DNA of 64,000 nt from Anatilimnocola aggregata (GTDB taxonomy: Bacteria > Planctomycetota > Planctomycetia > Pirellulales > Pirellulaceae), in contig NZ_CP036274.1 of NCBI RefSeq assembly GCF_007747655.1, positions 5,704,001 through 5,768,000 on the forward strand, read 5' to 3'. Shown here one piece after another: positions 1-64,000 of this stretch (position 1 is the first letter of the stretch; every line of letters starts with the position of its first letter). Below the pieces are notes generated by a model. The model made no database searches. It was not told the origin of the DNA and was given only the letters and a program-made list of their open reading frames with translations. Made by a program: the position numbers and the translations under genes.

Positions 1-1799
1 TGCCCGATCGTGTGACCTATGTGCAAGATCGGCGGTTCCTGGTCGGCGATCGTCCGGTGGTAACACCGTTTGGTGACGCCGGACCAACGGCCGTCATTTG
101 CGAAGAAGTGAATGGCGAAGCCGTGACGCGTGTAGCTGCCGGCCTGCTTGGCGATTGGCGTGAACTTCCCAAGAATGCCGCGCTCAAGAAGTCGGTCGAG
201 AAACTCGATCCGAGCAAGACGGTCTTTATTTGGAGCGATCAGAATGCCGATCGGCAGGTCCAACCGGCCGAGGTCCGGTTACTTCCGAAGCTTCCGGTTT
301 ATCGCGCGCCCCATATCGGTGACGATCTTTCGCTTAATTTTCCCGACCAGCGCGGCGGTGCTCGAATTCGGCTCTCGAAGCTGGTCGCGGGGCCAAACGG
401 AGCGTCGATTCCCGACTATACCGATGCAGCCATAGAACCAATGCCCGGACTGACCGGCGAATCGATGGTTACACCCGCAGGCGAAACGTTTGTGATGAAT
501 CATAAACTGCTCGACTCCCAAGGTAAGCAACTTTGGACTTATCCCGATCGCTATATGGGAGTGCAAGCCTCGAATATGGTTCCCTGGGGTTTTCTCGGCC
601 GTCCCGCAGGAACGGTTGCTGGCAGCATTGGCCCCATCGGTCATTTCAAGATTGGCGACGAGACCATCTTCTGCGTCGGCGGCAACAGCGGCGATTATTA
701 CGCCTTCACGCTCGACGGACTGCTCGCCGGGGCGATCTTGGGCGGGCCGAAGGGTTACGGACGACGATACTTCTCAATGCCGGAATGCGAACCTGGCAAA
801 ACCGATTTGTCCGACCTTCGTAAAACGGTCGAAGATTTTCACGGACACGTCACCAAGGCTGAGGATGGCAAGGTTTATGCGATTGCCGGCAAGAATCATG
901 TCACCCTGATGCGCGTCGATGGCTTCGAACAATTGCAGCGGTTCTCTGGCGACATCACGGTTACTAGTGAGGATCTTCCTCGCACTCGCGACTGGACCGC
1001 TCGCAAATCGCAGATCGAGCGTTTTCTCGATGTCGAAGGGCCCAAGCGCTACACGGTCCTGTTTGCTGCGAAGAAGCCGACGATTAATGGCGACTTTCTA
1101 ACCGATTGGCCAGCTGGCGAACCGTTGACGATTCGACAGACTCTGTCGGCCACCGGTGGAGTTGCCGAACAATGGCAAGCGCGGCTCGCGTTCGACAAAG
1201 ACAATCTGTATATCGGCGGTACGGCCATTGATAGTTCCCCGCTGGTGAATTCAGCTGAAGATGCAGAGACGCTCTTTCAGTCTGGCGATGCCTTCGATCT
1301 GCATCTGGGGCTCGATCCGAAAGCACCAGCCGAACGAACCGAAGCCGCCGTTGGTGACGTGCGGTTGCTCGTGACATATCGGGGCGATCGACCCACGGTC
1401 ATGCTCTACCGCTATGTAAAGTCGCCCGGTTCACCACCGCAGCGGATATTTCAATCACCGGTCGGTGAGACGGCAGTCGCAGAAATTCGAGAGATCAAAG
1501 AAGCCGAAGTGGCCGTAGTGCGCAACGATCGCCGTTGGACACTCGAAGCGGCCATTCCGTGGAGATCCCTGGGCATGGTTGCACCCACCAGCGCGCAGGT
1601 GCTGCGCGGAGATGTCGGGGCGCTCGAATCCGATCCGAATGGACGCACAACCATTGCCCGCCACTACTGGGCGAATAAGCGGCAAGTGTTCGTCGGCGAC
1701 CAGCCCACCGAAGCCCGATTGCTGCCGAGCACTTGGGGAGAATTTGAATTTCCTGCTTCCAAAGAGCTCGATTCCCTGCTCGACTTGGACCTGAAGTAA
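1..1799 (+). CDS. Secreted protein with C-terminal CBM9-like domain (5' partial)
   Basis: The reading frame is open to the window edge (Pro-Asp-Arg precede the first possible start, a GTG at 12), so the N-terminus is missing. The first 340 visible residues look like beta-propeller or other all-beta material and include an EF-hand-like loop (SDQNADRQVQPAEV, about residues 74-87). The last 230 residues resemble family 9 carbohydrate-binding/DOMON-like modules of planctomycete exported proteins: an FDKDNLYIGG strand, a GDAFDLHLG strand and WTLEAAIPWRSLG near the end. It probably acts outside the cytoplasm, perhaps binding glycan; substrate and enzymatic role cannot be told. The next gene, 45 bases on and on the same strand, is a sialidase-like protein, so the two may be co-expressed. 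Confidence 0.75.
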   Translation, partial: PDRVTYVQDRRFLVGDRPVVTPFGDAGPTAVICEEVNGEAVTRVAAGLLGDWRELPKNAALKKSVEKLDPSKTVFIWSDQNADRQVQPAEVRLLPKLPVYRAPHIGDDLSLNFPDQRGGARIRLSKLVAGPNGASIPDYTDAAIEPMPGLTGESMVTPAGETFVMNHKLLDSQGKQLWTYPDRYMGVQASNMVPWGFLGRPAGTVAGSIGPIGHFKIGDETIFCVGGNSGDYYAFTLDGLLAGAILGGPKGYGRRYFSMPECEPGKTDLSDLRKTVEDFHGHVTKAEDGKVYAIAGKNHVTLMRVDGFEQLQRFSGDITVTSEDLPRTRDWTARKSQIERFLDVEGPKRYTVLFAAKKPTINGDFLTDWPAGEPLTIRQTLSATGGVAEQWQARLAFDKDNLYIGGTAIDSSPLVNSAEDAETLFQSGDAFDLHLGLDPKAPAERTEAAVGDVRLLVTYRGDRPTVMLYRYVKSPGSPPQRIFQSPVGETAVAEIREIKEAEVAVVRNDRRWTLEAAIPWRSLGMVAPTSAQVLRGDVGALESDPNGRTTIARHYWANKRQVFVGDQPTEARLLPSTWGEFEFPASKELDSLLDLDLK

Positions 1800-1844
1800 G
1801 ATAAAACACCCACCCCACACTTCCCTGCCTCGCTGGAGTTACTG

Positions 1845-2885
1845 ATGTCTCACCTGTTTCAGGCAGTCCGTTTCCCCACAGTGCTGGCATTAGCTTTAGC
1901 GGTAACGCATTTAAGTAGTGCGTCACTAAGCGGTGAAGATCAGCCCATCCTCATTGCCAAAGCTGTGTCAGGGCACGTTCATCCTTCGATTGGTCGAACT
2001 AAGGATGGCACGCTGATTGTGGTCTACAAGGGAGCCAACGTGCTGATGCGAAGTCGTTCGCTCGATGGCGGACAAACTTGGGAAGAGCCGGTTGCCATCG
2101 CCACGTCGGCCAAACGGCCCGACTCGATTCGCGAAGTCAAAATTTTCGAAGTTTATCCTGGTACGGTCGACGTTTTGCCAGACGATCGAGTGCTCGTCAC
2201 CTGGAACTACATCGCCGACGACAAAGCCAAAGACGGCTACTACGAGCGAGCTTTGCTCTATTCGATCAGTGCTGACCGAGGACTTACGTGGAGCGATCAG
2301 GCTCTGATTGGCCCCGTCGACGGTAAGCATTTGGGGGCAGTGCGGCACAACGTCCTGCCGTGGAGTGATGGCCGCTGGTTGCTGCCGCTGCGCGTTGGTC
2401 CGCCCCGCTTGTTCGATCCTAAAACGGGCGAGCTAACCACCTTTTCGATTATGGGTCCCGATGGCAACCAAAGGTCTTTTCAGCAAATCGTCCGCACCCC
2501 CAAGGGAACATTGCTGGCCATGTGCCCGGTGATGTACCGTTCGACGGACGAAGGAAAGACCTGGCAACTGGCCGAAGGTTTTCGTTCGGTTACCGACACC
2601 GACACAGCCGAAGGACGCTACTTGACGGTGCTCAACGACGGACGTTTGCTAGTCACGTTTGGCGTGGGGACGGCCAATCTGGGGCTGAGTTATAATTTCT
2701 CGGCTGACGATGGCGTCACTTGGAACAACGAACAGACGGTGGTCTTGCTCCCCGAACGAAAGATCGCGGCCCGCTATTATTCCGCGCGTACGATTCAACT
2801 CGACGATAAGTATGTCGGAACCGTGTTCGTAAGCGGCGGCGTCTCCTACCTGCGAGTCCCCATCGACAGCGTGGCCAAAAAGTAA
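1845..2885 (+). CDS. Exported sialidase-like (BNR/Asp-box) protein
   Basis: A 346-residue protein with an N-terminal signal peptide (hydrophobic core about residues 10-25, cleavage near SLSGE). Four Asp-box repeats are visible: SLDGGQTW, SADRGLTW, STDEGKTW and SADDGVTW. These mark the six-bladed sialidase/BNR propeller. An early SIGRTKDGTLIVVY and a late AARYYSARTIQ segment fit the catalytic Arg-bearing strands, but I did not confirm the full sialidase arginine triad, so exo-alpha-sialidase or a related glycoside-binding propeller are both possible. It would work in the periplasm or outside. It lies 45 bases after the CBM9-like gene and about 50 bases before the ceramidase-like gene, suggesting a three-gene unit. 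Confidence 0.85.
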   Translation: MSHLFQAVRFPTVLALALAVTHLSSASLSGEDQPILIAKAVSGHVHPSIGRTKDGTLIVVYKGANVLMRSRSLDGGQTWEEPVAIATSAKRPDSIREVKIFEVYPGTVDVLPDDRVLVTWNYIADDKAKDGYYERALLYSISADRGLTWSDQALIGPVDGKHLGAVRHNVLPWSDGRWLLPLRVGPPRLFDPKTGELTTFSIMGPDGNQRSFQQIVRTPKGTLLAMCPVMYRSTDEGKTWQLAEGFRSVTDTDTAEGRYLTVLNDGRLLVTFGVGTANLGLSYNFSADDGVTWNNEQTVVLLPERKIAARYYSARTIQLDDKYVGTVFVSGGVSYLRVPIDSVAKK

Positions 2886-2932
2886 CCTCCAATACTCGAC
2901 AACTCTGATTGCCGGAACAAGGAACTCACTCC

Positions 2933-4243
2933 ATGCCCTGTCTGCTGCGATCGGCTCCACTTTTTGCCTGCATTGCCTTCGCCAATCTTGCCACGCAAGT
3001 CTTCGCTGCGGAACCGTTTCAATTCCGCGTCGAGTCGAACTTGCGGGCAGCGGTTGCTAAGGTCGATATCACTCCTGCTCCCGATACACCCGTGGTCGGT
3101 CACATTCGACCGACGAGCGGTGTTCGCGATCCACTCCGCGCTGGAATTTTGCTGCTGACCAACGAGCAAACGCGCGCCGCAATTGTCACGCTCGATTTAA
3201 TTAGTTCGAACAGCGAAATGGTGGCAGTGCTGCGCGATGTCATCGCCGCGAACACCGAAACACCACGCGAGAACATCATGGTCGCCACCTCGCACAACCA
3301 TTCTGGCCCGGGCTGGTCGCGCGAGTCGCCTTGGGGCCGAGAGATGGTTGCCAAAATTGCAACTGCGTCAGCTGCTGCAGCCAAAGAATTGCGTCCGGTG
3401 ACCATTGGTTATGGTGAGGATCGCATCGACTTCAACATCAACCGCCGCAAAGTAATCAACGGCCGCGCGGTAGTGCGACTCGATCCCGATGGCCCGTGCG
3501 ATCACCGCGTAAAGGTGCTCCGCTTTGACGACGGCCAATCGCTAGAGCCCATGAGCCTGCTGATGCATGCAGTCTGCCATCCGTGCGTCTTTACCTGGGG
3601 CGACAAGCTCACGCCGCCCCATCCCAACGGTTTTCCGTTCATTAGCGCCGACTTTCCTGGCGAAGCGCAGACGTTTGTTGAGACCGTGTACGGCCCCAAG
3701 ACGCGGGCGATGTTCCTGCAAGGTTGCGCGGGCGATATTCGACCGAACCTGCCCGGCGTACCGTATCGCTGCGGCGACGAAGCTGACATCAAGTGGACAG
3801 GTCGGAGTTTAGGTTGCGCCGTTGTTCGCGCGGCAGATCGAAGTGTGGTGCGCGAAGAGCTTGCCAAGCGGAAAACGATTTACCCGCTTAAGTGTGCCAC
3901 GAGTGTGATTGAACTGCCTGGCAAGAAAGAAAAACTCGCCTGCGAAATGCAGGCGCTACGCATCGGGGACTATCTGCTACTGACGATTCCCGGCGAACCG
4001 ATGGTTGAATATGGGTTTCAAATCGAGAAGGCTATTGCCGATCGGGCGATTCCCATTGTCGTGGGTTATGCAAATGGCAACCTCGGTTACATTTGCACGG
4101 CCGAATCCCACAAGTACGGCGGTTACGAACCTAACGCCTCCCCGCTGCTGCCCGAAGCAGAACCGCTGATCCTTGCTGAACTCAACCGCCTGGCAGATAA
4201 AGTCCTGGCCGACGTATTCGAGTCGTTCAAGCCCACCAAGTAG
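2933..4243 (+). CDS. Exported neutral/alkaline ceramidase-like protein
   Basis: The ATG at 2933 is chosen over an upstream TTG because it follows AAGGA at good spacing and begins a clean signal peptide (CLLRSAPLFACIAFANLA, cleavage after VFA). The mature part opens with AAVAKVDITPAPDTPVVGH and carries ATSHNHSGPGW, VCHP and LQGCAGDIRPN, the metal-binding and active-site signatures of the ceramidase_alk N-terminal domain. At about 436 residues it lacks the C-terminal domain of true neutral ceramidases, as is usual for the many short planctomycete members, so the substrate is unlikely to be ceramide itself. Third gene of a same-strand run of exported proteins. Confidence 0.88.
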   Translation: MPCLLRSAPLFACIAFANLATQVFAAEPFQFRVESNLRAAVAKVDITPAPDTPVVGHIRPTSGVRDPLRAGILLLTNEQTRAAIVTLDLISSNSEMVAVLRDVIAANTETPRENIMVATSHNHSGPGWSRESPWGREMVAKIATASAAAAKELRPVTIGYGEDRIDFNINRRKVINGRAVVRLDPDGPCDHRVKVLRFDDGQSLEPMSLLMHAVCHPCVFTWGDKLTPPHPNGFPFISADFPGEAQTFVETVYGPKTRAMFLQGCAGDIRPNLPGVPYRCGDEADIKWTGRSLGCAVVRAADRSVVREELAKRKTIYPLKCATSVIELPGKKEKLACEMQALRIGDYLLLTIPGEPMVEYGFQIEKAIADRAIPIVVGYANGNLGYICTAESHKYGGYEPNASPLLPEAEPLILAELNRLADKVLADVFESFKPTK

Positions 4244-4465
4244 CTGGCTCGCATTCCTTGATCGTTCGCCCCCGGCATCGACTCGTGCCCGGCAGTTTTC
4301 GTACTCGTACACCGTGTGACGCCGCGTCCGCCACCGCGATGATATTACGCGTGCACTTTGGCCCGGACCCCGACATACTTAACGTCGTTGGCACGATAGT
4401 CGCTACTTGCTCTGTCTCGGAACTCGCAACAACTACCACAGGTTATGTGTGAAGGAGGAGAAGAG

Positions 4466-4600
4466 ATGTCAGAGTCTTTTGATGCAACCGAACGAATCCG
4501 CCAAGCGGCTTATCAGCGCTGGCTTGACGGCGGGCGACGCGACGGGACCGCTGCGGAGGATTGGTTATCGCGGAAAATCAACTCGCTGAAGAAGCCGTAA
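4466..4600 (+). CDS. DUF2934-type small protein
   Basis: A 44-residue reading frame begins at an ATG preceded by a strong Shine-Dalgarno (GAAGGAGGAG, 4451-4460), which is unusual in this window and supports translation. The sequence (ERIRQAAYQRWLDGGRRDGTAAEDWLSRK) has the pattern of DUF2934: IR..AY..W...GR.dG...edWl.A. These short cytoplasmic helical proteins are widespread and have no established function. The stop lies just before the next small gene (ATG 4609), suggesting a bicistronic message. Confidence 0.8.
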   Translation: MSESFDATERIRQAAYQRWLDGGRRDGTAAEDWLSRKINSLKKP

Positions 4601-4608
4601 AAGCGACT

Positions 4609-4860
4609 ATGGTCGACGACGTGCAGGAGGCTTCCGAAGAGTCATTTCCGGCGAGCAATCCTCCGGCTTGGGGTGGCGCGACAAGTTCCCCCAGCCAACA
4701 TACTAGCCCAGCAGACCCCCAAGCTGTTGCCGTTGACCCCGGCGCTACCAGTCTGTCGAGCTCGCCAAAGAAGCCGAAAGCAGTGGCCAACAAGCGAGCG
4801 GCGAAGTCCCCTGGAACTCCCAAAACCGTTGCGCCACCGGTCAACGACAAAAAGCCTTAG
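4609..4860 (+). CDS. Small protein with ESFPASNPPAW motif
   Basis: An 83-residue protein in a different frame from its small neighbour. A TTG at 4561 would extend it into the DUF2934 gene; the ATG at 4609 is preferred because it follows that gene's stop. Near its N-terminus is DVQEASEESFPASNPPAWGG, a motif (E.S.E.SFPASDPP.W) that recurs in short proteins of proteobacteria and planctomycetes. The remainder is Ser/Pro/Lys/Ala-rich and probably disordered. No signal peptide. Function unknown; pairing with the DUF2934 gene suggests a shared, perhaps stress-related, message, which is inference. Confidence 0.6.
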   Translation: MVDDVQEASEESFPASNPPAWGGATSSPSQHTSPADPQAVAVDPGATSLSSSPKKPKAVANKRAAKSPGTPKTVAPPVNDKKP

Positions 4861-4893
4861 TTGGTCGGACTAGGCCATTCAGGGCGAATGAGA

Positions 4894-7887
4894 TTACTTC
4901 GCTTCGATGGGCACATCGCAAAAGGTGAGGGCGGCAATTCCATTCTGCCCAAAGAGCAGATTGTTGGGACTCCAATTCGCGCTGTCGAGATAGGTTAACC
5001 TCGTCGCTAGTGATGGACTCTTCAGCTTGAGCGTAAGCCGATTGCCGCTCGTTTTACCGAACTCAACTTTCTTCGGCTCGCCAGTTAGATGGAACTGGCT
5101 GGTCAAGGAATCTGCCCAGGTGATTGGTTGGTCGAATTCGAGTGCAAGTTCATCGCGCTGGTCGCTCGTAAACCAAACCCGCGTTACGTTTGCAGGAGTA
5201 ATCGGACTTGAAACTGGGTGCTGGTAAACCTGGTGTTCAATCAGCGGGCTAATGAGCCGGGCAAACTCCGCGTAGCCTGCGGGCGGAAAATGACAGCCGC
5301 CAGGCGGCTGAATGCCAAGAGTGGACATGACATGTAGATTAGAAAATAGCGACGGCAACGTTCGTTGAATTTCGCGCAGCTTGTTGTCTGAACCGTTGAT
5401 TCCCATCGAGCAGGCCTTGGGCCAGATCTGAAACAGGTAGTACTGCTCGAGATTGGGGTAATCCGTTTTCCAAGCAGCCGCCAGATCGACAAAGTACGGA
5501 CGATAAGTCTCCCAGCCAAAACCGCCCGTTGGTCCATCGGCTCCTTGATCGTTTTCTCCCTGATGCCACAAGACCGCGCGGATTCCGTGCGTAAGCTTGG
5601 CTTGCTGCACGCGCCACAGCAGTCGGCCATAGATGGTCGTCACATCGGTCGGATCGACGGCATTGCGTTGATGCTGATCGATACGAGTTCCACCCACAGC
5701 ACCATTGATGACGCAAATGGGAATTTGCTCTTTCTCGACGAGCCGTCTGGCGAGTTCCATTCCCCAAAAGCCAATCTGCCCTTGGCCACCCTGGCGATTG
5801 CGGACGACTGCATTACTCCAGACGTTCGCCCTCGCATTGCGAGGATCGCTGGCTGGACTGCCGAAACTGCGAATCCAGTCGCTGTTGAACGCGGGATCTT
5901 CTTTGCCGATATCGGTGGCATCGGCATTCGACTGCCCATTAATCAAAAAGGCATCGCCACAAACCAGGTTGGCGGCCGTGTGCAGCACTGTTTCGCGATC
6001 GCCGATCTTTGCTCCAAACTCGGTGCGATATTTAATTAGCCCTGCGGATAATCTCACTGACAGCGAATATGTTTTATCTGCGGTTACCTTGGTCGTTTCC
6101 GTAGCAATCAGCTTGTCGTCGGCAAAGACCCGCAGAAACACCGAATCTGCTTCGTTCGCTAAGACGCCGGAATAGACCAGGTTTCCGAAACGCTTGCCGT
6201 CGGGATTCCGGTAGTCGCGCGAATAGAACTGGTTGTCCACTGGCTGTTCGCTGGCGGTCTGCGGTTTGACTGCCCACGCATCTTGGCTGCCTGCTGGTTC
6301 CTTGATGGTGACGGTTGTCGACTGCTGGGACTTCGCGCCACCATTATCAATTGCGACAGAGATCCTTAGCGGTCCACTCCCCAGGGCCCGTTTCAACTTC
6401 AGCTTGCCCGGAACAACTTCCTTGATCACCGCCACATCGTCGACCGACCAGGCAAAGGTCAGTTGTCCTGCCCCCTGCGTCTGCATGGCAGCCAGATTCT
6501 CGATCTGCGGAACAATCTCCAGCGGCCGCCTGCCGTCCCAATTCGCGGGAGCGGTCAATTTGAAGATTGGCTCGGGAATGGCTTCGCTGACCGAAATCTC
6601 AACGTTCTGCGTCTTCACTTCCGTGGGATAAATCGCTCGCAGTTGCAGAATCTGCTGCTGGTCGCCAACGACTCGCCCTGCCAGGAACGGAACCGAGAGC
6701 CGGTCTGTAGCGACGATCGTTTCCTCTTCACCCGACTTAAGAATCCAGAACACCTTCTGCGCGCCGCCCACTTTCGCGGTCAAGGTCTGGCCGCGACCTT
6801 CAGCAATTTTGAGCTTGCTTTCGGAAACAGAAAACTCGGCACCGGGCTGAACCAGCAGGCCGACCAACGATTGCTGGGGCTTCTGATTCTCGTACTGCAG
6901 GCGTACCCAATCGGCCGATCGTGCGACTTGCGAAACTCGAACTTCATCCAGGTCGCCCACAAAGTCGTAGTTGTGGTACCAACCACCCAGCCACAGCCGA
7001 CCGGGGCTCTTGATGTTTAGCAATGGTTTGGCAGAGCCATCGAGCTGGCCGTTGATGTAGATCCGGCCGTCCTCGCGGTCATAGGTATGGACGACATGAA
7101 TCCATTCGTTCAGCGGCAGGCGACTATCGCTGCGCACATCCGAGAAGTCGCTGTCGATCCGGATGTGCGGCGGACTGCGAAACAACATGCGGACCTTGCT
7201 ACCGCGGCCACCACCCTCGTTACCCCAGCCGATGATCGTGGAATTAGGCCGCTCAACTCGAAACCATGCTTCAGTGCTGTGAGAACTGGCACCAGCCGGG
7301 TAGTTCGGAATCTTGTCGCCGCCAAATACACCTTTACCGCCGGGAAAATGGCGAGCGTTGCCGATCACTCCTGGCGTTGACGTCGTCCCGGTATCGGTAC
7401 TAGCCAAGGTACCGACGTCGTCGTGGACCGGGTGATTCATATGCCACACGCCGACGTAGCCATTCGTTGCGTTAAACACAGCGGGCCCACTCGACGCACT
7501 CACCGCATTCGAATTACCCCAATGCAACTTCAGTTCTTGGCGCGAGTTTCCGGTGATCTTGGGAACTCGCACCCACACCGCGGCAGTTCCCTGCGTGGCA
7601 TCCCATTGTTCAATCTGGTAGGCCAATGCTTCTCCACTGGACGACGAAAATCGCAAATCGTCGCCGGCTGACTTCGCTTGACTGAAATCGAAGAAGTCCT
7701 TGTGCAGACGAACGAGCAGTGGAAAGTCTTCGACGGTCGCCTTCGCAGGCAGGTTCGCTCCCTCCGGCGTCGTCAGGATCCACATCGATCCCGAATGCTT
7801 CCAGTCGCGGTGCTTATTAAGTGCTGTTTCCGCAGAGCAAGGCCGAAGTACAACAACAGCTAGAAGCAGAATTACGACCAATTTCAT
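4894..7887 (-). CDS. Exported DUF2341-LamG-SASA esterase (sialate O-acetylesterase-like)
   Basis: About 997 residues. The ATG at 7887 is preferred to the one at 7908: it has AAGG at suitable spacing and starts a signal peptide (MKLVVILLLAVVVLRPCSAE). Domains in order: DUF2341 (about 20-125), a concanavalin/LamG-like domain (about 140-350, with EAWFRVERPNST, IHVVHTYDREDGRIYING and LGGWYHNYDFVGDLDEVRVS), two Ig-like stretches (to about 620), then an SGNH/SASA hydrolase with LINGQSNAD (nucleophile Ser), INGAVGGTRID and LWHQGENDQG, and a C-terminal beta domain. It most likely removes acyl groups from sialic acid or other glycans outside the cytoplasm. The opposite-strand sialidase-like gene at 1845 fits glycan breakdown. 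Confidence 0.85.
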   Translation of the reverse strand: MKLVVILLLAVVVLRPCSAETALNKHRDWKHSGSMWILTTPEGANLPAKATVEDFPLLVRLHKDFFDFSQAKSAGDDLRFSSSSGEALAYQIEQWDATQGTAAVWVRVPKITGNSRQELKLHWGNSNAVSASSGPAVFNATNGYVGVWHMNHPVHDDVGTLASTDTGTTSTPGVIGNARHFPGGKGVFGGDKIPNYPAGASSHSTEAWFRVERPNSTIIGWGNEGGGRGSKVRMLFRSPPHIRIDSDFSDVRSDSRLPLNEWIHVVHTYDREDGRIYINGQLDGSAKPLLNIKSPGRLWLGGWYHNYDFVGDLDEVRVSQVARSADWVRLQYENQKPQQSLVGLLVQPGAEFSVSESKLKIAEGRGQTLTAKVGGAQKVFWILKSGEEETIVATDRLSVPFLAGRVVGDQQQILQLRAIYPTEVKTQNVEISVSEAIPEPIFKLTAPANWDGRRPLEIVPQIENLAAMQTQGAGQLTFAWSVDDVAVIKEVVPGKLKLKRALGSGPLRISVAIDNGGAKSQQSTTVTIKEPAGSQDAWAVKPQTASEQPVDNQFYSRDYRNPDGKRFGNLVYSGVLANEADSVFLRVFADDKLIATETTKVTADKTYSLSVRLSAGLIKYRTEFGAKIGDRETVLHTAANLVCGDAFLINGQSNADATDIGKEDPAFNSDWIRSFGSPASDPRNARANVWSNAVVRNRQGGQGQIGFWGMELARRLVEKEQIPICVINGAVGGTRIDQHQRNAVDPTDVTTIYGRLLWRVQQAKLTHGIRAVLWHQGENDQGADGPTGGFGWETYRPYFVDLAAAWKTDYPNLEQYYLFQIWPKACSMGINGSDNKLREIQRTLPSLFSNLHVMSTLGIQPPGGCHFPPAGYAEFARLISPLIEHQVYQHPVSSPITPANVTRVWFTSDQRDELALEFDQPITWADSLTSQFHLTGEPKKVEFGKTSGNRLTLKLKSPSLATRLTYLDSANWSPNNLLFGQNGIAALTFCDVPIEAK

Positions 7888-7965
7888 ACCATGCCTTAGT
7901 TGACTCATGAAGTCACAGATCGTTTCGCCGAAAGTAAGTGGAGAGGGGCAGGAACCGGGCAGCAG

Positions 7966-8517
7966 CTACTTCACGGGCTCAAGGCCAAAGTCGCGAATCG
8001 TAAGTAATGTTTGCAGCGAGTAGCCACGTGCGGCGAGCGTTTCGCGGCCACCTTCCAGGCGATCGATAATCGCAAGGACGCCGCGAATTTTCAGGCCAAA
8101 CGCTTCAGCTTTTTCAATCGCGGCCAACGAACTTCCACCGGTCGTCACCACGTCTTCGACAATCACCACTTCTTCACCAGCGGTCACGGGCCCCTCCACA
8201 TCGCGCCCCGTGCCATGCTGCTTGGCTTCTTTGCGGACGATAAAGCCCTTGATCCGTTTACCTTGGCGCCCCGCCACAGTGATGATGGCGCCCGTGATAG
8301 GATCGGCGCCAATGGCCATACCTCCGACGGCAGCTGGGAGCGGATCCCCTAGTAGTTCGAGCATGCCGTCTGCAATCAGATTCGCACCCCAAGAGTCGAG
8401 CGTGATTTTGCGGCAATCGAGGTAGTAATGCGATTTCTTGCCTGAGGCGAGCGTGAAGTCGCCCACTTGCAAAGCCGATTGACGAACGAGGTCCATGAGG
8501 GCGGGCTTATCGAACAT
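7966..8517 (-). CDS. pyrE: Orotate phosphoribosyltransferase
   Basis: A 183-residue cytoplasmic enzyme of pyrimidine synthesis that joins orotate to PRPP to give OMP. The PRPP-binding motif VVIVEDVVTTGGS is at about 116-128; the N-terminal GDFTLASGKKSHYYLDCRKITL is the conserved PyrE orotate/hood segment, and the GFIVRKEAKQHGTG loop is the flexible catalytic loop with its Lys residues. Length is normal for the short bacterial class. It stands alone: no pyrF or other pyr gene is adjacent, although pyrH lies 16 kb away. The start ATG lies 132 bases from the divergent SDR gene. Confidence 0.96.
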   Translation of the reverse strand: MFDKPALMDLVRQSALQVGDFTLASGKKSHYYLDCRKITLDSWGANLIADGMLELLGDPLPAAVGGMAIGADPITGAIITVAGRQGKRIKGFIVRKEAKQHGTGRDVEGPVTAGEEVVIVEDVVTTGGSSLAAIEKAEAFGLKIRGVLAIIDRLEGGRETLAARGYSLQTLLTIRDFGLEPVK

Positions 8518-8649
8518 GATGTTTCCAGCGATGACAAAAGTGAGGAGCGGTTACCAGCGAACAAGTTGCCGGATTATAAACAATGCTCACCACGTTGCGG
8601 CGAAGATCGCAGCCTGAATTGATTACCTCGCTTACGTCGGCCTGACCAC

Positions 8650-9390
8650 ATGAAGAACCCAGAAAATCTCGACTCGCTCCGGACGGTTCTCATTACTGGT
8701 GGAACCAGTGGAATCGGGCAGGCAATTGCCCGCGCGTTCGCAGCGGAAGGCTGTCGCGTCATCGCGACCGGAGTTTCACCCGCTGAAGTTGCCGAGTGCC
8801 AGCGCGAATTTGCCAATCAGACGCAACTGGCCGTGAAACAGTTGGATGTGACCGATGTCGTAGCCATCGAGCGACTCGTCGGTTCGCTGCCCCGTATTGA
8901 TGTGCTGGTCAATGCCGCCGGAGTGATCTTGCGCGGGCAGGAACATGAGCCCGAAATGTTCGCCCGCGTGATCGACATCAACCTGAACGGTGCCATGCGA
9001 ATGGCAGCGGCATGTAAGTCAAGACTGGCGGAAAGTAAGGGCTGCGTGCTGAATCTTGCCAGCATGCTCAGTTTTTTCGGCAGTGGTCCAGCACCAGCTT
9101 ATAGTGCCAGCAAAGGTGGAATTGCCCAACTGACAAAATCACTGGCAATCTCGTGGGCGACGGAGGGAATTCGGGTCAACGCCCTTGCTCCAGGGTGGAT
9201 CGAGACAAAATTGACCGAGCCGCTGCGAAATGACTCAAATCGTTCAGAGAAAATACTTGCCAGAACCCCTCTTGGGCGGTGGGGCAAGCCAGAAGAAGTA
9301 GCTCCAGCGGCCGTATTTCTTTGTTCGCCGGGAGCGTCATTCATCACGGGGGTTGTGCTACCTGTAGACGGGGGCTACCTCATTGCGTAA
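8650..9390 (+). CDS. SDR-family NAD(P)-dependent oxidoreductase
   Basis: A 246-residue classical short-chain dehydrogenase/reductase. The cofactor motif TGGTSGIG lies at about 16-23, NAAG near 89, the catalytic Ser in NLASMLS near 138 and the Tyr/Lys pair in YSASKGG near 151-157. The C-terminal [13 protein letters not shown] is typical of this class. After GIG the segment [12 protein letters not shown] carries no Asp at the end of beta-2, so NADPH may be preferred (weak inference). The substrate cannot be told. Pirellulales members with this layout are often sugar or polyol dehydrogenases or FabG-like. It is divergent from pyrE and monocistronic. Confidence 0.92.
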
Positions 9391-9570
9391 CGAATTCGAT
9401 CGATTACTGTTAAGTGAACGGCCAAAGTCGCTGCCGGGGCGAGAAAGTTTTGAGATCGACCGGTTTTGAGCGACACCTCTCCGATCGACGATGGTTAGAT
9501 GTTTGTTAGAGTGTTGCCAACGGCGTCCTGGCCAGGGTGATCGCAGTTGACAACGTTTCTGCAGTAACCA

Positions 9571-10179
9571 ATGTCCCTCCCAGGACTTCGGCAATCGGAA
9601 TTACTCGTGCCTAGCGCAATTTCTCTCGACGACGAAATCATCGTGGCCATTCGCCGCATCTCACAAGCGGTAGAAGGTTACTCTCGGTACCTCTGGCAAG
9701 AATACGGCTTAACCGCACCTCAATTGGGCGCGCTCCGCGAATTGGAAAAGAGCCCGCTGGCTACTCCGGGACATATTGCGGAAAAGTTGCATGTCAGCCC
9801 GCAGACCGTAGCTGGAATCTTGAAACGACTGGAACAGCGGGGATTGATTACCCGCGCCCGCGTCGAAAATGACCGTCGCAGTTTTTCGCTGCAACTGTCG
9901 GAAGAAGGTCGTCGGCTGTCCAATGAGGCACCATCCCTGCTTCGCGATCAGTTCCGCACGGAACTTACTCGCTTGCAGGTTTGGGAGGCGACACAGATTC
10001 TCTCGACCTTGCAGCGGGTTGCCACGATGATGAGTGCCGAAGACGTAACCGATTCGGCCCCCTACTTCACCCCTTCGCTAGAAATTAGCAACGGCGAGGC
10101 CGATGACGTGGCATCCGTTGGGACAAATACCGCTAACGGCAAAACCAAGCATGCGACCAAAAGTTCGCTGCGTGCTTAA
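9571..10179 (+). CDS. MarR-family transcriptional regulator
   Basis: A 202-residue DNA-binding protein. The winged-helix MarR domain spans about residues 20-155: LTAPQLGALRELEKSPLA, then the HTH PGHIAEKLHVSPQTVAGILKRLEQRGLITR and the wing segment ENDRRSFSLQLSEEGRRL, which is the classical MarR signature (D.R...v.LT..G). A 45-residue Ser/Asn/Lys-rich tail follows and is probably disordered. The ligand is unknown. The gene is alone and followed by a strong terminator shared with convergent sucD. An alternative GTG start at 9607 cannot be excluded; no clear ribosome-binding site favours either. Confidence 0.9.
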   Translation: MSLPGLRQSELLVPSAISLDDEIIVAIRRISQAVEGYSRYLWQEYGLTAPQLGALRELEKSPLATPGHIAEKLHVSPQTVAGILKRLEQRGLITRARVENDRRSFSLQLSEEGRRLSNEAPSLLRDQFRTELTRLQVWEATQILSTLQRVATMMSAEDVTDSAPYFTPSLEISNGEADDVASVGTNTANGKTKHATKSSLRA

Positions 10180-10201
10180 AGACGAATAATCCATCCAATA
10201 A

Positions 10202-10229
10202 AAAAGTCGCCGACGATGCGGCGACTTTT
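10202..10229. terminator. Bidirectional intrinsic terminator
   Basis: A perfect 11-bp stem (AAAAGTCGCCG / CGGCGACTTTT) around a 6-base loop, with the A/T-rich ends giving a U-run in either direction. It lies between the convergent MarR gene and sucD and probably ends both transcripts. Confidence 0.85.
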
Positions 10230-10260
10230 CTGTTCGTCGAGCAATGACGTTGCTTGCTGC

Positions 10261-11142
10261 TTACTTTTTGCGCTTCTGAATCGCGCGGGCCACTGCTTCG
10301 CCCATGGTGGCTGGGCTATCGGCGATTTCGATGCCGGCATCTTGAAGAGCAGCCACCTTCTCGGCAGCCGTTCCCTTGCCCCCGGAGATGATCGCACCCG
10401 CGTGCCCCATGCGACGTCCCGGCGGAGCAGTCCGGCCCGCGATGAACGCAGCGACTGGCTTGGTCACGTGTTCCTTGACGAACGCGGCAGCTTCTTCTTC
10501 GGCGGTGCCGCCGATTTCGCCCATCATCAAGATGGCTTCAGTTTGCGGATCTTCCTGAAAACGCTTGAACAGGTCGATGTAGTTGGTGCCGACGATCGGG
10601 TCGCCACCGAGACCGACGCACGTCGACTGGCCAAGTCCTAAATTAGTCGTTTGCCAAACAGCTTCGTAAGTTAGCGTACCGCTGCGGCTCATGATGCCGA
10701 TCTTACCCGGCTTGTGAATGTAGCCCGGCATGATGCCAATCTTGCATTCACCGGGAGTGATCAAGCCGGGGCAGTTAGGGCCGATCAGCACCGCATCGCT
10801 GCGGCGAATCACTTCGTAAACGCGGATCATATCGATGACCGGCACACCTTCAGTGATCGCGGCGATGACCTTGATGCCCGCATCGAGCGCTTCGAGGATG
10901 GCATCAGCCGTGAAGGCAGCGGGGACGAAGATCATCGTGGCATTGGCACCGGTCTTCTCGACGGCTTCGATCACGGTGTCGAACACCGGCAGACCTTCGA
11001 CGGTCTCGCCAGCTTTGCCCGGCGTGACACCGCCGACCATCTTGGTGCCGTATTCTTTGCAGCCCTTGGTGTGAAACGCACCAGCCTTGCCGGTGATGCC
11101 CTGGCAAATGACTTTAGTGTTCTTGTTGATCAAAATGCTCAT
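10261..11142 (-). CDS. sucD: Succinate--CoA ligase, alpha subunit
   Basis: A 293-residue subunit of succinyl-CoA synthetase, which interconverts succinyl-CoA and succinate with nucleotide phosphorylation in the TCA cycle. The CoA-binding Rossmann domain opens with [24 protein letters not shown]; the phospho-histidine lies in [21 protein letters not shown] near residue 250. [20 protein letters not shown] is the conserved CoA-ligase hinge. Length is standard. It follows sucC on the same strand with 67 bases between them, a gap that carries a 31-base genome repeat. Confidence 0.97.
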
Positions 11143-11155
11143 GGGAAGTTCTTAT

Positions 11156-11186
11156 TTGCAGATTGTTGATTTGAGATTGCAGATTG
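11156..11186 (-). repeat. Intergenic 31-base repeat (copy 1)
   Basis: Located in the sucC-sucD gap. Read on the minus strand it matches 21706-21736 at 29 of 31 positions. It is built from two copies of CAATCTGCAA around an AAATCA core. It lies inside an expected two-gene transcript, so it would be present in the mRNA. Confidence 0.75.
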
Positions 11187-11209
11187 AGGAACGATCGCGG
11201 CCGTGTGCG

Positions 11210-12400
11210 TTAGGCACTCTTGGCCGCTTCGACAATCTTCTTCGCCGCGTCGGTCAGGCCGTCAGCCGCAATCAGCTTGACGCCGCTCTCGCGAAGGATC
11301 TTCTTGCCTTCTTCGACTTCGGTCCCTTCGAGGCGAACCACCAGCGGCACGGTGAAGCCGACCGCTTTGCTGGCTGCCACAATTGCGTTGGCGATCGTCG
11401 AGCACTTGGCGATGCCGCCAAAGATGTTGACCAGAATCCCCTTCACATTGCTATCCGACAGAATAATGCGGAAAGCTTCAGTCACCTGAGCTTCGTTGGC
11501 ACCGCCACCGACATCGAGGAAGTTCGCTGGTTCGCCACCGTGCAGCTTAATGATGTCCATCGTCGACATCGCGAGGCCAGCACCATTGACGAGGCAACCA
11601 ATGCTGCCATCGAGCTTGACGTACGACAGGCCAGTGTTGCTGGCGCGAACTTCGGCCGGATCTTCTTCGGTCAAATCGCGGAGTTCGAGCAAGTCCTTGT
11701 GGCGGAACATCGCGTTGTCGTCGAAAGCCACCTTGGCATCAAGCGCGACCAGGTCGCCCGCTTCTGTCACGACGAGCGGGTTGACTTCGACCATCGCACA
11801 GTCGAGTTGAACCCACAGCTTGCAGAGGGCCCGCATGAACTTCTCAGCGCTGGCGACGCTTGGGCCCTTGATGCCCAGGCGATAGCAGAGCTTGCGAACT
11901 TGGTAGGGATACAGACCAGCGTGGGGATCGAAATGTTCTTTGAAGATCTTTTCGGGGGTGTCGTGTGCCACCTTCTCGATTTCCACGCCACCTTCGGTTG
12001 AAACCATCAGCACGGGCTTGGCCGCGGCGCGGTCAAGGACGATGCCCAGGTACAATTCGCGGGCGATCTTGCAGCCTTCTTCGACGAAGACCTGATTGAC
12101 GACTTTGCCTTCTTCGCCAGTTTGAATCGTAACCAGCGTGTTGCCAATCAAATTGCGAGCAACGGTAGCAGCTTCTTCCGCTGACTTGACCAGTTGCACG
12201 CCGCGCTGCGCTGGGTTTTCCTTGACGGTTCCCTTGCCGCGACCGCCGGCATGGATTTGCGACTTCACCACGGCGATCGGTCCGCCCAGGGCGGTGAACG
12301 CAGCTGCTGCCTCTTCAGGCGTGCGGGCCACTTGCCCCTTGAGCACGGCGACGCCAGCTTTGCGAAACAGTTCTTTGCCTTGGTATTCGTGAATTTTCAT
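11210..12400 (-). CDS. sucC: Succinate--CoA ligase, beta subunit (ADP-forming type)
   Basis: A 396-residue ATP-grasp subunit that binds nucleotide and partners with SucD. The start [17 protein letters not shown] is the invariant SucC N-terminus; [19 protein letters not shown] is the ATP-grasp lysine region, [20 protein letters not shown] holds the Mg-binding residues, and [22 protein letters not shown] / [13 protein letters not shown] / [16 protein letters not shown] form the ligase domain that grips the succinyl-CoA. Length is typical. It is first in the sucCD pair. Nucleotide specificity (ADP or GDP) cannot be read with certainty. Confidence 0.97.
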
Positions 12401-12652
12401 CGGGTTCTTTGCCTGCCACGGGTCACTGCAAAACTTCGTTCAGTCGAGCGGGCGATTATGGGGCAATAAGGGCTGATTTGCAATCGGACGCATTCCGTCC
12501 AACTACCAAACGCGGGATCGTCGCAGATCGGCACTCTTTGGCCGCGGATTGCCAAGTTATAAGGCTAGTGGCTTCACCTCGGACGAGTGGCGAACTAGAA
12601 TCGGTCAGAGCCCTTCGTCTTCTCTACTGCTAATGCGTTTTTGGAATCAGCC

Positions 12653-14191
12653 ATGAAAGCCTGCTTGAGTTGGTCGTGGTCGCTGTTGTTCTTGCTGGTC
12701 GCTTTGGCCAGTCCAGCGCTGGGTCAGTTTCAAGACCTAGCCGCGAAGATACCTAACTCGGCCAATGTCGTCGCGTTTGTAAACGTCGAAAAGTTGATGG
12801 CCAGCCCGATCGCGATTCAGCAGGACTGGGCATCGAAGCGGGATAAGGCATTCTCTTCAGGCGTTTCGTTTTTGCCTCCTGATGCCAAACACGCCGTATT
12901 GGCAATGGATATGGACCTGCAGTTGTGGACTCCCGTCTGGGAAGCTGCAGTGATCGAACTTGATCACAATCCCGACATGGCGAAGGTTGCCCAAATGACG
13001 GGCGGAGCCCCAGATGTGATCGCTGATTTGCAAGTTGTCGCGCTCCCCAGCGACGCCTATGTAGTAAAGTTCGACACGGAAACAGCCGCCTTCATGGCCC
13101 CCGCCAATCGTCAATCGACGACGCGCTGGTTGCGCAGCGTGCTGGCAAAGAACGACCTCAATCTTTCGCCTTACTTGTTTGAAGCATTCAAGTATGCCAA
13201 CGATCGCGGCACTCCCGTGATTGTTGCCATCGATTTGGAAGGGGCGTTTCCCATCGGCGAAGTGCGGGCTCATCTCGCAGCCGGTGGTGACTTCGTCAAG
13301 CAGAATAAGCTCGATCCGGAACTCGTCGCCCAGACGATTGCCGGTGTGCGGGGCATTACGCTTGGTGTCACCTTTTCCGATAAGCCCTTCGGCAAAGTGA
13401 AGATCGATTTCACCGACGATATCTCGCTCGCGCCAGAAATGGCTAAAGCGGCCATGATTCATGCCTTCAGCAATCACGGCGTAATGCTGAACGAATTCTA
13501 CGATTGGAAGCCGGAAGTCAGCGGCAAGAGTGCTTCACTTGAGGGCTTCCTAACGCCTAGCGGAATGCGCCGCGTTTCGAGCTTGTTCAATCGTCCGCCG
13601 TCCCTCAAGCCACTCGACCCTGCCAAGGTCGCCACTCCCAAGAGCAAGGAAGAGATCATGAAGGAAGCCTCGATCGCGTATTTTCACGCAGTCGAAGGCC
13701 AACTGCAGGATCTGAAGCAAACCAAGCAAGGAACCGCCGTCTCGTCGATGGGGCAAATTGGCGTCTGGATGAGCAAGTACGCGAACAAGATCGATCAGCT
13801 TTCCGTTCTTTATGTCGACCCAGAACTGGTCGACTATGGTGCCTATGTCTCGGACACGCTCCGCTCGTCGTACAACGCGATTCGTTCCGGTGCAGCCCGC
13901 TCGCGAATTCGTCAGGTAGACACACCGATGCAATACGACTACTACACGCAGACCAATACCTACGGCTATACGGTTCGCGATGGCTGGTTTGGTGGCGGCT
14001 ATACTCCCTACGGATATACCAACACCTACGCCGTTCCCGATCAGCAGGCTTACATTCACGCGAGGACACAGGCCGCGACGGAAGAGCGAGTTACCTCGGG
14101 CAATCAGGCTCGCGACATTTTCCAGGGAATCGAGAAGGCGACCGGCGACATCAAGCGAAAGATGACGCAAAAGTACAGCGCCGATTTTTAA
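12653..14191 (+). CDS. Exported protein of unknown function
   Basis: A 512-residue protein. The ATG at 12653 is taken rather than a TTG at 12641 because it directly starts a signal peptide (MKACLSWSWSLLFLLVALASPALG, cleavage before QFQD). No family is recognised. The N-terminal part (AAKIPNSANVVAFVNVEKLMASP) resembles the opening of planctomycete exported proteins that lack a named domain. The middle is mixed alpha/beta; the last 110 residues contain a Tyr/Gly-rich stretch (YDYYTQTNTYGYTVRD, GGGYTPYGYTNTY) and a charged helical end. It probably resides in the periplasm or at the cell surface. Neighbour at 14217 is convergent, with a short hairpin between. Confidence 0.7.
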   Translation: MKACLSWSWSLLFLLVALASPALGQFQDLAAKIPNSANVVAFVNVEKLMASPIAIQQDWASKRDKAFSSGVSFLPPDAKHAVLAMDMDLQLWTPVWEAAVIELDHNPDMAKVAQMTGGAPDVIADLQVVALPSDAYVVKFDTETAAFMAPANRQSTTRWLRSVLAKNDLNLSPYLFEAFKYANDRGTPVIVAIDLEGAFPIGEVRAHLAAGGDFVKQNKLDPELVAQTIAGVRGITLGVTFSDKPFGKVKIDFTDDISLAPEMAKAAMIHAFSNHGVMLNEFYDWKPEVSGKSASLEGFLTPSGMRRVSSLFNRPPSLKPLDPAKVATPKSKEEIMKEASIAYFHAVEGQLQDLKQTKQGTAVSSMGQIGVWMSKYANKIDQLSVLYVDPELVDYGAYVSDTLRSSYNAIRSGAARSRIRQVDTPMQYDYYTQTNTYGYTVRDGWFGGGYTPYGYTNTYAVPDQQAYIHARTQAATEERVTSGNQARDIFQGIEKATGDIKRKMTQKYSADF

Positions 14192-14193
14192 GC

Positions 14194-14209
14194 CAGCGCA
14201 GCAGCGCTG
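14194..14209. terminator. Short hairpin between convergent genes
   Basis: CAGCGC and GCGCTG flank a 4-base loop in the 25-base space between two convergent stop codons. There is no strong U-run, so this is only a possible terminator. Confidence 0.4.
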
Positions 14210-14216
14210 TTGATTG

Positions 14217-15269
14217 CTATTTCGCGACTGGCGGGAAGATGGTTTTCCAATCCCGCCGCATATCGACGACGGACCAGCCTCGATCGGGCGCTTCATCCAG
14301 AGCACGCGCGAGGCGACCGACATGGGAATCTCGATCGTAGGCGTATTCTCGCTCCGCATCGGTGTGATGCACGATCAGACCGATGCGCGATCCCTTCCCC
14401 GCAGTTGTCCAGCGGAGCATTTCGTAGTCGCCATCGGAATTGCCAAAGGCGAAGACCGGCCGCCGGCCGATAAGTTTTTGAATGCCCACCGGCTTCCCCG
14501 TTTTGTCATCAACAAAATCCAACTCTGCGAGTCGCATGAGGACCGGCTCAGCATCGCGCAGTTCGTACTTGAGTTTGCCTGAACTGCCGATAACCTGCTC
14601 GGGCGGAATTCCATACACGCGCTCAGTAAAGGGGCGCATGAACTCGATGCCGCCACCTGAAACGATATAGGCCTTGAAGCCCTTGCTGCGCAGAAAGGCC
14701 AGCACTTCGAGCATCGGCTGATAGACGAGTTCCGTGTACGGACGGTCGAACTTGGGATGTCTGGCAGTGGCGAGCCACTGCGTCACGATCTGCTCAAAAT
14801 CGGCCGTCGTCATGCCTGTGTGAGTTGCTGCCAACAACTGCAGCATTCCCTTTTCGCCAGCAGCTGCCAGTGCCTTGATGTCGTGCCTCAGCACTGCGGC
14901 AAATGGCTCCGCTGTTTTCCATTCGGGATGTTGCGCAGCCTGTTGGCGGACGCGGTCGAAGACAAACTGCATTTGCACATAAACCGGCTGTTCACACCAG
15001 AGCGTGCCGTCGTTATCAAATACCGCGATGCGCTCCGCAGGTGGAATGAAGTTCGGACAATCAGCATCCGTGGCGCAGGCCACGAAGTCCAGGATGTCCG
15101 TGCGCGCGGCACACTTATTCCAGGATGGCAGCGGATCATCATTCGCATTGGCAACCGGTTCTCCTGTTGCCTCTTGCGCACTGGCAACCGGCAGCTGAAC
15201 TGCAGCCAGCAGTGAGGCTGCACTCGCGAGGAAGTGACGTCGGCTTTCACTAACAGACTGAATGGTCAT
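14217..15269 (-). CDS. Tat-exported HAD-family phosphatase
   Basis: About 350 residues from the ATG at 15269; a longer frame to 15335 exists, but MTIQSVSESRRHFLASAASLLAA is a Tat-type signal with the twin arginine. The HAD fold is clear: motif I FDNDGTLWCEQP (nucleophile Asp), motif II in FKAYIVSGGG, and the late FGNSDGDYEML region supplying motif IV. The family is the haloacid-dehalogenase/phosphoserine-phosphatase-like group often annotated in planctomycetes and proteobacteria as HAD hydrolase. It would fold in the cytoplasm and act outside it on an unknown phosphate ester. Divergent from the sensor kinase gene at 15609. Confidence 0.85.
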   Translation of the reverse strand: MTIQSVSESRRHFLASAASLLAAVQLPVASAQEATGEPVANANDDPLPSWNKCAARTDILDFVACATDADCPNFIPPAERIAVFDNDGTLWCEQPVYVQMQFVFDRVRQQAAQHPEWKTAEPFAAVLRHDIKALAAAGEKGMLQLLAATHTGMTTADFEQIVTQWLATARHPKFDRPYTELVYQPMLEVLAFLRSKGFKAYIVSGGGIEFMRPFTERVYGIPPEQVIGSSGKLKYELRDAEPVLMRLAELDFVDDKTGKPVGIQKLIGRRPVFAFGNSDGDYEMLRWTTAGKGSRIGLIVHHTDAEREYAYDRDSHVGRLARALDEAPDRGWSVVDMRRDWKTIFPPVAK

Positions 15270-15608
15270 GGCAGCTCTCGATAAGACTAGGAAAGAGACC
15301 GCACTATTCTCGCTGTTCGGAGAACCGGCTGACAATCGGTCGCGCAGCGCGTTCAGTATGTGTAGAAAGCAATAATCTTTGATGTTCGTTAGCTACCGAA
15401 GTTCGGTAGCGCAAGGTGACTAGCTGCAGGATTTCTGCGATGTAGTAACCTGCATGCCCACACTGTTGGCCTGATTCAACCGCAATCTCTGGCTTGCCCC
15501 CGAGCAGCACATTTGCCTGTCGCAGGGGTCGTGACTAGGATCAATTGTTCCTCAGCTCGCGCTGGTTGAGGTTTCTTTTTGACCCTTGAACCCCGCGACA
15601 TCGCTCCT
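15270..15608. other. Divergent intergenic region with small palindrome
   Basis: This gap separates the HAD gene and the sensor kinase gene, which are transcribed away from each other, so it should hold both promoters. The only structure I see is a near-perfect palindrome at 15392-15410 (GCTACCGAA, one base, TTCGGTAGC), large enough for an operator. No credible gene. Confidence 0.5.
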
Positions 15609-17864
15609 ATGTGGAATTGGCTTGGCTCGTTAATAGGACGCAATCGCGAGGCACGTACGGGGCAGGCCCACATGACGTTTGGGCAAACGTCGATTGGGCG
15701 GACCATGTCGCGGACTCGCCTGTTGCTCAAAAAGCAGATCTGGGTCTGGCCCATCATCGCGGTCGTGTTGTTGGCGACAGTCGGGTTTTTCGTCCGTGTT
15801 TCCATTCAGCGGACGATGGAAGACAACCTCCGTTCGCAGCTGACAACGCTCCGCGATGTCGAGCGGGCGATGCTCGAAAAATGGTTCCACGTGCAAGAGT
15901 CGAACGCGCTATCACTGGCCAGCGAACCGGAGGTGAGGCACGCTATCGAGGCCATCCTTAAGGCTCGCCAACTGGCCGCTGAGCAAGATGCCGCGATTGC
16001 ACCGACGGCGATTAAGGAACTTCAAGCGCGGCTCCAGACGGAGTTGGAGCCGGGGATGCAGTCGCATAAGTTCTTCGGCTACATCGTGGCCAATCGCGAT
16101 CAGCGCGTCGTGGCTTCTAACTCCGAAGAACTGATCGGCCAGACCCACCCCAGCTACGACGACCTCCTTGGTCGAGTTCTGGATGGCAGATCAACCGTCA
16201 CGCCTCCCTACGCGAGCATTGCCTTACAAAAAGATCACGACGGCAAATTACGAACTGGCCTCCCCACCATGCTCGCCTGCGTGCCGGTGCGCGACGAGAA
16301 CTTTCAGATCATTGCCGTGCTCGGAATGCGCATTCGGCCAGAAAAAGAATTTACCGAGATTCTGCAGTTCGGCAAGTTTGGCCAAACAGGCGAGACATAT
16401 GCCATCGATAAGTTCGGGACGCTCGTGTCTAACAGCCGCTTCGATAAGGACCTGAAACTGCTCGGCCTGATTCCCGACACGAAGGAGGCGGCTTCGATTC
16501 TGAACATTCAGGTGCGCGACCCAGGTGGTGATATCACACGCGACTATCGCCGTACCAAGCACCGCGAAGAACTCCCCCTAACTAAAGTTGCCTCAGAACT
16601 CGTCAGCGGTTCCACGGGCGTCGACTTGACTCCACATCGTGATTATCGCGGCGTCCCCTCGATCGCTGCGTGGACGTGGCTACCGGAATATGAAATGGGG
16701 CTGATCACCAAAGTCGAATACGCGGAAGCCTTCGCCCCGCTGACGATTCTCAAGCGGACCTTTTATACACTGTTCGGTTTACTCACACTCAGTGCGATCG
16801 CCATCTTCATCTTTACCATCGTGGTTACGCGCCTGCAGCGCGAGGCCCAGAAGGCTGCCATCGAAGCCAAGCAGTTGGGGCAATACCGCTTGGAAGAACG
16901 AATCGGCGCGGGCGCAATGGGCGTAGTCTATCGCGGGCACCATGCCATGCTGCGACGGCCGACGGCAATCAAGATGCTGGAGGTCGATCGGGTGAACGAG
17001 TCATCACTCGCCCGCTTCGAACGCGAAGTGCAGATTACCTGCAAGCTCAACAATCCGCATACCGTGGCCATTTATGATTTTGGTCGCACCCCCGAAGGGG
17101 TCTTTTATTATGCGATGGAGTTTCTCGATGGCATCAACCTACAAACGCTCGTTGAACGCTACGGCGCGCAAAGCGAAGCCCGGGTCATCAGCATCCTGAA
17201 ACAGATTTGTGCCTCGCTCTTTGAAGCCCATTCGCTGGGCCTGGTGCATCGCGACATCAAGCCCGCCAACATCATGCTCAATCGCCGTGGTGCCGAGCCA
17301 GACGTCATCAAGGTGCTTGACTTCGGTCTCGTTAAGGCTTTGAACGAACGTCAATCAACAACTGGCAACGATCTCTCGGGCACACCGCTCTATATGTCTC
17401 CCGAAGCGATTCAAACGCCGGACCTGGTCGATGCTCGCAGCGACCTGTACGCCGTCGGAGCCGTTGGTTACTTCCTGCTTACCGGCCAGACCGTCTTCAA
17501 TGCCCAGACGTTGACCGAACTGTGTCAGCAGCATGTCGATGGAATTCCCGAGACCCCTTCGAAACGAACGGGCCGGGCCATATCCGCGGAACTTGAACAC
17601 GCGATACTCGCCTGCCTGGAGAAGACCCGCGGTAAACGACCACAAACGGCTCGCGACTTGGCCGCGATGCTCGACCGCGTACCCATCGTTCAACCTTGGA
17701 CACTCGACGACGCCGAAGGCTGGTGGAGCCGTCACGAACGGGGCGAAGCCATTGCCAATCAGGCTGTAGTTGCTGCCGCGACTACTCCCCCAGCACCGCG
17801 CCCCGCCGGCAATGGCACCGTTATCTCGGGGCTTGATCGGACGATCGACGGCCCCGGAAATTAA
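15609..17864 (+). CDS. Membrane-bound Ser/Thr protein kinase with Cache-like sensor domain
   Basis: About 751 residues from the ATG at 15609; an in-frame TTG at 15579 and later ATGs are possible. A TM helix at about 43-66 (WVWPIIAVVLLATVGFFV), then about 300 extracytoplasmic residues resembling a dCache sensor (GYIVANRDQRVVASNSEELIG, FGQTGETYAIDKFGTLVSNSRF, AAWTWLPEYEMGLITKVEY), a second TM at about 385-410, then a Hanks-type kinase: GAGAMGVVYRG loop, AIKML lysine, VHRDIKPANIM, DFGLVK, and a DARSDLYAVGAVGY helix. It should bind a small ligand outside and phosphorylate Ser/Thr inside. The kinase domain is related to the one encoded at 39435. Confidence 0.92.
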   Translation: MWNWLGSLIGRNREARTGQAHMTFGQTSIGRTMSRTRLLLKKQIWVWPIIAVVLLATVGFFVRVSIQRTMEDNLRSQLTTLRDVERAMLEKWFHVQESNALSLASEPEVRHAIEAILKARQLAAEQDAAIAPTAIKELQARLQTELEPGMQSHKFFGYIVANRDQRVVASNSEELIGQTHPSYDDLLGRVLDGRSTVTPPYASIALQKDHDGKLRTGLPTMLACVPVRDENFQIIAVLGMRIRPEKEFTEILQFGKFGQTGETYAIDKFGTLVSNSRFDKDLKLLGLIPDTKEAASILNIQVRDPGGDITRDYRRTKHREELPLTKVASELVSGSTGVDLTPHRDYRGVPSIAAWTWLPEYEMGLITKVEYAEAFAPLTILKRTFYTLFGLLTLSAIAIFIFTIVVTRLQREAQKAAIEAKQLGQYRLEERIGAGAMGVVYRGHHAMLRRPTAIKMLEVDRVNESSLARFEREVQITCKLNNPHTVAIYDFGRTPEGVFYYAMEFLDGINLQTLVERYGAQSEARVISILKQICASLFEAHSLGLVHRDIKPANIMLNRRGAEPDVIKVLDFGLVKALNERQSTTGNDLSGTPLYMSPEAIQTPDLVDARSDLYAVGAVGYFLLTGQTVFNAQTLTELCQQHVDGIPETPSKRTGRAISAELEHAILACLEKTRGKRPQTARDLAAMLDRVPIVQPWTLDDAEGWWSRHERGEAIANQAVVAAATTPPAPRPAGNGTVISGLDRTIDGPGN

Positions 17865-17873
17865 ACGCCCGGC

Positions 17874-20219
17874 TTAAGGCGTGAGCGGCTTGTACTCGTT
17901 CAGCGGCGAAGGGGGTATCCGATTGGTAATGAGGTTGTCCTTCAGTTTCTCGCGCCACTTCTGAATTGAGGTGGTGTTCGAAGCGAGCGGCTTTTCGGGA
18001 CGATACATCAGCATTAGCCCCGTGATTCGCCGCAAACTATCGAGCGCGACGACGCGCACATCGTTATCGCTGCTCTCGAGTGCCTTCACCAGCTTCTCGG
18101 CCGCGCCGCTGGTCAATTGTTCGTCACTCGCACCCAGCAACATTTCGTAGACCAACTTGGCGTTCTCGGGACGTTGATTCTGCAAGGTGGCAAAGACGCG
18201 GCCGGCCGTGTCGGTCGAACGAGTGAGTGCCAACCGCAGCGAATCGATGTCGGCCGCCCAGTAGGAATATTGCCGCGGATCGTTAAGTTCGGCCAGAATT
18301 GGCTCGAACTGATCGAGCGCGGCGAGTGACCGGGAAGCGAGCGAACGAATCTCGACGCGCCGTCCCGTGGCATGTTCCGCGAGAGCAATATCAAGCGGCT
18401 TATCGAGGGGCAATTCTGCTTCCATATCGAGCGAAGCGCGACGTTCGATATCGGGCAAGCTTTTGGCATCGACCCAAGTTGGCTGTTCAAAAGGGCCAGC
18501 CATGCGCGGCAGCTCATCAGCCAGGTAAATGACAACTTGCGAAGCCGGAATCTCGATGGCCTCTGCTTTGTCGACTCCGTCACCGGTCGGTTGCCAAACC
18601 ACGCGGCCACCGAGCGCGAACAGGTCAATCACGCGCACCAACTCGGCACGCGGATCGTCAGCAGAGATACCAGGTGGCAGAAAACGACGGACTTCAATGG
18701 CGACTGCAGCATCGGCGTCAGCCAGGGTCACAACACCCTTCAGTCCCGCCAAGTTGAGTTCGATTTGACCGCCAGCCGCTCCGACAGAGACGAGTACCAC
18801 GCGACCATATTCGATGGTCATTGCCGCACTGCCCGGCTGAGTCGGCTTGTCCATGCGAAAGGCCGACTCACCGGCGAACATCGCTTGCAGGCCGGTGGCA
18901 AGCGTAAGATGGGGGCGATAGGACGGCAACACTATAAACCGCTGCCCACTCGTAAGGGGCGAGCGTGGAGCCAACCGATACCAAAGATTCGTCTTCATCT
19001 TCGGGTCGGCCACCAACTGGGCGAGCACCTGTTCATCGGAAGTGTAGCGGCCAGCATCAACCTCTTCGGCTGGCACCACGGTCGGCATCGGTTCGATGGG
19101 CTTTGGCTCAACCGGGATCGGTTCTAGGGGCTTCGGCTCTGCAGGCGTTAGGGGATCAACCGGCGGCGGAACTGGCAACGGCATGGGGGGAGGCGGGACA
19201 ATCGGCTTCACGTCCACTGGATCAACGGTGCGAGCTTCACCGGGCGCGGGCTCGACAGGAACTGGCGTAACAGGAATTGGCAGAGGAGGAACGCCTTCGC
19301 CCGGCAAGGGCATGGGCGGATTCAGCACCGGCAATTGATCGCCCGGCAGCGTTGCGCGGCCAGGATTCTCGGCCGGATCCGCAGGAATTCCCGGCACGAG
19401 GGGTGGGGGAACAGAATTCGCATTGGGATTTAAAATGGGATTCGGGTTTTCCAGCGGATCGCCGTTGGGTTGTGCGGGAACAACAGCAACGGTTGCTCCG
19501 CCCATGCCCAGCAACTTGGCCAATGGATGCGTACCATCGAATGGACCCATCAATCGCAGGGCACCGACGGCGATCAGAAAGACGGTCGCGAGTGCAACTG
19601 CCCAGAGCCAGTTGCCGCTTCCTTGCGCTGCCTTCAGATAATCGGGCACAACCATCGTCTTGGCGACTGGCGGAGCTACCGGGTCGGCGACTTTGCCATT
19701 CTCGCTCGGCGGTTGTAAGGTCGTCGCTGAGGTCGCGGCGCTCGATGGCTTCGGCGGAACGGGGGGAGCACCGTCGTGAATGGGAGAGTGCGACGAGTCG
19801 AGACGACTCGGTCCTGCTAGGCGGGCCGCTTCGGCCTTCTTGGCCAGTTCATAAACTCGCTCGCGCAGATTGGCGGGCACATCGGCCGGCTTGTTCAGCA
19901 CCATGGCCAGCACCTGGTGGCACGACGCCACTTCGGCCAATTGCACGTCCGATTCAAGACACAAGCGTTCGAACTCGCCAATCCGTTCGGGTGCCAGCGA
20001 ACCATCGAGATACTCGGCTACCGAATTCGGGTCGCGGCCCAGTCCCTTACCCTCGACCTTCGGCGCGCCCATTCGCAACTTGCGGCTGATGCTGCGAATC
20101 CGCATCACTAGCCCCGAAGCGAAATCACTCTTTTCGATCTTCTCGGCCAGGGCTTGCGAATCGGCCGGTTCGAGCACGTTATCGAGATAAGCCAGCAAGG
20201 TGGCGAGTGTCAGACGCAT
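17874..20219 (-). CDS. Single-TM protein with proline-rich linker and HEAT-like end
   Basis: A 781-residue protein without a clear family name. Residues 1-130 are helical and contain two short segments (LLAYLDNVLEPADSQAL, VAEYLDGSLAPERIGEFE) resembling zinc-finger-like or anti-sigma N-termini but lacking the Cys/His ligands. One TM helix near 203-225 (WLWAVALATVFLIAVGALRL). Then about 150 Pro-rich residues, a beta-rich domain (about 390-600) and a C-terminal helical region resembling HEAT repeats (LVKALESSDNDVRVVALDSLRRITG). Expected with the N-terminus in the cytoplasm and the large part outside. It ends nine bases from the convergent kinase stop; a functional link is possible but unproven. 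Confidence 0.75.
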   Translation of the reverse strand: MRLTLATLLAYLDNVLEPADSQALAEKIEKSDFASGLVMRIRSISRKLRMGAPKVEGKGLGRDPNSVAEYLDGSLAPERIGEFERLCLESDVQLAEVASCHQVLAMVLNKPADVPANLRERVYELAKKAEAARLAGPSRLDSSHSPIHDGAPPVPPKPSSAATSATTLQPPSENGKVADPVAPPVAKTMVVPDYLKAAQGSGNWLWAVALATVFLIAVGALRLMGPFDGTHPLAKLLGMGGATVAVVPAQPNGDPLENPNPILNPNANSVPPPLVPGIPADPAENPGRATLPGDQLPVLNPPMPLPGEGVPPLPIPVTPVPVEPAPGEARTVDPVDVKPIVPPPPMPLPVPPPVDPLTPAEPKPLEPIPVEPKPIEPMPTVVPAEEVDAGRYTSDEQVLAQLVADPKMKTNLWYRLAPRSPLTSGQRFIVLPSYRPHLTLATGLQAMFAGESAFRMDKPTQPGSAAMTIEYGRVVLVSVGAAGGQIELNLAGLKGVVTLADADAAVAIEVRRFLPPGISADDPRAELVRVIDLFALGGRVVWQPTGDGVDKAEAIEIPASQVVIYLADELPRMAGPFEQPTWVDAKSLPDIERRASLDMEAELPLDKPLDIALAEHATGRRVEIRSLASRSLAALDQFEPILAELNDPRQYSYWAADIDSLRLALTRSTDTAGRVFATLQNQRPENAKLVYEMLLGASDEQLTSGAAEKLVKALESSDNDVRVVALDSLRRITGLMLMYRPEKPLASNTTSIQKWREKLKDNLITNRIPPSPLNEYKPLTP

Positions 20220-20587
20220 GATCGGCAGTCCTCTTCGCGAGTAAGGTCCACGTGGCGATGAGCAAAGTCATCGGGCAACACGCAGCCGCTACCAGTAATA
20301 GTGCGGCTGGAGGCCGTTTTTCGTACAGGCGGGCTTAAAAAAAGAATTCACCGCGTACCGTCGCGACGTAAGTCTGGAGAGCAACGCGCGAAAAGACCAC
20401 CAACTTGTTCAACTTTGTGGGCGATTGTTGAACAGCAAGTGCGATAACTCTCGGCTGCGGCGCAAATGGCTGTTCAACTATCGAGGCAAAGTTGAACGCC
20501 CCCCATTGGAGGCACAACTGAACTTACGGCGAATGGCTCGCGCCCCCTCGCCGGCAATTCTCATAGAATTCGCGACGCTCACGGCAG
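20220..20587. repeat. 368-base gap with nested inverted repeats
   Basis: Between the transaldolase stop and the start of the 781-residue gene. Two perfect inverted pairs are nested: GTTCAACTTTG (20407-20417) with CAAAGTTGAAC (20487-20497), and inside them GTTGAACAGC (20427-20436) with GCTGTTCAAC (20469-20478). Together they can form an interrupted hairpin about 90 bases long. It may end the transaldolase transcript or act in the 5' region of the downstream gene. No coding sequence is supported. Confidence 0.7.
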
Positions 20588-21631
20588 TTACTTGCTCGGT
20601 CGCTTTTCAGCGATCAGTTGCAGCAGCGCCTTTTGAGGATCAGCGAATTTTTGAATCCCTTCGTCCATCAGAGTCTTTTCAAGATGGGCAATGTCGACCT
20701 TCTTGGCGATTTCGTCGAGGACGGCCTGTGGCGGCAGCGAATCAACCTGCCGGGTGAACTCGCGCTTGCTGCGGGCGATGGCTTCGTTGGTGGCCGGGGG
20801 ATTGGTTTGAATGTCGCTGCCGGCGAAGGCTTCGACATACTTCCACGGCGCATCTTCCTTCTTCTTGGTTCCCGTGCTCGCAAAAATCATTTCCTGCTGC
20901 AGCGGCAATTTCTTCTCCGCCCAAAAGCGGCAATTCTCCGCCCAGATTTGCTTCGCGTTCACAATGCCCACTTGCCCCTGTGCTGCAGGCGACAGCTTGG
21001 GGACATGCTTCTCTGTGTAAATGTCAACGCGCGAGACAAAAATGCTGTAGACCGATTTGAAGCGTTGGAGGTTGGTACGCTTTTGAGCGCCGCGCCAGAT
21101 GGCGTCGCGAGCGGCTTCGTACTGCCGGGGCGAAAAGATCAGCGTGACATTTAGCGTGACGTTCGCGGCACATAATGGCTCTAATGCTTCGAGCCCCGCC
21201 GGGGTGGCGGGAACTTTGATCATGCGGTTCCGCTGACCAGAAGACCACTTCAGCCCGAGTTCGACATATTTGGCCACCCGCTCGGCATGCGGCATATTCG
21301 CTACCGGATCTTCGATCAGAGGATCAAGTTCAAAGCTGACGTAGCCATCGTTGCCGCTGGTTTCTTGCCAGACAGGCAAAAAAACCTGCTGAGCTTGCCC
21401 CACCAGGCGGTCGGTCAACTTCCAAGCGACCTGGTCGTCGGTCGAACCCTCGGCAGCGAGGCGAACGATCTCGTCGTCAAACCGACCGGTGCGAATCAGG
21501 TCCGAAATAATGACTGGATTGGAAGTGGCCCCGGTGGCACCCTCCTGACGATCTCGCTTGACGAGTTCAGGGTCGATCGAGTCGAGCCACAACTTGGTAC
21601 CGGAGGCTACGAGCGATTGGAGGGGAGTCAT
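20588..21631 (-). CDS. tal: Transaldolase
   Basis: A 347-residue pentose-phosphate enzyme moving a three-carbon unit between sugar phosphates. The start [18 protein letters not shown] and [13 protein letters not shown] (about 32-44) are the conserved family entry; the Schiff-base lysine lies in [14 protein letters not shown] near residue 137; [12 protein letters not shown] and FVSRVD follow the barrel strands. It belongs to the longer transaldolase/Pgi-Tal-like subgroup (about 350 residues) rather than the 220-residue fructose-6-phosphate aldolase type. Its upstream region holds an inverted-repeat element and then the Minf_1886 gene on the same strand. Confidence 0.92.
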
Positions 21632-21649
21632 GGGTCTTCCTTGAAAATT

Positions 21650-21739
21650 GAATTGCAGATTGCAGATTTAAGAATGCAGATCGAGAACAGGAATAGACTG
21701 CCTTTCAATCTGCAATCTAAAATCATCAATCTGCAATTC
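21650..21739. repeat. 90-base inverted-repeat element
   Basis: Bounded by a perfect 13-base inverted pair, GAATTGCAGATTG (21650-21662) and CAATCTGCAATTC (21727-21739). Its right half (21706-21736) is the second copy of the 31-base repeat found in the sucC-sucD gap. It fills the spacer between two same-strand genes. Confidence 0.8.
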
Positions 21740-21741
21740 TT

Positions 21742-22179
21742 TCAGGCCGCTTCGTCGGCGGCAGTGATCACAAATTCGCTGACCAGGGCCTGATTGAAAT
21801 CAAATACCTGGTCAAAATCCTCGCGGCGATCTTCCGGCGATTTGGTCATTTCGCCGATCTTGATCAGATTATAAACGATCTCGCCAAAGTCGCTGGTGCA
21901 CGTGATGCCCCAGCCCGCGAGGACCAGCTTGGCCATGAAACCGTATTGATCGTGAGCGTACAACTTGAGCGCGTGGCACAAGTCCTGGCCGGTGACGTGT
22001 CGCACTTGACGAACTTCACCTTCGGCGACTGCCGCTTCTTCCTGCCGACCGAGTTCCAGCACATCCTGGGCATATTCCAGTCCGCTGCGTACGAACTGAT
22101 AAGCCTCCAGCTTGTAGCGGCGGTCTTCACAGAGCAGTTTGATGAGCGGATGGATATCGGGAGTCATGCTTTTGGACAC
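21742..22179 (-). CDS. Minf_1886-type conserved protein (Planctomycetes/Verrucomicrobia)
   Basis: A 145-residue cytoplasmic protein matching the conserved family restricted mainly to Planctomycetes and Verrucomicrobia: DRRYKLEAYQFVRSGLEYAQDVL near the start, HVTGQDLCHALKLYAHDQYGFMAKLVLAGWGI in the middle and DFGEIVYNLI...DFDQVFDF near the end. Function is not established. The GTG at 22179 is chosen because AGGAA lies seven bases upstream; an ATG four codons later (22167) lacks one. It ends almost at the inverted-repeat element and follows the PSP1 gene by about 50 bases, so the two may be co-transcribed. Confidence 0.9.
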   Translation of the reverse strand: MSKSMTPDIHPLIKLLCEDRRYKLEAYQFVRSGLEYAQDVLELGRQEEAAVAEGEVRQVRHVTGQDLCHALKLYAHDQYGFMAKLVLAGWGITCTSDFGEIVYNLIKIGEMTKSPEDRREDFDQVFDFNQALVSEFVITAADEAA

Positions 22180-22230
22180 GGCAGGATTCCTGAGGATCGA
22201 TAAAGTACGGCGAGGTTTACGGGACGGGAA

Positions 22231-23454
22231 TTAAGGAGAGGAAAGATCGGGCGGAGGCTGCTCGACTTGCGTGGGGGGCATTGTCGGCGGCAAGTTGGCG
22301 CTGGGATCTGATGGAGGCGCATTGGCCGGAAGTTCACCGCGCGACATATCGTCGTACGGCACTTCTGCCGGACGATTCGCCTCGGGCGGTTTCGTTTCGC
22401 GGTTCTGTGGATCGCGCGGCTGTTGACTCCCACGCTGGTCATCGCGCCGCTGCTGCGAACCAGCACCGGTTGGTCGTTGCCGCGAGCCACTATTTCGATC
22501 ATTGCGATCATTCGGTTCGTTCTCGGCGTTAGTCTCGCCGGCAGGTGCTGCGCCCGAATCGTCCTGTTGATCCTCTTCGGCATCGCGCGAGCGGCCACGG
22601 CGAACATTGCCGCTGCCAGTCTTCAGAATCGTGAGGACTTCAGCGACGCCAATCAACACGCGGCGGCCATCTTCCATCTGCACCAGCAACTGCTGCGTGA
22701 GAATCTCCTGACCAAGCACGCGGGCCCGGCCGGTGGACGTGACAATCTCAGAACCAGCGGGGGGCAGAGTCTTGTGCAGTTCTTCGTACGTATCGTATTC
22801 GTAGCGCAGGCAGCACTTCAATCGCCCGCAGCGGCCAGAGATCTTCGTCGGGTCGAGCGTCGCCTTTTGCAGCTTGGCCATCTTCATCGACACCGGTGGC
22901 ATTTCGTGCAGGTGCGTGTTGCAGCAGACGGGCTTACCGCAGTCACCATAGTCGGCCAGCAGTTTGGCTTCGTCGCGCACACCGATCTGGCGCATCTCGA
23001 TGCGGGTTTGAAACTCGGCTGCCAGTTTCTTCACCAGGTCGCGAAAGTCGACGCGGTCTTCGGCCAGGTAATACACCACCACGCGCTCGCCGCCGAACAG
23101 ATGCTCAACATCGACCAGTTCCATCGGCAGGCCGAGGTCTTTTACGTGATTGCGGCAGACCTCGAACTCGTTGCGTTCCTTGCTATGAATGTGAACGAGT
23201 TCGTTGGCGTCTTCCTGGCTCAGTTCGCGCAAGATCGCGCCGCCCGGAGAACCGCTCAAGCTCTTGGCGACATCGTCGGTCGCTTCGCACAGCACGTCGC
23301 CCGCTTCGAGCCCCCGCTGCGTACGGGCGACGACTTTCATGCCACGACCATAGCGCTCGCTACCGCGCGCATTGAAGATGCCGAGCGCTCGCGTCGAACC
23401 GTATCGCAGCACGTATCGTGCTGATTGCCGCCGTGGTTCTTCGGTAGTCGCCAT
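22231..23454 (-). CDS. PSP1/RicT-like protein
   Basis: A 407-residue protein. The PSP1 core covers about 20-250: VDVEHLFGGERVVVYYLAEDRVDFRDLVKKLAAEFQTRIEMRQIGVRDEAKLLADYGDCGKPVCC, then SGRCGRLKCCLRYEYDTYEEL. Both cysteine clusters (CGKPVCC, CGRLKCCLRYE) are those that bind Fe-S clusters in the RicAFT (YaaT) complex of Bacillus. In other phyla the role is unsettled; RNA maturation control is the best-known function of relatives. The last 130 residues are Pro/Asn/Asp/Arg-rich and disordered, an addition not present in YaaT. Followed closely by the Minf_1886 gene. Confidence 0.88.
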   Translation of the reverse strand: MATTEEPRRQSARYVLRYGSTRALGIFNARGSERYGRGMKVVARTQRGLEAGDVLCEATDDVAKSLSGSPGGAILRELSQEDANELVHIHSKERNEFEVCRNHVKDLGLPMELVDVEHLFGGERVVVYYLAEDRVDFRDLVKKLAAEFQTRIEMRQIGVRDEAKLLADYGDCGKPVCCNTHLHEMPPVSMKMAKLQKATLDPTKISGRCGRLKCCLRYEYDTYEELHKTLPPAGSEIVTSTGRARVLGQEILTQQLLVQMEDGRRVLIGVAEVLTILKTGSGNVRRGRSRDAEEDQQDDSGAAPAGETNAENEPNDRNDRNSGSRQRPTGAGSQQRRDDQRGSQQPRDPQNRETKPPEANRPAEVPYDDMSRGELPANAPPSDPSANLPPTMPPTQVEQPPPDLSSP

Positions 23455-23666
23455 GCATTGCCCGGATCGAGGGAACGAAATTCAACGGCCTTAACCGCCG
23501 GAATGAACCCGCTCAGTATATCTTGCTGCTGCGACTGAAGGTAGGCGCGGCAAGGGTGCGAAAGCGCAAGGACGAGAATCTGCTTGCAATCCCTTCCTGG
23601 CACCGACAGGGCTAAGTAGGTTGCGTATAGATATGTCGGAGCGACTTCAGTCAGAGCGGAAGCACG

Positions 23667-24506
23667 ATGTTTATTCATCCAAGTCTGGACATGCTGATCA
23701 TCTTTCGCACTCGCGAAGTGTCGCCAGAACTGCCGGAACTGAAAGCGCGGGCGATCATTGATCGCCAGGCTGGGAAGTACTTTCCCAATTGCCAATCTGA
23801 TATCCGCGTCTACGCCCGCGAAGTTGAACTTGAACAGGTCATCACCGCGTTTTCAAACGCTGGTCTGCATATCAACCAGTTCTCGATATCGCCTCTCTAC
23901 CTCGAGAATTTCTGGGAGAACATTCCAGACGACTGCATCGGAGCCTGCTTGAATGCTGATGGATACGTCAGTCTTGCTGAACCGGCCTTGGCTTGGCGCA
24001 TCTTGCCTTTGGATGAGCCCGTGTATACCAGTGGACGGCCGGTCTCCGGTGAAGAACATTCGCGTCAACGACCACACGTTCTCTCTCGCGGTGGAGGAGT
24101 ACCCATTGTCAGTGATGAACTGATCGCCCAGTTGCGCGCTTTTGGCGCGGAAGGAGATACAGCACCGATCATCTATCGAGGCGCCAATAAGCAGGCGTAT
24201 GATCGCGTGCAGCCCGGCTATAAAAGGTTTCTCGTTCGTCCTGAATATCCAATTCCACCGAAAAATGGCTTCGAGTTCTTGCCTGCTGAAATTCCGGAAA
24301 ATTTCGGCATTTGCGCTTTGCGAAGATCAACGTCGGACGAATGCTGGTACGAACTCGCCTTGTCGTTGCCCGAGTGCCAAGAGCTTAAGGAAACTCGCCC
24401 CAGCATCTTGCTCACTCCTCTATTTAGGCTGGGCGGACAGACTCACAACATGGTCAACGAGATTCAAGCGGCAGTGGAGCGAATCAACCACAGCCAGACG
24501 GGTTGA
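23667..24506 (+). CDS. Orphan protein of unknown function
   Basis: A 279-residue soluble protein that I cannot assign to a family. It has no signal peptide or TM segment. Visible features: a hydrophobic start (MLIIFRTREV), a region with regular alternation of strands and helices, YRGANKQAYDRVQPGYKRFLVRPEYPIPPKNGFEF in the middle, and a single pair of cysteines. The nucleotide sequence looks less GC-rich than its neighbours, hinting at recent acquisition, but I did not calculate it. It stands alone between a divergent PSP1 gene and the convergent small gene at 24561. A second ATG at 23691 is an alternative start. Confidence 0.6.
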   Translation: MFIHPSLDMLIIFRTREVSPELPELKARAIIDRQAGKYFPNCQSDIRVYAREVELEQVITAFSNAGLHINQFSISPLYLENFWENIPDDCIGACLNADGYVSLAEPALAWRILPLDEPVYTSGRPVSGEEHSRQRPHVLSRGGGVPIVSDELIAQLRAFGAEGDTAPIIYRGANKQAYDRVQPGYKRFLVRPEYPIPPKNGFEFLPAEIPENFGICALRRSTSDECWYELALSLPECQELKETRPSILLTPLFRLGGQTHNMVNEIQAAVERINHSQTG

Positions 24507-24560
24507 ATTCAGTCATCAAACAATGGATCAATGGCTACTAGGATCGCTCTCGGGAAAACT

Positions 24561-24728
24561 TTACCAACGGATGTTTGGCAAGATTTCCGAATCATCGAGC
24601 TCCCAGGGAACTCTGCTTTGGAGAATGACCTGCCGCTCGCGCCACTGCTGATACGATTTCCAACCCGCGGCGATCAAGAGCGGACCCAGGATGACCAAGA
24701 TCGTTAATGATCGAAGGCTGTAGCGCAT
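24561..24728 (-). CDS. Planctomycete MRYSLR-type small membrane protein
   Basis: A 55-residue frame that starts MRYSLRSLTILVILGPLLIAAGWKS. The MRYSLRSL start followed by one hydrophobic helix is a recurrent pattern in planctomycete small proteins, which supports it as a real gene. The tail (SYQQWRERQVILQSRVPWELDDSEILPNIRW) is charged and probably cytoplasmic. Function unknown. It lies downstream of pyrH on the same strand, about 160 bases away, with repeats between. Confidence 0.7.
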   Translation of the reverse strand: MRYSLRSLTILVILGPLLIAAGWKSYQQWRERQVILQSRVPWELDDSEILPNIRW

Positions 24729-24818
24729 GCGGGAATTGTATCACGCGGGCAGCAAGCGGTAGTCCGAGATCTTGCTCTCTTCACAGCGCAAGCCCCTCAC
24801 TCCAACCCTCTCCCCCGA

Positions 24819-24878
24819 GTACCGAGGCGAGGGAGTAAATGCAGCTTATCCTTGCCCACAAGTACCGAGGCGAGGGAA
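24819..24878. repeat. Direct repeat pair downstream of pyrH
   Basis: AGTACCGAGGCGAGGGA occurs at 24819-24835 and again at 24862-24878, spaced 43 bases apart. The adjoining sequence (on the minus strand GGGGGAGAGGGTTGGAGTGA) resembles a low-complexity intergenic repeat seen in many GC-rich genomes. Confidence 0.7.
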
Positions 24879-24887
24879 TACGAGCAG

Positions 24888-25631
24888 TTAGGCTTTGCTG
24901 CTGATGAGCGTGCCCACTTTTTCGCCGCGGACGGCGCGGAGGACGTTGCCGTCCTTGCGAAAGTTGAACACCAGAATCGGCATCTTGTGTTCCATGCAAT
25001 GCGCGATGGCGGTGCTGTCCATGACACGCAGGTTTTGCTCACGAACGGCGTTATACGTGAGTTCGCTGTAGAGCATGGCGTGCGGATTGCGTTCCGGGTC
25101 GTCGCTGTAGACGCCGTCGACCTTGGTCGCCTTCATCAGAATTTCGGCTTCGAGTTCCATCGCCCGCTGGGCGGCAGCGGTGTCAGTCGTCACGAATGGG
25201 CTGCCGGTGCCCGCCGCCAGGATGACGATGCGACCTTTTTCCAAATGACGTTTCGCCCGCCGGCGAATGTAAGGCTCGGCGACGCCGTCCATCTTGATGG
25301 CCGTCATGGCTCGCGTCTGGCAACCGATCGATTCGAGCGCGTCTTGCAGAGCCAGCGCGTTGATGACCGTCGCCAACATGCCCATGTAATGAGCCGTCGC
25401 TTCTTGAATGCCTGCTCCGGCACCTTTGAACTGCGAGCCGCGCAGTATATTTCCTCCCCCTACGACCAACCCGATCTGGCAGCCAGCCTGGTGCGCCAGT
25501 TTAACTTGCCCAGCAATATGCATGACCTCTGGCACGCCAATCCCGCGCTCGCCTGCATGGCTCATACTCTCGCCCGAAAGCTTGAGAATGATGCGTTTAA
25601 AGCTTGCGCGCGGAGCAGTTGATTCGGGCAT
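24888..25631 (-). CDS. pyrH: Uridylate kinase
   Basis: A 247-residue bacterial UMP kinase that makes UDP for RNA, sugar nucleotides and cell-wall precursors. Family marks: [11 protein letters not shown] at the start, [10 protein letters not shown] near 57-66, [40 protein letters not shown] in the middle and [22 protein letters not shown] at the end. Length is normal. The bacterial enzyme is a hexamer controlled by GTP and UTP. In many bacteria it lies next to tsf and frr; here neither is adjacent. Confidence 0.97.
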
Positions 25632-25792
25632 TGCGGGTGAGGGCCAGAGATTAAGGGCCGGGGGCCAGGGATGGATGAGGAACTAAAGCACGACAATTTG
25701 CGAAGGAGTCGAATTTCGGAAGCAAAGATTGGGGGGAATGCCTTGCTTGCATTCCCCTGGTCCCTGGCCACTAAACTCCGGCCCCTCCGACA

Positions 25793-26185
25793 CTACTCTT
25801 CATCGTCCTCTTCTTCCTCTTCTTCATCATCCCAGTCGTCGTCTTCATCGTCGTCGAGGTCGTCGTCTTCTTCCTCTTCGTCTTCATCGTCGAAATCTTC
25901 GTCGTCGACTTCTTCCCATTCGTCGTCGAAGTCTTCGTCGGCGTCTTCGAGATCGTCCTCGTCGTCTTCGTCGTCGAGGTCGTCTTCATCTTCCTCAAGA
26001 TCGTCTTCTTCGTCGTCGAGGTCATCGTCCTCGTCGTCATCGAGTTCGTCTTCTTCAAAGTCGTCTTCGTCATCTAGGCGGGGAGACTGGACGACCGGCT
26101 GCGTAGTCGCAGAAAAAACACCGGCCTTCCAGTCGGCGGCTTCTTCTTCGCCCAGCCAGAATCGATCCGGGGTCAAAACACTCAC
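25793..26185 (-). CDS. Hyperacidic Asp/Glu-repeat protein
   Basis: A 130-residue protein. The first 37 residues are ordinary (MSVLTPDRFWLGEEEAADWKAGVFSATTQPVVQSPRL), then over 90 residues are almost only Asp and Glu, broken by Leu, Trp and Phe at intervals. The codons give a GAC/GAG/GAA-rich tract that creates spurious Ser-rich and Thr-rich frames on the other strand. The ordinary N-terminus with Trp and Phe argues for a real protein with a disordered acidic tail, perhaps a cation or basic-protein binder. Such tails recur in planctomycetes without known function. It lies directly upstream of the ScpB gene's stop. Confidence 0.75.
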   Translation of the reverse strand: MSVLTPDRFWLGEEEAADWKAGVFSATTQPVVQSPRLDDEDDFEEDELDDDEDDDLDDEEDDLEEDEDDLDDEDDEDDLEDADEDFDDEWEEVDDEDFDDEDEEEEDDDLDDDEDDDWDDEEEEEEDDEE

Positions 26186-26209
26186 GTCGAACTCCTTCTT
26201 GCGGTGATG

Positions 26210-26992
26210 CTACGGTGAATCGGTGTACGGTTCATCGGCCAGAGGTGAAAAAGAATCGACAGCCAGACTCAAGGTTGGGTTCGCCGTAGTGGCCGGAGCC
26301 ATGAGCGTTCGCATTTCTTGAGCGCGGGGTAAGTCGTCTAAATTCACCAGGCCGAATAATTGGAGAAATCGTTTGGTTGTGTTGTACAAATAGGGGCGAC
26401 CGAGTTCTTCGCTACGCGAGCCGATTCGAACCAGGTCACGTTCCATTAGTTGGCGAATCACTTCGCCGCAGTTCACTCCGCGAATGGCCTCAATATCGGC
26501 CCGCGGTGTTGGTTGACGATAGGCAATTACTGCTAGCGTTTCCAGGGCGGGTGCCGACAATCTCAACTCAGGCGGCACATGCCCCAGCCGACGAAGCCAG
26601 GAACTGAACAGCCGGCGAGTCATCAATTGAAAACCACCCGCCACCTGTTCTACTCGAAACGCCCGCCCCACGGCATCGTAATGTTCGTTCAAGTGGCGGA
26701 TTAGTGTACGGGCTTCAGTTCCATCCGCCAAGTTGGCGTATTGACTAAGTTTGCGAGTATTCAGCGGTTCGCGGGCCAGGAATAAAACCGCCTCAAGCCG
26801 CTGCCTGGCGGTCTGCCGCAATTCATCGTCTGACTCGGCCACCAAACCGAGCACTGTTTTCGTCGCGGCGGCCAAAATTAACGGGCGATTTGGTGTGATT
26901 CGTGGGCAACCGCGCGGCGAGTCGAGCGGGCTGCCATAGCGCGCGGACGTACTTTGCAGTTGGATCGCGGGAATGGAAGAGGTCTGGCGCAT
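26210..26992 (-). CDS. scpB: Segregation/condensation protein ScpB (copy 1)
   Basis: About 260 residues from the ATG at 26992. A longer frame to 27214 exists, but its first 74 residues do not match the family. The winged-helix pair is clear: ARQRLEAVLFLAREPLNTRKLSQYANLADGTEARTLIRHL, QLMTRRLFSSWLRR, RLSAPALETLAVIAYRQPTPRADIEAIRGVNCGEVIRQLMERDLVRIG and TKRFLQLFGLVNLDDLPR. ScpB binds ScpA and SMC in chromosome condensation. A second ScpB-like gene lies at 42656. No scpA is next to either. The Pro/Ser-rich N-terminus is longer than in typical ScpB. Confidence 0.88.
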   Translation of the reverse strand: MRQTSSIPAIQLQSTSARYGSPLDSPRGCPRITPNRPLILAAATKTVLGLVAESDDELRQTARQRLEAVLFLAREPLNTRKLSQYANLADGTEARTLIRHLNEHYDAVGRAFRVEQVAGGFQLMTRRLFSSWLRRLGHVPPELRLSAPALETLAVIAYRQPTPRADIEAIRGVNCGEVIRQLMERDLVRIGSRSEELGRPYLYNTTKRFLQLFGLVNLDDLPRAQEMRTLMAPATTANPTLSLAVDSFSPLADEPYTDSP

Positions 26993-27311
26993 CGGGCGTT
27001 CTGATTCAGCTCCGCTGAAAAGGAGGCTCGCAACGACGTAACATAAGGCCGGATGGAAGTTAGGGACAAGCCCGGAGATGGCTCCGAAGAAACGAAAGAG
27101 TTTTTTTACAGATCGAGACTTACTCAATTGACGGCCGCTATTCAGCCGACCTAGAATACCAATCAACGTGCTTTGATAGCTACGTTTCTGGTGCGACTTT
27201 GAACTTAGCTTCAAGTATCACCAGTTAACTCCCTGACTGCGGTCCCACCTGATTCCGCAGCCAGTCGCCAGATTAGATGGATCGAACCTACCCCGGGACG
27301 AAAGGCGAATC
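26993..27311. other. Divergent intergenic region
   Basis: Upstream space of two divergent genes (ScpB and DUF1501). It should hold both promoters. If the longer ScpB frame starting at 27214 is used, most of it is coding instead. I see no clear operator, hairpin or RNA gene. Confidence 0.4.
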
Positions 27312-28688
27312 ATGTTGCGAATTGATGCTGGCCGGACTGGCCCCTATTGCGATGGCGTTTCCCGTCGCAGCTTTGTGCAACTGGGTCTGGCTGGCATGGG
27401 CAGTTTGGGGCTCGGCAGCTTTCTGAAGTTGAAAGAAGCTTCCGCTGCGTCGGTGGGGAAAAAAGATACGTCGGTCATTCTGCTCTGGATCGATGGCGGT
27501 CCGGGGCACATGGACACGTACGACATGAAGCCGGAAGCGCCGCCCGAGTATCGCGGCATCTGGCGGCCGATCAACACCAACGTCCCTGGCATGCAGGTGA
27601 CCGAACTCTTTCCGCTGCACGCGAAAGTGGCCGATAAGTTTTCGGTCATTCGCTCGATGCATCACAACAACGGCGACCACTTCACCGCCGGTCACTGGAT
27701 GCTCACCGGCCGCGGCGGCCCCAGTGGTGCTGCCCAAGCTGGCAAATTCCCATTCTTCGGCGGCATTGCCACCAAGCAATCGGGCCCGCGCCAACACGGC
27801 ATGCCAGCCAACGTCGCCATTCCGTATGCCATGAGCATCGGTCTGCGTCCCGGCTACTTCGGCGGCAACTACATCGGCCCGCAAGAGAATCCCTTCGAAA
27901 CCGAAGGGGATGCGAATAATCCCAAATTCGAAGTGAAGAATCTCACGCTCGGTAAGACCATGTCGGTCGATCGACTTGAAGATCGCCGCAATCTCCTCTC
28001 AAGCATGGACAGGCTCCGGCGTGAGATGGATCGCAGCGGCAAGCTTGAAGCGATGGACAAGTTCGATCAAAGCGCGTACGAAATGATCACCGGCGAGAAA
28101 GCTCGCCAGGCTTTCGACATTAATCAAGAAACGCCCGAAACTCGCGATATGTACGGCCGCCACTCGTGGGGGCAAAGCGCTTTGCTAGCCCGCCGACTCG
28201 TCGAAGCAGGAACGACATTCGTCACCTGTCACTTCGGGGGCTGGGATCATCACTGGAACCTGCAAAGCGGGTACGACAAGTATCTGCCCATCATCGATAA
28301 ACTCGTGCATGGCCTGTTCACCGACCTGTCGGAGCGAGGGTTGTACGACAAAGTCACAGTCGTTCTGTGCGGCGAATTCGGCCGCACACCGCGTATGAAC
28401 GACGGCGGTAACGGCGGCCCTCCGGGCAGCATGGGAACTCCCGGTCGCGATCACTGGGGGAACGCCATGTCGGTCCTGATCGGCGGCGGCGGTATCAAGG
28501 GTGGCCGGCTGATTGGCAGCACTAATCGTTTGGGCGAAGTTCCCAAGGATCAGCCGCTTATGCCGGGCGACTTGCATAAAACGCTGTTCAAAGTGCTTGG
28601 GGTCGATCCCAACGTTCACTATCCCGATCTCACCGGCCGCCCGATTGTCTCCGTCGACCACGGTGCCGTAATTAACGAGCTGTTTTAA
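27312..28688 (+). CDS. DUF1501 protein, Tat-exported
   Basis: A 458-residue protein of the large planctomycete DUF1501 family, related to the alkaline-phosphatase/sulfatase fold. A twin-arginine signal (SRRSFVQLGLAGMGSLGLGSF) at about 17-37. Family marks: VILLWIDGGPGHMDTYDMKPEAP, MHHNNGDHFTAGHWMLTG, GRHSWGQSALLARRLVEAGTTFVTCHFGGWDHHWN, LCGEFGRTPRMN and GRDHWGNAMSVLIGGGGIKGG. In most planctomycetes it travels with a DUF1549/DUF1553 partner; this copy stands alone. Substrate unknown; a periplasmic role in glycan use is often suggested. Confidence 0.93.
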   Translation: MLRIDAGRTGPYCDGVSRRSFVQLGLAGMGSLGLGSFLKLKEASAASVGKKDTSVILLWIDGGPGHMDTYDMKPEAPPEYRGIWRPINTNVPGMQVTELFPLHAKVADKFSVIRSMHHNNGDHFTAGHWMLTGRGGPSGAAQAGKFPFFGGIATKQSGPRQHGMPANVAIPYAMSIGLRPGYFGGNYIGPQENPFETEGDANNPKFEVKNLTLGKTMSVDRLEDRRNLLSSMDRLRREMDRSGKLEAMDKFDQSAYEMITGEKARQAFDINQETPETRDMYGRHSWGQSALLARRLVEAGTTFVTCHFGGWDHHWNLQSGYDKYLPIIDKLVHGLFTDLSERGLYDKVTVVLCGEFGRTPRMNDGGNGGPPGSMGTPGRDHWGNAMSVLIGGGGIKGGRLIGSTNRLGEVPKDQPLMPGDLHKTLFKVLGVDPNVHYPDLTGRPIVSVDHGAVINELF

Positions 28689-28870
28689 TCGAAGGCATCC
28701 GCTGCGCTCGAAATAGCCCAAGGCAGTCGATTTGAGTTCTCCCGCGAACCTGATTGGCATCTCGCGTGTCTTTTCCAGCACCAGCGTGATCCCAGTTTGC
28801 TCGCGGAGACTTTCCACTCAATCTGCAAAAACTTCAGCAGGCGATCAGCATTCGCGATCGCAGTTACCAG

Positions 28871-29542
28871 TTGCTCTTCTGGCTGAGCGAGCAGATTGGC
28901 AAAGGAACAATCGCGATCTCGCGCGTAGCCAATCATTCGGGCGGGCCCGAAGCGGTGACCGAATGGCTCCGCAATTTCGCCTTCGTGATTCCTGCTCCGT
29001 TGCACCCTCACCCGAGCGAACTCACCGAGTTCGCAGCTTTCTTCAGCACCTATCTGACGTCCTCGTTCGATGTCGTCGCCAAGCCTGGCACACGCGGCGA
29101 GGGACCAACAGGAATTTGCGGCTGCCCGATCTGCGTGCGAATCGTCAACGCCCCTCATCTGCAGGCAAAGAAACTGACAGCTGGCGATAAGCGACGAGCC
29201 GACTTCTTGATGACCGAAAGCCTGCTCTCCTTGGCGAAGGAGCAAGCGTACTTTCTGAGCGAAGATGATGCCGAACAAATCGTGCTGGCCAAGCAGACGC
29301 GCCGCGCTTGTGCTTATCTGGCTTATGGCGAGTGGCTCATCCGTCGACTAGCTGGAGAATCCGATGGTCCCGCAATCCTGGTACTCTGGCGACTAATCGC
29401 CTGGGATCCGCGCGGCGGCATGATCCGCGGCTTCAAACTGACACTCGACGATTTCGTAACGGCAGAGCAAGCACTCGGCCAGCAGATCGCGCAGCAACAA
29501 AACAATCGTCGAAGCGAGGAGAACCCGAGACTCGATCAATAA
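28871..29542 (+). CDS. Conserved-looking protein of unknown function, start uncertain
   Basis: The frame from the TTG at 28871 gives 223 residues, but it reads on upstream in the same frame as NLQKLQQAISIRDRSYQLLFWLSEQIG, back to a stop at 28787, with no ATG, GTG or TTG in that stretch. A second open frame (position 28731 on, FEFSREPDWHLACLFQHQ) runs into it one base out of phase, which suggests a frameshift in or near 28790-28820 or a sequence error. A CGCPIC motif near residue 80 may bind metal. There is a helical, Gln-rich end. I do not recognise the family. Confidence 0.6.
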   Translation: MLFWLSEQIGKGTIAISRVANHSGGPEAVTEWLRNFAFVIPAPLHPHPSELTEFAAFFSTYLTSSFDVVAKPGTRGEGPTGICGCPICVRIVNAPHLQAKKLTAGDKRRADFLMTESLLSLAKEQAYFLSEDDAEQIVLAKQTRRACAYLAYGEWLIRRLAGESDGPAILVLWRLIAWDPRGGMIRGFKLTLDDFVTAEQALGQQIAQQQNNRRSEENPRLDQ

Positions 29543-29604
29543 GTTGGAGTTCCGCCTTTAGGCGGCCAATTGCGATAAAGACCGCCTAAAGGCGGAACTC
29601 CAAC
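29543..29604. repeat. REP-like paired palindrome
   Basis: Two 23-base arms are perfect reverse complements around a 16-base spacer (29566-29581). Each arm also has its own internal palindrome (CCGCCT-TT-AGGCGG) preceded by GGAG. A GGAG tetranucleotide plus a short stem-loop, present as an inverted pair, is the layout of REP/BIME elements mobilised by RAYT transposases. It lies right after the stop at 29542 and could also act as a terminator. Confidence 0.85.
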
Positions 29605-29784
29605 GACAGAGACTCGTGCGATCGACCTCGCTTCGCCGTTGCTTCAGGGGGGCTTTGCGGTACTTTGCGAGTTGAATGAAATCACATCGCAAAATCTGGA
29701 TGAAGGTTTGGTGAAGTTCGGTTTGCTCAGCATTGGTTGGCGCGTACGTTAACGCCCGTCACTCGCCAATTCTGAGACCTTTGA

Positions 29785-30273
29785 ATGCCCGCCGCGCTTA
29801 TTCGCTCCGCAAAGCTCACATACAGTTGCCACCTATGGGTGTTGGCAGCACTGTGCGCGGGGTGTGGAGTGTCAGATCGACCGCGGCTCTATCCGGTGTC
29901 TGGCGAACTCTTCGTGCAGGATACACCCGCTGCCGGTGCACTGGTCATCCTTCGTCCACTTGAACAGGCAGATGCAAACACCTGGCCCATGGGCTTCCCC
30001 CGTGCAACGGTGGCGGACGATGGTTCGTTTCAATTCGAAACGTACGACGAGGGGGATGGAGCTCCAGCCGGTAAATATGTGTTGCTGGCTGAGTGGCGAG
30101 GCAACGAAGACGTCGGCGAAGAAACGGACGATTCCGTTCGCCAGAATCGGCTTGATCCCATTTACAACGACCCAGGACTCTCTCCCTGGACTGTCGATAT
30201 CGCGGCGAAGCGAAATCGATTGCCGCGCTTCGAAGCGACTTATCCACCACCTCCCCCCGTCGCCAAAAAGTAG
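29785..30273 (+). CDS. Small lipoprotein next to DUF1559 gene
   Basis: A 162-residue protein: signal sequence ending near LAALCAGC (the lipobox is imperfect), then YPVSGELFVQDTPAAGALVILRP, ATVADDGSFQFETYDEGDGAPAGKYVLLAEWRG, a transthyretin/carboxypeptidase-regulatory-like beta fold. It ends in a PPPPPVAKK tail. Small Cys-anchored proteins of this type are regularly placed immediately before DUF1559 genes in planctomycetes, as here (24-base gap), and may act with them at the envelope. The function is not established. Confidence 0.8.
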   Translation: MPAALIRSAKLTYSCHLWVLAALCAGCGVSDRPRLYPVSGELFVQDTPAAGALVILRPLEQADANTWPMGFPRATVADDGSFQFETYDEGDGAPAGKYVLLAEWRGNEDVGEETDDSVRQNRLDPIYNDPGLSPWTVDIAAKRNRLPRFEATYPPPPPVAKK

Positions 30274-30296
30274 CGCATGGAATTGGAGAGAACAAG

Positions 30297-31259
30297 ATGT
30301 TTCGTTTCGTTCGACAAAGTCGGGGTAAGCAAACTGCCGCTGGCTTCACGTTGGTCGAGCTGTTGGTGGTGATAGCCATCATTGGCGTGTTGATGGCACT
30401 TCTGTTGCCGGCAGTGCAGAGTGCCCGCGAGTCAGCGCGGCGGATGCAGTGCAGCAATCACGTGAAGCAGATCATGCTTTCGATGCATCACTTTCACGAT
30501 ACCTACTTGGTTCTGCCGCCAGGGGCAGTTCGTCCACCCGCAGCCGCAGTTCAGGCCAAATTCAATTTGACTTCGTCGACGGCCTATCATGGCTGGGCAC
30601 CTTTCATACTGCCGTTCATGGAGCAGAAGAACCTGGCGGATAAGTACCAGTGGGACCAAGACTGGCGGAGCATGGCCAACCGTGCGGTAGTCGAAACTCA
30701 GGTGAAGATATTCATCTGCCCCTCCTCCCCCATGCAGTTGCGTTGGGAGGAGCGAACGAAGGACGGCTTCGATATTCGCGCGGCCGCCAGCGACTACGGC
30801 ATCATGAACGATGTCAGCACTTCTGGGCTGAATGGCTTGGGCTTGCTTGATCCAGCGAGTAACGCATCGAGCGACGGCGTGATGAAGGTGAATGAAGCGC
30901 TGCGGTTTGCAGAAATAGGCGATGGGCTCTCCAATACGTTTTGGATCGACGAGTGTGCTGGGCGGCCCGCCGTTTATCGCCGTGGCGGCAAGAGAGCATC
31001 GGCTGGGCCCCATTCCGACGCCAATTCCAGCGCCTTCAGCGATCGCAACGAGCATGTGATTCACGGCTACAACAGCACGGGAACGGCCGCTGGTGCCTAC
31101 GCGATTAATGTCACGAATGCGGACGAGATCTTTGCGTTTCATCCCGGTGGCGCGATGGCCGGCTTCGGCGATGGTTCGGTGCGATTCTTGGCAGAAAATA
31201 CCGCCACACGTGTGGTCTGTGCCTTGGTGACTCGCAACGCGGGCGATCCCATCGATTAA
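30297..31259 (+). CDS. DUF1559 pseudopilin-like protein
   Basis: A 320-residue protein. The N-terminus has a type IV prepilin/pseudopilin signal: short basic leader, then GFTLVELLVVIAIIGVLMALLLPAVQSARESARRMQC, cut before Phe by a prepilin peptidase. The large C-terminal domain is DUF1559 (CSNHVKQIMLSMHHFHDTYLVLPPG, FICPSSP, NTFWIDECAGRP, FHPGGAMAGFGDGSVRFLAENT). It probably sits in the cytoplasmic membrane with the C-terminal part outside. Such genes are very numerous in Pirellulales; the role is unknown. Confidence 0.93.
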   Translation: MFRFVRQSRGKQTAAGFTLVELLVVIAIIGVLMALLLPAVQSARESARRMQCSNHVKQIMLSMHHFHDTYLVLPPGAVRPPAAAVQAKFNLTSSTAYHGWAPFILPFMEQKNLADKYQWDQDWRSMANRAVVETQVKIFICPSSPMQLRWEERTKDGFDIRAAASDYGIMNDVSTSGLNGLGLLDPASNASSDGVMKVNEALRFAEIGDGLSNTFWIDECAGRPAVYRRGGKRASAGPHSDANSSAFSDRNEHVIHGYNSTGTAAGAYAINVTNADEIFAFHPGGAMAGFGDGSVRFLAENTATRVVCALVTRNAGDPID

Positions 31260-31316
31260 CGGCCAGTCAGCAACATCCAGACGTTCTAGCCGAGCTGCGC
31301 GAGGCAAGAAACGACA

Positions 31317-31346
31317 CCGCCGCAGAATCGTTTGATCCTGCGGCGG
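31317..31346 (+). terminator. Terminator-like hairpin after DUF1559 gene
   Basis: CCGCCGCAG and CTGCGGCGG pair around a 12-base loop, followed by GCGTTTGTCG. It lies 60 bases after the DUF1559 stop. Confidence 0.65.
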
Positions 31347-31364
31347 GCGTTTGTCGCGATTCGT

Positions 31365-31393
31365 GCAGCTGAGAGGACTAGACTCTCAGCTGC
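31365..31393. terminator. Second hairpin between convergent genes
   Basis: A perfect 11-bp stem (GCAGCTGAGAG / CTCTCAGCTGC) with a 7-base loop. With the preceding hairpin it separates the DUF1559 and porin transcripts. It has no U-run, so transcript-end protection is more likely than intrinsic termination. Confidence 0.6.
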
Positions 31394-31447
31394 GGTCTAC
31401 CTGTTTCTCCAGAGAGAAAGCAAGTTGGCTCTTTGCTAACCGTTGGC

Positions 31448-32824
31448 TTAGAACAGGTAGATCAAATCGATACCGAAGGTGGTCTGGTCAGTCCGGGTGC
31501 CGTCATCGTAGGGCAGGGCCAAGGCACCGCCGGCAGGAATACCGTTGAACCAGTCGTAGCGGACTTCACCGCGGACGGTCAGGTTCGCAGTGGGCGAGTA
31601 GTTCAGGCCCGTGGTCAACTCGTAGAAGTTGCCAGCGAACGTCGAACCGGCCAGCGGGTTGTTCGGGCGAACACCGGTGACGCGGACGCCATCGTCATCG
31701 CGGAACCATTCACCACGGAAGCCCCACTTCCAACAATCGTTGATTGTGTAGAAGAGGTACTGATTGATGCCGTACCATTCAGCGTTTTCCGCACCACCCA
31801 GACCACCAGCCACCTGGCGACCGTAATCGTGCTGGAAGATGTACTGCCAATCTTCGCTGATGTTGCGGGTATACACGAGGCTATGGGTATAGCGATCGGT
31901 GTAGACGGCGGTATTGTCGAAGCGAGGTTCGTTGCCGTAAATCACGTTGAACGCGAGTACGTCTTCGCAGCCAGTCCAGGTGAAACCAGCGATGAAGCCC
32001 GGGTCATTCTGAACGCGGTCGAGAGCATCCCAACCGTTCACAATGCCGTAGTTCAGGCTGACTTCGTCGCTCCACTTGTACGAACCGAGCATACCCCAAT
32101 GGGTGAAGGGCTCGCCGTACTGCATCGTGTAAGCGTGCGAGTAGAAGAAGTTGCCATTCGCAGGCACCACTTCGTAACCGAGAACGGTATAGAAGTGACC
32201 GAGCTTGATGGAGTTGTTCTCGTTACCCACTTCGGCGTACAGCTGAGGAATGGCCAACCCGTAGTTCGGATTGGTATTCCACTTCGCTCCACCGGTTGGG
32301 GTCGTTTCCCAGCCCAGCGATTGCGTGAAGATGTAATCCGAACCGTACAGCAGGTCGACGCGACCACCCCAGTTCCAGCAGCACGTTTCACGGTCGATGG
32401 CCTTCTCAGCGACGAGATACAACTGGTTGAATTGACCAGAATCACGATCGTTGAAGGTCACTGGGCCATTGAAGGTCGAAGGTGGGTTGTGGAAGTTGTA
32501 GGTGTAGCCGGCGTTGACGAAGCCGGTGATGTTCCAGCCGCATTCCTTTTGGCAGAACAACCGCCAAGGATCGCAGGTGGCTTCTTCTTCTTCGGCACAG
32601 GCGTCGCATGCGGCCGGAGCAGCAGCGGCAGCCATTGGGGCTTGTTCGACCATCGGGGCCGGCGGTGGCCGGTCGCTGGGCGAAGCCTCGGGTTGATAGA
32701 AGTAGTCGTTGGTCGCAGCGACCTGACGAACTTGTGGTTGTTGCCCATACGTTTGGGCAGAGGCATTACTTGTGTAAATGCCCCAAGCGATCGCGGCAGC
32801 GAAAGCAAGCTTCGACAGTTTCAT
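31448..32824 (-). CDS. Outer-membrane beta-barrel porin (BBP2/OmpL-like)
   Basis: About 458 residues from the ATG at 32824, which follows GGGGAG and starts a signal peptide (MKLSKLAFAAAIAWGIYTSNASA). The first 75 mature residues are Ala/Pro/Gln-rich and a Cys cluster (CDACAEEEEATC) lies before the barrel. From FVNAGYTYNFHN on, alternating strands with aromatic ends fill the chain, and it ends in DLIYLF, the C-terminal aromatic signal of outer-membrane proteins. It matches the putative beta-barrel porin-2 group common in planctomycetes. Substrate unknown. Confidence 0.88.
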   Translation of the reverse strand: MKLSKLAFAAAIAWGIYTSNASAQTYGQQPQVRQVAATNDYFYQPEASPSDRPPPAPMVEQAPMAAAAAPAACDACAEEEEATCDPWRLFCQKECGWNITGFVNAGYTYNFHNPPSTFNGPVTFNDRDSGQFNQLYLVAEKAIDRETCCWNWGGRVDLLYGSDYIFTQSLGWETTPTGGAKWNTNPNYGLAIPQLYAEVGNENNSIKLGHFYTVLGYEVVPANGNFFYSHAYTMQYGEPFTHWGMLGSYKWSDEVSLNYGIVNGWDALDRVQNDPGFIAGFTWTGCEDVLAFNVIYGNEPRFDNTAVYTDRYTHSLVYTRNISEDWQYIFQHDYGRQVAGGLGGAENAEWYGINQYLFYTINDCWKWGFRGEWFRDDDGVRVTGVRPNNPLAGSTFAGNFYELTTGLNYSPTANLTVRGEVRYDWFNGIPAGGALALPYDDGTRTDQTTFGIDLIYLF

Positions 32825-33186
32825 GGTTTTAACTCCCCAGTCCATGAGGAAACGGTTGCAAAGAGCGCGACAAACGGCGCAGTTCGTCACGCCAAACAGG
32901 TAGGGCCAACAGGCAGGTACTGGGAATCCGTGGCAAGCAATTGGAAGGGCAAACCGTCGCCTTATCCCAGCACTGTTGATATCGGTACTGCCGCGCTGGC
33001 AGGTGCAAGACATTCACTCGATAAACATGGCAGAAACCGCGACTTTGCGTCGCGGGTGTGAAACCTTGCCGGATGTTCCGCAGGTGCCGTCGTTAAGGTC
33101 GTTACAACCGGACTTCAATCAATTCCGGACGTTGCACGCTTTTAGGAATGCCCGCGCAAGCAGGGTTCGAGTTCAGGAAACGAAGC
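32825..33186. other. Porin upstream region with ftsY terminator
   Basis: Between the porin start and the ftsY stop. It contains a perfect stem (CCGCGAC 33037-33043, GTCGCGG 33049-33055) followed on the minus strand by TTTCT, which fits an intrinsic terminator for ftsY. The remaining 200 bases should hold the porin promoter and 5' leader; no gene is supported. Confidence 0.55.
33032..33055 (-). terminator. Intrinsic terminator downstream of ftsY
   Basis: A 7-bp GC-rich stem with a 5-base loop, followed on the minus strand by TTTCTG. Confidence 0.65.
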
Positions 33187-34212
33187 TCACACAAGGTCCT
33201 CGAACAGGGCATCGACAAACTGCTGCGCGTTAAACTCTGCCAGATCCGCAGCCTTTTCCCCAAGCCCCACGAACTTGACTGGGATCGCGAACTTTTCCCG
33301 AATGGCAACCACCACACCACCCTTGGCAGTGCCATCGAGCTTGGTGAGCACAATGCCCGTACACTTGGCGGCTGACGAAAAACCCTGAGCCTGGCTGATT
33401 GCGTTCTGCCCCGCAGTTCCATCCAACACCAGCAGCACTTCGTGTGGCGCATCCGGTATGACTTTGCCCATCACCCGATGGATTTTCTCGAGCTGCTGCA
33501 TCAAGTTCGACTGGGTCTGCAAGCGTCCAGCGGTATCGACAATGCAGATATCCGCATTCACTTCGACGGCCTTCGCCACCGCGCGATGAGCAACACTCGC
33601 TGGATCCGCGCCCGGCTCGGCTTTGACAATTTCCGCGCCCAAGCGATCGGCCCAGATCGTCAGCTGTTCAACAGCCGCCGCGCGAAAGGTATCTCCAGCG
33701 CCGAGGACAACCTTTTTACCCTGATCTTTGAAGCGTTGGCAAAGTTTAGCGATTGTAGTGGTCTTGCCGGAGCCATTCACGCCCACCACCAAGATAACTG
33801 TGGGCCCGCTGGTGACGAACTGCAATGCTTGCTGTTGGCCTGGTTGGTCGAGCATGCCGCGCAGTTCCTGCTTCACGGCCGCTAGCACATCACTCATTTG
33901 CACCACGCGCCCGCGAAAATCGGTTTTCACCCGATCGCGCAGCTTGTTGGCAGGGCCGACACCCATATCGGTCTTCACCAGGGCGGCGAACAGTTCCGTC
34001 AGGAACTCGTCATCTACGAGCCGACCCTCGCGCTTGAACAAGTCGCGAATATCGGTGTTGAGGACGTCGTGCGTTTTCTTCAGCGCCGACTGCAGGCGGG
34101 TGAAGATGCTCTGCGGAGTTGCCGCTTCTGCTGCGGGTTTGCTGGCCGACTGTGGTGCCTCGGGCAAAGCAAGCTCATCGGGCTTCTTCTTGAAATAGTC
34201 AAAAATTCCCAT
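33187..34212 (-). CDS. ftsY: Signal recognition particle receptor FtsY
   Basis: About 341 residues from the ATG at 34212 (MGIFDYFKKK, the usual FtsY start; a frame extending nine codons upstream is unlikely). It is the SRP receptor GTPase that docks ribosomes to the translocon. The N-domain precedes GVNGSGKTTTIAKL (G1, about 146-159); DTFRAAAVEQL, DTAGRLQTQSNLMQQL (G3), TKLDGTAKGGVV (G4) and GLGEKAADLAEF close the G-domain. It lacks the long acidic N-terminal A-domain of E. coli. The gap to nusB is about 120 bases; both are on the minus strand. Confidence 0.97.
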   Translation of the reverse strand: MGIFDYFKKKPDELALPEAPQSASKPAAEAATPQSIFTRLQSALKKTHDVLNTDIRDLFKREGRLVDDEFLTELFAALVKTDMGVGPANKLRDRVKTDFRGRVVQMSDVLAAVKQELRGMLDQPGQQQALQFVTSGPTVILVVGVNGSGKTTTIAKLCQRFKDQGKKVVLGAGDTFRAAAVEQLTIWADRLGAEIVKAEPGADPASVAHRAVAKAVEVNADICIVDTAGRLQTQSNLMQQLEKIHRVMGKVIPDAPHEVLLVLDGTAGQNAISQAQGFSSAAKCTGIVLTKLDGTAKGGVVVAIREKFAIPVKFVGLGEKAADLAEFNAQQFVDALFEDLV

Positions 34213-34335
34213 AGGTCTTATCTTGGGCACCAGGGGCAACTAGCCGGTACCCGCTTAGCAAGAGGACGAGATTGGTTTGATTGCGGCAAGAATGACCATT
34301 TTCACAGATCGCCGCTGGGCACAGACGATTGGCAA

Positions 34336-34770
34336 TTACTTTTCCGCCTGTTCTGACTTGCCCGTTTCCCGACGTTCCTTAACGAACCGGTCGAGAATTC
34401 CGTTGACGAAGTGGAACGATTGTTTGGCCCCGAAACGTTTGGCCAGTTCGACCGCTTCATTGATCGCCACTCGCTCGGGCGTATCGGAGTGGAGCATCTC
34501 ATAAGCGCCCAGCCGGAGGATATTCCGGTCGATCACCGCCATCCGCTCGAGGCTCCAATTATCAGCTGTCTGCTTCAGGAGGTCGTCGAGTTCGATCCGG
34601 TTCTTTCGCACTCCCGCCACCAGTCGGCGAGCAAAATCGAGCAATTCCTGGTCCTGATTCAGGCGATTGCGCATGAAATCGTCGGCCTGAATCGTCTTCC
34701 GATCCGGGTTCAAATCGTCTTCGAATAAAACTTGCAGCACGACTTCTCGCGCTCGGCTACGGCGAGTCAT
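34336..34770 (-). CDS. nusB: Transcription antitermination factor NusB
   Basis: About 144 residues from MTRRSRAREVVLQVLFEDDLN (ATG 34770; three codons earlier another ATG exists). NusB with NusE binds boxA RNA to promote rRNA antitermination. The all-helical family shows RAREVVLQVLFE at the start, FARRLVAGVRKNRIELDDLL, NWSLERMAVIDRNILRLGAYEML and INEAVELAKRFGAKQSFHFVNGILDRF. Length is normal. It is usually near ribH; not here. Confidence 0.95.
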   Translation of the reverse strand: MTRRSRAREVVLQVLFEDDLNPDRKTIQADDFMRNRLNQDQELLDFARRLVAGVRKNRIELDDLLKQTADNWSLERMAVIDRNILRLGAYEMLHSDTPERVAINEAVELAKRFGAKQSFHFVNGILDRFVKERRETGKSEQAEK

Positions 34771-34881
34771 AACCCCCACACTCCTGGGTTGCGGGCAACG
34801 GACTTCTTCACTGTCACGTCGATTATACGGGGCGAGCGGCCATTTTGAGAGGAGACCTAGAGCTGAATTGCCAGAACCACC

Positions 34882-35646
34882 TCAAGGCGAAGTAGCTGGC
34901 CGAATTGTGCCTTGCATCAGCGCGCCGTCGGTGTGCCAAGGATCCCCTCCGCCGTTCTTGCCTGATTTGGTTTTGTGAAAATCGGCAATCAACTGCACAT
35001 CGACCAGCCGCCCGGTCTGCTGCAAGTCGCCAAACAGCAGGTCTCGCTCGGCATCGACATCTGGGGAAATGTGGTGGGTGATCTGGCCGGTCGTACGACT
35101 CAACTCGACATGCGAGTCATACGCAGCCGAACCCACCCACAGAGGACGATTTTGATCGTCCAATTGAGCCGATTTCCAAAAGCGCACATGGTGCCGCTGA
35201 CGCGGATTGTTGCCGACCGGCTTTTCAAAGGCAAAGTCTTCCTTGCGGCCATACAAGAACAAATTGCTGACTGGGGCCGCTCGGTACTCGCGCGAGAGGA
35301 CCGTATCGGCGGCAATCTTCAGGTCAGCGCGCACTCCCAAGGGATCGGCCGGAAACCAGCCCGCGGCTTCCATCACCGGTTTCAAATCAGCTTCGGCACT
35401 AACGAGGGCCACGTTAATCGGATCGCCCAAGTGCCCGTCGGCGGCGACAGTCATGCCCGGAGTATTATCGAGCCCCGGATGCCGATGTGCGTAACGCTTC
35501 CACACCAGAGGCATCACTACGTAGGCAACTAAAAAATACGTCGCCACAATGCCGAGGAACACGAGCACAGCCGTTTTCCATTCAGAACGGGAATTCTTGG
35601 GTGAGACGGGCGCGGCAGATTCGGAGGTCGCAGGTACTTCATTCAT
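34882..35646 (-). CDS. LssY C-terminal domain protein
   Basis: A 254-residue membrane protein: one TM helix at about 25-50 (TAVLVFLGIVATYFLVAYVVMPLVW), then an LssY_C domain (INVALVSAEADLKPVMEAAGWFPADPL, LFLYGRKEDFAFEKPVGNNPRQRHHVRFWK, HISPDVDAERDLLFGDLQQTG). The domain is found alone or at the C-terminus of PAP2-type phosphatases and has no established activity. It overlaps the stop of the permease gene by eight bases, indicating coupled translation in the transporter operon. Confidence 0.85.
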   Translation of the reverse strand: MNEVPATSESAAPVSPKNSRSEWKTAVLVFLGIVATYFLVAYVVMPLVWKRYAHRHPGLDNTPGMTVAADGHLGDPINVALVSAEADLKPVMEAAGWFPADPLGVRADLKIAADTVLSREYRAAPVSNLFLYGRKEDFAFEKPVGNNPRQRHHVRFWKSAQLDDQNRPLWVGSAAYDSHVELSRTTGQITHHISPDVDAERDLLFGDLQQTGRLVDVQLIADFHKTKSGKNGGGDPWHTDGALMQGTIRPATSP

Positions 35647-37000
35647 GGGGTGGTCGCTTCATTCGGTCGAGCAGGACTGCACTTAGAATAACCATTCCCA
35701 GCACAATCTGCTGCCGCTTGCTTTCCAACCCAACTAAATTCATGCCATTGGCGATCACTGCCAGAATCAGCGCTCCGATAAAGGTCCCCCACATGGTGCC
35801 GCGACCACCCGCCAGCGAAGTCCCGCCAACCACGACTGCTGCAATCACCATCAGTTCGTGCTTCGAGCCATAATTGGGGCTGCCGGCCCCCAGTTGCGAT
35901 GCCATCAGCACGCCACCAAGGCCCGCCAGCGCAGCGCAAATGATATAGGCAGCGATTGTCACGCGCTTGACCGGCACACCGCACAGCCAGGCTGCCTTCA
36001 GGTTGCCGCCGACCGCGTACAAATGCCGGCCGAAGATTGTTTTTGTCATGATGAACTGGGCGACGACATACAAGCCAATCATCAACACCGCGGAATTGGG
36101 GATTCGGACGAGCGCTGTACCCTTTCCCAGCCACATGAACGCCCGCGGAATTTCGTCGATGGTCGCTCCTTGCGACAGGTTGTAGGCGACTCCGTCAGCC
36201 AGCAACATCATTGCGAGCGTAACGATAAACGACGGCACGCGGAGCAACGTGACGAATGTCCCGGAGACTGCGCCAAACAAGGCACAGGCACCAATCGCAG
36301 CCAGACTGCACGCCAATGTGGCGAATAGCGATGCGCTTTGCCCACCTGCCAGATCACGGAGCAAAATAGTGCAGATCACAGCTGAGAGCGCGATCAAGCT
36401 GCCGACCGAGAGATCGACGCCGCCGGTAATGATGACCATAGTCATCCCGATCGCAATGATCGCGATTACGGCGATTTGGTTGCTGATGTTCAGCAGATTG
36501 TCGGTTTTCAGAAAGTTGGGCCAATAATAGGGCTGCGGTTTCAGGATCATCACGGGTTGTGACTGCCTCTCGGCCCACCGTTGTACGGCGGTCCAACTGC
36601 TGGCAACTTCGCTGGCTGCGATCAGGTCGATCTTTTGCCCCGCCAATGTCGCGGCCTCAAGCGCCGCGCGAGCTTGTGGCGGCTCGGCATTCACTATCAC
36701 GGGAATCCGAAATCCCCGTTGCTCTAGTTGCGCCTTTAGTTCAGTGGCGAAGGCTAGATCCTCACTGGTGCTGCGCGTGAGGATTGCCACCGAGTTGCCG
36801 GTCGCCAGTTGCCCGCTGATTCTGGCGGCCAAAACTTGACCAGCAACTGCACCGGTCGGCGATTGTTTATCCCACGTCAGCACGCTGAGCACCGCGATCA
36901 GAATCACCAGCGCGACGAGCATCGCCTGCTCGGCCAGCAACCAGCGCAGCCAGGCAAGATACCTATTCGAGTTTTGGGCTGTGGCAGGCATAGATCCCAT
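35639..37000 (-). CDS. Sugar-type ABC transporter permease with an inserted soluble domain
   Basis: A 453-residue permease of the ribose/branched-chain group (BPD_transp_2). TM helix 1 is near 24-44. Residues about 52-160 are hydrophilic and globular (AILTRSTSEDLAFATELKAQLEQRGFRIPVIVNAE, then IDLIAASEVASSW), then the normal permease body begins (NLLNISNQIAVIAIIAIGMTMVIITGGVDLSVGS) with GSPNYGSKHELMVIAAVVVGGTSLAGGRG, the EAA-like cytoplasmic loop. Family members are near 320-350 residues, so the insertion adds roughly 110. It follows a binding-protein gene by about 30 bases; no ATPase gene is nearby. Confidence 0.85.
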   Translation of the reverse strand: MGSMPATAQNSNRYLAWLRWLLAEQAMLVALVILIAVLSVLTWDKQSPTGAVAGQVLAARISGQLATGNSVAILTRSTSEDLAFATELKAQLEQRGFRIPVIVNAEPPQARAALEAATLAGQKIDLIAASEVASSWTAVQRWAERQSQPVMILKPQPYYWPNFLKTDNLLNISNQIAVIAIIAIGMTMVIITGGVDLSVGSLIALSAVICTILLRDLAGGQSASLFATLACSLAAIGACALFGAVSGTFVTLLRVPSFIVTLAMMLLADGVAYNLSQGATIDEIPRAFMWLGKGTALVRIPNSAVLMIGLYVVAQFIMTKTIFGRHLYAVGGNLKAAWLCGVPVKRVTIAAYIICAALAGLGGVLMASQLGAGSPNYGSKHELMVIAAVVVGGTSLAGGRGTMWGTFIGALILAVIANGMNLVGLESKRQQIVLGMVILSAVLLDRMKRPPHE

Positions 37001-37033
37001 ATCGTTGGCTGACGAATCGGGGCAGATGAAAAG

Positions 37034-38050
37034 CTACTTGCTCAGCGATTCATCTTTCTGCCCATCTGCCTGGCGATAGAGCTCGGTGGGAATCAGTTGC
37101 TCGGCTGGTGGCGATTTGCCATCGAAATATTCCAGAATCGACTTGGCGGTGAGTTGCCCCATCCGCTCAGGATACTGAATTGGGTCAGCGTAAATCTTGC
37201 CGTCGCGAATCGCCCGCTTGCCGTCGTCCTGACCGTCGAAGCCGATTATCTTCACTTGCGCAGTCTTGTTTGCCTTTTCCAGCGCAACATAAGCACCCAG
37301 TGCCGAGGGGTCGTTAATGGCAAAGATGCCGACCAAATCGGGATGAGCTTGCAGGGCGTCCTCCGCCGCCTTGTTGCCGTTCTCGCGTTTGCCATCGCCG
37401 GGAAGTTCGGCCACGATGTCGATCTTTCTGTCAGGATTTTTCTCGTTGTAGGCAGCGATCACTTCCTTAAAGCCTTTAACGCGCAACAAGCACGATTCCG
37501 CTTGCTTGAAGTCAAGAATGACGACCTTGCCCCCTGTGCCCCCGAGCGCTTCGATCATCGCCTCGCCGGCCTGTTTGCCGCCACCGTAATTATCGGTGGC
37601 AATATGCGAGACGACTTTTGCCTGCGGCGCAAGGCAGGCAATATCTGCCGTGAAGACGGGAATGCCCGCAGTGTTGGCTTTTTGAATTGCTGGGCCGATC
37701 GCTTTGGAATCGCAGGGGCAGAGTACAATTGCCGAACAACCCTTGGCAATGAAGTCTTCAATTTGGCTTTGCTGCTTGGCAACGTCCAACTCGCCAGCCA
37801 CGACGATTGTCGTGTAGCCTTCTTTCGCAAGGTCGGCCGTCACGCTATCGGCGATCACCTTGAAGAACGGATTATTCAGCGTGAGAACCGAGATGCCGAT
37901 CGGTCGCTTTTCATTGATTGGCACTTTGCCCGTTTCAATAAGAGGCTCGCTGGGGCCGCTCGGTTCGACGGCAGCAGGACTGCAACCGCCGCACGCGAGA
38001 ATTCCCAAGCACAAGAACGACAAGAATGCAGACAAACGTCGCACGGTCAT
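37034..38050 (-). CDS. ABC transporter sugar-binding lipoprotein
   Basis: About 338 residues. The ATG at 38050 starts MTVRRLSAFLSFLCLGILAC, a lipoprotein signal with the Cys at 20. The type I periplasmic-binding fold follows: PIGISVLTLNNPFFKVIADSVTADLAKEGY, IEDFIAKGCSAIVLCPCDSKAIGPAIQKANTAGIPVFTAD, ATDNYGGGKQAGEAMIEAL, FAINDPSALGAYVALEKA, KIIGFDGQDDGKRAIRDGKIYADPIQYPERMG. The ribose/galactose-type Asn/Asp/Phe contacts suggest a sugar or sugar-like ligand. It is first in a three-gene minus-strand operon with the permease and LssY_C genes. Confidence 0.9.
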   Translation of the reverse strand: MTVRRLSAFLSFLCLGILACGGCSPAAVEPSGPSEPLIETGKVPINEKRPIGISVLTLNNPFFKVIADSVTADLAKEGYTTIVVAGELDVAKQQSQIEDFIAKGCSAIVLCPCDSKAIGPAIQKANTAGIPVFTADIACLAPQAKVVSHIATDNYGGGKQAGEAMIEALGGTGGKVVILDFKQAESCLLRVKGFKEVIAAYNEKNPDRKIDIVAELPGDGKRENGNKAAEDALQAHPDLVGIFAINDPSALGAYVALEKANKTAQVKIIGFDGQDDGKRAIRDGKIYADPIQYPERMGQLTAKSILEYFDGKSPPAEQLIPTELYRQADGQKDESLSK

Positions 38051-38273
38051 CGGAATCGCTCCGCAGGCAACCGAGTGGAGAGGTAAACGTGCATGCCATG
38101 TTAGCAATCCCCCCACCGAATGCGAGCGTGATCGTGCAGGAGTCTGCCAGCCGGTCTTGAACGGCGCTAAAGTCTCCTGTCTTAGCTGCTCGCCCCTCGC
38201 CTCTCGACCATTGCACCGCTAATATTGTGGAAAGCCTAGCTCCTTCAACTCAGCAGAGAATTGCCCACGAATC

Positions 38274-39411
38274 ATGGAAACTGAATGGTACAGCCGCGTT
38301 AGTACGCTGCAGGTCAGGGTCGGTCAACTTCGAGACAGTCTTTGACTACGACAACAAGCTGAGAAAAGTAAGGGAAATTGAAGAGCGGATGGTCGCGCCC
38401 GAATTCTGGAACAACCAGGAGAAGGCCCGCGATGTCATGGCCCAATTGAAGGCCTTGCTCGCCGTCACCAAGCCACTGCAACGCGTGGTCAAGGGGACTG
38501 CCGATTTGCCCGGCCTGCTCGAAATGGCCGAATCCGACGACAGTCTCTCCAGCGAAGTCGCCAACGAAATCGGCGAGCTCGAATCCCTGGTCGACGAACT
38601 CGAACTGCAGGCGCTACTCAACGGCCCGCACGATTCTGCTGGCGCGATCATGAGTATTTACGCGCGCGACGGCGGCACAGACGCCAACGACTGGGCCGAA
38701 ATGCTGCTGCGGATGTACATGCAATATGCGGCGAAAGCTGGTTTTGAATTCGTCGTGCTTGACCGGTTGGATAACGACCAGGCAGGCATCAACAGCGCGA
38801 CAGTCGCCATTCGTGGTCCGATGGCGTACGGATTTCTCAAAGGTGAAAACGGCATTCACCGACTGGTGCGCATCAGCCCGTTCAACTCGGAAGGAAAGCG
38901 ACAGACGAGTTTTGCTGCGGTTGACGTCGCACCCGAGATCAACGACGAATCGGAAATTGTGGTCGATTGGGCCAAGGATGTGCGCGAAGAAACGATGCGA
39001 GCCGGCGGTGCCGGCGGACAGCACGTGAATAAGACGGAGAGTGCGATTCGGCTGATGCACTACGAAACGGGCATTGAAGTGAAATGCCAGAACGAACGGA
39101 GCCAGCACCAGAACCGCGCTCTCGCGCGAAAGATGATGCTCGCTCGTTTGGCCCGCTTGGCTGATGAAAAGCGTGAAGCCGAGAAAGATCTGCAGTACAA
39201 AGCCAAATCAAAGGTCGGCTTCGGCTCACAGATTCGCAATTACTTCTTGCATCCCGACCAACGAGTCAAAGATCAGCGCACTGGTTATCTGGTAAGCAAC
39301 TTCCACACGGTGCTTGATGGCAACATTCAGGGCTTCATCGACTCGTACTTGCGCTGGCGGATGAAGCGCGGCGGGGAAGATATCGGGACTGCTGGGGACG
39401 ACGATGAGTAG
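38274..39411 (+). CDS. prfB: Peptide chain release factor 2, +1 programmed frameshift
   Basis: Release factor 2 ends translation at UGA and UAA. The zero frame starts at the ATG at 38274 and runs 23 codons (METEWYSRVSTLQVRVGQLRDSL) to CTT TGA C at 38340-38346, the classic RF2 slippery site. Skipping the T at 38343 continues in the +1 frame as DYDNKLRKVREIEERMVAPEFWNNQEKARDVM and on to the stop, about 378 residues in all, a normal RF2 size. The RF2 marks are present: SPF (stop recognition, ISPFNSEGKRQTS) and GGQ (RAGGAGGQHVNKTESAI). A strong AGGGGG-like stimulator three bases before the site is not seen. Confidence 0.93.
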
Positions 39412-39434
39412 GAGCCAGGCCATGCTCTCGTTTG

Positions 39435-41123
39435 CTAGGCGCTGAGTTCGGGAATGCGTTCAATCGGGACTTCGTTTTCTTGCCACCACTCGCGGGCGTG
39501 TTCACGCGTCCAAGTGCCGGAGTCGTGGCACCGATCAAGTGCGGCAGCCAGGTCAGAGGCAGATTGAAAACGTTGGCCGGAATTCTTCTCCAGGCACCGG
39601 AGAACGATCATCTCGAGGTCGCCAGCCAGATCGGTGCGCACGAGCGAAGGCCGAACCGGCGTCTCGTGGGCATGCTTGAACATAATCTTCAGCGGCTTAT
39701 CGTCCTCGAAGACTGGCTTACCCGTGACCAGATAATACAGAACCGCCCCAAGCGAATAGACGTCGCTGCGCGAATCGGGCTCTGTGTCGCCCGTGGCTTG
39801 TTCCGGAGACATGAACAAAGGCGAACCGGTGATGGTTCCATCGGCGGTCAAATGCGCCGCGTTGAGGTCGGTCAGCGGTTTAGCAAGGCCGAAGTCGAGA
39901 AGCTTAACAACATCACACACGCCGCCGCGCGAAGCGGCAAAAATGTTGGCGGGTTTGATATCTCGGTGGACGAGTCCCAAATCGTGGGCTTCTTGCAACG
40001 CATCGCAGGCCTGGCGAATCAGATAGATCGCGCGGCCAGGAGGAAGTGGACCAAAGCGGCGAACCAATTCCGACAAATTCATGCCGGGCAAGTATTCCAT
40101 GACGTAGTAAAACGTGCCGTCGTCGGCCCGGCCATAATCGAAGATGTCGATGGTGTTCCAGTGCGAAAGTCGCGCAGTCGCCTGCACTTCGCGTTCGAAG
40201 CGGGCAAGAACCTTGGGGTCTCCGGCCTTCTCTGGACGAATCACCTTGATCGCGCAGGGGCGCTTCATCAGCTGATGTTCGGCGAGATAGACTTCGCCCA
40301 TGCCACCGCTGCCGATCAGTTGCTTCAGCTGATATTGGCCGAGGCGTTTGGCCTGATAGACCTCGCTGCGAAGAGTGTTGATGGTGTGGACACCCCAAAC
40401 CGAACTGACGGCAGCAATCGCCATCACCAAGACAGTAACTACGACCGTGTCCCACTGTTCCAGCAAGACTTCGGCACTTTGGACGTGTGTAATTGCCGAA
40501 AGCGCAATCAGCAGCACCGGCAACCCCGAGAGCACGCCGATAAACACCGCTGCTCGTTGCCAAGTGTTGGGAATGAACAAGGCATAAATGTAAATCGGCA
40601 GAAGCCAGGCCGCGGCCACTTCGGGATGCATGCCATAGTTTTCTGCAAAATACGTCGCCCGGCTGTAATGGAGCGTGGCGAAGAAACCGGCTGGTACAAA
40701 AAACGTGGCAATCTCAATCCAGCGGAGCTCGGAGAGAGTGAATTCTCGCCGGGTGCAGAGCAGAAAGCCAAGCATTCCAAGGATCAGTGTGGCAACGATA
40801 TGGGCCGCGTAGTTAACGACATAGATCACCCGATCCCATCGGTCGAACGACAGCGTGTGCCAGACGAGAAAAACGGCTAGCGCTGCGAAGATTAACAGCG
40901 AAGCGGAACGGAGACGCGACCGGAGTAGGTGCGTAACTTCCGAGCGAACAGCTGTGCTATTTCCTTCCCTCAGATGGAGACGGCAGACTTGTTCGCTGCC
41001 GTTGTCCGAACTGGGATCCGACGGCGCATCGAGCGTAACGTCGCCGGGGTTGACGGAAAGTCGGGGCTCGGACTGGGCCGAAAGTCTCACGCGCGGGCTC
41101 GCCTGGGTGGAGTAATATCTCAC
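39435..41123 (-). CDS. Membrane-bound Ser/Thr protein kinase
   Basis: A 562-residue kinase. Residues 1-65 are hydrophilic; about six TM helices fill 70-240 (LLIFAALAVFLVWHTLSF, AAHIVATLILGMLGFLL, IATFFVPAGFFATL, WLLPIYIYALFIP, AAVFIGVLSGLPVLLIAL, VVVTVLVMAIAAVSS); the Hanks-type kinase is C-terminal: GSGGMGEVYLAEHQ, CAIKVI, YVMEYLPGMNLSELV, LVHRDIKPANIF, LLDFGLAK and SRSDVYSLGAVLYYL. The membrane part may sense something in the envelope. Its kinase domain resembles the one at 15609, including the FDYGR/FYYVMEYL segment, but the input modules differ. Convergent with prfB. Confidence 0.9.
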   Translation of the reverse strand: MRYYSTQASPRVRLSAQSEPRLSVNPGDVTLDAPSDPSSDNGSEQVCRLHLREGNSTAVRSEVTHLLRSRLRSASLLIFAALAVFLVWHTLSFDRWDRVIYVVNYAAHIVATLILGMLGFLLCTRREFTLSELRWIEIATFFVPAGFFATLHYSRATYFAENYGMHPEVAAAWLLPIYIYALFIPNTWQRAAVFIGVLSGLPVLLIALSAITHVQSAEVLLEQWDTVVVTVLVMAIAAVSSVWGVHTINTLRSEVYQAKRLGQYQLKQLIGSGGMGEVYLAEHQLMKRPCAIKVIRPEKAGDPKVLARFEREVQATARLSHWNTIDIFDYGRADDGTFYYVMEYLPGMNLSELVRRFGPLPPGRAIYLIRQACDALQEAHDLGLVHRDIKPANIFAASRGGVCDVVKLLDFGLAKPLTDLNAAHLTADGTITGSPLFMSPEQATGDTEPDSRSDVYSLGAVLYYLVTGKPVFEDDKPLKIMFKHAHETPVRPSLVRTDLAGDLEMIVLRCLEKNSGQRFQSASDLAAALDRCHDSGTWTREHAREWWQENEVPIERIPELSA

Positions 41124-41181
41124 CCATCATACCGCAACTCGGCGGTCAGGCGAATCACGCGCGGCTACTACGTTTTGTTAA

Positions 41182-42438
41182 CTACTCGGTAACAGGGGGG
41201 AGCAACTGCGGAGTCTCGTCGTCCGCAATCCGGTACGAGCCGTCGGGTTGCGCCGCAGGAACTTGCTGTGGATACGCAGTTGGCTGAGGAGCCGCGAACG
41301 CAGTGGGTGCGGAGGGGGGCTGCTGCGTATTCGCCGGCGCGGTCGGGAAGACGATCTCGACCGGATTGCTCGTCGTTTGCGAAGCCTGCTGGAATGGACT
41401 CTGGCCGGTCGGCGCCGTCCGTTGAACTGGGCCCGCTTGGAACAGGCTGAGCGCTTGTTGCCGTTGATCCATTGGCTGTTGAGCATTCACTTGAGCATAC
41501 GGCTGTTGGACGTTCTGCTCGGGAACGCCACCCATTTGGGCCAGTAGTTCGCGTGCGGCGCTAAGTTCCGGTTCAACTTGTAATGCTAAACGCAGGTGCT
41601 GGGCTGCTTCTTCCTGCTTACCCCGACCGACAAGCAAGTAAGCCAGGTTGTAGTGCGCGGCACCTTCGCTGTTGAGCGCTTTGAGATGGCGGAAGGCTTC
41701 TTCGGTGCGGCCATTTTCGACGAGGACTGTCGCCAGGTTATTGCGATACTTGGGATCCTTGGGAGATCGTTCGCAGGCCATCGTCAAATGTTCGACGGCC
41801 CGAGCAGCGTCCTTTTGGCGGGCGTAGCACAGTCCGAGGTCGTTCTGTACAAGACCACTCTTAGGATGGGCCGCCGCGGCGCGATTATAGGTTTCGATCG
41901 CTTTTGGGAAGTTTCCCTGGCGGTCGTACAACCGACCAATACTAATGAGTGAGGCGAGATCGTTGGGCGCGACCTTCAGGGCCTTTTCATACTGCTGCAG
42001 CGCTTCGGGGAACTTCCCCTTGGTTTCGTACATCCGGCCAGCAGCGATCAGAATATCGGGAGTGATTGCTTTCGTCTTGCTATCCAAGCTGGTTGGGTCG
42101 TCGGTAGGAACTGCTGACTTGGTTCCCTTCCAAGCGAACACCGAACCCACGGCCGCCGTCGACTTGTTCCACGCGTTGCTGACGTAGTTACCGCTCGTGG
42201 CCTTTGGTTGCTGATAGGCACCTCCAGCACCGGACGAGAAGTCTTGCGACAGACCATCGTATTTCTGCTTGCCGACATCGGGTGTCGCCGAGCTGAACAT
42301 GCCCCCCGTGCCACCAGATCCGCTGCCCCACCAACCCCAGGGCGATTTGCAGCCTGTATTTAGTGCACAGACCAACAGGGTGCAAGTTGCGACGAAACGC
42401 AACGTACGACGACCGAACGATGGTTGATATTTCTTCAT
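41182..42438 (-). CDS. TPR lipoprotein
   Basis: About 418 residues from the ATG at 42438, which has a strong GAGGAGAGG upstream. The lipoprotein-type signal is MKKYQPSFGRRTLRFVATCTLLVCALNTGC. After a Gly/Ser-rich linker, tetratricopeptide repeats run from about residue 135 to 320: GRMYETKGKFPEALQQYEKALKVAPNDLASL, IGRLYDRQGNFPKAIETYNRAAAAHPKSGL, DLGLCYARQKDAARAVEHLTMACERSPKDP and AYLLVGRGKQEEAAQHLRLALQVEP. The end is Gln/Pro/Ala-rich. It likely acts as an envelope scaffold. Downstream of the opposite-strand kinase's upstream region; not in an obvious operon. Confidence 0.82.
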   Translation of the reverse strand: MKKYQPSFGRRTLRFVATCTLLVCALNTGCKSPWGWWGSGSGGTGGMFSSATPDVGKQKYDGLSQDFSSGAGGAYQQPKATSGNYVSNAWNKSTAAVGSVFAWKGTKSAVPTDDPTSLDSKTKAITPDILIAAGRMYETKGKFPEALQQYEKALKVAPNDLASLISIGRLYDRQGNFPKAIETYNRAAAAHPKSGLVQNDLGLCYARQKDAARAVEHLTMACERSPKDPKYRNNLATVLVENGRTEEAFRHLKALNSEGAAHYNLAYLLVGRGKQEEAAQHLRLALQVEPELSAARELLAQMGGVPEQNVQQPYAQVNAQQPMDQRQQALSLFQAGPVQRTAPTGQSPFQQASQTTSNPVEIVFPTAPANTQQPPSAPTAFAAPQPTAYPQQVPAAQPDGSYRIADDETPQLLPPVTE

Positions 42439-42655
42439 CGTGCACCTCTCCTCGCAACAAACAGCCTCTCCGGCTTCGAACAGCCGCGACGCATGTCTTG
42501 CCGCGGTTCGGACGCGACGAAGCGCGCCCCTGTTTGTCATCGTCGCGCGGGCCAAGTTGGCTAAAGTCGAATCGTGCCGACAATGCGCAGGATGCTGAGA
42601 AGAACGAATGCGCTGCTAGCGAAAACATCCGCTGGCAGCGTTCCGTTGGCGAAGC

Positions 42656-43564
42656 TTAGAGTCCCTTTTCACCTTCAAGGCTCTGCGGCAAATCACTCAA
42701 GTCATCGAGACCGAAAAGATCGAGAAACCGACCAGTCGTAAGAAACTGTGGCGGTGCCTTTGGTTCGGCTCGTTGGACCCGTAGAACATCGCGGCGAACC
42801 AATTGTGATAGCACGGCACCACTGGGTTTGCCGCGCAGCCGTTCGACTTCGTCGGCGGTGATGGGTTGCTGATAGGCAACGATTGCCAGCACATCGACGG
42901 CCGATTGCGACAGACGGGCTTCTTTCACCCGGCCATAAAACCGATCGCGAATCGGCCCCCACTCGCGACGTAGTTCCAACCGATAACCGGCCCCATGCGC
43001 GGCAACGTGATAAACGGAGCCATCGCGTTCGTAGCTATCATTCAGCTCTTGAACCAGTTCGTCGATTTCTGCTGGCCGCACGCCACGCATCAGGCCGGCG
43101 ATTTGTTGACTGGTGAGTGGCTCGCCTAAGGGATGACCGACAAACAACATCGCTTCGAGAATTGTCAGTGGCGTGACTTCCGCGGCGTCATCGTCGTCCC
43201 CATCAATTACGTCGAGCGGTTCGTCATCGCTCTCCGCAGACGTTTCCTTCGAACTCTCAGGCGCGACAGTTGTCTCAGCTTCAACTCGCTTGGCCGCGGC
43301 TTCGTAGGGATCGGCCGCCTCGGTCATGAGCGAAGCGTAGGCCTGGCCGAATTCTTCTAACGACAGGCCCGCATCATCGGGCTCTTGAAAATGCGCCAGA
43401 CCAAGGGACTCAGCGATTTCTGCGGGATCGGGATCTTCAAACACGACTACGCGCGGTGTCGAGGCCGAGCGCGGCCCACGTTTGTTTACAGCAGTTGCGT
43501 TTGGCTGCTCGTCGGGCGTAGGCGCGGACGGCACATCGGACTTCGCGGACTTCTTGCGTGCCAT
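42656..43564 (-). CDS. ScpB-like protein (copy 2)
   Basis: A 302-residue protein. Residues 1-130 are acidic and Ala/Pro/Ser-rich (PDPAEIAESLGLAHFQEPDDAGLSLEEFGQAYASLMTEAADPYEAAAKRV), then the ScpB domain: LTILEAMLFVGHPLGEPLTSQQIAGLMRGVRPAEIDELVQELN, RLSQSAVDVLAIVAYQQPITADEVERLRGKPSGAVLSQLVRRDVLRV, FLTTGRFLDLFGLDDLSDLPQ. The wing and HTH segments are shared with copy 1 at 26210 but the linker and ends differ. One of the two may have a modified role. It ends a run of minus-strand genes below the four-heme protein, with 11 bases between. Confidence 0.87.
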   Translation of the reverse strand: MARKKSAKSDVPSAPTPDEQPNATAVNKRGPRSASTPRVVVFEDPDPAEIAESLGLAHFQEPDDAGLSLEEFGQAYASLMTEAADPYEAAAKRVEAETTVAPESSKETSAESDDEPLDVIDGDDDDAAEVTPLTILEAMLFVGHPLGEPLTSQQIAGLMRGVRPAEIDELVQELNDSYERDGSVYHVAAHGAGYRLELRREWGPIRDRFYGRVKEARLSQSAVDVLAIVAYQQPITADEVERLRGKPSGAVLSQLVRRDVLRVQRAEPKAPPQFLTTGRFLDLFGLDDLSDLPQSLEGEKGL

Positions 43565-43575
43565 CCAGGTTCAAC

Positions 43576-45243
43576 CTAATCCTTCCCCTTGTGCTCGACA
43601 TCTTTCCAATACTTCTCGAAGGCCCCCTTCACGTGAAAATCGGGGCTGTTGTCGAGATCGTGGCACTCCATGCACTTTCGCTCGGCCACACCGCCAGCCA
43701 GCGACAGTTTCATGGCGTCGCGCCGGCTGGTGACTTCCGCTTGAGCCAGTTGCACCGTTCCACTTTCGGCTTCCACGTGCGCGGAACCAGGACCGTGGCA
43801 GTTTTCGCAACCGTTGTGCCGCATCAGCGGAGTTTCTGTCAGTGAGGTGTAGCCCGAGGTAAAGGGAAAGAACTTTTGTGGTTCCCAACCCGTCACGTGG
43901 CAACTAAGACATTCGGGATCGAAGTGCCGCGCGATATGGCCTCTTTCATTTGGCGGCTTGACGAGTGAATCTGTCGCGTGCGAGTGAGGAGTATTCTTCC
44001 AAACTTCGAAGGCCTTGGTATGGCACTCGCCGCACTTATCGGAACCAACAAAATGCAAACCCGACGGATGGGGCTGCGGTCGCAAGCCAAGTTCCGATAG
44101 TCCCATTTGTTCGAGTTGCTGTTGATAGTCGGCCAGCAACTGCAACATTGGCGGCGAGTCTTTCCACTGGCTATCGAGTGGAACCCGTTCGTAACGTAGC
44201 GGTTGTTTGGCATCATCGAAGACACCCACGACGCCAACGTACATTCCCTTCGTTCCTACCTGGGCCATCATTGTTTTGCCACCAGGGATCTTTTCGAGTT
44301 CCAAGGTCGGTTCACCAACGCCGCCGGCAGTAACTACCAGATCAAAGAGTGGCGCTGCAGCAGCCAACTTACGACTTTCTTCCAGCGTCGCATGACAGAG
44401 GAGTACATATAGATCGCAGTTCTGGGCCTTCAGTTCGGCACTCACTTTCTCGAGTGCTGCAGCGGCCGGTTCATGCACCAGTTCGTCGCCAGCCAACTTT
44501 TGTTCGAGGGAATCACCCAGTATTCCCGTGATGCCGATCTTCTTACCGCCCGCTTCGATGATCTTGTAAGTCGGCTGAAGATCGCGCGCCAGCACCGCGA
44601 CATTGGCGCTGACGAAGATGCTCGGCTGATCATCGGGATTGGTAGCCGCGGTCAATTCACCCGCCGTTAAACGAAGATCATCGGCTCCCAGCGTGACTGC
44701 CTGATAGCCCATCGCTCGCAAGGCTTCGGCAGTTCGCTGGAACTTGATCTCGGGCTGTTTGCCGAAGCGTTTGCTTTGACTGCCAACATCGACGGGAACC
44801 ACATTCCAACCCCGTTTCTCTCGCAGGTCGTTGAGCAGCGATTGCCTGCGAGCCAAACCACCTTTTTGATTCGCGAGGCCGGTACAGCCACACGGTTCGA
44901 TATATCCTTGCTGTTGACCGGTAACAAGAAAGACCAGCTTTGGTTCTGGCCACCCCGCAAACAGCGGCTGGGTGGGGATTTTCTTGGTGGTGGCCGCTGG
45001 CGGTTGTTCTGGCGGCAATTGCACCGCGGGAGTAACGGTGGATTGCTTTGTCAGTTCGCTTGGTGGAACCTCGGGTTGAGGATCGTCAACTTTCTGATCA
45101 GTCTCACTACTCGACTGCTGAACCGGAACTTCCGGCGGTACGGGGGCCGGCTTTTCATTGCAGCCGAGCCACAGGAACGAACAAGCCAGCGTCGTCACGC
45201 AGACTGCTAGAATTCGCTGTAAATCCGTTCCACCCACTCGCAT
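43576..45243 (-). CDS. Four-heme c-type cytochrome fused to a metallophosphatase-like domain
   Basis: A 555-residue lipoprotein-type exported protein (signal to about residue 27, Cys in FLWLGC), followed by a Pro/Gln-rich linker. Residues about 100-370 resemble the 5'-nucleotidase/metallophosphatase fold (VFLVTGQQQGYIEPCGC, VVPVDVGSQSKRF, AMGYQAVTLGADDL, DLYVLLCHATLEESRKLAAAAPLFDLVVTAGGVG), but some usual metal ligands are not obvious. The C-terminal 170 residues carry four heme sites: CGECH, CLSCH, CENCH and CMECH, as in the cytochrome c554-like group. It may transfer electrons in the periplasm. Adjacent to the DUF1573 gene and close to scpB copy 2. Confidence 0.82.
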   Translation of the reverse strand: MRVGGTDLQRILAVCVTTLACSFLWLGCNEKPAPVPPEVPVQQSSSETDQKVDDPQPEVPPSELTKQSTVTPAVQLPPEQPPAATTKKIPTQPLFAGWPEPKLVFLVTGQQQGYIEPCGCTGLANQKGGLARRQSLLNDLREKRGWNVVPVDVGSQSKRFGKQPEIKFQRTAEALRAMGYQAVTLGADDLRLTAGELTAATNPDDQPSIFVSANVAVLARDLQPTYKIIEAGGKKIGITGILGDSLEQKLAGDELVHEPAAAALEKVSAELKAQNCDLYVLLCHATLEESRKLAAAAPLFDLVVTAGGVGEPTLELEKIPGGKTMMAQVGTKGMYVGVVGVFDDAKQPLRYERVPLDSQWKDSPPMLQLLADYQQQLEQMGLSELGLRPQPHPSGLHFVGSDKCGECHTKAFEVWKNTPHSHATDSLVKPPNERGHIARHFDPECLSCHVTGWEPQKFFPFTSGYTSLTETPLMRHNGCENCHGPGSAHVEAESGTVQLAQAEVTSRRDAMKLSLAGGVAERKCMECHDLDNSPDFHVKGAFEKYWKDVEHKGKD

Positions 45244-45297
45244 GACGACCTACTTCCGTGTCAGGTTTAACTCTCAAATATCAATCGGGCTCGCGGC

Positions 45298-46464
45298 CTA
45301 CTCTGTCACCGCGTATCGCACCAGAATCACGAACTCTTTGATTCGCGGGTGCGTGGCGGCGATCCGAATTACTCCCGCATTTTCTGCTGTCGTACCGAGC
45401 TTTGAAATCGGCTTGGCATCTTTGGCAATCGAAATGGTGAGCGGGTAGCGTGCCACCTGCGGGTTGTCATTCGATTCCTTGCCAAGTTCAGCCAACAATC
45501 CGGTGGGTTCGGTGCCCGCCAGAGTTAACTTCGTTTCGCTTCGATGCGGACCTTTCACCAGCACATGCACGGTAACCGACTTACCTTTGCCAGCAGCCAC
45601 AGGCCCAAACCGGACGATATTCTGCTCGCTGACAACGTCGGGACCAACCAGTACGATATCGCCGACAACCTTCCCTTCGATAGGAATCTCCAAGGGGGAC
45701 GTCGCCGATAAATTGGTGGTCAGGCGGATTGTCTGCGCCACGCTTCCCAGTGGCAAGCCGGATTTGACTCGAATCGTAGCCTCAACGCCCGATTTCGCCC
45801 CTTTTTCGGCAGCGACTTCTTCTGTGGTGAGGGGGCGAAACTCAGCCGAAAATGGCTCGGCGCGGTCGGTCGCGAGAAACTCGTGCTTGACAACTGCTAG
45901 CGGCTCTTCGCCTCGGAACGAAAAAATCTTCAGCTTCCCGGTTGTATCTTCGCTGGCCGAGAACGTGCCCAGCGAAAGATGTCCCCGGTCGGGCCGAAGA
46001 GCATCAATGATTTTGCCGTAGACATGCAAACGCACGATGGGCTGACGCGGATCGGTGGTTTCGACTTCGGCGGACTGCGAAAAATCGACATCGCCGGTTT
46101 TTGCATTCCAGTTCAACTTCACAGGCATGATCTTGCCCGGCAGCAATTCGCCGTCTTGCATTTCGCTCATCGTGCATTTGCAGGTCGTTTGACCTTTTTC
46201 CAGCCGCAACGGCTGATCGCCATCGTTCCGGATTTGAAACGTATGCTCCCCTTCGGCGTGACGATCCATTTGGCCGAAATCAAAAGTACTACCACCGACG
46301 AGCGTAACCTTCGGCCCTTTATCAGTGGATGGCGCAGACTTATTACTGGCAGCAAGGTAGGGAACTGTTGGCAACTGCTCGCCCGAGAATTCCTGCCGCG
46401 TGCTGGCGACGCCTAGTCCCACGCCAACCGCCAGACTCACGACGACGAACACAAGATTCTTCAT
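45298..46464 (-). CDS. DUF1573 protein
   Basis: About 388 residues from the ATG at 46464 (MKNLVFVVVSLAVGVGLGVASTRQEFSG, signal or N-terminal anchor). The family domain is clear: GGSTFDFGQMDRHAEGEHTFQIRNDGDQPLRLEKGQTTCKCTMSEMQDGELLPGKIMPVKLNW. A second Ig-like segment follows (PLGSVAQTIRLTTNLSATSPLEIPIEGKVVGDI). Such Ig-fold proteins lie in the periplasm and often flank thiol or cytochrome systems; here a four-heme gene is directly downstream. Function unknown. Confidence 0.87.
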   Translation of the reverse strand: MKNLVFVVVSLAVGVGLGVASTRQEFSGEQLPTVPYLAASNKSAPSTDKGPKVTLVGGSTFDFGQMDRHAEGEHTFQIRNDGDQPLRLEKGQTTCKCTMSEMQDGELLPGKIMPVKLNWNAKTGDVDFSQSAEVETTDPRQPIVRLHVYGKIIDALRPDRGHLSLGTFSASEDTTGKLKIFSFRGEEPLAVVKHEFLATDRAEPFSAEFRPLTTEEVAAEKGAKSGVEATIRVKSGLPLGSVAQTIRLTTNLSATSPLEIPIEGKVVGDIVLVGPDVVSEQNIVRFGPVAAGKGKSVTVHVLVKGPHRSETKLTLAGTEPTGLLAELGKESNDNPQVARYPLTISIAKDAKPISKLGTTAENAGVIRIAATHPRIKEFVILVRYAVTE

Positions 46465-46523
46465 AGCTAAAAACTCTGAAAGCGGAGTTGTTGAGCGCTG
46501 GCTGTCGCAGACTGGCAATAGCC

Positions 46524-48917
46524 TCAATTGCTGCTTGCGCCATCCCGCAAGCGGGCTACTACTTTCGCTGCGTTTTCGGCAGCAAGTTTCTCTGCTACGA
46601 CCGGTTCCTTCGTTAGTGGCCAATGCGGATCGTACAGCATTCTTTGTTCTAACTTCTGTTCTACGTGCGGGCAAAGGGCGTCCAATTCTGCAGCACGCTT
46701 GGCCGCCTCACTGGCATCAGCTTTCCGACCCTGTTCATCATAGACGGCTGCCAATTGCGCGCGCAAGAACGCGTTATTCGGGTAGCACTTCACGGCAGTT
46801 TCATACGCCCGGGCAGACTCGGCCAGCAGGTCGGTATTCTTAATGCGGCGCGACGCAAATAGCAGCCAGTCCCCCCGCTGCTGATGCTGAGTAAAGTGAT
46901 GTGGCGACGACTTTTCAAATTCATCCATCGCGTCGACAAACTGCTTCCAATTGCGGGAGGAGGGATTAACCAGCCAGGCACCGAATTGTAAGTTTGCCAG
47001 AAAGCGCCGCGCCGTGGACGACCAAGGATCTGCCGCAATGGCCTGCTCGATGTATTCAACGGCCAACGACATCCGCCCTGCCTGTCTCTCTTCGCTGGCG
47101 TTCGCCAACAGCTGCTGGCTCGCCATGACCGGAACATATTCGGTGTAATTGCAGGCTATGAGGGCGACGAAGCACAACCCGGCCAAGATCCAGTTAATCG
47201 CTTGCTGGGGCGATTGCAGGTTCAGTACAGCCGGCGATTGTTGACTCGCAGAACTTTCGCTCTGGTTGCCTCGCATCGCGATTGCCCACAACAACCAGGC
47301 CGAATTCACGACCCCCGGATAAATCGCCGCCCCCGCAGCGAGCAGGTTCACCAAAAGTGCAACTAGCGCGATCACAATTGCCGAACGGGGCAGATCTCCG
47401 CGATCAATCCAATTGCCCAGCAGATATATTCCGAGTCCGAACGAAAGAAAGCCCGTGATCCAAACGACAGGCAGTCCCAGTGCAGTGTCGCGTGGATCGA
47501 AACTCGTTCGCGTCGTTTCGAGTGGATCGAAGACAATGAAACCAAGCAGGCCCGCCAACATCAAGCCTACGAAGGCTCCCACGAGAATGCCAAACGTGCT
47601 GATTTGCCGGCCGCTCGCTCCCTCCTGCTCATCACGAGATGCAACTGTTACCGCAGAATCGGCAAGTTCCGAATTGCTTTGGCGAGCAAGCTGCCACGCC
47701 GTCGTAAAGATCAATGCCACCAAAGCCAACAGAGCCGGAGTCCCCGCAGTGCTCCAGACCTCTAGCAAAAAGTTGTGTGGGTCCGCGATGGTTTCACTTG
47801 CCTCGGGCAACTTGTGCCCGGCATAGCGTTCCTGAAAATTGCCGGGACCAACGCCCAGCCAAGGATGGTCGCCAATCATCGCGGCTGTAGCTCGCCAGTA
47901 TTGCAAGCGATAAAGCACCGACTTGGGGGACTCGCTGAGCACTTCGGCATCGAGCCCGTTGGTCGCGACCGCACCGAGCCCAAGCAGCAACACAACCGCC
48001 GCAATTCCCGCCGGCCAGCGCCAATCGAGTTGCCAACCCGAGCGGCGACCAAACATCAAGATCAAACCACAGCCACCAGCAGCGGCAAGCCAGGCGGTTC
48101 GGCTTTTCGTCAAGATGAGGACCGCGAATACGATCACCGCTATCGCAATGAACACCGTCACCGTGGGCAAAGACTCACCTTTCTGCACTAACCAAAATGC
48201 CAAGGCGAAAGCCACCAACATCCAGGGCAACAAGAACCCGGCCAATGAATTCGTGAGTGCGAACTCGCCTACTGGCTCCAGACTATTGATGCGATTCTCT
48301 GCCAAGGTGAGCAGCGGGCCGGCGGCGTCGGCTGATACGTCCATCTGTTGCAGAATCGCTTGCGGATTCTTTTTGAATTCATTGCGCAGGGCGGGCTGAG
48401 TAACCGAATATTGATAGAAGGCATGCAGTGAAACAGCGACGGCGAGCAACATCATCACGACCACGATCGCGCGAGTTTCTTGTCCCGTCAACAACTGTTG
48501 CCGCATCACAATTGCCAGCGCGCCGTAGGCAACCCATTGCCAGGCTGCGTTCCAGGCATGCCGCTCGTTGCCATCGCAGAGCGCGGCGCTGAGCAGATGC
48601 CAACCGACGATCACCGCAATCCACAGGTCGGGCCACGCCCAGCGGCGATTTGCCTCGACGGAGATTACCGAACCAAGGAGCGAAAACAGGGCAAGTGCCA
48701 GCCAGAGAATGTACCAACTAGCGCCAGTTCCCTCGGAAACAATTGACTCGCTGGCGACGAGCGGCGTTGAAACGAGCAGCGCAGTGGCGATGGCAAGAAT
48801 GGCGGGGCGAACGTAGTTGCTGAAGACCACTGCCACCTGCCCAATCGAGGACGCAGAGCTCTCCCGGGCGTGAGACGACGCTTCTGCGGACGCATGCTGA
48901 CCGCGGCGACGTTTCAT
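46524..48917 (-). CDS. O-antigen ligase-like membrane protein with TPR C-terminus
   Basis: About 797 residues from the ATG at 48917. Residues 1-35 are hydrophilic and Arg/Ser/Ala-rich. Twelve or so TM helices follow; the Wzy/O-antigen-ligase loop is visible around RLQYWRATAAMIGDHPWLGVGPGNFQERYAGHKLPEASETIADPHNFLLEVWSTAGTPALLALVALIF. The C-terminal 200 residues are soluble, with TPR segments (EERQAGRMSLAVEYIEQAIAADPWSSTAR, RAYETAVKCYPNNAFLRAQLAAVYDEQGRKADASEAAKRAAEL). It likely polymerises or ligates surface glycan. Its ATG overlaps the stop of the upstream transferase gene as ATGA (48914-48917). Confidence 0.87.
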   Translation of the reverse strand: MKRRRGQHASAEASSHARESSASSIGQVAVVFSNYVRPAILAIATALLVSTPLVASESIVSEGTGASWYILWLALALFSLLGSVISVEANRRWAWPDLWIAVIVGWHLLSAALCDGNERHAWNAAWQWVAYGALAIVMRQQLLTGQETRAIVVVMMLLAVAVSLHAFYQYSVTQPALRNEFKKNPQAILQQMDVSADAAGPLLTLAENRINSLEPVGEFALTNSLAGFLLPWMLVAFALAFWLVQKGESLPTVTVFIAIAVIVFAVLILTKSRTAWLAAAGGCGLILMFGRRSGWQLDWRWPAGIAAVVLLLGLGAVATNGLDAEVLSESPKSVLYRLQYWRATAAMIGDHPWLGVGPGNFQERYAGHKLPEASETIADPHNFLLEVWSTAGTPALLALVALIFTTAWQLARQSNSELADSAVTVASRDEQEGASGRQISTFGILVGAFVGLMLAGLLGFIVFDPLETTRTSFDPRDTALGLPVVWITGFLSFGLGIYLLGNWIDRGDLPRSAIVIALVALLVNLLAAGAAIYPGVVNSAWLLWAIAMRGNQSESSASQQSPAVLNLQSPQQAINWILAGLCFVALIACNYTEYVPVMASQQLLANASEERQAGRMSLAVEYIEQAIAADPWSSTARRFLANLQFGAWLVNPSSRNWKQFVDAMDEFEKSSPHHFTQHQQRGDWLLFASRRIKNTDLLAESARAYETAVKCYPNNAFLRAQLAAVYDEQGRKADASEAAKRAAELDALCPHVEQKLEQRMLYDPHWPLTKEPVVAEKLAAENAAKVVARLRDGASSN

Positions 48918-50053
48918 GGCTGCTTGATCTTTCGCCTGGCGGTGGTTTCCAAAATGGCGATCAGAGACAGCGTGCAGCCGACGATCATCATCAGCAACAC
49001 GGCCCCCAGAGTATCGACCCGGTGCAACAAGACCGCCGCGAGCCCGCACATCGCAGTGGTCAGGTAGACCGTCAGCACGGCCTGTGGCTTCGTTAACCCT
49101 AATTCTACGAGCCGATGGGAGAAATGGTTCTTGTCCGCCGCAAAAATACTTTGCCCCGCGCGAATCCGAATCGCCAGGACCGTAACCAGGTCGTACAGCG
49201 GAACCGCCATCACGCAGAGGGGCGCGAGAATCGCGTGCCGAGTCTCGCCGTGATAACCAGTGTAACTGGCGAGCAGCGTCGCGACGGCAATGTTAAAGCC
49301 GACGAAATAGCTGCCGGCATCGCCCATGAAGATTTTCGCCGGGGGACGATTGTGCCACAGAAAGCCGAGCAGGGAACCAGTCAGCACGAGCAGGAATCCC
49401 GCGACAAATAACTGCGGACCGGGCGAATCTGGATTCGGGGCAATGAGCATCACCGCGGCCAAAAATCCCGCCGCGATTGTCGCGATTCCTCCCGACAGCC
49501 CGTCCATGTTATCGAGCATGTTGAACGAATTAATCAGCGCGACGATCCACAGCACCGACAGCATTCCCGTGAACCAAGGCTGGTCGATGAAGACTGTTAG
49601 CCGCAGATTGGGAATGAAATAGACGCACGCTGCGGCCACGGCAAATTGAGTTGCCATGCGGACCTGCCACGACAGCCCCCAGCGATCGTCAGACAGCCCG
49701 AGCAACATGAGCACGGTTCCCGCCAGGAGCAGAATCCACAGCTTCAGCATTTGTGCGTGAATTCCCGCCAAATGAGGCCGGGCGAAATCGGGAACCAGTT
49801 CTTGCCAGGAGCTGTTTGCGCCGATCAGTGTGAGAGCAAGTTGCCCCGCGGCAAATGTTCCCACCACGCCAAGCCAAATGCCAATTCCACCACCTAGAGG
49901 AGTTGGCGTGACGTGAACCTTGCGCGCTGCCGGATGATCGACCAACCCCCAGCGTGGACTGAGCCAGCGCATCAGTCTGGTTCCAATCAGCGCCAGCGCG
50001 AGCGCGGGGATAACTGAGCCCAGCAGGAAGAACAACGTTTGGCGAAAAGTCAT
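48914..50053 (-). CDS. WecA/MraY-type undecaprenyl-phosphate sugar-1-phosphate transferase
   Basis: About 379 residues from the ATG at 50053 (MTFRQTLFFLLGSVIPALAL); a longer frame begins at 50089. Ten or eleven TM helices. Signatures of the polyprenol-P transferase family: KVHVTPTPLGGGIGIWLG, LGLSDDRWGLSWQVR, ALINSFNMLDNMDGLSGG, KIFMGDAGSYFVGF and FAADKNHFSHRLVELGLT. It most likely starts surface glycan synthesis by moving GlcNAc-1-P or a related sugar to undecaprenyl phosphate. The next gene is an O-antigen-ligase-like protein with an ATGA overlap, so both probably serve the same glycan. Confidence 0.92.
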   Translation of the reverse strand: MTFRQTLFFLLGSVIPALALALIGTRLMRWLSPRWGLVDHPAARKVHVTPTPLGGGIGIWLGVVGTFAAGQLALTLIGANSSWQELVPDFARPHLAGIHAQMLKLWILLLAGTVLMLLGLSDDRWGLSWQVRMATQFAVAAACVYFIPNLRLTVFIDQPWFTGMLSVLWIVALINSFNMLDNMDGLSGGIATIAAGFLAAVMLIAPNPDSPGPQLFVAGFLLVLTGSLLGFLWHNRPPAKIFMGDAGSYFVGFNIAVATLLASYTGYHGETRHAILAPLCVMAVPLYDLVTVLAIRIRAGQSIFAADKNHFSHRLVELGLTKPQAVLTVYLTTAMCGLAAVLLHRVDTLGAVLLMMIVGCTLSLIAILETTARRKIKQP

Positions 50054-50165
50054 GGGAGAAAAGGTTTTCCAGCGGGCCGAGCGAGACAAGTTTGTCCTGG
50101 CATTTCTCTAGTCGGCCGCAGTCTCCTCTATCTTACTATCCCAGGCATTTCGCGACGATGTGTTC

Positions 50166-50633
50166 TTACGACTCCAACTCAAAAATCGCTTCGATCTCGA
50201 CCGTGATGTTGCCCGGCAATGAGCCCATGCCAACGGCGCTGCGAGCACCGACGCCATTATCGGGCCCCCATACGTCCCGCCACAGTTCGCTGCAGCCGTT
50301 GATGACCGCCGGATGCTTGTCGAATTCTGGCACTGAATTCACCATGCCCAGCGTCTTCACCACGCGTTTCACGCGATCGAGGCTGCCCAAGTTGGTGCGC
50401 AGGGTCGCGAGAATCGCGAGTCCCGTTTGTCGCGCGGCGATGAACCCGGCTTGCTGATCGACTTCGGAACCCACCCGCCCAACGTACAGCGAACTATCAC
50501 TCTTGAGCGGACCGTGCCCGGAGACATAGGCCAGATTGCCCACGATGACGATTGGCTTGTACACGCCCATAGCCTTGGGGGCGGGGGGAAGTTCGAGCTT
50601 GAGTTCCGCGATTTTCGCGTCGGCAGTTGTCAT
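50166..50633 (-). CDS. RidA-family (YjgF/YER057c/UK114) protein
   Basis: A 155-residue cytoplasmic protein. The trimeric family shows PIVIVGNLAYVSGHGPL, DQQAGFIAARQTGLAILATLRTNLGSLDRVKRVVKTLGMVNSVPEFDKHPAVINGCSELWRDVWG and GARSAVGMGSLPGNITVEIEAIF (about 130-152). The classic RidA deaminase Arg is expected in GVGARSAVG. The subgroup is the longer type (about 150 residues) that differs from classic RidA (about 128), so the imine-deaminase role is only probable. It starts about 50 bases from the rhodanese gene, same strand. Confidence 0.92.
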   Translation of the reverse strand: MTTADAKIAELKLELPPAPKAMGVYKPIVIVGNLAYVSGHGPLKSDSSLYVGRVGSEVDQQAGFIAARQTGLAILATLRTNLGSLDRVKRVVKTLGMVNSVPEFDKHPAVINGCSELWRDVWGPDNGVGARSAVGMGSLPGNITVEIEAIFELES

Positions 50634-50680
50634 GAAGTCACCCGTGGATCTGGAGTTCGTAATTAAGAAATGGGGGGAGC

Positions 50681-51022
50681 TTAGTAGCGTGGCACGCTGG
50701 GGTCGACGATTTGCGACCAGGCATCAATGCCGCCAGCCATGTTTTGCACTTGCGAAAAACCTTGTTCGCGGAGCCATTGCGTAACTCGCATGCTGCGGCC
50801 GCCATGATGGCAGTGAACCACAATGTGCGAATTCTTCAGCGGTTCGAGTTCGCCAAGCTTGCCCGGGATTTCACGCATCGGAATCAGTTTCGAGCCAGTG
50901 ATGTTGGCAGCCTGATATTCGCCCGGCTCACGGCAATCGAGCAGGGTGAAGTCGGCACCGGAATCGAGCAGTTGCTTCACCGCCTGCACATCGATTTCCC
51001 ACGGGCATGGTTCGTTCGTCAT
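50681..51022 (-). CDS. Rhodanese-domain protein
   Basis: A 113-residue single-domain rhodanese: WEIDVQAVKQLLDSGADFTLLDCREPGEYQAANITGSKLIPM, then the active-site loop HCHHGGRSM with the catalytic Cys (persulfide carrier), and FSQVQNMAGGIDAWSQIVDPSVPRY. It moves sulfur to a thiol or tRNA-type acceptor in the cytoplasm. The six-residue loop (CHHGGR) is the one used by many GlpE/YgaP-type enzymes. It probably shares a transcript with the RidA gene 47 bases downstream. Divergent from the CCA-adding gene. Confidence 0.92.
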   Translation of the reverse strand: MTNEPCPWEIDVQAVKQLLDSGADFTLLDCREPGEYQAANITGSKLIPMREIPGKLGELEPLKNSHIVVHCHHGGRSMRVTQWLREQGFSQVQNMAGGIDAWSQIVDPSVPRY

Positions 51023-51152
51023 GAATTTGTTCTGGGCAAAGGTTAGGAGTGGTCCAACCGGCAGCGATTGTCAGCCTGGGTCGGGCATGTCATTCTAACG
51101 AGCACCTCGCCGGGCGAAACTCCCGCCCCGGCTTGTTCGTGGCATTCTTCTG

Positions 51153-52451
51153 TTGGCGAACAATAGAAACAAACGACCTGTGTCATCGACGTACGATCCT
51201 GCCGCCGCCCGTGCATTTGCCGTCGATGTCGTGCGCAAGCTGCGCGACGCCGGCTATCAAGCGTTATGGGCCGGTGGCTGCGTTCGCGACCAGCTCATGG
51301 GGCGCCAGCCGAAGGACTACGATGTCGCGACCAGCGCGCGCCCCGAACAGGTGCGCGAGGTTTTTGGCCAGCGGAAAACATTAGCCATCGGGGCCTCGTT
51401 TGGCGTGATCACCGTCATCGGCCCCCGCGACGTCGGTCAGCTCGACGTCGCCACGTTTCGCCGCGACGCAGGTTACAGCGACGGCCGTCATCCCGATAGC
51501 GTGACATTCAGTGACCCGCACGAAGATGCCCAGCGGCGCGACTTCACGATCAATGGCCTGTTCTTCGATCCCCTCGCCGAACAGGTGATTGATTACGTCG
51601 GTGGGCAGGATGATTTGCAAGCGGGGATCATCCGGGCCATCGGCCAGCCTTTGCAACGAATTGCCGAAGATAAATTGCGGATGCTCCGCGCGGTTCGCTT
51701 TGCCGCCACGTTTGCATTTGTGATCGAAGCCGAAACCATGGCTGCAATTCGTAGCCAGGCGAGTGAACTGGTGATCGTGAGTGCGGAACGAATCGCCGCT
51801 GAACTGCGCCGCATGCTCACGCTCGAACGGCGGCGCATTGCCGTCGAACTGCTGGCCGAGTCTGAACTTCTCGAAGTCTTTCTTCCCGAAGCTCGTGGTA
51901 TCCACACGCTTGCCTGGTCGCAAACCCTGGAGATTATCGCTCGCATAAAGGCACCGACCTTTCCCCAAGCATTTGCCGTCCTGCTTCGTCCGCTGGCATC
52001 TTCGCCGGCGGAACTGGCCACCCTCTGTGAAACGGTTTGTCGTCGGCTCAAGCTCTCGACGGACGAGATTTCACTCATCCAGCGACTGCTGCGCGAAGAG
52101 CCAATGATTCGCGGCGCGAGCAAACTAACCTGGCCGCAGTTGCAACGATTGCTGGTTACACCGGGATCGGATGCGGTCCTCGCGTTCACCGAGGCTGTCT
52201 CACAAGTGATCGATGGCGAGGCCGATGAGGTAGTTGCTTGCCGGCGCATGCTCGAACTGCCTGCCAAGCTGCTGAATCCGGTACCGCTCATTACGGGCGA
52301 AGATCTGAAGCGACTTGGGATGAAACCGGGAGCGCACTTTCGCACCATCCTGGATCGGGTTCGTGATGCCCAACTCGATAGCCTGATCAACACTCCGCCT
52401 GAAGCACTCGCGCTGGCGACGAAACTGGCCGCGGAAATTAAGGAAGCTTAG
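51153..52451 (+). CDS. CCA-adding tRNA nucleotidyltransferase / poly(A) polymerase family
   Basis: A 432-residue class II nucleotidyltransferase. Head domain: GYQALWAGGCVRDQLMGRQPKDYDVATSARPEQVREVFG (about 34-70) with the GG.VRD and DYD motifs, then FRRDAGYSDGRHPDSVTFSDPHEDAQRRDFTINGLFFDP and the RMLRAVRFAATFAF segment. It could add CCA to tRNA or a poly(A) tail to RNA; both share these motifs. The start is a TTG at 51153 or a GTG at 51180; there is no nearby ATG, and no Shine-Dalgarno decides it. Confidence 0.92.
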   Translation: MANNRNKRPVSSTYDPAAARAFAVDVVRKLRDAGYQALWAGGCVRDQLMGRQPKDYDVATSARPEQVREVFGQRKTLAIGASFGVITVIGPRDVGQLDVATFRRDAGYSDGRHPDSVTFSDPHEDAQRRDFTINGLFFDPLAEQVIDYVGGQDDLQAGIIRAIGQPLQRIAEDKLRMLRAVRFAATFAFVIEAETMAAIRSQASELVIVSAERIAAELRRMLTLERRRIAVELLAESELLEVFLPEARGIHTLAWSQTLEIIARIKAPTFPQAFAVLLRPLASSPAELATLCETVCRRLKLSTDEISLIQRLLREEPMIRGASKLTWPQLQRLLVTPGSDAVLAFTEAVSQVIDGEADEVVACRRMLELPAKLLNPVPLITGEDLKRLGMKPGAHFRTILDRVRDAQLDSLINTPPEALALATKLAAEIKEA

Positions 52452-53154
52452 GCGTTTGGCCCGCCGCCAGGTCGCGTTCGATCAGGCGGATATGCTGACG
52501 CATGGCGGCTCGCGCAGCGACGGGGTCACGAGCCTTGATGGTTTCAAAAATGCGCAGATGCTCTTCGAGCGCGAGCTTGGTTCCGGATTGGGTCAGCGTG
52601 CGGCGACGAGATTCGCGCAACAGCTGCGCGACCGTTTCCAGTAACAGGACGAAGAGAGGATTATTGGTGGCTGCAGCCAGAGCGCGATGAAAGTTGATAT
52701 CGGCTTCGATGCACTCTTCCAGAGTCGCGGCGGCGGCCAGTTGCTCGTTGGTCGCAGAGATGGCTTGCAACTGAACGTCGCTTGCTCGCTCGGCAGCCAA
52801 TCCGGCAATTTCAATTTCCAAGGGCTGGCGGACTTCTGTTAGGTGCTGCAGCGAACCGCTCCCGCGGCTGAGCAGCGCATCGAGACTGATAATCGCGGCC
52901 TGCGGATCAGCAGACTTCACCCGCGGCCGGCGACCTTGTGAAATCTCGACTAGGCCCTGCGTGCAGAGAATACGCATCGCCTCACGGATGACCGTCCGCG
53001 AGACCCGCAGCGTCGTTGCCAGATCTCCTTCAGAGGGCAGCGATTCACCCGCCGCTAGTTTGCCGCCGACGATCTGCTCACGCAGCCGCTGCACGACTTC
53101 ATCCACTCGATTCGTGAGCCCGAAAAGTTCGCGGGCGTCAGTTGTAGCGGGCAT
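52438..53154 (-). CDS. GntR-family regulator (FadR/FCD type)
   Basis: A 238-residue regulator. Winged HTH at about 15-75: RVDEVVQRLREQIVGGKLAAGESLPSEGDLATTLRVSRTVIREAMRILCTQGLVEISQGRRPRV; the all-helical FCD ligand-binding domain follows (TEVRQPLEIEIAGLAAERAS, CIEADINFHRALAAATNNPLFVLLLETVAQLLRESRRR and MRQHIRLIERDL). FCD proteins bind small acids through a metal site made of Asp/His (D and two or three His in those segments). It is divergent from the DUF1549/DUF1553 gene; an imperfect palindrome in the gap may be its operator. It ends over the end of the CCA-adding gene. Confidence 0.93.
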   Translation of the reverse strand: MPATTDARELFGLTNRVDEVVQRLREQIVGGKLAAGESLPSEGDLATTLRVSRTVIREAMRILCTQGLVEISQGRRPRVKSADPQAAIISLDALLSRGSGSLQHLTEVRQPLEIEIAGLAAERASDVQLQAISATNEQLAAAATLEECIEADINFHRALAAATNNPLFVLLLETVAQLLRESRRRTLTQSGTKLALEEHLRIFETIKARDPVAARAAMRQHIRLIERDLAAGQTPKLP

Positions 53155-53301
53155 TGCCTAAGAACTCCAATACGACTGCCTAATCCTACTTATACTATAG
53201 GGTAAATCGCGTCGCGGCAAACAGCGAACGACATCAAATCTCGTCATATGTGACCATTTTTCGACATTAATCGATTGACTAGCCTGTCCGAAATCAATAC
53301 G

Positions 53302-53314
53302 ATACAACCTGTAT
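53302..53314. promoter_or_regulatory. Candidate GntR operator
   Basis: ATACA-ACC-TGTAT, a five-base palindrome with a three-base centre, lies 28 bases before the DUF1549/DUF1553 start and in the shared upstream region with the GntR gene. FadR-type operators are often short inverted repeats with a TGT/ACA core. This is plausible but unproven. Confidence 0.4.
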
Positions 53315-53344
53315 GATAAGTTTTTCGAGCCGGGAGCACTCGCC

Positions 53345-56300
53345 ATGCAACGCTCTTTCAGCCCTGCAGTCCTGCTAATTGCCTGTCTGGCTGCCAACCT
53401 GCGCGGCAATGACGAAACGTTTGCTCCCGTGTCGGCGATTTTCGAAAAACGCTGCGTCAGTTGTCACTCCGCGGATGAATCCAAAGGGTCTTTGTCGTTG
53501 CAATCTCGGGCGGCTTTGATCACTGGCGGCGATAGCGGATCAGCAGTCTCCTTGAAAGCGCCAGCCGAAAGCCTTCTCCTGCAGATGATCAGTGGCGAGA
53601 AGCCGGAGATGCCCAAATCGGGAGCCAGACTGACCGCGGCGGAAGTGGAGTCGATTCGCCGCTGGATCGCTGCGGGAGCACCATGGCCGGCCGACAAGAA
53701 GCTGGAGGATCGCAGTCTGGCCGATAGCAACTGGTGGTCGCTCCGCCCGCTTGTTCGTCCCGAGTTGCCGCGACTCTCTGCGGCAGATCAAGCCTGGGCC
53801 ACCAATCCCATCGATCACTTCATCATCGCGACATTACGCGATCATGGTTTTGGTCCTTCTCCGCCAGCCAATCGAGCGACACTGATTCGCCGGCTCTATT
53901 TCGATCTCGTTGGTTTGCCGCCGTCACCGGAAGAAGTGGCTGAGTTCGTCCAAGATCCCGATCCGCATGCTTACGACAAGCTCGTCGAGCGGTTGCTCGA
54001 TTCACCGCACTACGGGGAGCGCTGGGCGCGGCATTGGCTCGACGTCGTTCATTTCGGTGAGACGCACGGTTACGACAAAGATCAGCCCCGGCGGAATGCC
54101 TGGCCTTATCGCGACTACGTCATTCGTGCCTTGAACATCGACAAGCCCTATGGCCGCTTCATCGAAGAGCAGCTTGCTGGCGACGTGCTGCACACCGGCA
54201 CAATCGATGGGATTGTGGCGCTAGGATTCATTGCCGCCGGACCTTGGGATTTCATCGGTCATGCCGAAGTTCCCGAGAGCAAGATCGACGGCAAAGTGGC
54301 CCGCCATCTTGATCGCGACGATATGGTGAGCAATGCGATTGGAACGTTCAACAGCTTGACGGTCGGCTGCGCGCAATGCCACAACCACAAGTTCGACCCC
54401 ATCAAACAAGTCGACTATTACCGTCTGCAAGCCGTGTTCGCGGCGGTCGATCGGGCAGAGAAGAAGTATCACTCTGACCCTGCTGTGCTCGCTGAATACA
54501 CGGCCCTCGAACAGCAGCAGCGTGAGTTGACAGCGACGAAGAAGACCCTCGATGCGGAAGTGAAAAGGCTGGCCGGCGCAGAACTCGTCAAGCTGGATCA
54601 GGCGATTCAAGCAGCGCGGCAAGCATCAACCACAGGTCTTGCACCAGAATACGGCTACCACAGCCAGCTTCATCCCAAAGCGGATGCGGAGAAATGGTTT
54701 CAACTCGATTTGGGCTCGTCGCGAGAAATCGCCAGTGTGGCTTGCATCGGCTGCTACGACAATTTCAATCAGATCGGCGCGGGCTTTGGTTTTCCGGTCC
54801 GGTACAAGATCGAAGTTTCGAACGACCCTGACTTCAAAAAGGAAGTCACGGTTGTTGTCGATCACTGCGAACAGGACGTGCTCAATCCCGGCACGACGCC
54901 GCAGGTTGCAAACTTCGCCGCGCAAACAGCGCGTTATGTCCGCATGACCGCAACCAAACTTGCGCTGCGGCAGAACGACTACATGTTCGCGGTAGCAGAA
55001 TTTCAGGTCTTCGATTCTGCGGGGACGAATGTTGCGAAAGGTGCGGCCGTTACAGCGCTCGATTCCATCGAGGCTCCAGTACGTTGGCGGAAGGCGAATC
55101 TCGTCGACGGAATCTACCCCGGTGCTAAGGACGCGAACCTCAGTGGCAAACAGTTAAACGAGTTGACTCGGCAACGGAGCGAGTTACTGGCTAAAGTGAT
55201 TGATGCCGAACTGCGAGCCAAGCTGACCGCTGCCGAAACTGCGGCGGCGGATATTACGCATCAACTGAGCAAATTAACGGCCCCGAACGTCGTCTTTGCG
55301 GGAACTGTTCACCACGGCTCGGGGAACTTTCAAGGAACTGGCAACACCGGCGGCAAGCCGCGCAAGATCTTCGTGCTGCATCGCGGCGATGTGAAGAGTC
55401 CCACAGAAGAAGTTCAACCTGGCGCACTGCAATCCCTGCCGGAGTGGTCCGGTGACTTTCGGTTGCCCGAGGGACACAGCGAGGGAGAACGTCGTGCTGC
55501 CTTAGCACGCTGGCTCAGCGATCGACGAAACCCTCTCACATGGCGCAGTGTTGTGAATCGCGTGTGGCAATATCACCTGAGCCGCGCGATCGTGGATACA
55601 CCGAACGACTTTGGCCGGATGGGGCAGTTGCCTTCACACCCCGAGTTGCTGGACTGGCTGGCGGTGGAGTTTCTCGACGGCGGCCAGTCACTGAAGTCGC
55701 TGCATCGGCTGATAGTGACCAGCAGTACCTATCGCCAGCAATCGCAGCCAGACGAAAACGTTCTCACCAAGCTGAAAAATGATCCTCGCAAAACAGATGC
55801 TGGCAACGTTTACTTGTGGCGAATGAATCGGCGGAAGTTGGAGGCCGAAGCCCTTCGCGATGCCGTGCTGCAAGTCTCCGGCAAACTCGATCCTAAGATG
55901 GGCGGCCCCAGCTTTCAGGATTTCGTCATCGACCAGCCTGCTCATTCGCCGCATTACGAATATCACTTGCACGATCCAAGCGATCCGAAGTCGCATCGCC
56001 GCAGTATTTATCGGTTTATTGTCCGTTCGCAGCCGCAGCCCTTCATGACCACGCTCGATTGCGCGGACCCTTCAATGCGCGTCGACAAACGAAACGAATC
56101 GATCTCGCCGTTGCAGGCACTCGCGTTGCTCAACAACGGCTTCATGGTCACGATGGGCCAGCATTTCGCTGCGAGGATTGAGGCGAGCACGCAGGAACCT
56201 GCAGCCCAAGCCGAACTCATCGTTCGCCTGGCCCTATCCCGCCACGCGAGCGATGAAGAGCGACTACTGTTTGCCGACTACATTCGAGCACACGGACTTG

Positions 56301-56353
56301 CCAACGCTTGTCGCGCGGCGTTGAACCTCAATGAGTTTGCATTTGTGGACTAG
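53345..56353 (+). CDS. DUF1549/DUF1553 cytochrome protein with a discoidin-like insert
   Basis: A 1002-residue exported protein (signal to about residue 22). PSCyt1 has a c-type heme site at residues 37-41 (CVSCH) followed by EIPK-like SGEKPEMPKSGARLTAAEVESIRRWI. DUF1549: NPIDHFIIATLRDHGFGPSPPANRATLIRRLYFDLVGLPPSPEEV and GERWARHWLDVVHF. A second heme site, CAQCH, is near residue 342. Between DUF1549 and DUF1553 is a discoidin-like F5/8 domain (WFQLDLGSSREIASVACIG, YKIEVSNDPDFKK, RYVRMTATKL). DUF1553 ends the chain (RRNPLTWRSVVNRVWQ, YRQQSQPD, RRSIYRFIVRSQPQPFMTTLDCADPSMR). Paired with DUF1501. Confidence 0.93.
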   Translation: MQRSFSPAVLLIACLAANLRGNDETFAPVSAIFEKRCVSCHSADESKGSLSLQSRAALITGGDSGSAVSLKAPAESLLLQMISGEKPEMPKSGARLTAAEVESIRRWIAAGAPWPADKKLEDRSLADSNWWSLRPLVRPELPRLSAADQAWATNPIDHFIIATLRDHGFGPSPPANRATLIRRLYFDLVGLPPSPEEVAEFVQDPDPHAYDKLVERLLDSPHYGERWARHWLDVVHFGETHGYDKDQPRRNAWPYRDYVIRALNIDKPYGRFIEEQLAGDVLHTGTIDGIVALGFIAAGPWDFIGHAEVPESKIDGKVARHLDRDDMVSNAIGTFNSLTVGCAQCHNHKFDPIKQVDYYRLQAVFAAVDRAEKKYHSDPAVLAEYTALEQQQRELTATKKTLDAEVKRLAGAELVKLDQAIQAARQASTTGLAPEYGYHSQLHPKADAEKWFQLDLGSSREIASVACIGCYDNFNQIGAGFGFPVRYKIEVSNDPDFKKEVTVVVDHCEQDVLNPGTTPQVANFAAQTARYVRMTATKLALRQNDYMFAVAEFQVFDSAGTNVAKGAAVTALDSIEAPVRWRKANLVDGIYPGAKDANLSGKQLNELTRQRSELLAKVIDAELRAKLTAAETAAADITHQLSKLTAPNVVFAGTVHHGSGNFQGTGNTGGKPRKIFVLHRGDVKSPTEEVQPGALQSLPEWSGDFRLPEGHSEGERRAALARWLSDRRNPLTWRSVVNRVWQYHLSRAIVDTPNDFGRMGQLPSHPELLDWLAVEFLDGGQSLKSLHRLIVTSSTYRQQSQPDENVLTKLKNDPRKTDAGNVYLWRMNRRKLEAEALRDAVLQVSGKLDPKMGGPSFQDFVIDQPAHSPHYEYHLHDPSDPKSHRRSIYRFIVRSQPQPFMTTLDCADPSMRVDKRNESISPLQALALLNNGFMVTMGQHFAARIEASTQEPAAQAELIVRLALSRHASDEERLLFADYIRAHGLANACRAALNLNEFAFVD

Positions 56354-56356
56354 GTG

Positions 56357-57856
56357 ATGCGCATGAGCTCCAACATTGCTCCGAATCGTCGAGAGTTTCT
56401 GCAATCGCTGGGCCAAGGCTTTGGCAGCTTGGCCTTGGCGGCGATGCTCTCGGCGGAACGTCAACCTGTTTTGGCGGGGGACGCCGCTCTATCGCCAAGC
56501 AAGGGTGCGCTGCCGCAGTTGCATCATCGGCCGCGTGCCAAGCGGGTCATACAACTCTTTATGGCCGGGGCCGCGAGTTCGATCGACTTGTTCGATTTCA
56601 AACCCGACCTGGTCAAGCACCATGGCGAACCGAGCAACTTCGGCGAACCAGTCGAGGCATTTCAGAATGGTCTCGGCCCCTGGCTCAAGCCCATTTGGGA
56701 CTTCAAACCCTACGGCAAATGCGGCAAGCAACTCGCTGAGCCAGTGGCAGAGTTGGGGAAAGTGGCTGACGAGTTGGCGTTTGTGCATAACGTCGTTGGC
56801 AAGACCGGGGTTCATAGCCAGGCCACTCTGTTGCATACTACGGGATTTCAGTTACCCGGTTTTCCCGGCATGGGTTCATGGTGCAGCTATGGCCTGGGGA
56901 GCTTGAACGATGACCTGCCGACGTTTGTCGTACTGCCCGACCATCGCGGATTGGCGAGCAATGGCACGAAGAATTGGGATTCAGCATTCCTTCCCGCGCA
57001 GCATAGCGGCACCGTGATTTATCCCGGCAATGAAACCCCGATTGCCGACCTCTATCCGCACAAGAGCGGTTCGTATGTAAACCCGCAGAGCGAAGCCGCG
57101 ACTCAGCAACTGCTGGCCAGGATCAATTCGCAGCACGCGAGTTCACGCGCCGGCGACGCTCGACTCGAGTCACGCATTCGCAGTTACGAGTTGGCGGCGA
57201 AAATGCAACTCGCCGCGCCGGAGGCGCTCGACTTTTCGCAAGAGCCTGAACACATCCTCAAGCTCTATGGTTTGAACAATGTCCCGGCGCAGTTCGAAAA
57301 GGAAATCAACGTCCGCGAAGAGACCGTTCACTTCTCTCGTAAATGTCTCGCCGCTCGTCGACTCCTGGAGCGTGGCGTGCGCTTCGTCCAGATCTGGTCG
57401 GGCAACGACAACGGTTTTCCCCGCCGAAACTGGGACTCCCACGAAGATGTTCAGCGCGATCATGGTCCGCTTGCCGGCGGGATGGCCCGCGGCGCGAGCG
57501 CCCTCATTCAAGACCTGAAACAACGTGGCCTCCTCGACGACACCATCATCCTCTGGACTACCGAATTTGGCCGCATGCCCAGTTCGCAAGGGGGCAAGGG
57601 GCGGGATCACAATCCGTATTGCTTCACGAATTGGCTGTGCGGCGGCGGCATTCGCGGCGGCATCACGTATGGCCCTAGTGATCAATGGGGATACAAGCCG
57701 CTGAACCGTGAAAGTCCAACGCAGGTCTACGATATTCACGCCACCATGCTTCATCTCTTGGGCATCGACCACACTCGCCTCAGCGTGCGACACAATGGCA
57801 TCGACCGCCGCTTGACCGACGTCCATGGCCACGTCATCCGCGAACTAATTTCCTGA
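56357..57856 (+). CDS. DUF1501 protein, Tat-exported (partner of the preceding gene)
   Basis: About 499 residues. The preceding stop (56351-56353) is followed immediately by GTG (56354), ATG (56357) and another ATG (56363); the ATG at 56357 is chosen, which gives tight coupling. Tat signal NRREFLQSLGQGFGSLALAAML. DUF1501 marks: KRVIQLFMAGAASSIDLFDFKPDL, GVHSQATLLHTTGFQLPGFPGMGSWCSYGLGS, LLERGVRFVQIWSGNDNGFPRRNWDSHEDVQRDHGPLAGGMARGASALIQDLKQRGLLDDTIILWTTEFGRMPSSQGGKGRDHNPYCFTNWLCGGGIRGG. Pairing with DUF1549/DUF1553 is the standard planctomycete arrangement. Confidence 0.93.
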   Translation: MRMSSNIAPNRREFLQSLGQGFGSLALAAMLSAERQPVLAGDAALSPSKGALPQLHHRPRAKRVIQLFMAGAASSIDLFDFKPDLVKHHGEPSNFGEPVEAFQNGLGPWLKPIWDFKPYGKCGKQLAEPVAELGKVADELAFVHNVVGKTGVHSQATLLHTTGFQLPGFPGMGSWCSYGLGSLNDDLPTFVVLPDHRGLASNGTKNWDSAFLPAQHSGTVIYPGNETPIADLYPHKSGSYVNPQSEAATQQLLARINSQHASSRAGDARLESRIRSYELAAKMQLAAPEALDFSQEPEHILKLYGLNNVPAQFEKEINVREETVHFSRKCLAARRLLERGVRFVQIWSGNDNGFPRRNWDSHEDVQRDHGPLAGGMARGASALIQDLKQRGLLDDTIILWTTEFGRMPSSQGGKGRDHNPYCFTNWLCGGGIRGGITYGPSDQWGYKPLNRESPTQVYDIHATMLHLLGIDHTRLSVRHNGIDRRLTDVHGHVIRELIS

Positions 57857-57968
57857 ACTTCCCTCGCCCCCTCGTCAGCCTCCATTCGCCAGTCACCCCC
57901 GCAGCATCCCTACCCGCCCTCCATCCCATTTGCTAAGCTAACCCTTCACAAGCATCCGCTTGCCAAGA

Positions 57969-58042
<74 letters not shown>

Positions 58043-58115
58043 ATTACCGTAAATCCCGCCAAACGCACGACTTAGCGTACCTGCCTGCGTAGGGCAGTGT
58101 GGCCTTGAAGCCTGA

Positions 58116-58143
58116 AGCAAAGTGGTAGTCCTACCACTTTGCT
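58116..58143. repeat. Hairpin between tRNA-Arg and integrase
   Basis: AGCAAAGTGGTA (58116-58127) and TACCACTTTGCT (58132-58143) are perfect reverse complements with a 4-base loop; the flanks CCTG/CAGG add a few more pairs with one mismatch. It lies 20 bases before the integrase start. It may be an attachment-site arm, an integrase/excisionase binding site or a transcription block; which cannot be told. Confidence 0.75.
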
Positions 58144-58163
58144 CCAGGGCATGGAGCCACACG

Positions 58164-59420
58164 ATGCCACGCATGCCGAGAATACCTGCGTATCGATTGC
58201 ACAAATCCTCAGGCCAAGCCCGGGTGATTATCGATGGTCGGCACGTCTATCTCGGCCTCCACGGATCGGCAGAGAGCCGAGAGGCGTATGCGAGATTAAT
58301 CGCCGAGCGTTTCACTCCGTCAGTCCGTGCAAAAACTCTACCGGTTGCCGTGAACGGGTTCCCGGATTTGTCCATCAATGAGTTATTGCTGCGGTACATC
58401 GAGTTCGCCGAACGGTACTACGTGAAGGACGGCAAGCCAACGAAAGAGCTGGTGTGCATGAAGGAGGCGATGAGACCACTCAGAACGCTCTTTGGCGAAT
58501 TGAGTGCGCAGGAATTCGGCCCACTGAAGCTCAAAGCAGTTCGGCAGCACATGATCGATGCTGGCCTATCCCGTGGGGTAATCAACCAACGTGTAAACCG
58601 GATCAAACGCATTCTAAAATGGGGAGTGAGCGAAGAACTCTTACCGGCCGCAGTCCACGAAGGCGTTCGCACTGTCGCCGGGCTCCGCTTTGGCCGTTCA
58701 GCGGCTCGGGAAACTGAACCGGTGGGGCCGGTGGCTGACCAATGGGTCGATGCAGTGGTACTGCACGTTGCACCTCAAGTCGCCACGATGATCGAACTGC
58801 AGCGTTTCACCGGCATGCGACCTGGAGAGGTCGTCAAAATGCGTCCGTGCGACATTGATCGTACGAATGACGTTTGGCTTTACGAGCCGTATGACCACAA
58901 AAATCGCTGGCGTGGGCATCGCCGTCGCATTCCACTCGGCCCCAAGGCGCAGACTCTGATTCAGCCGTTCCTCAACCGGCCAGGAGATGACTTCCTTTTC
59001 TCGCCGCAAGAAGCCGAGGGGCATCGAAACACGCAGCGTGCGGTCCACCGAGATCCCAATCGTAAAACCAAGATTTATCCGTGCGAACTGCGGGCGCAAG
59101 AGGCTCGCAAGGTCCAATCGCGAAGCCGCCGGTCGAAACGCCCCAAGGGGCAGCGTTACACCAGTGACAGCTATCGGCGAGCAATCGCATACGGTATCGC
59201 TCAAGCCAACCGTTCGCATAGGAAGGCTGTGCCAGCCAAGATGGAAGTTCCCTCTTGGCACCCCAACCAGTTGCGGCACAGTTTCGCTACACGCGTACGC
59301 AAGGACTTCGGTGTTGAGGCAGCCCAAGTCGGCCTCGGGCACGCCCGTACCGATGTGGTCGAAGTCTATGCAGAGAAGAACCTTGAACTGGCCGCAAAAG
59401 TGGCCAGGCTGACCGGTTAA
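58164..59420 (+). CDS. Tyrosine recombinase (phage-type integrase)
   Basis: About 418 residues from the ATG at 58164 (MPRMPRIPAYRLHKSSGQARV), since the longer frame to 58122 passes through the hairpin. The N-terminal arm (IDGRHVYLGLHGSAESREAY) and SAM-like core-binding domain come first; the catalytic domain has the Arg in FTGMRPGEVVKM, the HxxR block in HPNQLRHSFATRVRKDFG, and the Tyr in HARTDVVEVYAEKN. It should catalyse integration at the tRNA-Arg gene. A KTKIYPCELRAQEARKVQSRSRRSKRPKGQRYTSDSYRRA stretch is a basic insertion before the HxxR motif, unlike the compact catalytic domain of phage lambda. Confidence 0.92.
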   Translation: MPRMPRIPAYRLHKSSGQARVIIDGRHVYLGLHGSAESREAYARLIAERFTPSVRAKTLPVAVNGFPDLSINELLLRYIEFAERYYVKDGKPTKELVCMKEAMRPLRTLFGELSAQEFGPLKLKAVRQHMIDAGLSRGVINQRVNRIKRILKWGVSEELLPAAVHEGVRTVAGLRFGRSAARETEPVGPVADQWVDAVVLHVAPQVATMIELQRFTGMRPGEVVKMRPCDIDRTNDVWLYEPYDHKNRWRGHRRRIPLGPKAQTLIQPFLNRPGDDFLFSPQEAEGHRNTQRAVHRDPNRKTKIYPCELRAQEARKVQSRSRRSKRPKGQRYTSDSYRRAIAYGIAQANRSHRKAVPAKMEVPSWHPNQLRHSFATRVRKDFGVEAAQVGLGHARTDVVEVYAEKNLELAAKVARLTG

Positions 59421-59440
59421 TTCGGAAGAGGCCCAAAGTC

Positions 59441-60088
59441 ATGCGAAAGCCCGCCCAGACGAAACGAAATGATGATCTAGCGGTCTTGCGGAAGAAGTTT
59501 GAAGAGGTTGATGCGATCGTACGTGACTATGAAAATCGCTTGTCGCAATTCCGTGCAGATTTTCATATCGCAGTCGATTCAGGGACTCTTGATGCCCACG
59601 GGCTCCTCTCCAAAGTCAGCCTAGGCATGAAATCCTTGGGCATACTCGGCCATACCAAATCTTTGATTGAAGGGGATCTCAAGATTATTCAAGATGGGCT
59701 GGAGGAAAGCCAACAGCATGGGCTGCTGAATCTCGTAAGAGAAATTCAAAACTTGGCCAAGATGATCAGCATTTCTGTTTCTACACCTTCAATTGACCCT
59801 CGTGCCAATGTCATTAATCTCTTCGACTCACTTTGCAGCTTTACGCAGGCTGGACTCGTCCCTTTTCTAACTCTGAGGGATCGCTATCGGGAGAACCTAA
59901 ACGCGGCAACACCGCAGATCTCGCGAGATCAACAAATAAAGTTGCGAGATCGGATTGCTAAGAGGATGCGCAAAGTGAATCCACTAATTAGCTGGTCAGA
60001 GTTAGCCGTCAGGGTTCGAGACGATCCGGAAGCCCAGGAACTCACCATTCCGATTAACAAGAATACCGTTCGGCAGCCCTTTAAGTGA
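59441..60088 (+). CDS. Island orphan protein
   Basis: A 215-residue soluble protein directly behind the integrase (20-base gap). It is mostly helical and probably coiled-coil at the N-terminus (LAVLRKKFEEVDAIVRDYENRLSQFRADFH); its middle has IEGDLKIIQDGLEESQQHGLLNLVREIQNLAKMIS. The C-terminal end reads LRDRIAKRMRKVNPLISWSELAVRVRDDPEAQELTIPINKNTVRQPFK, which is basic and resembles a small DNA-binding end. The base composition is visibly lower in GC than the chromosome. I do not recognise the family. It could regulate or assist the integrase. Confidence 0.65.
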   Translation: MRKPAQTKRNDDLAVLRKKFEEVDAIVRDYENRLSQFRADFHIAVDSGTLDAHGLLSKVSLGMKSLGILGHTKSLIEGDLKIIQDGLEESQQHGLLNLVREIQNLAKMISISVSTPSIDPRANVINLFDSLCSFTQAGLVPFLTLRDRYRENLNAATPQISRDQQIKLRDRIAKRMRKVNPLISWSELAVRVRDDPEAQELTIPINKNTVRQPFK

Positions 60089-60110
60089 GCTGCTCGGCAA
60101 ATTTCGGACA

Positions 60111-60527
60111 GTGTTGTGGTTATCCTCGGTACAACCTCAGCAAACTGGGGCCGATGGCGGGCACGCTAAGGCGCCCTTCAACGCCACCCAAGCGAAATTC
60201 CATCAAGCCGCCTGGGCCAAGCATCTCGGCACGCAGGTCGAGACCGTCAACAGTGTCGGCGCAAAGATGATTCTCATCCCGCCCGGCGAGTTCATGATGG
60301 GCAGCACGGATGAAAAAGTCGAGGCGGCCTTGAAGGTGGCCGACGAAATCAAAGCCGATGGCGTAGTCATCAGCCGCATCGAAAAGGCCGAAGGTCCGCA
60401 ACACAAGGTCATCATTACCAAGCCGCTGCTGATGAGTGCAACCGAAGTAACGATCGGACAGTTCAAGAAGTTCAGTGCCACGGGCTGCCGATCCCTCGGT
60501 GGCTTGGATCGCCCAAGCTTTACCTGA
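60111..60527 (+). pseudogene. Truncated formylglycine-generating (SUMF1) domain remnant
   Basis: The visible protein, about 125 residues, matches the start of a SUMF1-type domain as found at the end of planctomycete kinases: APFNATQAKFHQAAWAKHLGTQVETVNSVGAKMILIPPGEFMMGSTDEKVEAALKV, then QHKVIITKPLLMSATEVTIGQFKKF. It then changes to unrelated residues (SATGCRSLGGLDRPSFT) and stops, losing the rest of the catalytic fold (including the Cys residues). It starts from a non-ATG codon without the kinase body. I read it as a gene fragment left inside the island. Confidence 0.75.
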
Positions 60528-60680
60528 ATTTTCGTCATTATCGTGTCACAATTACATGCTCCCGGAAGCTAACTATTGGGACCTCTCGTTCCAACGCTCC
60601 CCGGGCTCGATTTCAGCGGTGATCTAACGATCGCCGCATTCCAGGCTTGCGTCTTGCGAGCCTGAGACAATTTGTCCCTG

Positions 60681-60744
60681 CCTCGCGGCGTTTCCGCGGG
60701 GCGGTTGTGTTTTCCCAACACGACCGCCCCGTGTTGGGGCGGTC
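60681..60744 (+). promoter_or_regulatory. Leader with mutually exclusive hairpins
   Basis: Four segments ahead of the sigma-like gene: 1 = CCTCGCGG (60681-60688), 2 = CCGCGGGGCGGTTGTGTT (60694-60711), 3 = AACACGACCGCCCC (60717-60730), 4 = GGGGCGGTC (60736-60744). 1 pairs with the start of 2 (8 bp), 2 with 3 (14 bp, one G-U), and 3 with 4 (9 bp, loop GTGTT). The 1:2, 2:3, 3:4 options resemble an attenuator. Segment 4 ends about 7 bases before CCAAGGATCG (Shine-Dalgarno AAGG) and the ATG. No U-run follows 3:4, so control of translation or RNA stability is likelier than termination. Confidence 0.7.
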
Positions 60745-60765
60745 CCTTTCCCAAGGATCGTACCC

Positions 60766-61404
60766 ATGATTGCCATTGCGCCTATCTCTTCCCCCGCTCC
60801 CCGCCGCACGAACACCCAGAACAACTGGCAAGATCGCTACTTACTGCTGCTGCCCAAGATTCGCCTGATCGCCCGCTGTGCATTTCGCAAGCTTCCCGCT
60901 GAAGAACGCGAAGATGCGATTGAAGAGGTGATTGCCAACACCTTCACGGCTTACGGTCGACTAGTCGAACGTGGCAAAGAGTCGATCGCCTACGCTTGGC
61001 CGCTGAGTCGTTACGCCGTGGCTCAGTACCGCGCTGGCCGGCGCGTGGGCTCATCGCTTAATGTTCATGATGTCCTGTCGCCAAATTGCCAGAAGCGGAA
61101 TGGGCTGGCGTCGCGCTCGTTCTCTTATTGCCACAAGAGCAGCCAGTGGGAGGAATTGGCCGTCGAAGATCGGCGCGCGACGCCTGCTGATGTGGCTGCC
61201 TGTCGACTCGACTTCCGGGCTTGGCTGCGCGGGCTTGAACGGGCGAAGCGAACCACTGCCGAATTGTTGGCTGGTGGTGCGACCACGATGGATGCCGCTC
61301 GGCAACTGGGATTGAGTCAAGGGCGGGTTAGTCAGCTCAGGCGAGAGCTGAAAGAGGCCTGGGAGCAGTTTCAGGGTGAGGCGAAGGAAGTTGCCGCGGC
61401 TTGA
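60766..61404 (+). CDS. Sigma-factor-like (ECF-type) regulator on the island
   Basis: A 212-residue protein. Residues about 20-95 resemble sigma region 2 (YLLLLPKIRLIARCAFRKLPAEEREDAIEEVIANTFTAYGRLVERG, then YAWPLSRYAVAQYRAGRRVG), and about 145-205 carry a sigma-4-type HTH: RLDFRAWLRGLERAKRTTAELLAGGATTMDAARQLGLSQGRVSQLRRELKEAWEQF. The central linker with CQKRNG and SYCHK differs from known ECF groups. It could direct RNA polymerase to island promoters. Its ATG follows AAGG behind the multi-hairpin leader. It belongs to an accessory set that recurs near serine recombinases in planctomycetes. Confidence 0.7.
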   Translation: MIAIAPISSPAPRRTNTQNNWQDRYLLLLPKIRLIARCAFRKLPAEEREDAIEEVIANTFTAYGRLVERGKESIAYAWPLSRYAVAQYRAGRRVGSSLNVHDVLSPNCQKRNGLASRSFSYCHKSSQWEELAVEDRRATPADVAACRLDFRAWLRGLERAKRTTAELLAGGATTMDAARQLGLSQGRVSQLRRELKEAWEQFQGEAKEVAAA

Positions 61405-61439
61405 ATCTAGTTTACCGAGTGTAGCAATCGTTTGGAGTT

Positions 61440-61467
61440 CTCCGCGGCTGCGAGGTCTGCCGCGGAG
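61440..61467 (+). terminator. Hairpin downstream of sigma-like gene
   Basis: CTCCGCGGC (61440-61448) and GCCGCGGAG (61459-61467) form a perfect 9-bp stem with a 10-base loop, 36 bases after the stop. It lacks a U-run but fits a transcript end or a boundary for the next operon. Confidence 0.5.
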
Positions 61468-61541
61468 ATGCTGAACGCAGTGCTAGCTTGCCCTGCAAAC
61501 GTAGGCGTTCTTTCATCCCAGCTTCTTGAAAGGAGGTGCGC

Positions 61542-61784
61542 TTGCAGCTCACCACGTTGGTTGTCTGTTTTTCGTTGGCCTTGGCAGCATTGGTGGTAGC
61601 TCTGGTGCGGCAAGTTCGGCTGCACCGTGCGACTCGAAGACTGCTGGGAAGGTTTCTGAAGCACAGGAGAACAAGCACGCATGAAACGACTCGGTCTCGT
61701 GATCGGCATCGCCGCAGGCTGCGCTCTCGCCGGTTGCAGCACCGACGAACGCCTGGCGGACCTGGCTCAGCAGGTTACGCATGA
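61542..61784 (+). CDS. Small membrane protein overlapping the lipoprotein gene
   Basis: An 80-residue frame from a TTG at 61542, which follows the strong AAAGGAGG Shine-Dalgarno at 61526-61533; a GTG at 61536 would lie too close to it. It begins LQLTTLVVCFSLALAALVVALVRQVRLH (one TM helix), then a very Arg-rich end. It overlaps the following lipoprotein gene by about 100 bases in another frame. The good ribosome-binding site supports a real product, at least for the hydrophobic part. Confidence 0.55.
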   Translation: MQLTTLVVCFSLALAALVVALVRQVRLHRATRRLLGRFLKHRRTSTHETTRSRDRHRRRLRSRRLQHRRTPGGPGSAGYA

Positions 61785-62229
61785 ACAGGCTGCTCAGAAT
61801 GAACGGATGGCTGAAGCCTCCCAGACTGTCGCCCAGGGAAGCCAACAACTCGTCGAGGCCGATGCGCAAGCGCGCCGGGAACTAATCGACCTTCAGCACG
61901 AGCTGCGTCGCGACCAGGCAGGAATTGCTCAGCAGCGCGACGTGTTGGAGGTCGAACGACGGGAAGTCGCTCAGGCTCGACACAAAGAATCACTTCTTAC
62001 CAGCGGGCTTACCGCCGTGGGAATGCTACTCGCAGCCCTGGCACCGCTGGTGCTTGCCGCTATCTCACTCATCGGTCTATGGCGGGAAACGACGAAGGAA
62101 GAGGAAGGACAAGTCCTCATCGAAGAGCTTGCCCACTGCGTGCTGGCTGAGCAACGCCCTTTGCTGCCCGAGCCCGATCGCTCAAGGCTCGAAACACCGG
62201 ACGAGGATCAACAGCCTCCGCCCTTTTAG
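61681..62229 (+). CDS. Lipoprotein with coiled coil and C-terminal TM helix
   Basis: A 182-residue protein. The lipoprotein signal MKRLGLVIGIAAGCALAGCS has a perfect lipobox (LAGC). Then a Gln/Ala/Glu-rich coiled coil (LADLAQQVTHEQAAQNERMAEASQTVAQGSQQLVEADAQARRELIDLQHELRRDQAGIAQQRDVLEVERREVAQA), a TM helix at about 108-135 (LLTSGLTAVGMLLAALAPLVLAAISLIGLW) and a soluble Pro-rich end. An AGGAG lies upstream of the ATG. It would be anchored at both ends, spanning the envelope. Part of the island cassette; function unknown. Confidence 0.7.
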   Translation: MKRLGLVIGIAAGCALAGCSTDERLADLAQQVTHEQAAQNERMAEASQTVAQGSQQLVEADAQARRELIDLQHELRRDQAGIAQQRDVLEVERREVAQARHKESLLTSGLTAVGMLLAALAPLVLAAISLIGLWRETTKEEEGQVLIEELAHCVLAEQRPLLPEPDRSRLETPDEDQQPPPF

Positions 62230-62298
62230 TACGCTCGTCCATCGAACCACCTTCATCCAGAAAGGTCTGCATGTCCCACAAGTGACGGGAGGTGCAGC

Positions 62299-62505
62299 GT
62301 GCATCAGACTATCGAAGTTACGATCTCTCCGACTGGCGAGACACGCTTGGAAACTCGCGGCTTCGCCGGCGGAGCTTGTCGACAAGCCAGCCAGTTCCTC
62401 GAACAGGCTCTGGGTACCAAGCTGCTGGAATCGCTGTCACCCGACTTCTACGCCAGCCAAGTCAACCAAGACCAGGTCGAACGGCAGCATGGTCGCGGCC
62501 TTTAG
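62299..62505 (+). CDS. DUF2997 protein
   Basis: A 68-residue soluble protein with the DUF2997 pattern IEVTISPTGETRLETRGFAGGACRQASQFLEQALG; a GTG start follows GGGAGGT at good spacing. DUF2997 proteins often accompany AAA ATPase and DUF1257 genes in cyanobacteria and planctomycetes; here neither is adjacent, which fits a decayed cassette. Function unknown. Confidence 0.85.
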   Translation: MHQTIEVTISPTGETRLETRGFAGGACRQASQFLEQALGTKLLESLSPDFYASQVNQDQVERQHGRGL

Positions 62506-62672
62506 AAGGTTCCGACTGGTGGGAGAAATGCCCAGCTGCATTCGCATCTTGGCTGCGACCTTGCAGGGGCAAGCCTGCTACGAAGCTCGCTGATTTCCCT
62601 GCACTCTTTGCGTCACGCAGTTCCGAAGTTCGCAAGACGTAGCGCTGCCGGAAGACCAAAACAGCAGGAAGC

Positions 62673-63983
62673 GTGCCGGGTGAGTTTGCGAGCCTCAAAA
62701 ACACCTACTTCGGGGCTGCCTTGGCTGCCCACCTTGAGTGGCTCACGTTTATCCCGAATCATCACGAAGGTTACATCAGCCTGGAACAGTACGAAGAAAT
62801 TCGACGCATGATCGACGAGAACTGCCGCGGTTTTGAAAAAACGGGGGCCGTGCGTCGCGGTCCTGCTCTCCTAGCAGGGCTCTTTCGCTGCCAGCGGTGC
62901 GGCAGAAAGCTGACCGTCGCCTACAGTGGCGTCAAACCCAATCGCTTCGCGCGCTACTGCTGTCTGCGCGGGCATCTCGATATCGGCGAACCAAAATGCA
63001 TTGCCTTTGGCGCCACTGTGGTCGACGCTAGGATATCGCGAGAGATTCTGCGAGTGGTTCAACCTGCCGCATTGGAAGCCGCGAGGCTGGCGATGGAGAA
63101 GATGAACGAACAGGCCGACGCCGTCTTGGCGGCATTGCAAACAGATCTCCAGGCGGCAAGGTACCAGGCGTCCCGAGCCCAACGGCAATATGACTCGGCC
63201 GATCCCGAAAATCGCTTGGTGACCGACGAACTTGAGCGGCGCTGGAATGCCTCGTTAACAGCGGTCGCGAACTTGGAGCGTCGCATACACGAGCACCAAG
63301 CCACCCATTCACAAGTTACTGATCAGGATTGGGACGAACTTCAGAACCTGGCCGCTGATCTGGAAACCGTGTGGGAAAGCCAATCGTGCGATGAACGTCT
63401 CAAGAAACGCATCCTGCGTACCTTGATCAAAGAGATAGTGGTGGATCTCCAAGAAGCCAGAGGCGAGATTCACTTGACCATTCACTGGCACGGTGGCGTT
63501 CACACACAACTCATGGTGCCTCGCAGGAAACGCGGCAGTGCCACCAGAACATCGGCAGACGCCCTGGAAGCCGTGCGAATTCTGACGCTGATTGCCACCG
63601 ATGAAATGATTGCTGGGGTGCTCAACCGCAATGGGCTCCGCACGGGCCGAGGCAACCGCTTCACACGCGAACGAATCGTGTCGCTGCGCAACCACCACCA
63701 GATCCCGGTTCACAATCCCGAGGAGCGGATCAAGAATGGCTGGATGACTCTCAGCGAAGCCGCCGATTATCTCGGTGTCAGCTCTCGGACATTGCGCCTC
63801 GCGGCAGAAGCTGGCGAAATACCAGGCCGCCATCCCTTGCAAGACGGCCCCTGGGTATTCAGTCGCGCCGATCTCGACGCGGCGCCCGCCCAAGCCATCA
63901 AACGGCGAGCCCATAACCGCAATCGAAAAGCAGGCGCGGTACCAAATCCGAAACAGCAAAACCTCGATTTGTCAGGCACATAG
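62673..63983 (+). CDS. Large serine recombinase lacking the catalytic domain, with C-terminal HTH
   Basis: A 436-residue frame. From about residue 25 it matches the C-terminal part of large serine recombinases: FIPNHHEGYISLEQYEEIRRMI, then the zinc ribbon GPALLAGLFRCQRCGRKLTVAYSG, RYCCLRG and a long coiled coil (residues about 130-210). It ends with an HTH of the excisionase type (GWMTLSEAADYLGVSSRTLRLAAEAGEIPGR). The Ser-bearing resolvase domain (about 150 residues) and the first recombinase domain are absent: the 170 bases upstream do not encode them in any frame. It is therefore a truncated gene or a stand-alone DNA-binding remnant. Confidence 0.8.
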   Translation: MPGEFASLKNTYFGAALAAHLEWLTFIPNHHEGYISLEQYEEIRRMIDENCRGFEKTGAVRRGPALLAGLFRCQRCGRKLTVAYSGVKPNRFARYCCLRGHLDIGEPKCIAFGATVVDARISREILRVVQPAALEAARLAMEKMNEQADAVLAALQTDLQAARYQASRAQRQYDSADPENRLVTDELERRWNASLTAVANLERRIHEHQATHSQVTDQDWDELQNLAADLETVWESQSCDERLKKRILRTLIKEIVVDLQEARGEIHLTIHWHGGVHTQLMVPRRKRGSATRTSADALEAVRILTLIATDEMIAGVLNRNGLRTGRGNRFTRERIVSLRNHHQIPVHNPEERIKNGWMTLSEAADYLGVSSRTLRLAAEAGEIPGRHPLQDGPWVFSRADLDAAPAQAIKRRAHNRNRKAGAVPNPKQQNLDLSGT

Positions 63984-64000
63984 AACCAATGCGTAGTCAG

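Follow-up and report, generated by a model that had tools for sequence, protein, structure and literature searches.

A planctomycete leader of mutually exclusive, co-varying helices that may gate a sigma-like gene at its ribosome-binding site

The window analysed here, a stretch of 64,000 nucleotides from Anatilimnocola aggregata, carries a five-segment leader directly ahead of an ECF-like sigma-70 family gene (Table 1). The leader is one of a family found upstream of several unrelated genes in planctomycetes. We have very little doubt that this family is real, conserved and co-varying. With regard to its function, the reading that we consider slightly more likely than not from the sequences is that of a bistable cis-acting RNA, which would gate expression mainly at the ribosome-binding site and would be assisted by terminator-like side locks.

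Layout of the leader and co-variation of its helices

An earlier note on this DNA had described four adjacent segments with the mutually exclusive pairings 1:2, 2:3 and 3:4 ahead of the sigma-like gene. The sequence and the fold statistics confirm these pairings, and segments 1 to 4 stand; the note overlooked segment 5, which pairs with segment 4 at the Shine-Dalgarno sequence and start codon. For 60671-60770 the folding energy is -52 kcal/mol, compared with -34.2 kcal/mol (sd 3.6) in 200 dinucleotide shuffles, none of which was as good (0/200, z -5.0). In 1:2 the core of segment 1 is complementary to 60694-60701, and further pairing up to 60678:60704 brings the stem to 11 pairs; the terminator-like tail UUGUGUUUU right behind this stem had likewise escaped the note. 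The 14 base pairs previously claimed for 2:3 were found as 14 positions, 60698-60711 with 60717-60730, one of them a U-G, and 3:4 comprises nine positions, 60722-60730 with 60736-60744. In the minimum-energy fold, 4:5 joins 60735-60745 to 60755-60761 and 60763-60766.

Table 1. Coordinates of the leader, its segments and neighbouring features in the window
Feature	Position	Strand	Basis and remarks
2.25-kb repeated unit	60485..62736	+	blastn of window 57001-64000 against L003; two copies, 95% identical
Bipartite promoter-like motif, TGAAT then TCGTGTCACAAT	60525..60562	+	EM motif search, 51 upstream regions
Hairpin CAGGCTTGC-gtctt-GCGAGCCTG	60642..60664	+	Read from sequence; upstream of the leader, without a U-run
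Leader	60678-60766	+	Five segments; possible pairings 1:2, 2:3, 3:4, 4:5
Segment 1	60678..60688, core 60681-60688 CCTCGCGG	+	Co-variation of 1:2 across 60 leaders
Segment 2	60694..60711	+	60694-60704 used in 1:2, 60698-60711 in 2:3
Segment 3	60717..60730	+	Whole in 2:3; 60722-60730 in 3:4
Segment 4	60735..60746	+	Partner either segment 3 or segment 5
Segment 5	60755..60766	+	Shine-Dalgarno sequence to first base of start codon; partner is segment 4
ECF-like sigma-70 family gene, 212 aa	60766..61404	+	TIGR02937, AlphaFold2, Foldseek

A second copy of the leader in the same genome is 96% identical over 115 bases and keeps the arrangement. A permissive search of the genome for more leaders gave just three extra matches, with E values from 0.07 to 6.5; two were opposite-strand echoes of the two known copies. 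Within 60712-60735 the copies differ by an A-to-G change in segment 3 and a matching U-to-C change in the linker between segments 3 and 4, so that CAACACG..CGUGUUG becomes CAGCACG..CGUGCUG; this additional alternative hairpin was not seen in the other leaders inspected.

Co-variation was assessed in 60 distinct leaders of sigma-like genes (40 representatives under 85% identity). Their segments were cut by covariance-model alignment; 2:3 and 4:5 are built into the model, which therefore leans towards those two. L072, with a misplaced start, and L112, truncated at the end of its contig, did not enter the tests. When partners were swapped between leaders, 0/5000 permutations matched the own pairing for each of 1:2, 2:3, 3:4 and 4:5, whereas the control combinations were readily reached (1:4 in 1935/5000, 3:5 in 2294/5000 and 2:5 in 4706/5000). 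Among disjoint informative sister pairs, the change went in the expected direction in 14/16 for 1:2, 10/12 for 2:3 and 17/19 for 4:5. The corresponding result for 3:4 was 8/11, which is not significant, and the control 3:5 gave 3/16 (sign p 0.02 against pairing, mean effect 0.05 kcal/mol). With fixed windows in place of the model, the swap test for 4:5 still yielded 0/5000, and the sister pairs became weaker (14/22, p 0.028; without the ATG 10/21, p 0.23).

The pairings were also placed, from the row of leader L046, on a MAFFT alignment that had been built without structure. Here, 2:3 and 4:5 together showed 58 doubly changed cells compared with 16.7 in shuffles (0/500), and 1:2 and 3:4 together showed 27 compared with 13.4 (0/500), counts of two-sided change that kinship among the sequences can inflate. 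Sliding 1:2 and 3:4 by -1 column gave 29 doubly changed cells against the 27 in place; the pairs with two-sided change numbered 8 versus 6.1 in shuffles (33/500), and only 69% of the 1:2 cells pair in this alignment. The most telling co-variation is found in segment 4. At column 76, C replaces U in 8 of the 60 leaders, from four genomes and with four of the leaders from the single genome G064, and the partners in segments 3 and 5 are G in 8/8. Both alternative pairings are therefore kept simultaneously, and the sequences suggest that segment 4 must suit segments 3 and 5 together.

A later search of the class brought 14 new loci, in which the downstream protein was sigma-like in 12 and resembled a 73-residue protein, described below, in two. 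For a repeat of the swap test the latter two were set aside, as was L219 because its start codon had been placed early. In the remaining 11 of the 12 sigma leaders, 1:2 and 2:3 were matched by 2/5000 and 0/5000 permutations, 3:4 was weak (181/5000) and 4:5 was not significant (620/5000), with controls at 4313/5000 and 2297/5000. A further pairing of segment 1 with codons 2-5, denoted 1:6, was seen in folds and was rejected after a swap test of 784/5000.

Genes, distribution and genomic surroundings

The sigma-like character given to the downstream gene in the earlier note agrees with the matches of its protein family. TIGR02937 (sigma-70/ECF) matched 43 of 47 members at E<=0.01 (best E 1.3e-10); the window protein itself, at E 1.2e-5 and 25 bits, falls below the curated cut-off of 42.9. 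Pfam matches among the 47 members were Sigma70_r4 in 11 and r2 in two. The AlphaFold2 model of the window protein reached a pLDDT of 82.6 and a pTM of 0.50, and among the 50 Foldseek matches listed all were sigma factors or RNA polymerase-sigma entries, none of them at E<=0.001 and with TM 0.23-0.31 by query. Judged from these results, ECF-like is a fair description of the gene product, and its function is putative.

An initial scan of contigs with the window protein gave no relatives; whole-genome searches did find them, in 16 of 98 related genomes if that of the window is counted. A leader was present upstream of all 25 sigma-like loci read by eye, a number that includes both copies of the window's genome and a set of three identical copies that share another genome, and leaves out the partial matches L020, L027, L028, L032 and L033 and matches without a locus. 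A covariance model built from 17 leaders matched 26 of 296 genomes of the order and 13 of 392 genomes of a phylum draw (E<=0.01), as well as 35 of 297 genomes of the class (E<=0.001). The draws are not disjoint, and the window's own genome is among them. The weak matches L075, L087 and L088 look like chance. Such a search of other planctomycetes, with a look for compensatory changes, had been proposed beforehand. It recovered leaders in the order, phylum and class draws, and the homologues neither lack the segments nor lose the pairing, since the segments are conserved upstream of homologous sigma genes and their partners co-vary.

From 158 matches, 86 were hand-picked for processing; opposite-strand echoes, repeats of one place and most matches below 27 bits were dropped. 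A sigma-like protein lies downstream in 62 of the 86, and 60 of these 62 leaders have the same orientation and the same spacing to the start codon, a result that leans because the model contains the start. The sigma-like protein had no match among plasmid and phage records, nor did the leader core have any among viral contigs. The genome G205 holds ten leader copies. The eight that were fetched (L093-L100) have in common a unit of about 1 kb with leader and sigma-like gene, in which reading disclosed no further gene, and in four of them the right end carries a palindrome like GCCGGACATgATGTCCGGC. One may ask whether this is a mobile unit of minimal size that lacks its own transposase.

The earlier note tied the leader to sigma genes, and this restriction has to be given up, as leaders also precede a family of 73-residue proteins (one member tested, no Pfam match), a DUF932 gene at L069 (Pfam E 7e-12) and a gene at L117 whose protein has no Pfam match. 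At L117:4920-6648 three same-strand leaders stand in a row, and the three genes, unrelated to one another, are those of the protein without Pfam match, a sigma-like protein and a 73-aa-like protein. In the leaders of the 73-aa genes, UCGU(U) in segment 4 goes with AACGA near the start in 10/14 and GCGUU goes with AACGC in 6/7, with no crossed cases. For 24 such loci, picked by eye and with L161 counted although it has no leader at its picked start, the own 4:5 pairs beat swapped ones (75/5000 as good), which may rest on few evolutionary events; under a very strict segmentation (8/21) the own 4:5 was matched by 366/5000 permutations. From this joint change of segment 4 and start region, the start-region gate seems to be kept, though the sequence and position of segment 5 differ.

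Some members of the 73-aa family are without the leader. In L186, a gene of this family in the window's genome, and in L188, L190, L198, L202 and L210, a plain terminator-like hairpin and a T-run were seen by eye directly before the ribosome-binding site. Where a leader is present, it lies on reading between genes that look like one operon. In L081, L083, L085 and L074, two neighbouring ORFs of the 73-aa genes recur. The product of the upstream one has about 315 aa and contains TMAAARLSF.WLG, and that of the downstream one has about 104 aa and starts with MxILFINNDGSGFADQ; one neighbour of each kind was checked against Pfam and gave no match.

In the window, the leader is set back by about 200 bp from the end of the duplicated unit. 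The unit contains the promoter-like motif, the leader, the sigma-like gene, a lipoprotein-like ORF (by reading) and a DUF2997 gene (Pfam). A tRNA-Arg (57969-58042) is followed by a tyrosine-integrase gene (58122-59420), an arrangement (57969-59420) that indicates a likely integrated island with the leader in it. A truncated FGE-sulfatase-like ORF (60111-60527, Pfam E 1.2e-5) ends at the start of the repeated unit, as if interrupted, and by eye an integrase-like ORF is also found near the second copy (L003:15991-16989).

Upstream regions were compared for loci with enough upstream DNA and without runs of N; 58 entered and were reduced to 51. The family consensus of the bipartite motif is CTAAAT-N~14-GCGnCATAA. 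The window's site at 60539-60562 scores 16.7 bits, and the stronger sites mostly lie 83-181 nt upstream of segment 1. The sequences suggest a promoter role for this motif, which we take to resemble ECF promoters, and one may guess that the sigma-like protein itself recognizes it. A search of 60440-60800 for sigma-70-type promoters found none. A terminator-like hairpin precedes the leader in 26/51 upstream regions compared with 9-13 in five shuffles.

A proposed gate at the ribosome-binding site and its rivals

By a sum-of-parts estimate, 2:3 plus 4:5 is lower in energy than 1:2 plus 3:4 in 52/60 leaders, with a mean gap of 5.3 kcal/mol. In 23 leader folds that were read, 2:3 occurred in 22 (L024 excepted) and 4:5 in 21 (L024 and L007 excepted); the minimum-energy fold of L024, L220 and L226 is 1:2 plus 3:4, or 3:4. 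When segment 2 was blocked, the predicted accessibility of positions -14..+3 increased in 46/60, with a small gain (mean 0.30 to 0.38), and removal of segments 1-2 increased it in 48/60. In the divergent leader L007/L034 of G064, the minimum-energy fold replaces 4:5 by a pairing of segment 1 (CCUCGCA) with UGCGAGG at the Shine-Dalgarno sequence.

The stretches that follow the stems were scored for likeness to terminator tails. With a free stem end, the mean score was 1.62 after 1:2 (14/59 over 2) and 1.51 after 3:4 (11/60 over 2), compared with 0.62 after 2:3 (0/60) and 0.64 at 19 random upstream stems (none over 2). Seven hand-picked strong terminators upstream of leaders reached 3.22. Thus, U-enriched tails follow 1:2 and 3:4 and not 2:3, and part of the control may therefore be termination. 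The 1:2 stem of the window amounts to -21.1 kcal/mol alone and is followed at once by UUGUGUUUUC, a terminator-like site; the U-rich tail UUGUGUUUU (60705-60713) lies in segment 2. That 3:4 is a strong terminator had been rejected on the low scores obtained with a fixed stem end (1.20, n=61, 18% over 2), a refutation that no longer stands after the fairer free-end scan, and strong tails follow 3:4 in L127, L128, L102, L083, L086 and L090. The earlier statement that no U-run follows 3:4 is correct for the window (CCCUUUCCC); across 60 leaders, the nine nucleotides from the last stem base contain a mean of 3.5 U (range 0-7). In segment 2, U36 and U37 are kept though unpaired in 15/18 and 28/33 rows, including 8 and 10 rows with a gapped partner; as judged from the sequences, a U-tract would explain these residues as well as a binding site.

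No conserved leader ORF was found, since a Shine-Dalgarno sequence with a start codon occurs in 11/59 leaders compared with 13.9 in shuffles. A coupling to the upstream frame, suggested by an ATGA start in 55/59, was rejected because that frame is open in 48/55, not above control frames (46/59 and 47/59). The leader may also act in part as a transcription attenuator, a likeness put forward in the earlier note: U-enriched tails follow 1:2 and 3:4, most of them weaker than those of the seven strong terminators, and a conserved leader ORF is missing. On the sequences, the leader would appear to alternate terminator-like, plain, terminator-like and ribosome-site hairpins, each lowering expression in its own way.

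In the gate that we propose, 1:2 would form first during transcription, and its U-rich tail may halt some polymerases. In the RNA that continues, the 3' portion of segment 2 that 1:2 leaves unpaired (UUGUGUU) would serve segment 3 as a toehold from which to displace segment 1, yielding the long 2:3 hairpin. This would leave segment 4 to the Shine-Dalgarno and start region, and translation would be off. The closed state would be the default during transcription, because the unpaired end of segment 2 gives segment 3 a place to begin pairing. If segment 2 were kept from segment 3, 3:4 would form and the ribosome-binding site would be free, at the cost of a weak terminator-like tail after 3:4. Candidate triggers would be something that stabilizes 1:2, the binding of a factor or of an antisense RNA to segment 2, or transcription that begins inside the leader. 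The gating of ribosome access, already suspected before segment 5 was recognized, fits the 4:5 pairing. The order of folding, the sign of control, the existence of a trigger and the transcription of the leader are what we infer. As the U-enriched tail after 3:4 means that the open fold could also end transcription, the sign is unsure, and the tails after 1:2 and 3:4 have lowered our confidence in the gate.

The same tails would be accounted for if transcription attenuation were the main output, with 1:2 and 3:4 as terminators, 2:3 as antiterminator and the sign reversed (2:3 on, 1:2 plus 3:4 off), a reading that we consider rather unlikely. It would agree with the lack of such tails after 2:3 and at random upstream stems, with the stable 11-pair stem and its UUGUGUUUUC in the window, with the six leaders that have strong 3:4 tails and with the retention of U36 and U37 where unpaired, as a U-tract would need. 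However, most tails are weak beside the hand-picked terminators, 3:4 scores low with a fixed stem end, and 2:3 would come too late to undo 1:2 before the polymerase clears its tail, because segment 3 is transcribed later. Attenuation also leaves the co-variation of segment 4 with the start region unexplained, and a conserved leader ORF is missing.

IS10 and IS50 are protected against fortuitous outside transcription, and by analogy read-through RNA might be silenced here while native RNA starting inside the leader stayed open. We judge this improbable. The stronger sites of the promoter-like motif lie mostly upstream of segment 1, and the native RNA would therefore include segment 1; the search for a sigma-70-type promoter around the leader was negative, and the leaders of the 73-aa genes sit between genes resembling one operon. 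In favour of such protection are the duplicated or multi-copy nature of the unit, the frequent terminator-like hairpins upstream together with the terminator-like 1:2 itself, and the increase in predicted accessibility upon loss of segments 1-2.

The hairpins might merely lower the expression of costly genes constitutively, with 1:2 and 3:4 as by-products of segment 4 matching segments 3 and 5; the small change in predicted accessibility and the lack of an identified trigger would suit this, yet 1:2 would have no role in a fixed 2:3 plus 4:5 structure and nevertheless co-varies, in the later leaders as well, which makes this reading very unlikely. That the leader is a DNA element, such as the end of a transposon or the site of a recombinase, and resembles an RNA switch only through its inverted repeats is hardly credible, since these GC-rich repeats, although on repeated and probably mobile DNA, keep their orientation and start distance (a result that leans, as stated), co-vary with the ribosome-binding region, lie well inside the duplicated unit and precede unrelated genes.

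Beyond the gate itself, we entertain, tentatively and with more doubt than belief, a phylum-wide class of riboregulators in Planctomycetota. One module of motif, upstream terminator and leader would be common to unrelated genes of mobile elements, and one trans-acting signal would open all of them; the sigma-like protein may drive the promoter and so close the loop. As part of the same tentative reading, the leader would be a chain of terminator-like, antiterminator-like, second terminator-like and ribosome-binding-site hairpins, each excluding its neighbour.

Comparison with known systems

A search of 60100-61700 against Rfam 15 gave six matches (E<=10), none of which reaches its gathering score, and an Rfam identity was therefore rejected. 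The best-scoring match was the SymR antitoxin RNA RF01809, with 21.6 bits compared with a gathering score of 61 and E 0.31. Literature searches, with most subscription papers beyond their reach, found no description of such a planctomycete leader. The family is a candidate Rfam entry and supplies mutations backed by co-variation. It also offers a handle on how repeated elements of planctomycetes silence a sigma-like gene. If a shared signal opens the gate, the leader would reveal a regulatory circuit, and no such RNA-based control was found for the phylum in the literature searched.

In trp-type attenuators, 1:2, 2:3 and 3:4 are alternatives, and a terminator U-tract and a leader peptide take part. 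The leader shares these alternatives, and 1:2 and 3:4 are followed by U-enriched tails. Most of these tails are weak, however, segment 5 is present and a leader peptide is missing. Translational attenuators of the ermC type consist of a chain of hairpins, the last of which hides the Shine-Dalgarno sequence, and need a translated leader peptide and ribosome stalling. The planctomycete leader likewise has alternative hairpins, one of which would hide the Shine-Dalgarno sequence, and its 3:4 and 4:5 share segment 4 and both co-vary, 4:5 not significantly so in the 11 later leaders taken alone; unlike ermC, it is without a conserved leader peptide.

Weinberg et al. 2010 (PMC2864571) tabulate Rhodopirellula-1, without an Rfam number, as a predicted cis-regulatory RNA of Proteobacteria and Planctomycetes. 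The leader might be the same RNA; a match would mean that the RNA, though not its mechanism, was already listed. The exact core of the leader was found, in a collection of 84,980 species, in 15 contigs from four MAGs, all of Planctomycetota and with 12 contigs from one MAG.

According to the part of the ISPpu9 report consulted (PMC8450116), the 5'-UTR of this Pseudomonas element's transposase gene likely folds to hide the ribosome-binding site, and an antisense RNA, Asr9, is present. In both cases a gene of a mobile element would be kept off by a 5'-UTR fold, and ISPpu9 is opened by an RNA partner; ISPpu9 is a single element, and that part of the report does not describe four alternative helices in a chain. 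We found no described family in which four co-varying helices exclude one another and which occurs across planctomycetes before several unrelated genes, and this points to an undescribed type of RNA switch. As far as these partial sources allow, its working principle appears closest to the translational and transcriptional attenuators and to the leader of ISPpu9, without membership in any of them.
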